53,111 nt of DNA from Ectocarpus siliculosus (taxonomy: Eukaryota; Sar; Phaeophyceae; Ectocarpales; Ectocarpaceae), in assembly GCA_000310025.1 (NCBI GenBank), contig FN648435.1:185710-238820 (forward strand), read 5' to 3'. Below are positions 1 to 53,111 of this stretch, one piece after another. A program made the translations under genes and the position numbers. Numbering within the stretch: position 1 is the first letter of the stretch; each line of letters opens with the position of its first letter. The notes below the pieces were generated by a model. It did not search any database and was not told where the DNA came from. It was given only the letters and a program-made list of their open reading frames with translations.

Positions 1-560
1 CTTGGGCAAGGGGTTTTTAAACAAACCCCCCCCCTGGGTTTTTCCCTTGGGGATGGGTTTTTTTTCGTTGGGAAAGGCCTTTTTAAAAAAACCAATTTCT
101 TTTTGGGATTTGGGCACCCGGGTTCCGTTTTTTTTTTTTCCTCGGTTTTTTTTTTGGGGGGTACCAAAAAGGGGGGTGGGGTAGTTCTTTTTGGGGGGGG
201 TGGGGACCCCCCCCTCCGCGCACGGGGGGGGGTTCCCCCCCGTTTGTTTTAAAAGGGTAAATTTTCCTGGGGGAATTTACCCGGGGTTTAAAATTTTTGG
301 GGGAGGGAAAACCCCCAAAAAAAAAATTAATTCTTGGGGGGTTTTCTCCCGTCCCAAGGGAATTAACCCAAGTTCCGGACCCCCTTTAGCGGGGGGGGGC
401 CCCCCTTTTTTGGGCTCCCCAAAATCCCCCCGGGCTTTTCCCCTTTGGTTTTGGGAAACCTTGTTCGGGGGAAACCCCGGGGTTTTCCTCCCCGGTTTTT
501 TGGGGGTGGGGGGTAAAGGTTAAAAGGTTTCGGGCTTCCCGGTTTTGGGTTCCCCCCCCC
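1..560. other. Low-quality duplicated sequence end (artefact)
   Basis: This stretch is dominated by long G, C, T and A runs and has no plausible gene. Read beside 590-1140 it is the same sequence with bases merged into homopolymers: the order of landmarks (a CCGCGCA block at about 216 and 767, paired T runs at 128-156 and 678-706, an AAATTAA block near 320 and 870) is the same in both. A C run at 552-576 joins the two. This looks like the tail of a poor read appended to the contig, not biology. ORFs here should be ignored. Confidence 0.85.
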
Positions 561-1145
561 CCCCCCCCCCCCCCCTCCTCGGCCTTGTTTGCCATCGGGG
601 TTTGGGTTTTCGTCGCTTGGCAACGACGTTGTAAAACAAGCCAATTCACTTCGTGAACTCGGCAACCAGGTTACCGGTTTTTTTTTACCTCTGTTTTTTT
701 TTTTTTGCGGTAACCATGAATGGTGGTCGAGTAGATCATGTTGTGCGGGGTCGAGAACCCTCACTCCGCGCAAGGGGGACGATCGCACCACGTTGTGTTA
801 AAATGGTCAAGCATCCTCGAGGCAGTTACACAGTGCTTACAACTTTCTCTGGAAGTGAAAGCACCAGAAAATAAATTAAGTCATACGTAGATGTCATCCG
901 CGCAAGGAAGTAAGCACAAGATGCCGAACACCCTTAGCAGGATGCAGCGCACCCTTCATGCGACTCGCCAAATACCTCACGGCGCTTCGCGCTTGGTGAT
1001 GTGAGAGCCTGGTCCGGTGAGAACCCGGCGTGCTCCGTCCCGGCTTTGTAGGGATGCGAGGTCAATGGTCTATCGACTACGGCATGCACGACTATGAGTA
1101 CACCCCCCCCCCACCTTCCAGCCCCTAGTTTCCACTCGTGCCTAC
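561..1145. other. Non-coding stretch before the first recognised exon
   Basis: After the C run the sequence becomes normal. I see no exon here. Position 1146 is the last base of a minus-strand exon followed by a good donor (GTAGGC), so this stretch should be intron of that gene, whose remaining exons lie beyond the left edge. Part of 600-665 faintly resembles cloning-vector lacZ sequence (a shared ACGACGTTGTAAAAC), which fits a contig end but is not proof. Confidence 0.5.
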
Positions 1146-4100
1146 CTTGACCTGAAGCATTTTATCCATCGGAGTAGCGCAAACGCCCAGCCCCCTGAGG
1201 CATTCTACGGCCGAGGATAGGTCGCACTGGAACGGTCGCTTTACGCCAATGTCTTCCTGGGTAGAAAATAAAAAGGCGATACAATTCAACACATCGATTC
1301 ACAGCCGCAGGTTCAGCAAAGGACAGCACGCAGCGGTGAGATAAAGCAGCGTGACTGGCTGCAAAACGACGGCTGCCGCCTGCCCGTGGTCCCGACCTGC
1401 GGGCTTTATCCTTGCCGCAGTGAAGGGTACGGGCGTTCCAAAAGCACACAAAGCTCCAGCTCAAACCTCGAGAGTCAGCGCGCGCCGGCAACCTACAATA
1501 ACGTAACTGCCACCACCACGATCAACATCGGCAACTACAACGACCGAGTGGCATCACCAACAGCATCCCCTTCCGTCACCGCAGACAGCAACAACCATCG
1601 CCCCCCTCCCCGGCAAACAGCAGCAGCAGTAGCGCATGCATGTTGCACCTGCGTGTGGTACCGGAGGAGCGTGAGGGCGCGGTGGAGCTCCGCGTCCGCT
1701 CCCGCGTGCAGCCCCGCCAGCCAGGCGCCCAGCCCAGGCGCCAGGCGAGACATGAGGTAGCTCTCGGTCACTTGCATCATCGTCACCTTCAACAAAAGAC
1801 AAGAACAAAAAAGCGGGGGGGGAATCAACACGCCTCCGCAAGAGGAAATTTCGCCGCACCTCGGGCACGAGGAACACGTGGATTCAACAAAGCGACTTCT
1901 TGGGGGGGGGAGGATATCGCAGTAGTCTACGCAGCAAAATTGATTAAGCAAACATTTGGGATAAAGTATTAAATCCGAGCTTTGGGGTTAAGGTTAAGGT
2001 TAGGGATAGGGTCTGCGTGCCCCCTCTCTATTATTTTTCTAAATACTCTTTAAATCCTGCGTAGGCGGTCCGAATATCGCCTGTTGGCCCCGTTCTGTCG
2101 GGCGAGAGACCCCGCCTTTCAAATGCTTCCACGGACGATTTGGGGTTTGGGCACTGAGAGCGAGACAGGCGAGAGGAGAAGGAGTCATCTTGATTGCGGG
2201 GTCCAGCGTGCCTTCGTTCCTTTGAGAGGGTCGGTCTCCGCATCACCCTGCCACTGACATGCAACGCCCTACACCCGAACCCAACGGCCACAACAACTAA
2301 CGCGCCGCCCGTACGACCTCTTTAAGAGAGAAAGAGGAAACGAGAGAGGGAGAGGAGGGAGGGAGGCGTGTCGCCTGAGCACCGGGCAAGAGAGCGGCCC
2401 CGCAAAATCTACCCCGGAACACCGGCACCAACAATATAAACCCCGTCTACCTACACTACCTACCTCGCGGCGCTCCATCGCCTCCGCGTCGCCGTTGCCC
2501 TTGACACACCGCGAACGGGTCAGCGTGGCCGCGGTCAACCTCCACTGCTCGGCGATGACGGCGCAAAGCTCCTCCTCCTGGGGTCTTCGCGACCGCGACC
2601 GCCGCACCCGCCCTTCGTCACTCTTGGATTCGCCGGAGCCCCCCCCGCCCCCCGGGTGGCCTTGCTCGGCACCGAGACCGTTGATGATAGCGGCCTCGTC
2701 ACTGGCACGAGCACTACCGCCGCCGGCGGTACTTGAGCCCCCGCGAGCCGCTAGGTTCTTGGAGCAGTAGCCGAGCACGGCCTTGGCGAAGCTGTCCATC
2801 TCCGCGAACATGCCGTCCACCTCTGCGAGCAGTCGGGCCCCAAGCATTTGGTTAGGCTCTCCGAGATAGGACACACGGCGTGCTTGTTCAAAACGTCGCA
2901 TGTCGATGTCGATAGGTCGAAGAGCGCACACATCTGGAGTGAATCGTCTTGGTAAAGCAGTGTCTATTCGGCTTGTAAATCAAACCGCGTGTTCGCAGGG
3001 GGGGGGGGGAGCTGACGAGGCCAGAAGCACGCATCGCGTAATGTTGGGCCAGAAAGGGGAGGTAGACACATCGAGAAGCAGAGAGAGAGAGGGAGAGGAG
3101 GATACAAAGAGCTCGAAAGAGGAGCAACAGCCGCGAAAGAGGCCACGCCCGGGCGTCGTTCAGTTCCGCGAGCGATAAAAAACACAGGAAAATCTACTCA
3201 TCCTTAGTCCACCAGCAACGACCAGTGCCGTTCCAGCGGTGCTGCGTTTCTCACCAGGGTAAGACTTGAGGACGGCCGTGTACTTGTCGACGGTGATCAT
3301 GTCCAGCTCCCCGGCGTTCTCGGGCGCCCAAGACAGCCCTCCCATCAGAGGCCTCGAGACATGCATCACTCTGACCTTTCGCTCTCTTTTTCTCGACTCC
3401 TTCCCTCTCACGGTGGTGGAAGTCTTGGCTTTGCCGCTTGCGTCGCCCCGCTCTTCCTTCTCACCAGCGGCGTTCGTTTCGACCATCTTCACCACCTGTG
3501 GCATGCGAAAGGGGCGCATTGGAGTAACCCATGCGCGGCGGTTTCGCGATTATTTAGCGCCAAGCCATCGTGTTCGATAACACGCGGCCGATCGTGAGAC
3601 TAAGGTCGACAGTGACAGACAAGCCTGGAGAGAGTTTGTGGAATTGTTTTTCGGTGCTTCACCGTCCGTATCCCAGGGCCCTTCTTCCTCTCGCTCCCCT
3701 CATATTGCCCATGTTTGCTTCTCACCGCCCCGCCCCCCCTAGATAAGAGTAGGAGGACCCAAGCCGGCTTTCGTTCCACGTGGTAATCAACACAAGCCAG
3801 ACCGACGCACGGAGCGGTGAGAAACACCGCCCTCCCCCCTCCCATCAATTAACCAAAAGCACAAAAGACGCACAAGCGAGGAAAACAGCCAATCAGACGA
3901 CAGACCAGCCAGCAAGAAGACAAGAAAGGCAGGCGGAAATGGCGCCATTTTTGTCCACCTTGGCGTTGGAGTTCGCCTTCCTTCTAGCATCTGCTTCTTC
4001 CGTCTCGCCGCCGCCATCACCAACCGCTGCGCCCCCGGCGTCCTCCTTACCCAGAGCCCCCGTCGTGGAATCGCGCGTCCTACTACCCACCGCAACCACC

Positions 4101-6409
4101 TCGGCTGCCGCCTCCGCCGTGGCTTCAGCTGCTTCTCGGGGAGCTGCCGTGGGCGGACAGAGCGGTTTCTCACCGGCGGCAACGAGGTGCTGGCCGAGGT
4201 CCTCCGACAGCAGCAGTCGCACACGCCTCCATTCTGGAAACCCAGCCCCAGTCACCACCTGCTGGGCAAAAATCGACAGATGCTTAACATTCCAAGCTAA
4301 GGGCGCGGTGAGTGGTGGAACGTACGTGTTTGCAGAGTGTTGAGGAGGCGGGAGGCCAGACGGAAGAAACCCTTGACAACCGGCGTTTGATTGGAGTCCA
4401 GTAAACGACGCTTGCTCTAGCAAGCAACAACCCGAAATTACAAGATCTACACCGAGCCACGGACAACAGCATTGAGCCCGCGCACTCGGGAGCACCTAAC
4501 GAGGAGAGGAGAGCGCATTATTTACCCACCTCATTGCCCACGAGGGACACGGACCAGCCGTCCAGAGTGAGAAAGTCTCCGGGTACTTCTTCCGAGGGGG
4601 TCAGGACATGCGCCCTTGCCTCCGCAGCTGTCAAATCTTCCTGCGATAGCGATGTGCTCTGAGAAAAAGAGCCCGAGAGGAAGGAAAGGGCAAGTAACAG
4701 TCCGGGGGGGGGGTCAGACACATAGGAAGCAAGTGAGTGGCTTTGAATGGAGCGGTCGACGCGTGGTTTGCTGCTGGGGAGACACGCACCCAGCAAGAGT
4801 GTGACCGGTGGGGCGTCCCTTTGCCTCTGTTCTCACGTCGACCAGGCGAGTGACGTACCGCCCAAACACGAAATCGTCTCCTGCCACCACTGTTCTGCGT
4901 ACGATCGACCCCGTTATGTATGCCGTACGTTGCATCAGACATCACACCCCCTGGACCAATTTTCCAAGCTCGACATCTTCCGAAGGAAAAGCAGTGACGG
5001 TGCCGAAAATGGCGGCGTTGGAACATGTCGCTTTCCGAAAACGGATACTACAATTTCGGCATCCTCTCCGTCGTGGAGTAATCGAGCTTTGGAAACCGGT
5101 CCAGGAGGTGTGATATCTCACGTCATGCAACCTACGGTAGCCCCCCATCCCCCCCCCGCACATACCGCTGTCGAGGTCCGCGTTCCGCCGTAGTCATGAA
5201 TATTGACGGTGACGCGTTGACGATCGACACCGAGTTTACCTCTATGACTTGCTCACCTGAGGAACGCAAATTACGGTGTCCCCTGTCCCCGCCACCACGG
5301 CGGCCCATATCTCGGGGAAATCCATCCGTAGCATGTGGAGGAAGTACGCACCGCTCGCCTTGAGGATCCAACATGAACACGAAACGAGGGCGACGGTTGA
5401 AAGCGCAAGGCACGGTACAGAAGGCCTCGCTCAGGGGCGGAAATGCGGGACACCGGGGAGATCGGAAAGCGGGGTTCAGGTAGGTACCCTACGGTGTGCG
5501 CTGTGCGCGTGCGTGCCCGTTTGTTTTTTCGTTCCGGCATACTTGAGTAGTTGTAAACACCTGTATCCAAAGAATGGCCACGCACACGTGGGGATTATTG
5601 CGCATCCAAGTCTACCTCTGAATCCCGGTTTGGCGCCTACAGCAGTAGTCTCAGCCTTGACACGGGTGAAATACATGTTGCATACGTTGATTTTAGCGGG
5701 GGTTTGGCACTTCTTTGTGAATGTCCTGGCCGTGTTCTTGTTAGGAGAACTTCCGTGTGCACAGCAAGTAGTTATCTATGTACATGTCTGCATGTTGCAC
5801 TAATACGGAGTTGGCGGTGTCTCCGCGTTACGCCGTCAGACTGCTGTTGTATGTAACGTGCCGCTTGTTGGTCGTGAAATAGGCCTTTTGTTTAGTTGGG
5901 TTAGCAGTAAGGGTGCGACTGAGCGGGGAGCTCAGGGTTACACACCGACACATAACATCAAGAACCCACGGGTTGTTCACGAAGCACCATTCCCGCACCC
6001 AGAATCAACAGCCGTGGCTGCTGCTGGCTGGCGGAAGAACAGCAGGGACGAATTCGGAAGTTTCGCCGCACATTTTTAAAACGCCCACACACCGTGACGG
6101 AGCCACCCTTACATCGTCGGAGCTCTTTCTCGACCGTCCGAGACGCCCAGCTATCCAGCTTCGAAGACTCCTGCGGGCCATTACCCCGTCGCGCCTTTCG
6201 TGTGCCGCGATAGCTGGAGCTGCAGCAGAATCCTGCTCCTCGTCGCTGCTCCCAACGGCGTCCGTTCTCTGGAGAGTGCACAAAGACGCAATTCTGTCGA
6301 TGAGGGTCAAATACCGGCTGCTTGCTCTCTGGAGTCGCCCTTCCCTTGGCTCCCCCTTGGCTTCTTCTGGGCAATTACCGTTGCCAGCCTCACCCTCAGC
6401 ATGTTCCAT
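1146..6409 (-). CDS. Probable VPS9-domain protein (Rab5-type exchange factor), 3' incomplete
   Basis: Nine exons are seen on the minus strand: 6409-6113, 5358-5257, 4893-4837, 4640-4530, 4258-3959, 3495-3255, 2933-2464, 1786-1649 and 1256-1146. The ATG at 6409 has an in-frame stop just upstream. Splice phases agree at every junction except exon 2 to 3, where an MITE lies in the intron. About 610 residues are visible. The last two exons read as a VPS9-like domain: an acidic-aromatic start (VTESYLMSRL), a DAELHRALTLLR helix, then DLSSAVECLRGLG and TPMDKMLQVK, the last like the tP-x-(E/D)-K-L signature. VPS9 domains catalyse GDP release from Rab5-family GTPases at endosomes. The middle part (Gly/Ala/Glu-rich, EEELCAVIAEQW helix) and the N-terminus are not recognised. 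The domain call rests on motif spacing only; the gene itself is well supported. Confidence 0.55.
1984..2010. repeat. Degenerate telomere-like hexamers
   Basis: GGGTTAAGGTTAAGGTTAGG lies in the intron between the 2464-2933 and 1649-1786 exons. TTAGGG-type units are the usual telomere repeat of many eukaryotes, brown algae included; two of the units here are changed to TTAAGG. A second short match (GGTTAGGGTTAGGG) lies near 12745. Confidence 0.5.
4923..5137. mobile_element. MITE, copy 1 (diverged, 215 bp)
   Basis: Terminal inverted repeats start CCGTACGTTGCATCAGACAT on the left and, read inward from the right end, CCGTAGGTTGCATGACGTGA. Both run into a shared CACACC(C/T)CCTGGACC block and an AAGCTCGA block. 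TA follows the right end and TG precedes the left, so a TA target duplication is likely but damaged. There is no coding capacity. The same element, better preserved, lies at 23121-23337 in the opposite orientation. It fills most of intron 2 of the VPS9-like gene and ends about 29 bp from the next exon. Confidence 0.88.
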
Positions 6410-7075
6410 GCCGAATTATTGTTCCATTATGGCCGAATTGTAATTGTTCATTGTGTTGTTCATTTCGAGATCCACTGTCACCAGGGGGGCTCCGCAGAGC
6501 CGTTTTGTGGGTGTCGAGCTACATGTACGCCTCTCGTGCGCATCATGCGCAGGCTGCAGGTGGAGCAGGCACTTCCTTCGCGTGACGAAGAACGAGTGGA
6601 GGATAAAGTGAGATGTTGAACATGAACTATGAGGACGCCCCCCCCCCCCTGCCTGCGGCCCCCGGAGAAGCACTCGTCGTTGACCACTTTCGACGAAAGC
6701 ACGGCGTTTAAGCTGCTATTCTTACTTCAAACTACTGTAGAGTGTACAACAAAATGAATTCCCCAGGCTCGCTGTTCTCAGTGCAGCAGTTGTAGTCAAA
6801 TCGGATCGGATATTACAGATAGCGCCACCACTAGCAAGAGCACTTGGCAGTCAGGAACTTCGGGGTTCAAACGAGAATGTAGAGTGTAGAAGACTCCGGT
6901 AAAAGGTACATCCAGTAGAAGAAGACAGCCGAGTGTTTTTTTTTTGGCCTCTTGGTGAGGAGCAACATATGCGTGTACTATGCTATACCCTTCCTGCCTC
7001 CTTACACCTTGCTTTCGTCATGCACACGCCCTCACGTGGTCCCCGCCATTCCATGCATCGTCTGTTAACGGTTAG
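6410..7075. other. Intergenic region between divergent genes
   Basis: The minus-strand VPS9-like gene starts at 6409 and the first plus-strand exon of the next gene begins at 7076. Nothing coding was recognised. A pyrimidine-rich stretch at about 6985-7060 ending in TTAG is the likely splice acceptor of the 7076 exon. The spacing would allow a shared upstream control region, but I see no defined promoter motif. Confidence 0.45.
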
Positions 7076-10000
7076 TTGCTGGGGCTCATAGCCGTGTATC
7101 TCTGTCACCAAATGCTATCTCTGGGGGAGGACGAAATCAAGTTGGTGTTCAATTTCCACGCAAGGCTGGTAGAACGACACATCAAGCATACGTCCCGCGA
7201 AATGAACACCTGGGGATTCAAGCAAGTGCACAGGTTAATCTTTCTGGCCAAACGGCACCGCTGGTACGTCAAGGCCTACCGGGTGAGCGAAACTTCAGTC
7301 CGAAGCAGGCAAGAGCAAAAGTTGTCATCCCATGCACCCTCTATCGTGGTATCGAGTCCATCAGCATACCGTAGCCCTTCCAACTCGCTTGAGCCTACGA
7401 CACACAGGAACCCATCAGAGGCAGGGAAGATGAGTTTCCTCCTTGTTCCCTTTTTCGTGGCGTGTCCCAACAGGTTGAGGGTGCGGGTTCGCACGAATGT
7501 AACGGAATCTACCGTGTTCCGCCGGAAGATGCGGCGCACCCTCCACAAACGCCATACCACGACCCGGTGGCGACACTCGCTGGTCCCGAGTATATCCCGC
7601 AGAGCAGGTAACCTCTGGCCTACCTTCATGACGACGGGGGGGGGTCGCGCACTATCAAGAAGGAACACCGGGCCCTACCAACGCGTCGACTGGTACATCA
7701 GGCGAGTGCCACATGCGGAAAGACTCCACACGGCCGCCGCTAGAGCGTGATTTTGTTCCATGTTAGTTGTGTGCATGATTTTGTGGCATACACTTCAGTC
7801 GTTGTTCCGCGTCTTGGAGGCTTGTTGTTCTGTCCAGAGAGTGGACGCGGGTGCGGGTTTGCGGAACCGCGCGGGGCAGCGGGTGCTCTGGCAGGCCTGT
7901 TGAACTATTATTTGGTGATGGAAGAGAACCGGAGGATTCGTATATGGTCGCGGCCACCTGCCTTAGCTTCGCTGTCGAGGCAGCAGCCGAACCCCTTCGG
8001 TAGTTATTGTGTTGAATCGTTACGATGTTTGCGTATGAAAGGCCTAGGTCGTCATTTGCGTTTCAAAACCTTCCCGTTTTACATGTCATGTGCATAAGGA
8101 TATCTTCGACGTCATCAGTTGAGAAAGAACGGGCTGCCATCCCCCGCGACTGTTTGCTACCTGTGCGCACGATCTCGAACTGCCAGTAACGATAATGCCG
8201 CTCACCAAAGCCGCGGGTCGAGGACGGATCTGTACTGCTATGAGCCCCTCTCGTATTCGCATTGTCGCGATAATATTTAATCGCCTCGCCCTGGGGGCTG
8301 GGACACGGTACGAAACGTCTTTTTTGTTTTTCAAACTCGGACCAGTCCTTCTTACCTTTCTTGCCAGTACTAGGGACAACCACGGATGTCGAGATGTTAG
8401 TAGAATACAACCTTTTTGAGGGGGTTTTCCTACCGATGTTCTTCACCCCAAGACCCTACTTTGGGTAGACGCCACGTAGGACATTCAAGAGGTTCTTAAG
8501 CGACTTGCGTTTGGTCTTTCGGAACGATCCTATTGGCTGGTTTTTCGTGTGCGACCTTCTCCTCTGAACCTCTTGTGAAGACAATGGGGAGACACCCGAT
8601 CCCCTTCCCGGCGGACTGCCGTAGAACCCCTACCAATTTACATACCGGAAGTTTATCCCAATGTGGGTCCGGTATAGAATAGGTGGGTATCCGGACGAGC
8701 ACTGCTAGTTGATTCCGCGAGAGTGCCCTCCACATCTTGGGCATTGACCCGACATTGCGAGTGTCGAGGGAAACCCACGCAAGTGTCGTTCCTGACTCAG
8801 TCAAGGCCAATACTGAGTATGTAGAGTGGCAAGTTCGCGTCCATGAACACGCGAACGACTGTGCTCACAGTCAAGCCGAAGTTGACCCATGTGTTCAGGG
8901 TATCCCTTACATGAATGCCAAAGTGTCAGCCATGTTTTCGGGTGTTTTTCCACGTTTCGTCTGTTTTCTGGGCAGAAAGAAGGCCTTGGTCCGCCCCCGA
9001 CGGTGACACCGCTCTCCTGTGAGGGGTACCTTTTGCCCTCCAGGCCAGGAATACGAGACCCTTGAGTGGAAGCTCGCCAGTGGTTGGGCGACAACGACGT
9101 GCGAAAGGGTTCCGAAGTGTAGCCTTCGCGTGCGTTCCTTTGTACCGGAAGGTCCGAAGAACAACGTATCACGAAATTCACCTTGCTAAACCTAGAGCAC
9201 CAGGACCTTCGGCCGTCCGTCAGTTTGAGGACTTGGGCGGCTGCGTTCGGTTCGAGGGTATTCAAGATCAAGTGAACTCATCTTGAAGCGAGACTAACGT
9301 GGAAAAATAAATGGTAGAATAGAAGAGCTCTCTGGTCAGAGACGCAAGTAGTTGTCGTGTGCTGTGGACGTTTCGGACCTGAAAAATGTAGTTATCGTGG
9401 TGCTTGCAGGTTTCCAATGAGATCTTCAGGGACAAGATCTACCAGGAGGTAGTAGACGGATCATCACATATTCTAAACTTGATGGATAGGATAGGCGACA
9501 CCCTTACAACCGAGCGCCTGGACTTCATTTGGAGCACATGTGTCCAGCAGGAGCCTGAGTTGAAGGTACGATCAGCCGCAGTGCCCGCCTCGCACGAACG
9601 CAGTGAAAATCGTCCATTCGAGCGATGTACGACTCGGAGTCATGTACACCACCGTATTGTGGAAGCACTCTTACGCCCACGTGTCGTGGCCTCCTGTCAC
9701 GTTTGACGTTCTCAGTAGCCCTAAGATCAAGCCCCCGGCACACAACATCAAAAGCAACTAATAGCCGGTCTATTGCGCCGAAATTGGCTTCTGTTGTAGG
9801 CTGTGCTGAGCATCTCGCTCAGGCGTGGATACCACGAGGCCCTGCTGTTGACGCTCAACTTTGCTCTTCCAAATAGTCAAGCGCCACTTCGCAACCTTTT
9901 GGTGCTCAGTTTGCCTTGAACCAGGTGCTTGCGGAACTGACAATGAATATGAAAGACGAGCTGAAGTTGCACCTTTTTGGGAGAATGCGGCAGGGACCTG

Positions 10001-10690
10001 GTGGAACAGTTGGGTGGGGGGGGGCATGAGGAGGTGCTCGAGTTTCTGGAACGTCTCGGGTGCATGGACGGGTGTACAGACGACTACACCTGTATCACAA
10101 GGTGTGACCCCACCTCGCGAGCGAGCATGGTCATTTTTCGCGACAAGTAGTCAGACCAAGCACCGTGCTTGCTAGGGTAGACATAATTGGTTGCCTCTCA
10201 CCAGTAATTGCCACAGCTCTGAGATCGACTAAGGCCGTGGGCGTTTCGAGACTGTAGTACTTCGAAAACTCACCAATGGTTCGAAGCTTCATGCATCTGT
10301 TGCACCAGCGTGTGATGGAATGTGAAAACGGAGCGTGGAACGTACACGGCCCCTTCGAAGATGAAGTCCGTACGAAACGAGCATAACGCATCCATACCCC
10401 CATCCCCGATTCTAGAGCTTCTCTCCCAATTTACATACCACATCCAATCGTTTGGGGTGAGGTTCGATGAATGTCACATGATCTTCCTCCCTTTGGCACC
10501 CAGTGTGTCGTCCTCGCTCACCGTTGGTTTGCAGGGGCGAAACTGTGCACCAGGCACTGCAGGATCTGCTGTGGTCTCTCTTGCGCGTTCCATACGTCTT
10601 AAGTCACCCTTGCTGGGAGACAGCTTCGGAGGTTCTGGTGCCAGCGGATGAAGGTCAGCGGAGGTCGGATCTCGCCGATATCTTGGAAAG
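7076..10690 (+). CDS. USP9X/USP24/USP34-like giant deubiquitinase region, partial
   Basis: Four exons with matching phases: 7076-7282, 9410-9565, 9925-10101 and 10535-10690. Exon 2 ends in TLTTERLDFIWSTCVQQEPE, then exon 3 starts VLAELTMNMKDELKLHLF and later reads HEEVLEFLERLG; exon 4 carries VHQALQDLLWSLL. The order (L-x-x-LD-x-IW, a helical pair, then a-L-x-x-LLW-x-L) matches the armadillo-like helical part that precedes the ubiquitin protease domain in USP9X-type enzymes. No catalytic Cys or His box is seen. Exon 3 stays open only if one base of the nine-G run at about 10016-10024 is ignored. The first exon (HIKHTSREMNTWGFKQVHRL) is clearly coding by composition and splice sites but not recognised. 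The gene is incomplete at both ends and the family call is tentative. Confidence 0.5.
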
Positions 10691-10703
10691 GTACAGAGAG
10701 TTT

Positions 10704-10705
<2 letters not shown>

Positions 10706-10741
<36 letters not shown>
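10706..10741. repeat. GA microsatellite
   Basis: About sixteen GA units follow directly after the donor of the 10535-10690 exon (GTACAG at 10691). Confidence 0.9.
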
Positions 10742-10742
<1 letters not shown>

Positions 10743-11179
10743 AATGAGACCGCGAGCACGTGGTAATAACCTCCTGTTGTTGGTTGCATGTAACCGCTTT
10801 ATGTGGGGAAGTAGCGTTAAGATGCGGGAAGACAGTTGTTGGAAAACGCGAAGGGTTGCTGCTGGTACGCGTTCACGTGAGTCTTTCAGCGTGTTCCCCG
10901 TCCTCGTCACGGAGCGCGGACGGCACATATATCAACACTGTACGATACGTGTTGATGCCACTACCGTTTGAGTTTTCAGGCGCATTAGCTCCTGCCACAA
11001 TTCGGCAGAGCTGCCACCCTCCCTTGAGGTCGTGTGACACATGCTGGAAAGAAATGTCGACCTGGTGAATTGTCTCAATGCGCCAAAGGTGGACAAAACG
11101 AAGCCGGTGTTCTCTGTGTTTGAGCCGTGTGCAGTACTAGTGTGTAGTCTTCTTGCTGTTTTTCCTCTTCAGGCGCCAG

Positions 11180-11248
11180 GAAGCTGCCAAGCGGTAGATG
11201 TTTCAGCCTGGAGCCGTACGAAGGGCCGTTGGAATATAAACCGCATGC
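11180..11248 (+). CDS. Possible further exon of the plus-strand gene
   Basis: Acceptor after a pyrimidine-rich stretch (CTTCAGGCGCCAG). The frame that fits the phase-2 end of the 10690 exon reads KLPSGRCFSLEPYEGPLEYK and then meets a GTGATT donor. It could extend the USP9X-like model, but no family motif supports it. A polypyrimidine acceptor near 11318 offers a next exon. On the opposite strand 11300-11560 is also open, so strand choice from there on is uncertain. Confidence 0.3.
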
Positions 11249-11249
11249 G

Positions 11250-14200
11250 TGATTGAAGCACCCCTTGGTGTTCTGCCGACCCTTTGCTGCCCCGTTCATT
11301 TTCTCGGATGCTCTCCAGAAATACGTTCATCGACTGCTCCGCCTTAAGGACGAGAGCGGGAGTGCCGCAGACGACGAAAAGCAAGTCAAGGCAAGATGGT
11401 TCTCCGCATTCGAAGCCCAACCCAAACATTTCCGAAATATTGGAGTTATCGTGTGTATCCCAGAGCACGTAGCAGCAGAAGCTGACGTCCACCGACGCAA
11501 GTCGATGAGATAGCTCATAGAGCTTGTAGCGGCAGAAGTACTCAGTGGAGAAGAAGATGATGCAATGTTGTAATTACGGCGCTTAGGTGACCAACACAGA
11601 TTCACACAGATACGCAGGTGGTCCACAGGACATTGGTCCAGGTAGGACGGTGGTGATGGTATGCTAGGGATGGCAAATTTAGAGAGGTACCCAGACCGAC
11701 CCTGGGTTCACAGAGAGATCGCAAAGAGTGAAGTCGATCACAGAACGACGATACGAACTACGCAGCAGTAATTCCTCCTCTAACGTTACATTCCGACCGA
11801 CATACATTACGCAGCTCATGAGCATTGACTTGAACGGGGAGACAACTGACCGTTTCCTTAGCATCCCGAAGTCTGAATCAATCAACACGAAGAGTTCCAG
11901 AGTCTGTTCTCAACTCACCTGTGGAAGCGACATACATTAAGGACCTCAACCTGAACCAGGATCCAACATTTCGTTATCTTTCCGCCGGTCCGTGCTTTTC
12001 CTTTGTTACGGAAACCACACCCGGTCTGCACAACAGGTCACCGGGTTCGTCGAGAAACTCCAAGAAACGGTTCGTGGAATCTGTCACGAGCCACTTCTGG
12101 ACATCTACTGGAGAGCATCGACACTGACATGTTCGGCGTTGTTTCGTGGCGATGCCGGTGCAAAGCTCCCACGGCGCACACGGCATGCCTCTTCAGCTTG
12201 ATGACCAACATGGACCATCCGCTTAGATGTGGTGGGTGCAGATCATCAATGACATTTGGTAAATCACGGAGCAGTGGCAGAGAAAACGAAATACTCAACT
12301 TTCACCATGCAGCCGGAGCTGCAGACGCAGATTCTAGCGGGGGTTAGCTTGTAGCAGGGAACCTGGCATCGTATCCGCGGAAAAATAGAATAGATGAGGA
12401 AGAGCATGATGGTGGGTTGGACCGTTCACTGCTCAGCTGAATTTGTTGTTTTGAGGTCTCTGTCATGTGACTACCGCTTAGTACGATGGCGCCGAAAAAG
12501 CCAGAGGATCAGCTGTAGTACAGCTGGGGGTGTCAAGGTCGGTTTCCCCTCGCAATTTACGTTGCCGCGCTATCGTACGTCCCTCGCGTGGTGATGCGGG
12601 GTAGACTGTGCATGAAGTTTTGGGTTTTCAACGAAAGAGCTGGTATGATTCGTCCGTTGTGCTCGCGCATGATGACCAAAGAGGGGGGGAGCCAATCTAT
12701 TGTTGTCGATATCAATGACGTATTCAACCCAAGCTCAAGCATCGGTTAGGGTTAGGGCGAGTACGTTTCAACCATGCCTTAATTGGAATACGCCAAGGTC
12801 GAATACGTTTCAACCATGCCATTATCAGAATACGCCAATTTCTTTCCTTCTCGGAAAAACACATCCAACCCATTCATATCCAATGCCACCGGAAAAATGT
12901 GATGGCTGTACTACCATACGTAGGGAGTATCCCGAAAAAATGAAGGTAAAACCAACGTGGGACAAACCTCGCACACAAATACGTCCTAGTGCCGTCGTTA
13001 CAGCCCCCCCTGCCGGAACCTTCTCCTCCAATCCTAAGAAAACAATACCAAATGTATTGGACACTTCCTGCCACATGTTCCGAGCTATCGATCGCCCCTC
13101 CGCTATATCGGTAAAACGCGAATATACACGTCAACAGTTGCATACCTTATTTACCAAACACGAAACATGACATCCAACTCCGGGAAACATTCGTACCTCA
13201 TGCAGCTTTCGCCTGAAACTCCAAAATCCCCCCTCCTCCACGAGCTTTTTGTCTTCCTGCATTTCAAACAACGCTCTTTCAACCCATTTCTTCCACGAAT
13301 GAGGCCAGAAACGCACTTCGAAAGAACGTTTCTCAACGCAGGACTAACATCCAAACCAACTCTCAAAACCTCCAAAGTGCGAATTGTCCAGTTTCTGCAG
13401 GAAAATCGCGACTGAACGTGGCTTCATAGATTATGGAGTACCGAGTTCCATGCGCAACCGCGATCCAGTTGCATTCAGTCATATGGTAAAACACGACTGA
13501 ATCAAGAACCTACCCCAAGATACTCCGAATACCGAATACACCTACACATTGTCCAATCCCGCTTCTCCGTCACCTGCTTCATATACCCCACGGATCGTAT
13601 CAATATGCTTATCTATCTGCGATCGGTCGTCGTGTTTCCCCCACAATTCATCACTACACCATAGACTCCAATTTTTAATCCAACTAGGCAAGACACAGGT
13701 TTGACTCGCCCGGAAGCGAAGGGTGACGATCAGAGGCAGCCCAAAGCACCAGGGACGGGACCCCGCAGTCTCAAAGTCACGCATACCCAAAAAAGCCAGA
13801 AACCCCGTAGAACATGTCGACCAAACAACATGTCGAGTCCACCAAAGCAAGCTTACAGGTGGTTTCAACCTCAACTCGCTGGCCCCGCAAGACGACGAAC
13901 TGCACTATAGAAATAAGACCTATCACTTTAAATACCAAACAATACAAACAAGAACACGCTGATACACCATCACCAAATGTGGACGTGGGCCGTTTCGGTC
14001 TCATCTCGAAACATCTCGTTACAAGGTGCTTGTGCCCCCTACTCTAGTACACCTTTATACATCATTCCGGGGAACGTCGTCTGACAGCAAGTATCGAATA
14101 TACAGGTAGAGGGATGAACGATGGATGTTTGACTCCTAATTCGGGCGATGCCTTCGTAGAAGGTTCTTCATAAGAAACCCTGCTCACCTATGGCGCACGA

Positions 14201-14425
14201 ACATTCAGAAATTCCCGAGTCCGACATAACCTCGTCCGCAGCGCTGAAATCAACGAAGACAGCATGGTAATGGGTATCGACACGTCAGGAGTGACTGTCC
14301 CAACCGGAACTGGGACGCGCACATGTCTCAGTTTTACTTTCCTTGGTTTCCAAAGGCTTGTCAGGTGTCATTCAAGAGCTTTCCTCTGAGAGACCGATAC
14401 GGGCTCTAGAGGTCTCACAGAACGA
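11250..14425. other. No convincing gene
   Basis: Several short open stretches exist on both strands (for example 11728-11940 and 12003-12201 on plus), without a domain I recognise and without a consistent splice chain. 12740-14050 stands out: the plus strand is rich in A and C and poor in G, as if a strand-biased insertion. A GGTTAGGGTTAGGG motif lies at its left edge. Confidence 0.4.
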
Positions 14426-14429
14426 TGAA

Positions 14430-14650
14430 CGAATGAATAAACGCACATTTTTGACCCGCATGCCCGGGGCGCGAGGAATCAGATCATCGGCTGTCCTGCA
14501 CCACTTTAGACGCCGTCAGCAAGTTTCAGCTTGATTGGTGCCTCTTGCGTTTACCTTCGCTGTGTCGGTGGCAGGCCTTCTCACGCACGAAACAAAAAGG
14601 CCCGATCTCGATGCATTTGCGCCTAAACCTTGTCTTACTCCTATATACAG
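14430..14650 (+). repeat. Dispersed repeat family A, plus-strand copy
   Basis: This matches the reverse complement of 35240-34960 with many substitutions and small gaps. Shared blocks include a GAATGAAT start, GCCGTCCTGCAC, CAGCAAGTTTCAGCTTGATT, GGCTGTGTCGGTG and CCGATCTCGA. The family is further represented around 21.4 kb and 33.7-35.2 kb. No terminal repeats were found, so the element class is unknown. Confidence 0.75.
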
Positions 14651-15417
14651 CATAGGGGCTCCGCGGGGGTGGACCCTGTTACGGACCGGGTACCCTCTGC
14701 GCGAGCTAGAGTCTTCAAATCACAAAGCGAGTGCCTCACTTATAACCTGCTCGACCTAGCGTGAAACGTCGTCCCTAGTAGCCCACGATGTGTCTCCCAC
14801 AAGCGGCTTGCGGGAATTGTGCTCTAAGCCCCAAAATAGGTGCGAAAACGATAATCGTTTTTCGGCCCTCCCAGGGGGAGGGTGTGTGTGCCTACATTAG
14901 GTGTGCGGGGAGACTTTGTACGCTCGTGCCCTTGGTGTATGTATCAATTGAAGCGACGTTGACCATGGGGTGCAGAGGTGGCGTTCTACCTTACACACCG
15001 GCTAAAACAGCTAACGATGCCATCTCGACAATTTAGAATGTAGAGTGCCTGCGTTCCCGCAAGATCGGATTAGAACGGGCGTATCTGAGGTCTTATGGTT
15101 GGCCTGTCAGGTGTCAAGTCTATCAACACCAAGCCGAACTGAAACGAGACAGGGGCAAATGCCGACCCTCATGAAAGGGTAAATATCTCATGTGCCAGCA
15201 CGACCCAGGGGTCAGGGCTCGTAGATTTCATCCGCATCCCTGCCGCATGAACCAGAAAGCGTTGTCGACTTCTGCGACAACGCAATAGTCTACAGTCTGC
15301 CTACAAAGCGCCCACCAGAGAGCGTTGCAAGAATAAAGTATCATCGAATTTCGACGATATAGTATTGTGATACCATATGTACGTGTACTCTCTATGGATT
15401 GACACCTGCGCCCACCG

Positions 15418-16839
15418 TCAGCTTTCAGATGTGAAATATGGGCTTGTGTGCACCGGTGTTGTCATGTTGTGAACCCTCGCGCGCACCAGCGGGATGTCAT
15501 TGTTTATCGACATGACGCACATGGGCGGGATGCAGTCCAACTCAGGGTTTCCAGACAAATCTCTGCACAGGAACAAGGGCATCGGATGTGATGAAAGATT
15601 GGCGGAGGGCGACCAGCAACTCGTGACGAAAAGGGCAAGCCGCACCAAGGGCATTCAAAGACAGAAACTGACACCACAGCTGCGTCTTGACGAACTGCCG
15701 GTGCACACCTTTAAACATTGGCCCATTTCACGCACGTTGAAGGCTGTGGACACCTTTGTCGCCACAACCGAACTTTGTTCACGGGCATCGAGAACCGAGG
15801 CTATTACGCCTTCCCGAACGAGTGCCGCATACCAAACAGAAGAAGCAGCTGACTCTCAAATCACCCCCCCGTGCCCCTCATCAGGTACCGCGTATGCCAA
15901 TGCTGATTTATATTCACACGCACGTCACCGATGGGGGAGGTGTCTCGCTAACGAATATACGAATCCTGGGATTCAATGGAATCGTATTCTTGCCACAACT
16001 GCCCAGATACTTCAAAACGCTAGGCGGAGGTCAGACTATCGAATGAATTCGGCATTTGACCATTTATCGAGCTGAAATGCTGACTACAGGCAAGAGCAAC
16101 CCGAATATCCCTGGTTGCAGCATTCCGAAGAATGGGCCAACTTTCATGGACGTCCGTATTTTGAATCGAACAGGTTTCTAGACGGTTGGAATTCAACCTG
16201 GGTTTACCTACCTTTCAGCGGATTAACGTTGCTGTCATAAGAAGAGGATATCGGCGGTGGAAGTGGGGACATACTCAACGATGTGGACTATAGATATGAA
16301 CCATTATTTAGTGTCGACTACATTTACAGTTTCGATATCGAACTCATCTGGTACGCATAGATAATCAGACACGCTTTCATTCTCACGGTTGTGTGAGCTG
16401 CTCCAGGTCGTCGGAAGATGATATCCGAAAGAAACGTCAGCTCGTTGTCGTCCAAACGCGTGTCGTTTAGTTCACGGACAGCATTGTGGGAAACCGCGCC
16501 ATAGGGGACAGTTCCAGCGGTAAATCAGTTGTTGAAAGTTCCGTGTAAAACAGAAAACTTGAGTCGAGATATTGAAACAGGTTATAAAGAGCGTGACCCG
16601 AAACGCCACATACGCTATGGCCGCATGGTCGACAAGGTTCATCGTGTACCTCTCCTCCAAACCAAGAATAGCCCACAAATTAACCCTAACCGTGGCAGCA
16701 TTCAATAGGAATCGCTGGGCACATAATGGTACCGCCAAAATGAATGGAACACTTGCCTGTGACCACGGGAATCGACCGCGTCAAGACGGACAGAAGAAGG
16801 TACTGAGCAGAGGGAACGGATCGGTTTTTTAATGTGAAG

Positions 16840-16871
<32 letters not shown>

Positions 16872-17359
16872 TTACAGGACTTCCAGCTTGGACATCCCAG
16901 AGAAGAGCTCCCGGTGGAGGAATCCACAATTGTTATCGTTGAGGAACAACGTCTCCAGGTTGACGTTGTCCCCGAAGATGTGGTTCGGGATACTGATGTC
17001 CACGTTGTTCTCGTAAAAGTACCTTCGAAAAATGAGGAAACCGTTGGTGGTGAGCAACTTCGTTTGGTCGCGAATGATCGCAACATGTTCACGGCGTCGC
17101 GTCTTTGTGACGGTTCCTACCATTACACGAGCGACTAGTATTACTGGACGTTTCACAATTCCAAAATTGTTTATTTCAAGGAGTCTCCGGGGCGGACGAA
17201 AGACACCAGGAATTGACTCCATACCTCCGGGATGTGAGTAATGCCGCGAACATAACTAACATACTCCTCTGTATTCGTGCAATTGTCTTTGGCTGAAGGG
17301 CACGGTTCACTCGATCCATCCAAATCGCAATAGTGAACAACGCTGCAAGTACGACCCAT
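15418..17359 (-). CDS. Leucine-rich-repeat protein gene, partly decayed
   Basis: Three good exons and one damaged exon on the minus strand. 17359-17225 begins with ATG and is Cys-rich (C at residues 5, 11, 20 and 27), like an LRR N-terminal cap, ending GITHIPE before a GTATGG donor. 17022-16876 encodes two full LRRs (LYFYENNVDISIPNHIF, then LFLNDNNCGFLHRELFSG) and ends SKLEVL at a phase-2 CT/GTAAGT donor. 16480-16387 is a frameshifted LRR. 15562-15418 has a phase-2 acceptor, reads LSGNPELDCIPP, a typical last LRR with cap, and ends at a stop. LRRs form curved binding surfaces. Ectocarpus is known for LRR genes in which exons match single repeats and are shuffled. No kinase, ROCO GTPase or signal peptide was seen. 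Phase between the first two exons is not resolved. Confidence 0.7.
16387..16480 (-). pseudogene. Decayed LRR exon with a frameshift
   Basis: The minus strand reads ELNDTRLDDNELTFLSDIIF, an LxxLxLxxNxLxxL repeat with Thr at the second Leu. After IIF the expected continuation (DDLEQLT) is in another frame: one extra C separates them. A GTGAGA donor follows at 16386. No clear acceptor was found upstream. Either a base-calling error or a dead LRR exon. Confidence 0.6.
16757..16841 (+). repeat. Dispersed repeat B, copy 1, followed by a CAA microsatellite
   Basis: The blocks GGGAATCGACC, then GGAACGG, then an ATGTGAAGA end recur in the same order at 32470-32661, where the copy holds extra sequence. 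A (CAA)n tract at about 16842-16871 follows directly and lies in the intron next to the 16876-17022 LRR exon. Confidence 0.55.
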
Positions 17360-17724
17360 CTATACTCTTACAGAAGTCACGAAAATAAGAGGTTGCATCG
17401 TATCTGCCTTAAAAAACTGATACGATGTTGCTCCCCATTGCACATGTGAGTGAACGTCTGCCGTCAAGATTGTCCATGATTACCCCCATCTTAAAGATGC
17501 TCTGCGTTTGAAAGCCTCATCGTTCAACATTCCAATTGAGTATACGGTTGCAATCTCCCCTCCACTTCTTCATGCCGTCTTCCACATGGTACTGAGGCTA
17601 GCATTCACCATGACTCGCCCCTGTCCGCAATTTGCGAGAAGCAGCTGCAAATGCCACGCATTGACTGTGTTCATTTTTTGTCATTTGCGGGCGGGCTCCC
17701 TTGTCTACCACATGTATCGTGTAT

Positions 17725-18235
17725 TCGGCTGAAATCTTCTCACAACCGGCGAACAGATCGTCGTCCAACTCTTCCAGCCAAAAGTCTCGCATCTTCCTGT
17801 TGTAATTTCAGTGGGGGTGCGACGTTCATTGAGGACACTATTTAGAGTTGGGTAACCGACCATCGACATACCAGTTGTTCTAGCCCCTATTCACTAGCCT
17901 TCATAAGGACAGGCCGCTGTGTTCTCCGCTGCGGTCGTAAATAGTACGGAAGATCTTGACAGGCCTGAATACGCGACGCTGTGGGGTAAGCACCACCCAC
18001 CATCAGACAGCATCTCTGAGTCGTTGATTTGAAACAAAATCGACGGTGTAAAACGGCAAAAAGGGCGACATGCGACTCAAATCTCATGCACGAACATTGA
18101 ACTATCTTGGACAGGCATCATGAGGACTCAATGGAACTCCTCAACGTACCATTGAACACTCGAATGTTCCGGTCTACACTTCCAGATTCTCCAACGAAGT
18201 GAAACCCTGGCAAAGCTTCCCCGGAAGCTGGACAA
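17725..18235 (-). CDS. Two further LRR exon fragments
   Basis: 18235-18178 reads VVQLPGKLCQGFTSLENLEV and ends at a phase-2 GTAGAC donor; this is the second half of an LRR. 17796-17725 starts after a CAACAG acceptor and reads WLEELDDDLFAGCEKI, again the LxxLxxDxF part of an LRR. They lie upstream of the ATG at 17359, so they belong either to the same gene (with that ATG internal) or to a neighbouring LRR fragment. Exon ends are approximate. Confidence 0.5.
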
Positions 18236-18299
18236 CTGGGTTATATGGTCCATGTATCTGAGCATGAATCGCGACGACGTTGACATCACACATCAGGTC

Positions 18300-20250
18300 A
18301 AACGCAAGAGCGGCGGAAGGTTATGCAGCTCGAACTATTATACAACAACGGTTGCCACCAGATGGCTCTGCAGTCTCAACATTGGTTGCTCGTAGAATGT
18401 TGATGAAACGCAACTGTTGTGTCCTTCACCGGAAACTTCTAATTGGCTCCACCAGGCAGATCTCCGCCCACAGAGTTCCAATCGACTTCCGACAAAACTG
18501 TATCGTGTCGGCATTGGCTACAGCAATGTACGTAGAGCACACCTTCTTTTGAACGTGCGTGGAAGTCGCAGAGGGAAGGGATAGCAGAGAGAGTGTTCAC
18601 CAGCTTGTGAGAGCGAGTGAGAGAAGTGTGTGTGAGCTGATCTGGTGGGCGAGCACAAAGGACCTTCTGATTTTGTTTCGACAATCCAAGGCGGAAACGG
18701 TGAAAACTCAAATATTACATTTCGCCTCCCGCCGACCGCCGCCCGCCTCTGTTTTTACCCGCAGCAGGCCCACTCGGCCCACCAGATCTCCCGGTCTCCC
18801 ATCTGAAAATCATTGGAAGATCTACTCTACGTTCTCCATTCAAGCCATGCACGCATTAAGAACGGAGACAGTGAGATTTAGTCTACCATGTGAAGACCGT
18901 GTATATTTGTAGGAATGTCATCGTCGGACCCATCACTACAGTACAGTAGAAAATAGTGAAGGACAATTTCATATACAATTTATATTTCTTTCGAAGATAT
19001 GCGTGTACGAAACCCGAGGTCTGCCTTGACGATAAATCGGGTGACTTGAGTAATCCACACAGATTTCCACTGCTGTACGGCAGTCAAGCACCCTTCCACC
19101 GGCGTGCCAATACAGACCACGGCTGAAATTCACAGGATAAAGTATAAATACATTGCTACCGTGTGACGTGCACAATCTCTGACACTTTAGTCTACATTCA
19201 TGTAGTTGAGAGATGAAGTCCACAAAACTGCGCGACGTAGGATACCAAGAATGATTATATTGAAGCGTGCTGCGGTGCGGCGGTCTTGCTGGCTAGACGA
19301 CCACTCTGTCACGTGCGAGCGGCTGGACCGTCATGCAAAATGTAAACTTGTTGTGTACTTGAGTATTTATTTCTGCCAATCTCGGCAGCGAGCCTTTCTT
19401 TGCCCTTCTTTGTCAAGGACACGAGCTCGAACAACCGCTGCTGTGTACTTTCCAGTGGAAACGATCTCGCGAACATTCAGGTATGACCCGAAACGCTGTC
19501 TTGTATGTACTTGTCCGTGCTGCGGCCATCGCTGAATACGATGCGCGCGTTTCTACACAACCCACCTGTCACAGCAGCGGCGAGTCTACAGTGGTATCAT
19601 GACGACAACCTAAAAAACATGTCACCACTCCTGACGTTTCGGTGTTTCTGGCAACCCCGGCATCGAGCCTTTCGACGTTCTTCCCTTCAACGGCGCGATG
19701 ATCGTCATAGACCCCTGCGTGCAGTAACAGTACCCTCCGTGCAGTAACAGTAGTCGGATTTCCCCTGGCTTCTTTTGTAGCTGACTTGCGAGCAGAGAGA
19801 GACAGTTTTTGAGGGGGAATCAGGCGCGAGGTTCGCGTTTCTAGCCTCGGTTCCTACCCCCTTCTCTCTCTCTCGATCCCTGATGATCTAAAAGAAACCT
19901 TTAATGATGAAGCACCTCAAAAGAGAATACGAAAATGGGACGTGCAAGATACTCATCTCCACATTCTTGCAGGCAGGCTCTCGCGGCCTCATGGCGACCA
20001 CGCCAAGCAAAAATGCAATTGATCAGAATAGGGCCGACAACAAGCGCCAGAGATTCGAACCCACCGTACCGCCGTGTGGTTCACCGTACATGACATGTAA
20101 GCGAGGCACCACACGGAAACAACACGGTCATTAACGTCGTCTTGTTGTGTGGCATATAGCGGCAACATGACCGCGGAGAAGCTTGGAGCCAGCGGTCGTC
20201 TGACCGGGATTGCCGCAGACATCGCCGTTTTATCTGGAAGCACCGCATAA
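18300..20250. other. No gene recognised
   Basis: Short open stretches only, none with splice sites plus domain signal. 19800-19880 is pyrimidine/CTCT rich. A tRNA B-box-like TTCGAATC near 20052 (minus) lacks a pairing T-stem. Confidence 0.4.
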
Positions 20251-20254
20251 CGCA

Positions 20255-21050
20255 GTAAAAATCGCTGGGGGGTTGCTGGGAAAGCATGTTCTGGGACTAC
20301 ATACAACGCTATCGCTTGGACGTCGGAACTTCGTGTCGCTTCAACAGGACGCCGAAATCGATCGTCGGGGTATCATCTTCGAGATTGGACCGAATCTACT
20401 ACATCGTCAGTAGAAACTACAGTAGGGCGCCACCCTCGCCCTCATTGAGCGGGGGGGGCATAAGGTGATGGAGGAGATGGAGGAGGAAGGCAATGGAGGG
20501 GAAACAGGAGTGATGTTGAAGTATAGCGGGAATCGTGGGCAGGGCGAAATCGCACCGGCCGATGTGCTGCGGCACGTATTTTGTGCATGATAGGGAAACA
20601 ATCGAAAGAAACCCGTCGTCGTGAAAAGGTGATAAAGGTTCGATCTCATTGTGCGGAAAATAAGTAGAAATCGCCGAGGTTGCTGGAAACGCATTTTCTA
20701 GAATGTCGTGAAATCGCTGGTCCACCTGGACAGGAAGTCGGAATCGACTGTGGTGGAGACGTCTCCAAGTTTGGACCGCAAGATCAACCGCTGGGGGTTG
20801 CTGGAAAGACACATTCCGGGACGCCTGCAGCGCTGTCGCTTGGACGCCGGGACATCGGGTAGCTTCGGGGAGCCGGAATCAATATTCGGAGGAAAGGTTT
20901 CCGAGTTTAGACCGCAACATCGCTGCTGCTGGGACAATTTCTTTCCTGGATGCCGGAGGATCGTCACCATCTGGGGGGGGCCGGAAAGCATCGAGTGTGG
21001 GGTCGCACCGACATCTACAGGGCAAGATCGCTCGGCTGAATGCCATGAAT
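20255..21050. repeat. Degenerate tandem array, unit about 120-130 bp
   Basis: A unit containing TTGCTGG(G/A)AA, a TTC(T/C)(A/G)G block, CGCT(A/G)TCGCTTGGACG(T/C)CGG and TTTGGACCG recurs at about 20272, 20680, 20799 and, more diverged, 20925. Spacing of the later copies is 119-126 bp. The array leaves long open frames on both strands, which I take as a by-product. Confidence 0.7.
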
Positions 21051-21339
21051 AATCCGAGGAACGGGCGGGCGAGAGGCTTTGGAGGTTATTCGGATGTAGT
21101 TGTACTGTAGAAGCAACACGGCATGCATCAAGTATTGGTATCGCAGCTTGCCTCGGGCAACCGAGCTGTGGTTCTCTAGGAGTTTTTTTTTTAGGTGGTA
21201 TGAGGTGCTGCAGGTGCGAGAAGGAGGTGGATAATAATGTGGTAAATCCCCAAGTAAAGCGGGTGTCAAACATGGCACAACATCATGGTCGAAGGAGCGC
21301 CCGCGAATGATAAGAACAAATCATAACGTGTCCGTCCAA

Positions 21340-21560
21340 ACACGGCGGAATAATCTATCACGCATCACGTGGCAGAGGGGTTCCCCGAACCTCTCGTTGG
21401 CAGGCCTGTCCTGGCCTCGAGGCATATGAAATGATGTATGTGTAGATCGGACAGCGGGGCTTCGATTTCATGGCAGGTGGGCAACCATTCGCGCAAATAT
21501 TATGTCGAGATCGGAGATAAACTGCTGTCTGTGCGATAGATGATGTGGTCCGCCGATAGG
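21340..21560 (-). repeat. Dispersed repeat family A, isolated copy
   Basis: Carries the family block CCTCTCGTTGGCAGGC (about 21390-21405), ATTTCATGGCAGGTGGGCAA and GTCGAGATCGGAGA in the same order as the 34.87-35.03 kb copy. Confidence 0.7.
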
Positions 21561-23120
21561 TCAACAACAAATAGTAGCTACATACGTCGAACATATTAGT
21601 ATAGAGAGCATGGATAATTACCACTTTTCATCATATGTACTTGATGTAGCTGGTGAAGATATTGTCATAGGAGCCGACAAAGAACACTATGCGCGCACGA
21701 AAGAATAAACAGAACAAACAATGCAACCGTTCACATGCGGCCGAAAAAGTAGATTCACTCTTCGCGCCTCATATTCGGGCTCCGGTCGCATTGTTCGTAT
21801 GTTGCCCCACGAAGACCCAACGTGCAGACAGGAAATGATCACAGTCCCTCAGAACGCTAAACTCTATCGGTTGTGTGATTACAGGGCAACTTACTCACCA
21901 GATCTGGAGAGGACACATCGTGAAATCACGAGATCACCTCCTCGCCCCGTCTTATACAATACAGGATAGATTTTGTTTTTGCGCCGCATTCCACAGACGG
22001 AACAAACGATCCCCGGAGACGCCTCTCCCAAAGCACTGATGCGTTACCCCAAAGGATCAAATACGTTTGTTTGTTTTTTCCTAATATGACACAACGAATC
22101 CATCTCTACCATCATCGAAAAGAGTCTGAGACAGATTAGCAATGAACTCATAGCGTCAGAAAGTACCTGTATGTCTACGATTTCCCAGACAGCATATGGG
22201 GACATCTCCCCTGTGGGTAACAGGCTCAACAAGACAGTTTGGTAGCTGTCTTGTGTGTCTCATATATGTTATGTTGGCAAGATGCAGAAGAAATGTGTTA
22301 GGGACTGTTTGGTAGTCTGGCGTTTTGTGTGTGGCACCCTTTTAGTCGTAGGGCATGCAAACTCCCTCAATTTTCAAACGTGTTTTCAGTGTGGTACGCG
22401 TATGTACCGGGTATGCATGTGTGCGGACACATTTCGGAGTATGTGCGGACAATCGGGAGGAGTGGTCTCACCATTTTCTTACCGTTTTGTGCAATTTCGT
22501 GTGGTTAGATGTGCAAATGGCACGGGAGAACATTCTCTCATCGTTGCCTCCTGACGTGGTCGCCGATAGATGCGTGTGGTCGAGGTTTCATCACCGACAT
22601 GTGGGTGTGTGGTAAATGCAGTGGGTATGATTACCTATCTATCTCGTCCGTGTGTAGGCAGAGGGTATAACTATCTCTCTCATTAGGAGGCAACGTGGAC
22701 CACAGGTAAAGACAGGGTCTATCATTTCATGCATGCTACTTGTACACATTTGTATTTGGCATGGGAGGAAAAAGAGGTTGTTCTAGTTTGTAAGCAATTT
22801 TGACGGTGTACTGTATGGGCAGGGGGAGTACCCCCTGTGTCCGTGTTGTGCCCACGTGTTGCCGCATCAGTTGGCAGCATGTGTGATGGACAAGTAGACG
22901 TGGAAGGGCGGCGACAGGTGAAGGCAGCAGCAGTATGTTGTGCAGGATGGCATGTTGGGCTTGTACTGAACGTAGTCCATCCTTCGACCACACACAAAGG
23001 AGATTGTTCGTACCTGTGGGGATTGTTCGGAGTCGTGGGTCAGCCAAGAGCAGCAGCAAGGAGCAGACGCAGTGCAGAGCTTTACAGTCCGTCCTCCTCA
23101 AGTCCTATCGGAGATGATTA
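21560..23120. other. No gene recognised
   Basis: Only short unsupported open stretches. 22610-22720 holds short partial repeats of a TATCTATCTC/GTATAACTATCTC type. Confidence 0.4.
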
Positions 23121-23337
23121 CCGTATATGACACAAGATAACACACCCCCTGGACCGATTTTCAAAGGTCGATTACTCCACGATGAAGAGGATGCATAAAC
23201 GAAACAATACGTTTTCGAACAGCTCTCGACGAGACGGTTCCAACGCCGCCGTTTTCGGCGCTGTGACTCTTCCTGCTGTTGAGAAATTGAGCTTTGAAAA
23301 TCGACCAAGGGGGTGTGTTATCTTGTGTCATATACGG
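23121..23337. mobile_element. MITE, copy 2 (217 bp, near-intact)
   Basis: The left terminus CCGTATATGACACAAGATAA is matched perfectly by the inverted right terminus, and the inverted repeats continue through CACACCCCCT to a GATTTTCAAAG block, about 45 bp in all. TA flanks both ends, as expected for a TA target duplication (Tc1/mariner-type or other TA-specific transposase). The middle carries a GC-rich block (AACGCCGCCGTTTTCGGCG) shared with copy 1. No coding capacity, so mobilised in trans. Confidence 0.92.
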
Positions 23338-23339
23338 TA

Positions 23340-24425
23340 GTATCGCACAACGGCTGGATCCGAAATGCCGGCTAGCTCCGCAATCCAAGAGAGGTGGGTG
23401 GCTGAGCTAAAAACGGAATGACTGCATGCGTGCTCCTCTCAGCACTCTCAGCAGATAGATGTGGCTGGCTGGCTCTTTGAAGTGCAGATTTCTGGTTCAG
23501 CGGAATTTGTCGGAATTCCCAATTTTTCCGTTGTCACCTGGGTGTATGGGAATTTTTTACAATAAAGGTGCACAGAAATCGATTATCCTAATTGCAAGGG
23601 ACACGTTTCGTTTTCAGTGTTCCCCCTTGCGGTTTCGACGGTCAAATATGCGGTTGCCCACAGATTTTCGCATCGCTATAAGCTATCATGCTCCTAGTGA
23701 AGTATGTGTGTGCAAGGTTGGTAGCGCAAATAGCGATTTAAACGGGATTTTTACGTCATTAATTACATACCAGCGTTCTTATTTGTCACATAGACATTGC
23801 GGTGTACGAAATAAAGTAACAACACTTCAGGAATTGCTCAACAGAAATGAAGTACTTCCTAATAAAGCAAAACATAATCAAGACAAAAACATCATATGAT
23901 AGCACGCAAGCTAATCTAACAAGAAAAGTCCTTCGTATCTATTCGCTTCCAAATACCCAGCTCCACTTTCTTCCAGTATGAATTCCGCACCACAGATAGG
24001 TGCATTTATACCCACAGTGTTCGCAGTCACTGGCGAGGTACGAAAAAGGTATATACGTATAATTCGACTAGAATAGTAACGGGCAAGCATGTCAGCCATC
24101 AATCTGGCTGTAGCAGCTTGAAAAAATCGAATATCAGTTAATATGGTGTAAAGTGTTAAAATTGTGTGTGGCGTGCTGAGTTTGGCATGCTTTGGGTAGA
24201 GTAAAGTGCTAATAGTATTAGTTAACATGAGGATATTCCTTGTCGGACACCGACGAGGTTTGTCAATATATGCCTTTGTAACGGCAGAAAGGCACCACCA
24301 GACTCAGTGTACATGTAACCGAACAATATTTGTTTTCCTCTTTGTTTCGACTGCACGATGATACCACATGTTAGAGCTGTTGATGAAGCCGGAGGTATCC
24401 CAAGGACAATAATCAGCGGTTGTCC
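23340..24425. other. No gene recognised
   Basis: A relatively A/T-rich stretch between the MITE and the first exon of the 7TM-RGS gene. The open frame at 23459-23899 has no domain signal. Confidence 0.4.
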
Positions 24426-24427
24426 AG

Positions 24428-27400
24428 CACAGCGCTGCTAGCTGTGCCGCTGGTGGTTTGTGCTTGCATTCATGGTACATTCGCTTGGATGTCTGCCACA
24501 GAAACGACGGTTAATGCGCTCGTCCTCGTCTCAGTTACGACGTACTCCCTGGTTATGCTATTTTATGTCAAGGCCATGTGGCATATGCGGAAGCAATTTA
24601 TCATTGCACTGAGGTGAGGTTGGCGAGAGATGGCACGCTCAACGCCCTTGCAAGATAGTCGGCAGTTGAGGCACGTTAGGATTCAAGTGCTTTCGTGTGC
24701 ATACAGTCCAATCGGTTTTAGCCAGGGCTTGTTTTTTACCGTGGTAGACATCAGGACCGTGGTTATCCCTTGTGGTTATCTGACCTTTTGGTGGACGTCC
24801 GCCCGTGGTCGACCTACCGTAGGACGGACCCTACCGTGGCCAACCTAGAACCGACCATTATTCGTGTGTTGACTTGTGTTGGCCGACCACGCGTGCCTCC
24901 GTGCTTTCGATCTTTCAGGGTCAAAAGAATCTACATGCGAGCACAGAAAAAAAATGCACCCAGCAATCGATACGGATGGACGTATGGATACGTACATACA
25001 TACATACGCTGCTGCTGTGAACCGCGATTAATTTGCGTGTTCTGATGATGTTCACATGTACAGCAGTAGTGGGCCCTTTGAGTCATTCGTAAACCGAGCC
25101 TATCTGCATTTATTTACTGCATATATGGTCAAACGTGGTTTTGCTGGTGTTTCCGTCATTCGAAGGAGGTTGGGCATCGATCGCCGTGGGATATATTTTA
25201 CAGCCCTAATTACAGTTCTCAACACATCAATCTAATCGCCATGTGTTTGACACACCAGGGGGGTCATATCACCAAATTTGTTTGACATTTGATACCCAGC
25301 TCCGAAACGTTCCGTAGCTAAAAATAAAGTCATTATTAAACTCGGTTCCAATAGTTCTCCCGGTCGGTGGCTTCTTTTCCCCCATTATTGCCTCCCGCTT
25401 GGTCTACTTCGGGGCCTGGTTTCTGACGACGTGTTGGCACTGGACCACGTCAAGAACACACTCTTCTTGGCGCCGAACACGTCGTCTACGTTTTGTCACC
25501 AGGAGGTGGATGTGTTCACAAATGAGAGTGTTGAGAGATACATACGCATTTGGGTTGTTCTTGGCGTTAGGCCTCTCGCTGTCGGGGCGCGTTTTTGGTA
25601 CGCACACAGCCTCTTCCCGTGTATTACGGTTGATGGCGGATGGACACGGGCGGACGCCAGGGTTGGACCACCATGACTCAGATCGTCGGTCTAACAATTG
25701 CACATCTCGCCCCCGCTCCCTCTCCGCCGGGGAGTCGAGCTTAACAACTCAGCAACAACCATCGCCCTCAGTACGAGCTCATGCAACGACGAAAGCCATA
25801 CCAAGCAAGTGCACGGGTTGGCGAGGAAATCACGCGTATTATGTGTTGTGCCGATCTCCCTTGCGAATACAACTCCCGCGACTTCTACCTGTTGAGGCCG
25901 TCGATACTCATACTCTAATCTGGCAACCATGTTCTTGTACCAGACAGTACTGACCCATGCGGATCAACCAAACAGTTTTCATCATCAAACAGCATTGCAG
26001 TGGTAGGGGTTCCTAGTACAGCACAGGGTTGGGTGGTGCATACATAACGACAGCTATAAGCAACCGAAAAAGAGGGTAGGGTTGCTACGAACGGCAGTAC
26101 AAATATGAAACAACTTCATCAACCGCTGCCTATTAACCTGACGTGAGAGACAAGAACGACGAGATCCCGACGCTCCAAACCAGAAGCTCGACATGGCTGC
26201 TAAGGTGCCAAACAGTAGAAGCCCCCAACAACTCAGTCCTGCCTTCACGGGTAGCCCCTCCCCGCCCATATATTGACGACTCTTTGACCTACAACATTCA
26301 CCCGCGACGGGCGGAATTACCTTGTCGGCAGCTAGGTAGAAAGAAGCGATAGCGGAACCAGCGCCTTGGTGATTGCCAACCTGTGATGCAGGTCGGTCGA
26401 CGTTGTGTCCGCACTTGGGGTAGGCGATCCCTAAGCTTTTCGCGGGGCCTTCGGGTTTATGTCTGGAATTCCGTTCAATCCATCGCCACGACGAACGCAC
26501 TTTTGCCGCAGGATGTGCAGTGTTTCGAAGTCCTCCGCCAACACCAGACATTCCAAACGATGACTCCCTATGTCACAGATCACCCATGCTGGCGTGCCTG
26601 TCTGGGAGCATTGGTACTCTCCGGTCCTGTTCGCTGGCATACATGGTTCTTCTATCTGACCACGATGGTGGCAGCAAGGACCTGCTTACATTCACAGGAG
26701 CAGCTGCCGTGTGTACGCTGATCGGGAACCCTGCATCACTAATTGGTACCATGTCCCTGATCTGGTGGGTGGTTCGGCTGCTGGTTCTATATGACCCAGC
26801 GAAGAGGAAGAGATACGGGCGATACGTCCAGGAAAAGCTCGTCGTCCGTGCTCTCGGCTGGTTTTACGTTGGGCTGCAGGTAGTCGTGTGGGCAGCAGCT
26901 TCATCGTATGGGGTTACCAGGTGATGCGATAGTCCACAATTCGACAAGTGTTGTGCCGCTCTTGACGACGGAAGTGGTTGACAATCACATAGGCGTGATG
27001 CTCTAAGCAATTCAACCCGAGTTTTCGCCAGTGTTTCTCTACTTTACGCGACATTCCCGGTGGTACCCAAGAAAGCCCTCGTCTGCCTACTCTCAGAGAT
27101 CGGGCAGGAAATATTTGCCTGTAGAGCAAAACAGAGCGTATGTATGAATACAACACCAAACTTTCACTCACTCCGTTGCCCAACACGGCCCCCTGTGATA
27201 CCAGGACATCGACCTTGCTGCTGCTCACCGTGGATCCATTCGGATCCCTTCTTATGGTTGCAGCTTGCGCCCTCCTTGGGGGTCGTTTGAAGAGGGTGGA
27301 AGACCTGGGTGGCCTGTCTCAAGACGCTGCTCTTCTCCGGGCCTGGGTGATCTTGATTCTGTGTGAGAACAAACAATATTGCGTCACGTACAATAAACAT

Positions 27401-30400
27401 TTAGAACGTCATGGGCAAAACTCTTGTATCACTCGCATTATTGTCAACAGCAAACATCAATTTGTTTTGCTTGCAACACGCGTGTTCTTTCAATTGAGTC
27501 CCTCCCTCACTCCCTACCTCGCCTTTCCGGTCAGTTGCCTTCGTGGTAATCTCTGCAACTGAAATGCCTGCGGTGGTCTTCAAGTACTGCTACGCCTTTC
27601 TATCGGTGGTCGGCTTCCAAGTTCTTGTGTGGAGAATGTGAGTAATGGTGTTTGGGCTACTGATATACAGACCAATGAACGACTTAATGCATCGATGACA
27701 CCATGAATAAGCAGACGGTTCAACTTTGTGTTAGCAAAGCGATGGCCCACGGTGTACCGTCAGGCTGTCCATGATTCAGCGTGGGCTGCCCATGCGATGG
27801 CGCACAGGTCGCTCAGGGACCGCACTGGGGACACGTTATTGTACGCTCCACAGCCTAGACCGCCAATCCATGTCGAGTCCATGCCCCGCCCACCGGTGCC
27901 TAAGGCCAACGACCTGCCCACAGATCGACGAATGGCCGTTTCTGTTGCGGCCCAAGGGGTACCCATGGACCATCCATGGACCGACCCACTACCAATGATA
28001 ACCCATGGGCCATCCAAAGGAGATCGCTACAAAACACAGACAGTAGTGATTACACGTTGTTCGAAAACGATGTCGAATGACAACCCATGGGCGGCCGACA
28101 GGCGGTTCCGGGACGTCTACGGATAAAACTAGGAGGACGGTCCATGGGCGGCCGACGACCCATGACAGGCAATGGGTGGGCGAAGCGTCAGTAGCCTTAG
28201 TTGGTCCGTCATGGGCTGGGCCGTGCATTAGGGTTCATGAACCACCCAATATATTCGATCAGGAAGATGTCCCATGAGTCAAACCCACGGGAATCCCATG
28301 GGACGTCCCATGGGACGATGACGGTCCTTTGTACCACCGATCGACAGTCGTGGGCCACCAACGCCCGTTGGGTGGTCCATGGGCGGTCTGTGGGTCGCTC
28401 GAGGGACGTCGCGAGAGGATGATACCGGTGAAAAAAGGTACACGTGGTGGAACACGCGACGAAGGACGCACAACGAACGACGTGAAGTCACTTGTGTAGT
28501 TTTCTTCGGTGCGTTCTTGACGGCAACGTGAAGCGCCCTCGATTTCGACGCGAGAAATTCGAAAGACGCATGAACTGGGATGAGCAACCACAAAGAAGTG
28601 CTGCAGGGGTCAACATGGCTTTAGCCACCACCCCGGCCATGACTCGGTCGTGGAACACTTTATTCTTGCAAAACCGCTTTCCTCGGAACAGGTGGTCGAT
28701 ATTCACCTGATTTCTCATGGTTCCATTATCACAGGGTCCCAGGGTAAATTGTACGCTAGCTGGTGACTTACAGCCGGGTCGTGACAGGGATAATGGCGTG
28801 ATGACCGAGGTTACACCCTTTAACATACGGTGCACGGTCATGGGCCAGTCATGGTATAGTCTGGCCCGGTTACAGCGGAGAAGGGTTCATCATAAGTTTT
28901 TAAACACCTTTGATGCTCACTGCCGCATGTTTTAACGTTCATGTCTCTGCACCGTGCCGTGACTGAGTCAACACTCGGTCATGCCTCGGTCGCTATTCAG
29001 TCGTGGCTTCACTCAAGACCCCGTCCTGACACCAATGCCATGACCGGGTTATCAGCAAGTATTGGCCTTGTCCCTCAAATGACTTTGGGCATGACTTGTC
29101 TATCTCGAGATCTTGACTTAATCATGACGGAGGTCATGACGAGGCCAATAGCGCCAAAACCTAAATTGGTGGACCTCTGCAATATCCAAACGTGCGTTTT
29201 CTACAGACTGACGCGGCCATTCGCTTCCACCTCCCTATTCTTGGAGGAGTTTGCGTGCATCACAGCATGTATGTCGTTTCTGGCAAGTTGTCCATCGACA
29301 CGAAGAAAGCACAAGTTTTGATGCAAGTGGCGGAATTTGTGAAAGGCGCCATGGAGTTCACGCACCTTCATGCAGGAGCTCAAAGGGGGTTTCCAAGTTA
29401 GAATCTTATCGAAAGCTCCCACGGCTCCTCCTAGACATATTGGTAGGAGTTTGGAAATTCTACTTCGTTGTCCACGAACTCCGCGAGCGCCCACGGGCTC
29501 CATGTGGTAGAGATGCAAAGCTTCTATGCAATCGATCAACACCCACGAAACTTAAATGGAGGTTCCCGGAAGTGGACAGGATATTTTCCTTACGGAAGCC
29601 ACTATCTAAGCGCTTTCTCTACCTTATGCGTGTTGGTGGACGGTACAAAAATATTCCGTCCTTTGGCTGTACTCGCATGCGACAATCGTTCGAGTGGGGA
29701 CGATGCATGGCGATGCTAAAGCAAACTTTGGGTGTGCACCGTAGGTGCGCATGTTCGAGAAGACATCGAAAGGATAGCGGAGGTTCCGCACAGTCTCACT
29801 TAAGTCACTTAAAGTCCGTCGCAAACATATCTTGTAGTATCCCGTTCGACTGGCAGTCCGTGAGACCAGCAAGACGCAGCTTCAGGTTGACTATTGTTGC
29901 TGTCTCTAACGGGCAGAGTCCGCCTTCTCCATCTTACACGCTTCCTGACGGCGAAATCGATTGGCAGCAACGTCAGGCCGGTACGAGAGTTTCTCCAACT
30001 CGACAACGGTGGGCAGCAGGATACGGTAAGGTGGTTTTTCCCGCGGTGGATCACTCATGACAAGAGCATAATCCATGTGGCCTGTGCTGCTGGATCCCCG
30101 AGCTTCCACTATCACGAAAACCCGCTGGCGTCTGTGATGGGATTTCTTCCTCTGAAGGAGGTTTTCGGAGAGTTTTGCCGCAAAGCGCTTTGCAGTGAGG
30201 TAAGGTAGTAAATAGTTGTTGCTGTCTTCACCTTCGAAAGAGTCTAAGCTCCATACCCATATATACTGTGCGAGGCAAAGAACCGACCGTACGAGCGAAG
30301 GGCGCAGCCCACTGTAGTTGGAGTACAACCCGGGACTGCGATCATATGTCCATCAGTTCCCCGCAGAGGGATGTTCATATGGTGACGAACGCCAAAGACT

Positions 30401-31591
30401 ATTTCGAAGTATGCCATGTCCTAGTTTTCAACAGGGTATGTATTCTGACCATCAATCACTGTCAGTCATTACCTTGTGCAAATACCGTACGCACGCCGCA
30501 ACGTTTCCACGATCTAGGAGGATTATCTAGATTTGACGTTCGAGGGTGCGCACCGGTGGATACGTTGGTTTTGATGCTCGTATAGTTTAGAAGTACATAT
30601 TACATGTTCCTCTCGCCCGTTCTCTCCGACTTGATGAACCGCCCAGTCGTTCCAGTTCCTGGTTGACGAGTCGGAATACCGAAGCAGGGTTATCGCCACC
30701 CATGGCAACGAAGCGACAAAAGACGACTTCGACGGGTTCATTGCAATCGTCAACGAGTACATCAAGGACAGCTCTCACTCCGAAATCAACATCGACAGCA
30801 CCCTAAAAACAAAAATAATGACGATTCGCGAACGCTCAGCATACGATTCGCTCGGCAAGGTAAACGGGGCATGTTGTACGGTGGAAGCTTGGCCGATAGG
30901 CTCTGTACATGTCTTCTGCCGCGTAGCAAGAATACATGATCGAAACTTTGCCTCTGGCAGCCCTGTGCTGTCGTCGCGTATCGTGTGTCAGGGATACGTA
31001 GATGTTTTTGCTGGGCATCTTCGTCCGTCGGATCCCTCGAGAAACTTCGGATGATGTTCTCAGCCTTGCAGCTCAAGGAAACGATGGAAACCTAACACAA
31101 ACTATCCGATTTGATATATGTGAAGTACGGTGTTGACCTAGACGCTGACCTACGGGCAGGTTGTTGTTGTTGTTGTTGTTGTTGCGTACACAATACGAAG
31201 AGGGCAGATCAATTTTCAGGACCTTCACAGTCCGTATTGGTCCAACTGACGCGGGTCCCTCCCATAGTCATCCGCTAGGCTCGAGAAAAGGGGCCGGTAG
31301 ATACACTTTGGAATACCTGCTATCTAAGGACAAGTAGCGCTAGCGACAAACATGTGCTGGTATTAATTACTCGTGTTGGGGGCAAATATGCACGATAAAC
31401 AGCAAAGCCGATCGACGGGAGAGATGTCGAAATAAATATCATCCCCCTTTTTTTTGGTTCACCAGGTTGCTCGAGAGGAGATCTTTCAACTGGCCGCGAA
31501 GGAGATTGCAAAGATTTTGGCAGACAATCTACTCAGCAAGTTTAAGGCCACACCTGAATACAACGAGATTACCGCCGACATAATGTTTTAG
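24428..31591 (+). CDS. Seven-transmembrane receptor with C-terminal RGS domain, 5' incomplete
   Basis: Membrane part: exon about 24428-24613 (hydrophobic TTYSLVMLFYVKAMW, donor GTGAGG); possible membrane exon near 25348-25440; 26698-26879 (WWVVRLLVLYDPAKRKR, YVQEKLVVRALGWFYVGLQ, donor GTAGTC); about 27206-27360 (LLGGRLKRVEDLGGLSQD); about 27535-27637 (VVFKYCYAFLSVVGFQVLVW). RGS domain: 30103-30199 (PLKEVFGEFCRKALCSE), 30647-30859 (SFQFLVDESEYRSR, then EYIKDSSHSEINID), 31466-31591 (FQLAAKEIAKILADNLLSKF, stop TAG). The RGS exons join in phase 0. RGS domains speed GTP hydrolysis by G-alpha; fusion to a 7TM part is known in plants (RGS1), oomycetes and amoebae. YDPAKRKR after a WW-VR motif resembles the 'YNP-R' loop of those receptors. 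Boundaries and phases of the membrane exons are uncertain; the RGS exons are firm. The start codon was not found. Confidence 0.82.
27760..28390. repeat. CCATGG-palindrome-rich degenerate repeat in an intron
   Basis: CCATGG occurs eight times in about 420 bp (27963, 27974, 28003, 28085, 28142, 28296, 28308, 28377), with further near matches (CCATGC, CCATGA, TCATGG). Several sit in a longer context CCCATGGGC-GGCCGAC. It lies in the large intron between the last membrane exon and the RGS domain. No even period is seen. Confidence 0.8.
28630..29150. repeat. CATGAC/GTCATG-rich degenerate repeat
   Basis: GTCATG or CATGAC occurs near 28638, 28839, 28849, 28979, 29039, 29090, 29124 and 29136, often followed by CGG or CGAGG. 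It continues the CCATGG region at the other end of the same intron and may be the same repeat after drift. Confidence 0.6.
29251..30060 (+). other. 269-codon open frame inside the 7TM-RGS gene, unidentified
   Basis: No stop for 269 codons, starting at TTG (no early ATG). The translation is rich in Arg, Ser, His and Trp and shows no domain I know. It ends just before the first RGS exon in a different frame. It may be an exon of the linker between membrane part and RGS domain, an inserted element, or chance. Confidence 0.25.
31160..31184. repeat. GTT microsatellite
   Basis: Eight TTG/GTT units in the last intron of the 7TM-RGS gene. Confidence 0.9.
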
Positions 31592-32216
31592 GCAAACGAG
31601 ACCCCTTTATGATGGAGGGAGATGGCCGATTTCTGCGTTTGGGTTGATGTACCCGGTCGTGACACCGATCTACGGCGGTCTCGTGGTACGTGATATGTGT
31701 GAAAGTTATGACTGTCGGAGGCTGATGCTCGGCATGTGTGTCCTGACTCTCTCCTCTCTTTCTCTGTCTTTTCTGAGTGTGACTTCTATGCCCGAAGTTT
31801 GGAGGCGTGTGCGTGCCAGAAAACTTCTTCTCGCTTCCGGGTCCTTGTGATTGACCGAAGTCGACATGATGGCAAACAAGGGCAGGGAAACACAGTAGAC
31901 CAAGGACTGTTTGGGGTACATGGATACAAGATCTGATCTGGAGAGTATGTGAGTGCGGGGGGTATGTTGTTGGGGGTCCAAGTGCGGGAGCCCTCGAGAG
32001 AGCACGCACATGTGCTTACTGGATAATACCTGGTCTCTGTCACCTTGCTCAATACCTCTGAGTGCTGGAAGGAGCACAGTGTGTACAATTAAGGTTTATG
32101 CCATCTACATTGCAAGAGGCTCGCGGATTCAAATTCTGGAAGCACTGCCACAAACTGGATTAAGGACCAGATCAGGGGGGGTATATTATGTACCGAAAAT
32201 GGTTGTTCAACTAGGA
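31592..32216. other. 3' flank of the 7TM-RGS gene
   Basis: After the stop at 31591 no further exon is recognised. Sequence runs into the assembly gap. Confidence 0.5.
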
Positions 32217-32316
32217 NNNNNNNNNNNNNNNNNNNNNNNNNNNNNNNNNNNNNNNNNNNNNNNNNNNNNNNNNNNNNNNNNNNNNNNNNNNNNNNNNNNN
32301 NNNNNNNNNNNNNNNN
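32217..32316. other. Assembly gap of 100 N
   Basis: Exactly 100 N, the usual placeholder for a gap of unknown length. It lies next to transposon remnants, which may explain the break. Confidence 0.97.
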
Positions 32317-32465
32317 GTGGTATAGTCTAACCTATACGAAGTATATTTTTATTGCATAGGATTTTGTATACGGGTGCATAAACTTATTACACCTACCTTT
32401 TTCTTTTGAGATTTAGTGAAGGGGCTTTCACTCTCTGCGACACCCGGAGCAGTATGTGATAGCCT

Positions 32466-32661
32466 GTCTGTGTGACGACGGGAATCGACCACGTTAAAAA
32501 AGTGTTGAAAATGACAACTACTTATTATACTTGTGCAGGCGCGGTCTCTACAGATGATCCATCATCTGATGAAGAAGAGAGGTGGTATTAATAATGGCCG
32601 CTGCTGTAGTGGGCGGCAGTGGTACAGAGAGATCGGAACGGGGTTTGTTTTTGATGTGAAG
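32466..32661 (+). repeat. Dispersed repeat B, copy 2
   Basis: Same block order as 16757-16841 (GGGAATCGACC, GAACGG, ATGTGAAGA) with additional sequence between. Confidence 0.5.
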
Positions 32662-32715
32662 ATACAAGATAACTACTACTATACATACGATACTTATTAG
32701 CGTATACAATACAAA

Positions 32716-32798
32716 AGGTTCGGGACGTGGGTGTCACGCCCCCCGGGGGTGACGCAAGACCGCATGCGCATTGTTCAAAGGGCTGTATGTCATGGACT
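32716..32798 (+). repeat. Dispersed repeat C, copy 1
   Basis: TTCGGGACGTGGGTGTC, then GGTGACGCAAGACC, then CGCATTG and CAAAG match 51632-51706 in the same orientation. In this copy the centre (GTCACGCCCCCCGGGGGTGAC) can fold as a GC-rich hairpin; the other copy has lost it. Confidence 0.8.
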
Positions 32799-32865
32799 AT
32801 ATCTTAATGTTCGGTAGTGCTCGGCCCCGTACAAAGCATCGCATATGTCATGGGAGGGAGGAGGT

Positions 32866-33235
32866 GGAAAGGGTTGGCCGACGAGAGCAATTCTTATGAT
32901 AATGTTGTACAACTGTTGGGCAGCTGCAATCTTGACATGGGTACCGTACGCAGTGGGAACAGACATGAGATGGAGGTATTCCGGGACACTTGAGTTGTCC
33001 AGGTTGACCAGCTATCTGAATGTTCTCTGAATTGATTCCAGCAGAGATGGAGTCGAAAAAAGTGTTTTGTCCAGAGCCTGGTAAGGGGTTATGGAGGTTG
33101 TCGTTGATGCGGTCGATGAGTTGCGTTCTGACCAGTTGGTGCATGTTTGGGGTCGTTGAAACTCGACGAGTAATGCATCTTAGAGGGCATGCTCCATCAC
33201 CGGTTTCTTGACAATTTGCCAGGATGCTTGGTTGT
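32866..33235 (-). pseudogene. OTU-family cysteine protease domain remnant
   Basis: Reading leftwards from 33235: ILANCQETGDGACPLRCITR contains the OTU catalytic DG-x-C motif (the usual DGNCLFR is changed to DGACPLR), then TPNMHQLVRTQLIDRINDNL, the expected LR-x-x helix. The second half, PEYLHLMSVPTAYGTH and VKIAAAQQLYN, matches the OTU 'Y-x-x-M-x-x-x-x-WGxHxEL-x-AaA' region but in another frame, so at least one frameshift separates the halves. OTU proteins are deubiquitinases; OTU domains are also carried by Helitron-lineage elements. It lies 160 bp downstream, on the same strand, of the helicase remnant, with an Asn-rich low-complexity linker at about 33215-33330 between them. Nonfunctional as it stands. 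Confidence 0.75.
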
Positions 33236-33394
33236 TGTTGTTCCCATTGTTGGTGTTATTGCCGTTGTTGTTGCCCGCACCACCGCTGTCGCCATAATTG
33301 GGCGATGTGCTGTTGCCATTGTTGCATCCTTCACCTTGGCCATGGTGACGAGGTAGTTGAATGTCAAAAGTAGGGGGAGGTTGACCAGTGGCTG

Positions 33395-33715
33395 CAACAG
33401 TTAACTCAGAGAAGACAACGTTGTGACGTGGGGGATGTCGTTGACGAGATGATCCATGTTCAACGAGGCATAGGATATTGTCCCTGCAAGTTGTACGGCT
33501 AACGGCAACGTACAACTGACCGTGGCAGAACACCCATCCCCTGAGGTCGAGGCGGACTTATTTTTAAGTGTGTCCCTGAGAATTGTCGATGGTCATAGCG
33601 TAACACAATCTGACAGGGAATTGGTAACGGTGAAAGGTAATACCGCGCGCTGCCACTTTGACGTCCAAGCGGATGCGTGGTATATCAACGATGGAAGATT
33701 CATCGGATAGAACTT
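33395..33715 (-). pseudogene. Helitron-type Pif1 helicase, C-terminal remnant
   Basis: Reading leftwards from about 33690: IPRIRLDV, then FHRYQFPVRLCYAMTIDNSQ with GHT, two TAA stops, then RLDLRGWVFCHGQLYVAVSR and NILCLVEHG. These are the C-terminal motifs of Pif1-like helicases of Helitrons (R-x-QFP(V/I)-x-x-x-(F/Y)A-MTI-x-KSQGQT-L, then V-x-x-HGQLYVA-x-SR-x-x-S). The NKSQGQTL motif is eroded (NSQGHT, stop), so the copy is dead. It ends NVVFSEL, like the NVVYKEVL end of many Helitron helicases. No Rep/HUH part was found. Confidence 0.88.
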
Positions 33716-33739
33716 CGGGTTAGGCGGGGCAGGTAACAT

Positions 33740-35090
33740 GTGCGCCCCGACCCTGACGTTGGCAGGCTACTCCCGGCCTCGAAAAAGTGGGTAATAATCC
33801 GTTGTAGAATGGAATTTGATGACAGGTAGGCAGCTATGTACGACCCCACGACCAATTTGGTCGATGTTTGTTTTCGTACAATGGATAGATGGATGGATGG
33901 ATGGATGGATGATGACAAGGATGGATGTGTTCCAACGAGAAGAGAAAGCGGTTCACCACCGCATATCCGCTCATCATCCCAGTTCCATCCGAAGGAGAAG
34001 GTATCCGCTCTAATTTCGTCAAACAAATGCGCGCTCCAACAGCAACTGTCGGGATGCTGCAGAACATCCTCCGCGGTGCAGGTGACTGAGGTGTGCCCCT
34101 TACCTCTCGTTGGCAGGCTTATCCCATCGTCACATCTATCTCCGACGCGCAGAGCGATTGTTACGAATCTATCTGTGGGAGTGTTTTTTATGCATGAAAC
34201 TTTGTGCACCCATCACCAGTCAATGCTGTGAAGTTGGTGGTGTATGAATCATCAGTCACAATGAATCCATGGATGGATGTGTTCCGATGACGAAGAAAGA
34301 GAGTCATCAGTCATCAAGTGTTGTCAAGTTGTTGATGATGTCTGATGTATCAAAGTATACAATATAACACAACCCCCTGGGTAAGGCGAATGCAAGACCG
34401 AGTTGTTTATGCTTTTATGCCGGGCAACCACCCAACCAAGGAAACACAACTAACTTTATTTGTCCCCCACCTTCTTGGCAGTGGTATCAACATCTGCACT
34501 CTCATTTTCAACCCGCTGTATAGATGGTCGCCGACAAACATGTATATGCGCGCGTGCGTAAAAGAAGAAAAAAATAACTGTAACCATCAAACGCGGCGGA
34601 ACAAGCACACTCCGCAGTGCAGGTGACAGAGGAGTGTGCCCCTAACCTCTCGTTGGCAGGCTTATCGCTGACGAATCCCGTTGTAGAATGGAAATGGCAG
34701 GTAGGGAACTAAAATAATACACACGTTGGCGTTATTGTACAACAATGGAGGATGCATGAATGGATGGCTGTGTTCCGACGAACAAAAGAAAGCCATCAAT
34801 CATCAAGTTGTCAAGTGTGCATGCGAAATGCGGCGGAACATGCTCTCGCGTCGGAAGTTGCAGCGGTGTGGCCCGAACCTCTCGTTGGCAGGCCAAATAT
34901 GTAGCACACAGTCATTCTAGCGTCGAACGTGCTGTGCATTTTGCTGTAGATTGAACGAGGCTTCAATTTGATGGCGGGTAGGCAAAGTTTAGGCACAAAT
35001 TCGTCGAGATCGGAGAAAATTGGTGCCGGAAGCACCTGCTGCATGCTCGTGTTTCGGGCTTGAGAAGGCCGATCACCGACACAGCCAAAC
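33740..35090 (-). repeat. Cluster of dispersed repeat family A units
   Basis: The block CCTCTCGTTGGCAGGC recurs at about 34103, 34647 and 34877, and diverged at 33754. A second block (GTTGTAGAATGGAA, then ATG(A/G)CAGGTAGG) recurs at 33803 and 34679 and diverged at 34943. A third (ATGGATGGATG ... GTTCCGA(C/T)GA, AGAAAG, ATCAAG-TGTCAAG) recurs at 33886, 34266 and 34756. Copies are incomplete and spaced unevenly. On the minus strand the first block encodes LPTRG-x-GHT in several copies. Confidence 0.8.
34352..34380 (+). repeat. Possible lone terminus of the MITE family
   Basis: ATATAACACAACCCCCTGG resembles the inner terminal repeat of the 23121-23337 element (GATAACACACCCCCTGG). No matching second end was found nearby. 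Confidence 0.35.
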
Positions 35091-35094
35091 ATTA

Positions 35095-35240
35095 ACGCAG
35101 GAGGCGCTAATCAAGCTGAAACTTGCTGAGGGCGTCCAAAGTAGTGCAGGACGGCCGATGGTCTGATTTCTCGCGCCTCGGGCGTTCAGGCCAGAAACGT
35201 GCGTGGTTCGGAGCTTCGGAGTGAACGTGATCATTCATTC
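35095..35240 (-). repeat. Dispersed repeat family A, inverted partner of 14430-14550
   Basis: Reverse complement shares AATCAAGCTGAAACTTGCTG, GTGCAGGACGGC and CTCGGGCGTTC-type blocks with 14430-14550. It ends in a short (ATTC)n tract at 35234-35250. Confidence 0.75.
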
Positions 35241-35249
35241 ATTCATTCA

Positions 35250-35830
35250 CATTTTATTCTACACCTCTAGAGACCGTAACGGTCTCCTAGAGGAAAACGA
35301 CAATCACGTGAGTACGCAATTACGCTGCTATTCCCAGTTTTTGCCAGGTTCCGAGGAATTGTGAGTCCTTGCAGACAATTTGCCAGAGAGCGAAGTAGAC
35401 ATGACTTGCCGGTAAGCCGTTTTGGGAATGAACACATTTCTCATTGTTGAACCTCTGTGTTCGCTGTTGGCAACATAGATAGGCAAAAGCAGGAATATCC
35501 AAGCGATGACAGTAGTCGACTGTAAGCCGACCATTGTACGGCCATGTCAAAACGCCGTCTACACGCTGACCCACTCATGGAACGGGTTGTTCAATTCGTC
35601 TGTCGTAGCACGCCGTAAAGTAGAGACAGACGACACCTACCTCTGCTGCTGTTTACCTACAGTAGATGCTGGTAGATGCTGGCGTTACACGTGAGTGTGT
35701 GAAACGTTGTGTGTCTGAGGTAGCACCACGGAGGCGAATGTTTTAACCATGTCCAATCGCTGTGTACATCGTGCTGCTGTTTTTATGTTGTCAAGAATCA
35801 GTCGTGCTTGCCAGCATCAGGACATTCATT
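35250..35830. other. No gene recognised
   Basis: An 84-codon minus-strand open frame (35574-35320) has no recognised domain. 35268-35293 is a short palindrome (CTCTAGAGACCGTAACGGTC). Confidence 0.35.
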
Positions 35831-35926
35831 AGTGCATCGTGCCGCTGTACGTTGTGTACTTTAGTGCATCGTGCCGCTGTATGTTGTGTACTTTAGTGCA
35901 CCGTGCCGCTGTAGGTTCTGTACTTG
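35831..35926 (+). repeat. Tandem repeat, three units of 32 bp
   Basis: Unit AGTGCATCGTGCCGCTGTAC plus GTTGTGTACTTT, three copies with few changes. Confidence 0.92.
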
Positions 35927-36314
35927 TCGCGCACAAAACTTGCCACCACCCCATCACGACCAATTCCAACGGGTGAGCCCCTGCTCGTTACAGCTTGGCC
36001 GTGATAACCGACACGGTATGAGGATACATTCGCCATTCAGTAAGCAACGATCTGACTGCCTTCATGCTGATGGCGTTGTATCTGGTTCGTGACGAGATTA
36101 AGGATGGAACGTATGCCAAGCCCATTTCATGTTTTGAAGGTCAACTTCTTCCCTGCCAAGATCGTGGAGCACAAAGACACAACCAGAGGAAGAGAAGACC
36201 GCCTTCGCACAGACCCTATTCCCTAATCCTATCCCAAACGCAGCTTTTCCGATCGAGTGTTTTATCCACCATGTTGTGCGAAGGCTACTGGGAAGAGAAC
36301 GCTCCAAGTTCACA

Positions 36315-37887
36315 TTAGAACTGCCCGGTATAGACCATCCTCCCGAGAGCATCTGCCCTGTCATCCATTGCTCTACGTGGTCGTCTCAAGGAAACGTCAA
36401 GAATGGACCCTGAACTGATCGTGTCCTTTACTAGACGAACCAGCCCTCCGGATGCGCGCAGCAAGGTGGCGCACTCTCCGTCTGGTCCTCCTGCGCCTCC
36501 CATCGCGCATGAGAGTGGGGTTGCCCCGCTCATCTGCAAAATAGCGACGGACGGGGGGGAAAGGTGTATTTTTGAAAGTACGGAAGGTCCATCAAAGTCA
36601 TAAAGGTTTCGTAAAACATACGGTAGTAGTATTGTGAGTCGTCGAGCATGCTAAACCGCTATGAGATTGCCATCAAAGAATTTTCGTGTCTGATGCTAGA
36701 GGCGCCGCAAGCACCCATGTTGAACTTGGTGTCGGATTTAGCACAGCATGCCTTGAGAGATTTGATGCCCCCGGCTGAGGACGGAAGCAGAATGGAACTC
36801 CCAGCACTGCATTGGTCATCGTTTGGCGTCGGTAGAGCGTACCCAACGGTAGGGGATAGATATTGTATCTGCTTCAGTCACACACCCCTCAGCGTAGCCT
36901 CTTTTAGCCTCGGTAGAGCGTACCCAACGGTGGGGGATGGATATTGTATCTGCTTCAGTCACACCCCCCTCAGCGTAGCCTCTCTTAGCCTCGAAGCGGA
37001 CAAAGCTACTCTCCTCCCTCTACCTCGACGATGATTGAAATTTCACCAATCTCCCTCACATTCGTGCAATTGACGTCGACCTTCATATTAAGCAGAACCC
37101 TTATGGTATTTGGGTCGTTTCTCATGGCCGCTACGTGAAGGGCCGTGAAACCTGACCCCTGAGAATGCGAACGGGACCGGCGAATTAGGTGCAGCAGAAA
37201 CGGGTGGCGGATATCAGGGAAAATGGGACCACAACTACGGCACTACTACTGAGGAAGGGGAACGATACAGCTAAGGTCTGTGAAAACAGCACCATATCTT
37301 CGCTTCGCGACAGGTGATCGGAGCATGGGATATTCTCGCCACACCCACAATCGAGAACATACTCAACCGTTTCAGAGAGCACCATGCCCAACGTTCAAGC
37401 CTGGTGCACGGAACCCCCCACGAGCTATGCAAAGTGCAGGGGATGGCCAACCGAGGGATCATTCTAGTGTGGCGTCGAGTATGAGGGCCAGAACGACAAA
37501 CACGGAGAGCACGCCACGATATACAGCTGGCGCCCGCTATTAAGAAGCAAACCTTCAAAAAAGGAAGGCTCAGACTTTGGCGAAAAACAAGAAAAATCGA
37601 CTCACAAGCATACGTCAGCCACGGATCCTACACCTAACGCTAAAAGACCTATGCTCGACGGCGGTGATGAAATATGACAATGAGCCTCGACCCCAAATTG
37701 ACGTTTCTAACGCGAACGCTGCAGTAGCTATACAGTAGGGAACACGCACGTGCTTGCCCTCGATCGGGCAGCCCTGCGCGAAGAGCTCCTCCACGCACCA
37801 AGCGCGACCAGCAGCCGCAGCGGCGAGAACTCGGTCCTCGGGAGGCAAGACAGCCAGACGCCGAAGCTCCCGCTCGTTCTCAAACAG
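36315..37887 (-). CDS. Ankyrin-repeat protein, 5' incomplete
   Basis: Three exons joined in phase 0 on the minus strand: 37887-37750, 37158-37060 and 36533-36315, about 151 residues. Exon 1 reads LPPEDRVLAAAAAGRAWCVE and ELFAQGCPI, the helix pair of an ankyrin repeat; exon 2 reads GFTALHVAAMRNDPNTIRVL and then VDVNC, a full repeat with the TALH box; exon 3 begins SGATPLSCA and ends LLRASGG followed by a charged tail to a stop. Donors are GTGCGT and GTGAGG, acceptors TCTCAG and TTGCAG. Ankyrin repeats bind other proteins; no catalytic domain is visible, so the role is unknown. Exons above 37887 were not found; the acceptor GAAG at 37888 is weak. Confidence 0.85.
36831..36992. repeat. Perfectly phased 81-bp tandem duplication
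   Basis: Two units of 81 bp starting GGTAGAGCGTACCCAACGGT differ at only a few positions. They lie in the intron between ankyrin exons 2 and 3. On the plus strand the 81 bp equal 27 codons and sit in an open frame starting with ATG at 36648, but that frame lacks other support. Confidence 0.93.
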
Positions 37888-37889
37888 CT

Positions 37890-38870
37890 TCAGCAGCGAT
37901 TCGAAAGGCAGACGTCAACCAGTCGGCTAGAATGGTGTAGGCGGTGGTTTGATCGGCAATTTCGTGGCACGCTTGTTCGTGTCTACATGCGGCCAGATTG
38001 ACTACCTCAACATGTTGACAGAGAGACGGCTGGTATGACACCGAAGCGTTGATATTGCCTGTGATGTAAAAAAAAGGGCTCGTACGAAGGCCATACCTCG
38101 TAGCTCATGGGAAGAGGATGCGGAAAGATCGGTGTCCACCGTAAGTAGAGCTGGGGATCTCGTACCAGGTGGCCGTCATTCTCGTGCTGAGACAGGCAGC
38201 CATCACGAGCGATTAGTTTCTGGACATCAACCTGGGCTCGACATTTATTTTCGGAAGAAGGGACAGAAGTGTTACGTCAACGAGGGCAGGGTGGGGGTGT
38301 TATGGCTAATGCTTCGTCGTACTTCAATACGGCACAACATATATCCTAGAGGGTCTTAAAAACAAGCAGGCGACAGGGTCAAATACGAGCACGCCAGGTT
38401 TTCACCAAGTATATTGGTACCCTACCCAAACATCCGCCATGCATGAGTTGAGTGAAGGGTGGGTCATTCGTTGTGCGAACCGCGCTAGGAAGTCTTCCAG
38501 TCTCTCCACAGTTCGTGGGACACGTATTGTGAGCACTTTCACGTAAAAGCAAGCGAATCATTCCGAAAACGTTGTTCAACCCCATGTTCTGGCAACCGTA
38601 TTGGTATGCACGATCCAATCCCCCAAACTTGTCAGACTTGCGTTTTGGCGGGGGTTCGAAGTTTCAAGGCTAGCGAAGCATGAGACACCTGAGGGTACAG
38701 TAGTGACGTTCTCATGGTATCACGTTAGGAGAGGACCCTAGCCAGAGGTACGTGGCTGGTCGTAGATGGGTGAAAACATGTTACGTTAGCGACACACGAC
38801 GCCGCGTTGTGGGGCACGGGCAACAGGGTCGGGGTCTGCATTCCCTGTAGGCAACTCTAACGTTGCCGCG
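37890..38870. other. No gene recognised
   Basis: No exon with both splice sites and domain signal. Upstream exons of the ankyrin gene may be hidden here. Confidence 0.35.
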
Positions 38871-38871
38871 G

Positions 38872-39549
38872 TTAATCTTCGAACATTGTCAATACCGACT
38901 TTTGCACCATTCTCCTCCATTCTTGGCAAACTGCGGTTCTAAGAGCTGGCGGAAGTGAAGATACTCGCACAAAAGAAGAGGGCATGGCTCGTGAAAGAGT
39001 TTGGCAAAGAGCAAAATACTGTAGGCAAGGGCTGAGTTGCACCCCTCCCGTCTCAACGTACCCAGGTTTGGACGAAAGATAGAGAATCCCTGTTGTGCTA
39101 CCCTTGGGCATGTGCGCCAAGTTTCCGCCGAACGGTGCAAACATGGTGCCAAGAACAGCTGGGACAGGAGAAAAAGTCGTGACTGTTGGAACAGCAAAGT
39201 TTGTAGACTTCAGCAGTCTCCCACAGTTGTAAGACTCTAGGCTGTTGGATTGCGGGTGAACAATGAGGAAAGATACACCAGCCCGCTGAACAAGCTCCCG
39301 GTCCACCTTCGAGCTCTGCCTAAGCTGTAGGGCTTTCTCTCTCTTCGCGGTCAGTTCTCGCCGCCTCGTAGAGTCGGCTAGTGCTTTCTGGAAGGGCGTT
39401 AGGGTGGCCTCGATAATTGCTGCTTGGTTGGGTTGTCGTAGGCCAACTTCGATCGCAGTCCGTGTATCATTTTTTCCTGCAGGGAGGGGCATTTCCTCCG
39501 CGGGCGTACTCTTCTCGTGGATAGATTTGAGCACTCGAACACCGGCCAC
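38872..39549 (-). CDS. Unidentified ORF, 225 codons
   Basis: No stop for 225 codons on the minus strand, ending at TAA. No ATG lies between the preceding stop and codon 20 (ATG at 39492), so either translation starts there or this is an exon. The first 100 residues look like real protein: charged and helical (TPFQKALADSTRRRELTAKR, then ALQLRQSSKVDREL), compatible with a coiled coil. A GTGTAT donor after QRAG could end an exon near 39260, in which case the rest is intron. No known domain. It could be a 5' exon of the ankyrin gene, but the phases do not fit directly. Confidence 0.4.
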   Translation of the reverse strand: MAGVRVLKSIHEKSTPAEEMPLPAGKNDTRTAIEVGLRQPNQAAIIEATLTPFQKALADSTRRRELTAKREKALQLRQSSKVDRELVQRAGVSFLIVHPQSNSLESYNCGRLLKSTNFAVPTVTTFSPVPAVLGTMFAPFGGNLAHMPKGSTTGILYLSSKPGYVETGGVQLSPCLQYFALCQTLSRAMPSSFVRVSSLPPALRTAVCQEWRRMVQKSVLTMFED

Positions 39550-39599
39550 TCCTTGTTCTCCCGGGTCGCATTACGGGGCTACAAACTACGGGAGCCTCG

Positions 39600-41119
39600 T
39601 GCTCTCACGTATGTGTATGCTGTAGTGTGCAGAAAAGAGTACTTGCGGTGGGTTTTGGGGAGGACGTGCCGAAAAGGTACGTATTCCGCCGCACCAAACC
39701 GGGAAATTATAACGCGACGACGCGACCATCCGTCTACAAATGGTATGCCTATGTGGGCACAGCTGCTAGTCAATATGTCCATACCCTTGGCCATAACCAC
39801 GCTATTTCGCTTATGCCCCACGAATCCCTTGGGTGATATCCTTCTGTGGGGGTGTCAACGCCTCTTCTCCAAAGTGTGGAAGTTCAAGCTTGTGAGTTTC
39901 CAATCAAACGTGTTCAAGACTACTACTGTAGACAAATGCCGCGCCCAATAACAGCACAAACTCATATCATCACACACTCTGCATCGCGTGTTCACCAACA
40001 CAATGCGAAGGCCAAGTATCAGGTGATCACTACGCTGTTGGGGGAGTTGCAAACCTACTTGGAGAAGTCGCCATGGGTGGCCTCTAACCGATCTTTGTTG
40101 TCCACGAAAAAGACGGCAGTTCATTTTCTTTTATCAAGGACATGCAAGAGTTGTTACCACGTGAGGTTGCCGAGGGATTCCAATTAAAAACCGATTAGGG
40201 ACTCGTTTCCGCGCAGTTGGCCGTTGGAATACAACAACAGCATTAAAAGCTGCCAAGGTTCTATGCGCCAAACTTGCAACAAGGGCGCATTGCAGCAGCC
40301 ACACTCCATCTAGACTACATGTGCAACACAAAATGCGCAGTGTCAAGAACGGCGACCGAATTCCAGTGTGGTTGAAGATAAGAAGCAGAAGATCGTTCAA
40401 CTCTAACCAAGGCGTTTCGAGGAGACCTTAAACCGTGAGGGAATCTGGAGAATCAAAACAAGGGTGAAAATACGGATTAGATACGGCTAACGATTGGTAT
40501 CGGCCGCAACAGAAACGGACTCCCAAAAAGGAGCTTCTGAACAGTGCGGATGACTCGCCAACCTCGCCGAGCATTGTGTGGTATGACGTGCCACGGTATC
40601 GTAGTATTACGTCGGAAGGGAACGAAGTGAGAGCAAATCTCGGGATTTAACAGCAATGAATATGCTTCGCACACACACGGATCGTCGTACCACCCGAAAC
40701 CCTCTCCCGGTCTAAATTAGGTTTGAATTGGCGTTTCGTTCCGAGGATCTCTGCCACACCTGGTGAGGAATACACAAGTCGTCTGTCACGATGCTCCATC
40801 AAGACAACGCCCCTCCTGACTGGCAATCGTGCAACTTGAAAAGCGAATACCACTGTAGCGAAAGGGTCACTTTCCTCGTGCCTGCGCGGCCACTCATGGT
40901 TGTGCTCTCCACCCACCCACCCACCCACCCGTGTGCACGGCCCACGTACTCGAGGAAACTACCGAAGCAGCAGCAGGAACTCTCCACTCCGCCTCTCCCA
41001 CAGGAGTTCCATCAACACATGAGTGTAAAGGTCTCTTGCGCCCCTGTGTAATATCGGTAATTATTATATTCGTCGCATCCCGGGGATATTTGTTCTAGAT
41101 TGTAACAACGCACACCCCG
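39600..41119. other. No gene recognised
   Basis: Plus-strand open stretches at 39960-40187 (KAKYQVITTLLGELQTYLEK) and 40195-40430 have coding-like composition but no family signal and no clean splice chain; a transposon remnant is possible. (CCCA)n at about 40909-40930. Confidence 0.35.
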
Positions 41120-41475
41120 TCAATCGAGCTGGATCTCGTTCGGATCATCCCTGGCAGCATCGAGATCGATCTCGTACTTGTCGTCCTGCACCGCCGCCGC
41201 CCCCTCCTCGTCGCCCCCTCCGTTTCCTTCTCCATGTCCTGAGCCCCCTCCCCCGCCGCCGCCGCCGCCGAATCTCGATTGGAACCCCGGACATGGCACG
41301 GTGACGACGTGGTCTAGGCCGAGCATAGCGAGAAACTCGTCTGTCTGAGGGTTGGGCAGGAGGGACTGGGGCGGCTTCGAGGATTTCTATGACAAACCAA
41401 GACGCACAAAGAGACGAGGAAAACGAAAGAGGCGAGCGACAGGCAGACAAACAAAAAGAGGGAAAGAAAAGTGGG

Positions 41476-41529
<54 letters not shown>

Positions 41530-44500
41530 AAGAGCAGCAGAAGGGAGCATCAGCAGGGAAAATTCGATCGGGGCAGCCGAGGACAGCACGTGTCCATGAG
41601 GAGTTGGTTTCACTTGATGACGACTTCCCTAATGGCCAGCCTCGACGCCCGTGGTTCTCATCTCCGCAACCTCCACGTGTCCATGAAGGGTTATCAGTAC
41701 GGCCGCAATTGAGAGGACGTCTGGACGACCCTGCGGTGTAGGTGGTGAACGCCACCATCCGAAGATCCTTCGTGGCCACCGATCGTTTCGCTTGGCGGTG
41801 GGAAGGGTCGAGGCAATCTGACAGAGCGAAGATCAAACACCTGGTTGCTCACCTGTCCTTGACACTCCATTTGTGACGGCGGAGGTGCGGTCATTGCGAA
41901 GTTTTCAGGGATCACCTGAAAGCCCCCAAGTGAAAAACGGCAGACAACGAACGGACGGAAAGACAAAAAAATTAGGGCTTTGCCTAAGCGTAGCGGCCAG
42001 CAAACCGACCGCGGCAAAACGAAAGGCCAACAGGAAACTACAAAAACCACCACCACCACCACAACAACAACAACAACGACGACGACCACGACTTGAGCAA
42101 GGACAGACGGTACCACCGGAACAAGAACAAACCGTTTCCCTAGACAAGAAACGCAAGGCAAGGACGACATGAGCACCCCCTTCCCTCACCAGGGGACCGC
42201 CAGGCAGTCCGCGCGCCGCCAGAGCTTCTCGGATAGAGGCCATCTGCTCCACCTGCACTCGCGGAGTCTCGAAAGGCATGTCCACCTTATACGTGCGGCC
42301 GTGTAGAGGGCGGGGGGGCATTGAGGCGGAGCCGAGGTAAGGCGGTATCCCAGGGGTTGAGAGGGAAGGAGGGAGAGATAAGCAAAACCTCACGCAAAAA
42401 AAAAAGAGGAAGAAAATGAACGAAGCGACACAGATGCAAACAAATAAAGCGGAAACATATGCATAGGGCAGCATGGACCGGGGGAAACAGGGCAAAGGTC
42501 GGAGAATAAGAGCTACAAATGTAGCTACTTTGTGCTGAGGGATGCGAAAAGTGCGGCAAGTGCCGGAACGCAGATGTTTCAGACATAGGAGGGGTGCGCA
42601 CGTACAACTTGATAGACATAGGACCCTCAACACGGTCCGACAGCAGGGACAACAACACTTCCAAGTGTTCCATCTGCTTCCTAACCAAGTTAGCAAGCCC
42701 ACGACGCGGACACTAACTCACCGTGCGGTACTCTATGGGCTACTTACTCCTCGCATCATATCTACCACCACCACCACCACCACCACCACCACCACAAGAA
42801 GACCGGACCAACAAAAAAAAGCGTCGGCAACAACATACACCCGACACCACTAGCTAGACACCAACCACTCTCACGAGCATCCCATCACAACGTATCGCCA
42901 ACCTCCGCACAGCATCCCTCAACCGCACAAAAACAAAAGGTGTTGTCCGTACATGCCCTCGTGAGTTGGACAGCAGGTAGTGCGACTCCTGCACGATGCT
43001 CAGCCACTCCACGTCGTACTCGAGCAGCACCTCGTCCCCCTCCCCGCCGCCGGCTGCCCCCGGCCCCTGCTCCTGCCCCTCCGGTCGCGGTACCGACACG
43101 AGCTGGAGGAAATCCCTGCACACAGGAGGCGGACAAAAAAACATCGAAATGAAACGCCATCACCTTCAAGCTTCCAAGAAAACACAGCAACCAGGATCCT
43201 TGTTATCGCGGCATGGCTGATGCCTCAAACAGAACACCAGCGGTTCATGCTGGGAAAAACACGTGTCCATCGCAACCAGGGTCGTTTCTTATCGCGCTTG
43301 GCTGAGCTGGGCTGGAATGGCGTCCGATTTTTCGACTCGATCAGCGCAGAAGTTCAGTCCCCTATCTATGCCTTCCGCGCAGCCCCCTGAAATATAGCGT
43401 AGCAGATAAAGCAGCCGGACAGGGCTTCCGCACCAACATTAGAAGACGGAACAGAGAGATGACGCCTGCCTTGCGTTTTCGCTATCCCTGCCGTTGAGTG
43501 GTTGGTCGGATCAAGTTTTCATCCGACGTTTTTTTTTCGGGTTGTTGGATACCACCATACATACTATGCCTGTTGTAATGCATTTCTCACAACAAATAGG
43601 AGGAAGCAATCGCATGTTTCGTGCAGAGCGATTGGCAAACTAACCTACACCTACATTCATGACTCCCTTCCAACATGAACCAATGGATGTCGGGACAAAG
43701 CTGAACGTCAAACGTCAAAATTAGCACTGGAGACATGGCCTTCGAGAACGTAGACACGACGGTTTAGGAAGGTATCTGCGCGGCTGACGTGTACGTGTGA
43801 CTCTCTCTCTCTCTCTTCTCTCTCTCCTTCTCCCTCTCTCCCTACCTCAAAACTCGGGCAAAAAACACGACAACCGAAATGAAAAAACGGGTGGGGGCGA
43901 AGGGTCAAGCCTTCACCCAATAACCGCCGCCGCCGGGGTGCCTCTTACCTATGTGGAAGGCACTTGTCGAGCGAGAGGAACCGCGTGACTCCCTTCACCT
44001 CAGAGCCTTCCCGACCCTGCCCTTCCCTGGGAGACCCGTGCCTTGTTGCCGTTGTTGTCGTCGCCGATATCGTCGTTGTTGTCGTTGTCGTTGTTGTCGT
44101 TGTCGTTGTTGTTATTGGTTGTTGGCACGTTGTTCGTGAGAGAGAGAAACATACGGAAGAGGGAAGGAGGGAGGCCGGAGACAACGGGAGGAGACAGCGA
44201 CGGCATTAGTGGGTTCTACTAGCGAAAAATACCCGGACGTGCGCGAAGCACGGAGGATCAAGGGCAGCGGCACTAGCAAACATGCAAGATCCCGTCCATG
44301 GTGGCGCCTAACGGGAGCAGCTTCTGTTGTTGCAGAGTTTTCTCCGGCTTGGAAATAATCCGGATCGAGAAAATGCTTTTCCTTTTGTTCTTTCGTGACC
44401 ACCGGAGAGGAGCAGCAACAAAAGGTGTCGACGGTCGAGCGGAGATGTTACAATGGCGAGGACATCTACTACGTCGCGATGGGAAGGGCGGACAGCGGCG

Positions 44501-46340
44501 AGACTGGCTCTGGTGCATGGCAGCATACCGCCTGAAGACACTAGATAGATAGGAGCAACCAACCTTTGTCACACGCGAAGGACGACAGTAAACGGCCAAA
44601 AAAGTATGCCGCCCGGAAACACTGTGACAGGAGTGACCCAGCCAGTCTTATTATCACATGAGAAGAACGACCTTCTCTCGAGTAGTCAAAAGAGTGATGC
44701 TGCGAGGGCGGGCTCTTGTCGGCAGGGACGCTAGCGCGGGACAAGTGAACCTACGGCTTCCTCGCCCACGGTCACCGGGCACCCAAGCACCCATAAGTAT
44801 GCCTCGACTGCCACGAAGTTAAAACAAGCAGGAGGAACAAACAAGAGACCATCACAAGCAAGACCCGACTATGTCTACTATGTACGCCGTACGCAATGAC
44901 TCGGCTCGCTTGAGCAGCAACGCCACACCTCACGACGGCCGGAAACTTGACGTGCAGGTGGGCGGCGAACCAGTAGTCCGGCTGGACCTTGTGCAGTAAC
45001 TGCTCCGCGGCGGCGCTGCCCAACGTGTTGTCCTCCACCTGCCGCCCCCATGTCCCGGAGGGAGGGTCGATGTGGTGACGTCATCACCATAATCACGACA
45101 AAAAAAAAAACAGAGGGGGGCAGTTGTCAGGTCTACGCGATAAACAAAAAAAATGAGGGGGGCAGTTGTCAGGCCTCCCGTTGTACAGCTGTTGGGGTGC
45201 CCCACACACAAGACACCCAAAACCTCGCTCCCGGAGAAAGGGGCCCCGCAGTGTGGAGCGACGCAATGAAGGGGGGCTACCCTGGTACGCTTTGGAGATA
45301 TTTACTTGTGTGAGCATAGGCGGATTATTGCTTGGTTTGACATGCACGCCCCGCTCATGGGGCACTTGACCCCGGGGGGTCATCCCGACGGGGTCATCCA
45401 GTGTCGTGGCTGGTGGTGGTGTCTTGGCGTTAAAAAACGTTCCGTTTTCTGCGTACGATAGTACCTTCCCGGCATCTGCACCGGTCTAACTGAAGCGGAC
45501 GCATTCCGTGGTCATAGGCCCACTTTGCCCCCCCGAAAAGGGTGCAAACTTCCCCTAGACACCAAGGCAAAAAAAAAAAAAAACTCGAGACAAGCATCAC
45601 CACAAGGTGTAGGAAAATCGCATGCCTTGGCGTACGTAACACCACAAAAAAGCGTCTGTGAAACACCGCACGCGTTGCACAGTAGGTGAAGAAGCAAAGA
45701 GATGGCACACCAAACGCATGCAAGCAAGCATACCTCGGCCTTGAAGAACGGTTTCTTCCTGAACAGATACCTGGCGTCCCCGTAGCGCACGATGCCCCTC
45801 GGCCAATCGTGAGACAGAACCAGGTCCACGTGTCCGGTGAGCTTCGGGAGGAAAGAACAACAAAAGACGGAACAAGGAATCGGACGCGCAAGAGTAGAGA
45901 GAACGGAAGACGAACCGGGACACAAAAGTTAAGAAAACAACACTGTTTCGCGCGACCGCTGTTTAGCACGTATCGTACATAGCTCCCTCAGTGAGACTAC
46001 CTGAAAACAACCAATCATGCAAGAGAAAACAACAAGGTCGTTTCCTCAAGAACAAAAGCGCGTGCGTATAGTAGTCCTGATGCCCCGCATGGCTATGGCA
46101 ATGGAAAAATCTGAAAGCCGGAGGTGGCGATGGAGGGAAGGAAGGGGACAGGAAGCATGTGCGCTATGAAGCAAAGCAACACGTGCACCACGCCTCCGGT
46201 CCCGGCAACACCACGGCAGAAAAAAAAACAGGGCGAAACGAAGAAGGGAACCATCATACTTTTCGCATACAAAAGAAGCAGAATCAACCGTGTCGAACAA
46301 GACAAGATCAAGAAACGGCAGGGGGGAAAAAAAACACATC

Positions 46341-46372
<32 letters not shown>

Positions 46373-47472
46373 AGAGCCGGCCGTCCGACCTGCATGTCGC
46401 AACACCACCAATGGACCGATCCCTCTCCAACGCACAACACGTATGCATACCCCGACGCACCTGCGCCAGTTTGAAGACCTCGAGCTCCCGGACGTAGTAA
46501 ACCGACCGCAGGGTGTCCCTGTTGTACGGAGGCCTCTCGTGCCGGCCTTCCTTGTAGCTCCTGGAGTTTGGGGTGGGGACAAGGCAACGCCAGGGGTTGA
46601 AAAAGAAAATGGGGAGCTTTTGGGGACAAAAAATAACAAAGTCCCTCTCTGCTGGGAGTGGGCGACAGGGACGAGAGCATCGAACCCACAAATTTATTGG
46701 CCGGCGAAAAACAGAAGAAAAACATTGTATGGAACTTACAAAAAAAAAGCATGGCAACACTTGCGCACGCGCGGCACTATTGTGAACTCCGTGTTGGAGT
46801 GTGCAACAAATACAATTTTCCTTTTTTCTTATTCGTGTAGAAAGGCTACACGATAGACAGTTGCCCTGGTAAACCAGAATTTTCTATAGATGACACGTAC
46901 ATCTATGAGAGAGCAGTATGCATGTACGATATAACGCACCAGAAGTCTTGACCAATATTTTTCCAGACACTGTTCCAGGAGCATGTGGCGCCGTCCAAGT
47001 TATTATTTAGAGTTTGTCGCACCCAAAAGAAAAAGAAAAAATGATCCAGATGTACATACAAAAAGACGGTAAGGGTAGGGAGGACGACAACCGACGAAAC
47101 ACAAGCCACCTGTGCCAGCCCCTACATTGACCGAACTCTACTTCTGGTGGCCCCTTGGTCCTCCCCCCCCTTCGACGACTTGCCTCCCGTTGAAGATCCC
47201 GGTCATGCCGGCTATCCTTACCCCTCCCACCCTGACCACCCCCGCGAACCCAAGGAAATAGATGTTGGGCGCTACCCATCCCCCGTAGTGGAGTTCCTGT
47301 TACATGGTACATGGTAGGTGCAGCACAATTGGTTAGAGAGAGGGGGGAAGGGTCAAAGAGCTCGTGCAGGTCTCAAAGGAGGGGGGGGAGGGATTTCCTC
47401 AACAAGCGTCAGGCGGGAGGGGGGGCAACGGCGTTTCGAATGTACTCGAGGAAGGGGAGGGAGTATCGTCAG

Positions 47473-47503
<31 letters not shown>

Positions 47504-49478
47504 TCTCTTTCTCTCCCTCTCTCTGGTTAGAGGCAATATTATAGCAGAGACTCGTAAACTCGTTGAACACCGTCGACACGATGTCGTTTGTGCAGAGGGG
47601 GCACGGAGAACGAGCTTTGGAAGAAAAACGCAATGGTGGTATTGAGGAAGTGCCGGGGCGAGCACACGCACCAGAGCATCAGCCATTCCTGAAATTGCAG
47701 CGATATACAGACACCAGCAGCAGCAGCTTATCATCGCGTTTGACCGCGTTTGACATCTTGACCGCACTCACTAGCTGACCAACGGCATCCATGGCGCCAG
47801 TCGTGAAAGCGTTGGGCTAAAGACCACCATCCCCACACACCAAAGACCGACACCCCGGGGAACGGCAACGGAACCATCGCCCCCGCCGCCACCCAACAAC
47901 CGCTACGGAAACCGTAGAGAGATAACCCCCCCCGCAACACGATTGAACAAAACTGATGTACACAGATTTGTAATTATTTTCTTTTTGATTCGTTGAAGTT
48001 CGCTGGGCTCTTCGAGCCAAAAACAAGTCAGCTGTGTCAGTTGTGAAATGTCACTGATGGCAGCTGGCAGCTGATTTCACACCAACGCATGCGTTACGCT
48101 TTCATCTTGCATACCGCCTTGACGGCACCACTACCATGCTCTGATGAGCCCACTCCGGGGGCGATCCTTGTGCATACCTGCAAGTAAGAGGAGGCCTCGT
48201 GGTTGCCTCCGATGAAGATCGTCAGCACTGGGGCAACGAGCTCCCCGCTGTAGTACTTGTGGAACGTTCCCTGACAGGCAGGCAGCGGAATATCATACAA
48301 TACACACGGGTTGGTTAACGTGATGATAACGGGAAAAAAAAACGACACCATCTTGTCGTCGGGTACTTACTTTGCTGGCACACATGCATGCACACGACCA
48401 CCAGGATGCATTCCTTGAGACCGTCGGCTTCCCTTCCTCAAGCACAGAGTGCCCCTCCCCTACCCTTCAATCGAAGTCACGGTTGGAGGAAGGCCTGGCA
48501 CGATGCTCGGATGCAGCCAACTACGTGAATTGTATCCAGCGTGCCACCAGATAAAGAAATTTGTTCGGCGGGGTCGAGTAAGTGCAGCTAACCTTCGGCT
48601 GTGTGGGGCAACTTCAGTGCCACACACACGCCGCCGTGTTGAACGAAAAAAAAAAAAAAACAGCACCCAAGGTCGTGGAACCTCCCCTATCAGCGAGAAA
48701 TTTACATCGCTGTCGGTGACGGTGTCGATAGTCTCGATGTTGTCCCCATGCTCTGATTCTAAACGATGGAAACATAAATAGGCTCCGTCAACACGTTTTT
48801 CGAGTGAACCGTCGGGGGGTCCCGAGGACAAAAAGCTCGAGTCATTTCCAGCAACCATTTCAACCGCGGACAGCCCCGTGAATAATTGAAAATGAAACGC
48901 CCGTACATATTTTAAACCCTGCACCGACCCGGCGGCGTGAGATTCACAGAGGTAGGCTCTCCGAGAAAATCTACATACCATGGTGGAAGGGCATGTGTTG
49001 CAGTGAACGGGAAGAGAGAACCGGCTGGACTGTTGCTTTTGTCGTAACGCTAACACCCGTTCCGATCTATGTACAGTACCTCCATCTGTCCGTATTGATC
49101 AAACACTAGACCGATCGATTCCCGTGGTCACATGCTAACTTGCCTCAAAAAAGGTAAACTCAAATAAAATGGAAACCGAAGGGTCCGCAAGCCAATCTGA
49201 ATCAACGATTGCTAGTCTGGGGCCCTCCGCTCCTGGGCTCATTTAGAGTCTTTGAAAAGACTCAAGTCAAGTCAAGTCAAGTCAAGTCAAGTCAAGTCAG
49301 GAGCCAGCAGGTGCTATCCGAACCGTGCTTTTCTCTCTTGTTTTTAGTTCTGACCCTGACTCTGACTCACCAGGTGCTTGTACTTGTCTGGGCAGGCGAG
49401 GCCGTCGAAGTCTTGCGTATTCCGCAGGCACTGGAAGTCTCCGCAGCAGATGAGCAGGTCCACCTTGATGCCCTTGAT
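41120..49478 (-). CDS. DBR1: RNA lariat debranching enzyme, first exon missing
   Basis: Eleven exons on the minus strand: 49478-49371, 48270-48178, 47296-47184, 46560-46461, 45841-45734, 45038-44929, 44026-43949, 43115-42953, 42285-42190 (start uncertain), 41915-41853, 41365-41120 (stop TGA). All phases agree, giving 425 residues. DBR1 hydrolyses the 2'-5' bond of excised intron lariats. Metallophosphoesterase motifs are present in order: [29 protein letters not shown]; also [31 protein letters not shown] and, in the C-terminal domain, [17 protein letters not shown] and an acidic NEIQLD tail. The N-terminal VEGCCHG exon, holding the first metal ligand, was not found to the right. Exon 3 ends at a GC donor. 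A Gly-rich insert (43020-43060) and a Gly run in the last exon are lineage additions. The exon 9 acceptor could also be the CAG at about 42253. Confidence 0.96.
41477..41527. repeat. CAG microsatellite, 17 units
   Basis: Pure (CAG)17 in the last DBR1 intron, read as CTG in the transcript. Confidence 0.97.
42040..42085. repeat. CCA/CAA triplet repeat
   Basis: (CCA)n then (CAA)n then (CGA)n in the DBR1 intron 41916-42189. A (CCA)n tract at about 42763-42796 lies in the next intron upstream. Confidence 0.85.
43799..43842. repeat. CT-rich microsatellite
   Basis: (CT)n with interruptions in DBR1 intron 43116-43948. Confidence 0.85.
44045..44120. repeat. GTT/GTC triplet repeat
   Basis: Imperfect (GTTGTC)n ending 20 bp above the 44026 acceptor, inside the DBR1 intron 44027-44928; on the transcript it is CAA/CGA-type, so it replaces the usual polypyrimidine tract region. 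Confidence 0.85.
45090..45175. repeat. Local duplication of about 41 bp
   Basis: GAGGGGGGCAGTTGTCAGG occurs at 45113 and 45154, each preceded by an A run, in the DBR1 intron next to the 45038 acceptor. Confidence 0.88.
46337..46372. repeat. CAA microsatellite
   Basis: About eleven CAA units in DBR1 intron 45842-46460. Confidence 0.93.
46561..47183 (-). other. GC-AG intron of the DBR1 gene
   Basis: The only way to join [11 protein letters not shown]...IFNG to [13 protein letters not shown] in frame is a donor AG/GCAAGT at 47184/47183 with the acceptor CCAG at 46561. The phase-2 join makes Arg and gives the same spacing as in animal and plant DBR1. The next GT (GTCGTC, at 47179) would put the following exon out of frame. 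AG/GCAAGT is the classical consensus of GC-AG introns handled by the major spliceosome. Confidence 0.88.
47474..47524. repeat. CT microsatellite
   Basis: (CT)n with a few interruptions in DBR1 intron 47297-48177. Confidence 0.92.
49262..49299. repeat. Pentanucleotide repeat CAAGT
   Basis: Seven and a half CAAGT units in DBR1 intron 48271-49370. Confidence 0.95.
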
Positions 49479-49499
49479 CTGTTCACCCACCCCGTTTCA

Positions 49500-51200
49500 G
49501 CGTACCGTGAAAGCATGAAGCACGTTGGTTCAAGTTGGCCTGAAATTCTAAAAAAAACAGCGACTTGTGTTTGCACTTACGGTAGAGCGAAAAAATCGCC
49601 ACAAGAAAGACGCGTTGCCTCTGTCGTTCATGTTCGAATTCTCGCCCGTTACTCCGAGCGTTTTCTACACCACACGTTTTCCGGCTCGCTCTTTTGGTTC
49701 CTTGTTTTCGTTGCTGACCTCGAGAACAAATCGACTTATGAATGCAGAGCAAGGGTGTACCTGGAAGATGTCATCCTGCACAACGTTTATGGTACCCACC
49801 CCCCTTGCTCCCGGAGGGTCGGAAAAAAAATGAAGTCATTTTGCTCTTCGTGGGTTACAGAGCCAGCAAGCAAGACGCATACCAAATGAGGGGCACATGG
49901 TGTGCTACTACAGCAGTACTACTGACGAGGTTTCACGCCCACTTTGCTACGAACGTACCCGTTGTGCCGTCATTGCGTGCAAGTTCGCAAGAGAGGATTA
50001 TAGCTCCCGCGTAGAGGTAGCTCCCGCATGGGGGCACCTGCACCGAAACCTGTTTCCCCCCGCAGGGCCTCTTGCTTAATATGTGGAGTAGCACTCAGAC
50101 TGCCGGTACCCCCGAAAGTGTACCAAGTACCAAATAGTTGGTACCAAGTACTGTAGGGGTGGATGTTTTTCCGAGTTCACTCGAGTAGGGCATACAAAAG
50201 CGCTTTGGAAGGCCGTTCATTTTTTATTTTTTTCTAGATACTCCTACAGCAGTATATGCATATGTTTGCACTTTGTCCTTCATTCTGGTTACCACAAAGT
50301 CAGACGCCTGCTTTGTCGTCTGCCTCACTTCCGGTGTCCAAACGCCATGTGCGGCAGGTGGTGTGTGCTACTGTACACCAATTGCGTGTGTTGCGTGCGA
50401 TTCGAAACATGTGCATCCCACCCCCGGTGTGAACGGGCGCAGCTACAAGAAAAACGAAAAACGAGCCGGTGTTTCCGTTGGGATCAGGCTTCAGGCCGGA
50501 GGGGTACACTAGAAGGAAGGCTGAATAGCTCGGTCACCGGAAGCAACAGCAACAGCATTCCTCACTCCGGAATACACAAAATACAAAGAGAGCAACACTG
50601 TTCCATCTACTGAAGTACTGCAGCGGTACATGTCACCCTGTCGTTGTAATGCAGCCACGGCGGTACAGCTACAAACGTTTATCGGAGACTAATAACCGTG
50701 TTTCGCGGTACGGCCGCGGCCGCAGTCGCAAGCAAACGCAGCCCGAGGGAGACAAGCCAGGACTACAGCAGTACACAGCAGATGTAGGCCTTATGGCCTT
50801 ATGGAGCTTAGTGGCGTGTTTCGTTTTAACCCTTTGGGGCTAGGCTGGACTGTCAGATTTTGTTTTTTGCGCCAAAAAAAAAAATATATATATATATATA
50901 TATGAGAGCGAGAGCGAGCGGAGAGAAGTGTAGAGAAAGACACCAGCGTACTTCTGCACACGCAACAGCTATCTCAACCTGTAGGCCATGAGGGAAGCCG
51001 GCGACAGGGTGGTGGCCACAGACAGGGTCGTAGAAGGGTTGGTGGGTGGTCGCGCTGCGGTCAGTAGGGCAGGTTAGCTGTGTAGACTTTGAAATGATCA
51101 GTTGCCTAGCTGCCTCAACTAGTATATTTTCGGTATATTGCAAATTAGTCCAGAGAGGGCAAAATGATCAGTGAATACCCATAGCTGGTATTTGTACTTC
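49500..51200. other. No gene recognised; expected site of DBR1 exon 1
   Basis: I looked on the minus strand for a VEGCCHGELD-like exon ending in phase 0 and found none up to the right edge. A donor-like GTAAGTGCAA follows 49581 but the sequence before it does not read as DBR1. A (TA)n tract is at 50884-50903. Three TACAGCAGTA decamers fall here. Confidence 0.45.
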
Positions 51201-51209
51201 TGTATTTCT

Positions 51210-51710
51210 CTGTTCTCTGACCCCCCCGAAATGTGCCCTGCCAGCTCTCTAGAGCTCCTGTGTTTTTCAAACAACAAGCACATCCACCAGCACACACCTG
51301 TACCTCGTGGTTTCCTAGGTTCGGGCGAGGGTATGTGTGGCGCGACGAGTGTGGATGTGTTGCTGGTATGTGTTACTCGTCTACAGCAGTAGAAGTAGTG
51401 TTGTTGTAGCGTTCGTTGTAGCTGCTGACACAATGACTGCTGGATCTTGGGAACGATTTTCAAATTGTTGGGAGATGCAGCAACCACGATATCCTCGATA
51501 TCTGAGCTTCGGCAGGGCTTGCAATACCCCTCCCTTTTGCTGCCCTCTGCTCTTTGCAGCAGTGGCTTCCTACGTTCGGGCGAGTGTGTGTGTGGTGCTG
51601 CGAAAGAACAAATATGTATGCACAAGGTCTTCGGGACGTGGGTGTCTACCCTCCCTCAGGTGACGCAAGACCACATTCGCATTGCCCAAAGAGGGACTGT
51701 GTGTCTTACA
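51210..51710 (+). repeat. Local repeats plus dispersed repeat C, copy 2
   Basis: A block with TTCCTA(G/C)GTTCGGGCGAG and TGTGTGG occurs at about 51312 and 51567. Directly after it, 51632-51706 matches 32719-32795 (TTCGGGACGTGGGTGTC, GGTGACGCAAGACC). Confidence 0.75.
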
Positions 51711-53111
51711 ACCCTTGTATTTCCGCACAAAAACATCGCGCACGTTGTTATTCTACATTGGAGCCAGCTCGAGCGGACAATATTTATATTTTGGCAGCGA
51801 AAACTCAGACTTCCATGATGTCTTTGATTGATGATGGCAGATTTCCGATGAGAACCGAACTTGAAGCCGAAAGAACACCACAAATGGAACATGTTCAACA
51901 CTGCGGCTGGATGCATGCCCTCAGACTTGTCTACACTTGGCCCGCTGCAAAGTGTAGTAAACGTAGGTACTGCTGTTGGACAAAGTGCGATGACACGAAG
52001 AGTCACAACCATGAATCATCGAATTAATCAATGGATGAACGAATGATAGTGGAGAAGCAAGCGGCAAATATTGCAAACCGTCGCATTTGATGGGTTTGAT
52101 AGGTTTCAGAATTGGTTCGCCAGGCTTTGTCAACGCGGAACGCGTCCCCGGGGTTTTGAGCCAGTTTTCGCAACTTTGGCCGGCAACCACACGCGCCACG
52201 GAGGCCTACCGAGCTCCGGGGCACGGGCGTTAATGTACCGACGAGCCTCCTGCGTGCCCCTGAGAAGGAACCGCGACAAAAGATTCGCTGCCGCGAGGGA
52301 AAGAAACGCCGAAGCATGAAAAGTGACCAAATCTTATATGTACGTATGTATGCATGCATGTATGTATGTATGTATGTATGTATGTATGTATGTATGTATG
52401 TATGTATGTATGCGCACACACGTTCATGTACATACGTTGAGAGATTCATGATTTGGCATTGATTGCCCCATTCCCGAGACCTTGATATTACTCGCTGTCA
52501 CTGACGTCTCTTCATTGGTCAGCCGATTAGCGCGGGTGCTAATAATCTAGACACACCTATGGACTTGCAAATACACGGCGCGAAGGGCTGCAGGCGGCAA
52601 CTCCACGACTTGCCACTACACCAGAACGTGCAAATGATCAATCAATGGTCAGTCAGAACGCCTGAAGATTCAAAAGGGTAAACTTTCAACCTGAGTCTTG
52701 ACAGCAGCGTGATCCACTGCCTGTAATTTTCAGTTGGTCGTGCTGCTATGCATGCTGCTGTTGTAGCCTGTAGTCTGGGGCTGAAAACCCTATAACACAC
52801 AGCAACAAAGCTCTTACCCGACCCTCTCCCATGACAGAGAGAAGTTTATGTGTAAGAAATTAAGGAATAATAAAATGTTTGTGTCATGAATGAATACTAC
52901 AGCAGTAAATCCAATGAGGGGGTACAAAACCGTCCTTTGAGAATGAACGAGATGAACGAATCCGTTCATGGTTCACACGGCGAGATTTCTTGCCGGTTTC
53001 CAGCCGCCGCCGGAACAAACACAACCAAATATCCTGTAGATACATATCTGCCCCTGGGGTGACACAGGCAGACAAGCATATTTGCTCTTCCAAAAAGAAC
53101 TAGGGTACATA
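51710..53111. other. No gene confirmed
   Basis: 52080-52330 is more G/C-rich and open on both strands (plus 82 codons, minus 66), so an exon is possible, but neither translation is recognised. 52340-52411 is a microsatellite. Confidence 0.35.
52340..52411. repeat. TATG tetranucleotide microsatellite
   Basis: About seventeen TATG units with slight variation at the left edge. Confidence 0.95.

Follow-up and report, generated by a model that had tools for sequence, protein, structure and literature searches.

A partial, apparently decayed copy of an LRR gene of probable extracellular type with phase-2 exons in the brown alga Ectocarpus siliculosus

LRR exons of 72 bp in phase 2 have been described for the ROCO genes of brown algae, together with shuffling, alternative splicing and pseudogenes (Teng et al. 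2024, PMC11378527, as far as its accessible text goes). The same accessible text lists 15 non-ROCO sequences of Saccharina japonica with 72-bp phase-2 exons, most of which carry LRR motifs only, and reports that the brown algal COR domain was missed by InterProScan, so that hmmsearch with PF16095 was used instead (PMC11378527). In Tetrahymena, arrays of 90-bp phase-2 LRR exons show an extreme phase-2 bias, and shuffling has been proposed for these (accessible part of PMC6564038). Here, we compare with these systems an LRR locus of Ectocarpus siliculosus that lies in a stretch of 53,111 nucleotides (the window; C66:185710-238820) of the 189-Mb genome (492 contigs) that we searched; our literature search found no publication on this particular gene. 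We suggest, with a probability of roughly 85%, that the locus is an old, unprocessed and partial pseudogene of an extracellular-type LRR gene whose nearest relative in the genome lies at C23:2743.3-2734.3 kb (minus strand).

The C23 gene has twelve open LRR or cap exons, that is, two upstream LRR exons and ten further exons that were measured (e1 to e9 and the C-cap exon: 72, 72, 72, 237, 72, 147, 72, 72, 72 and 42 nt). All ten measured lengths are divisible by 3, the exons have AG and GTRAG ends, and the joined product matches Pfam LRR_8 with E 5.4e-55. The best solved relatives of the joined protein are the IGF acid-labile subunit (E 4e-45) and LRRC15 (1e-44), and further ones include LGR4 and LGR5 (both kin of the gonadotrophin receptors), TLRs and VLR; these are mostly extracellular LRR proteins, and the intracellular SHOC-2 stands lower among the 60 solved relatives listed. 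Judged from such likenesses, the working protein of the locus would have been a solenoid of LRRs closed by a C-terminal cap, probably secreted or displayed on the cell surface, where it would bind a putative ligand. About 2.2 kb after the C-cap exon of the C23 gene lies a Cys-rich domain (CSNGLEGIDGNGVVCCPLACGQCGGKGC...; C23:2732076-2731879, minus strand), which has no Pfam match and 121 genome matches at E<=0.001 (itself included). Also downstream of this gene is a DUF6570 reading frame (C23:2729937-2729212, minus strand; E 5.4e-11), DUF6570 being presumably a domain of Helitron-type elements.

Within the window, one LRR exon corresponding to e6 of the C23 gene is intact (17022-16876, minus strand; 147 nt). 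It is preceded by ..CGAAG and followed by GTAAGT; its first base completes a codon and its last two open another (phase 2 at both ends), and it encodes two 24-residue LRRs (YFYENN..KLEV; in full, YFYENNVDISIPNHIFGDNVNLET and LFLNDNNCGFLHRELFSGMSKLEV). These splice ends, this reading and the LRR_8 match of the exon joined to the C-cap reading (E 1.1e-9) confirm the initial annotation, which had described 16876-17022 as two repeats bounded by phase 2. A protein search of the genome with the exon led to five places: itself, two exons of the C23 gene (e6, E 3.4e-9; e4, E 4.8e-5) and two weak matches. The closest match found, the equivalently placed C23 e6 (2737503-2737357), has the same length and phases and shares 51% protein identity, and part of the exon also aligns with it as DNA (E 4.7e-11). 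Read against C23 e6, the window exon contains no clear lesion; the two differ at 21 first, 10 second and 19 third codon positions, with an NG86 dN of 0.44 and dS of 0.59 (ratio about 0.74). The lower second-position change may reflect only the time before a presumed death of the gene, and the codon-position counts (for the other exons counted, in the same order: e2, 8, 6 and 6; e3, 4, 2 and 8; C-cap, 4, 3 and 7) are small, mix time before and after death and are indecisive on present use of e6.

The relation to the C23 gene extends beyond this exon. We aligned the ten measured C23 exons one at a time (e1 to e9 and the C-cap exon, the two uppermost exons being left out), each extended by 6-nt flanks, to positions 18600-15400 of the minus strand and, as background, to 30 chunks taken from the window, each 3200 nt long. 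Five exons (e2, e3, e6, e7 and the C-cap exon) each scored above all 30 chunks and did so in the C23 order (at 18257, 17796, 17022, 16459 and 15562), by a small margin for e7 (36.4 versus 29.4) and the C-cap (37.0 versus a background maximum of 31.0). C23 e4 also exceeded every chunk, yet what it aligned to was the beginning of e6 in the window; a separate e4 exon was not detected in 18600-15400, and e1, e5, e8 and e9 did not rise above the background there. The gap between e2 and e3 measures 387 nt in the window versus 401 nt in the C23 gene, and DNA alignment of the introns gave no sequence-level match between the two loci. As the matched exons are nonetheless still about 65–73% alike, selection probably acted on both copies at some time.

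Three exons around e6 are decayed. The e2 homologue (18257-18184, minus strand; 72% identical as DNA, over part of its length, to C23 2740793-2740722, E 3.6e-6; alignment score 67.6 versus a background maximum of 25.0) begins just beyond the stretch 15418-18235 to which the initial annotation referred; it retains the acceptor AG, carries a 2-nt insertion (74 versus 72 nt) and has GG in place of the donor GT. The e3 homologue (17796-17744, minus strand; score 47.2 versus 26.8; tblastn E 5.7e-4; DNA E 0.023) has a 19-nt internal deletion (53 versus 72 nt) with splice sites present, and the e7 homologue (16459-16387, minus strand; DNA alone, E 3.4) shows CAC in place of the acceptor CAG and a 1-nt insertion, its donor GTGAGA being kept. 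The matches behind the candidate identifications of e3, e7 and the C-cap are short and divergent. These three exons bear out the earlier remark that intact and decayed exons lie side by side, and it is because the neighbouring LRR exons are broken that the locus looks like a pseudogene. Collinear homology, intron-like exon spacing and disabling lesions are thus found together, as in a duplicated (that is, unprocessed) pseudogene; we infer both the death of the locus and the presence of introns, the latter from exon spacing and splice sites.

The C-cap exon (DLSGNPELDCIPP; 15562-15521, minus strand; expected length 42 nt) has the phase-2 acceptor that had been claimed for it (GTGCAG before an A at 15562). 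Its C23 counterpart (2734320-2734279) is 42 nt long and ends in CCTAG followed by GTGAGT; at that place the window reads CCCAT followed by GTGCGT (between 15521 and 15520), a donor present in other exons of the LRR family too. The open frame continues down to a stop at 15418, which had been taken as the end of the exon; given where the C23 exon ends and the GTGCGT found there in the window, the last ~100 nt of the frame are probably intron read-through past the donor at 15520. A protein search of the genome with the C-cap returned nothing but itself.

Across the LRR loci that we examined, LRR exons are as a rule in phase 2, a trait of the family and nothing peculiar to the window locus. With an LRR profile of 11 repeats (ten from the C23 gene, one from the window) we scanned 17 loci chosen for matches to LRR queries or for adjacency to such matches; hits over 10 bits came from ten of them, and the seven loci without were dropped from the phase count. 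A donor stood at the phase-2 place in all 11 C23 blocks and in 21 of the 24 blocks of eight other loci, the latter being the independent part of the count because the C23 repeats sit in the profile; four other donor places occurred once each in the profiled loci. By an automatic rule, phase 2 was found at both ends of 9 of the 11 C23 blocks and 19 of the 24 others. The acceptor rule failed for two C23 blocks (e4 and e6, where the first hit of the profile fell on a later repeat of the exon) and two other blocks, and the donor rule for three other blocks. As in the brown algal genes with 72-nt exons, the exons are close to multiples of 72 nt, hold whole LRRs and have phase 2 at both ends. Since the cut comes where a repeat ends and always splits the same codon, the frame survives the loss of any exon; the initial proposal that exons could be removed or added in frame is in keeping with these symmetric modules and with the failure to detect e1, e4, e5, e8 and e9 here.

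Other LRR genes came to light in the same searches. The gene at C16:2358-2361 kb has two single-repeat exons and a 575-residue ORF with several LRR blocks, after two of which come an NPxLQCVPA cap and Cys-rich spacers. The exons of the genes at C3:346 kb, C3:358 kb and C14:3063 kb are equivalent and, in the parts that were read, keep one order; their repeats are up to 81% alike between genes.

As to the surroundings of the locus, the suggestion that ROCO or kinase domains might lie nearby found no match: neither a ROC-COR nor a kinase domain was detected in 20 scanned window ORFs (of 76 with at least 128 residues), Pfam giving a single match under its cut-off, and a COR search of the genome gave one match, on contig C17, barely over the cut-off. 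As brown algal COR escaped InterProScan according to the accessible text of PMC11378527, some COR domains may have been missed; a ROCO context and, more tentatively, a kinase one are rejected as far as the 20 ORFs and the one COR search of the genome reach. No tRNAs and no Rfam families over threshold were found in the window. A SINE-like dispersed repeat with an (ACA)n tail (16755-16871, plus strand) ends around base 5 of the intron that follows e6. Among the best 40 scored of 1845 candidates, it has 46 genome matches at E<=0.01, itself included. Of the 45 others, 40 show 82–93% identity across about 95 nt or more, while the remaining five are shorter or further diverged; eight copies were read, and between the longer copies the similarity extends about 100 nt further 5'. 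The EsV-1-7 family is expanded in brown algae, and its Cys motif has at least 150 matches in this genome (150 of 150 scored, of 880 candidates), which fits a brown alga; the 14 control genomes gave no match, though they offer no test against other algae.

The openness of e6 and the C-cap speaks against a pseudogene. At the indel rate of the other three exons (three in about 216 nt), ~2.6 would be expected in the 189 nt of these two, and to find none has a chance of ~0.07, calculated before allowing for e6 having been picked as open. A reduced but living gene can be imagined, in which e6, perhaps with an undetected first exon, is spliced to the C-cap and the decayed exons are skipped: both exons have AG and GT ends, the join keeps the frame (phase 2 to phase 2), and the second codon positions of e6 are the less changed. 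We consider this improbable, given that neither the profile nor BLAST found an upstream LRR exon, that just two repeats and a cap would be left, that the C-cap donor is GTGCGT, not GTGAGT, and that the dispersed repeat adjoins the donor of e6. That the open frame is LRR-like by chance and no gene remnant at all can practically be dismissed: although two of the five pieces (e7 and the C-cap) stand only moderately above background, such a frame would have to account for the LRR_8 match, the genome match to C23 e6, the identical exon length and phases and the five collinear pieces.

A locus that supplies recognition diversity, its intact exons being swapped among LRR genes, would fit the symmetric phase-2 exons of the family, the undetected e4, e5, e8 and e9 and a weak signal of fusion between e4 and e6, and the idea has been published for the ROCO genes of brown algae (accessible text of PMC11378527). 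At the window locus, however, it is very improbable. The genome search returned no second DNA copy of the 147-nt exon (the sole match being itself), and none of the near-identical exons with matching flanking introns for which the initial annotation had advised a search. The 3.2-kb locus as a whole has no DNA matches elsewhere except for the dispersed repeat among the best 40 of 1845 candidates, a number scored that may hide weaker matches. Among 1123 between-gene pairs of 51 repeats, the seven most similar are equivalent exons of the C3:346k, C3:358k and C14:3063k genes, with window e6 and C23 e6 forming the eighth pair, which suggests that whole-gene copying with exon order kept fits better than exon exchange. 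The single DNA copy, the unmatched introns and the collinear gene copies lead us to reject recent exon shuffling, and the adjoining exons are decayed; the shuffling proposal is in the literature for brown algae, and its extension to active shuffling or recognition diversity here finds no support. It is possible but doubtful that window e6 is itself recombinant, its first ~33 nt resembling C23 e4 (YFYEN.VD.S) and the rest C23 e6, the breakpoint signal being weak (permutation p 0.065); equally tentatively, an unequal exchange between non-equivalent phase-2 exons may have removed the remainder of e4 together with e5 in one step. If true, this would be a caught case of frame-keeping LRR exon recombination in a brown alga.

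The genes of the family are built of LRR exons that measure 72 nt or roughly twofold to threefold that length, cut in the same codon. Under the pseudogene interpretation, the window copy would have lost e1, e4, e5, e8 and e9, or let them diverge past recognition, and lesions of frame and splice sites would have gathered in e2, e3 and e7; e6 and the C-cap may still be open, most simply because not all exons have yet been hit. The loss of exons can be seen here, but in an apparently dead copy. The dead copy and its live-looking C23 relative allow loss and decay to be compared exon by exon, and show the 72-nt phase-2 layout in brown algal genes without a visible ROCO part. Active exon exchange is not shown, and the few copies compared suggest whole-gene copying with the order of exons kept.

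Compared with the non-ROCO brown algal LRR genes in the accessible text of PMC11378527, the family shares the layout of one LRR per 72-nt phase-2 exon, whereas the window copy is partial and decayed and its intact exon is a two-repeat module of 147 nt. With the ROCO (LRR-ROC-COR) genes it has in common the 72-bp phase-2 LRR exons, and pseudogenes are reported there too (same text), but no ROC-COR was found at the window locus among the 20 ORFs scanned, and by eye the repeat is of another type (YLxxNxLxxLPxGLFxGLxxLxxL with a Cys cap, versus LxxLxxLxxLxLxxNxL in ROCO as given there). In-phase (phase 2) LRR exons also characterize animal gonadotrophin receptor genes (PMC11378527, accessible text), which belong to an unrelated lineage and have a seven-helix part of which nothing is seen here. 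Tetrahymena shares the phase-2 bias and the symmetric LRR exons, yet has units of 90 nt and thousands of young LRR genes (PMC6564038, in its accessible part), as opposed to 72 nt and no near-identical exon found in our searches. The layout is thus one already described for brown algae, to which the window locus adds one further, apparently dead, member.
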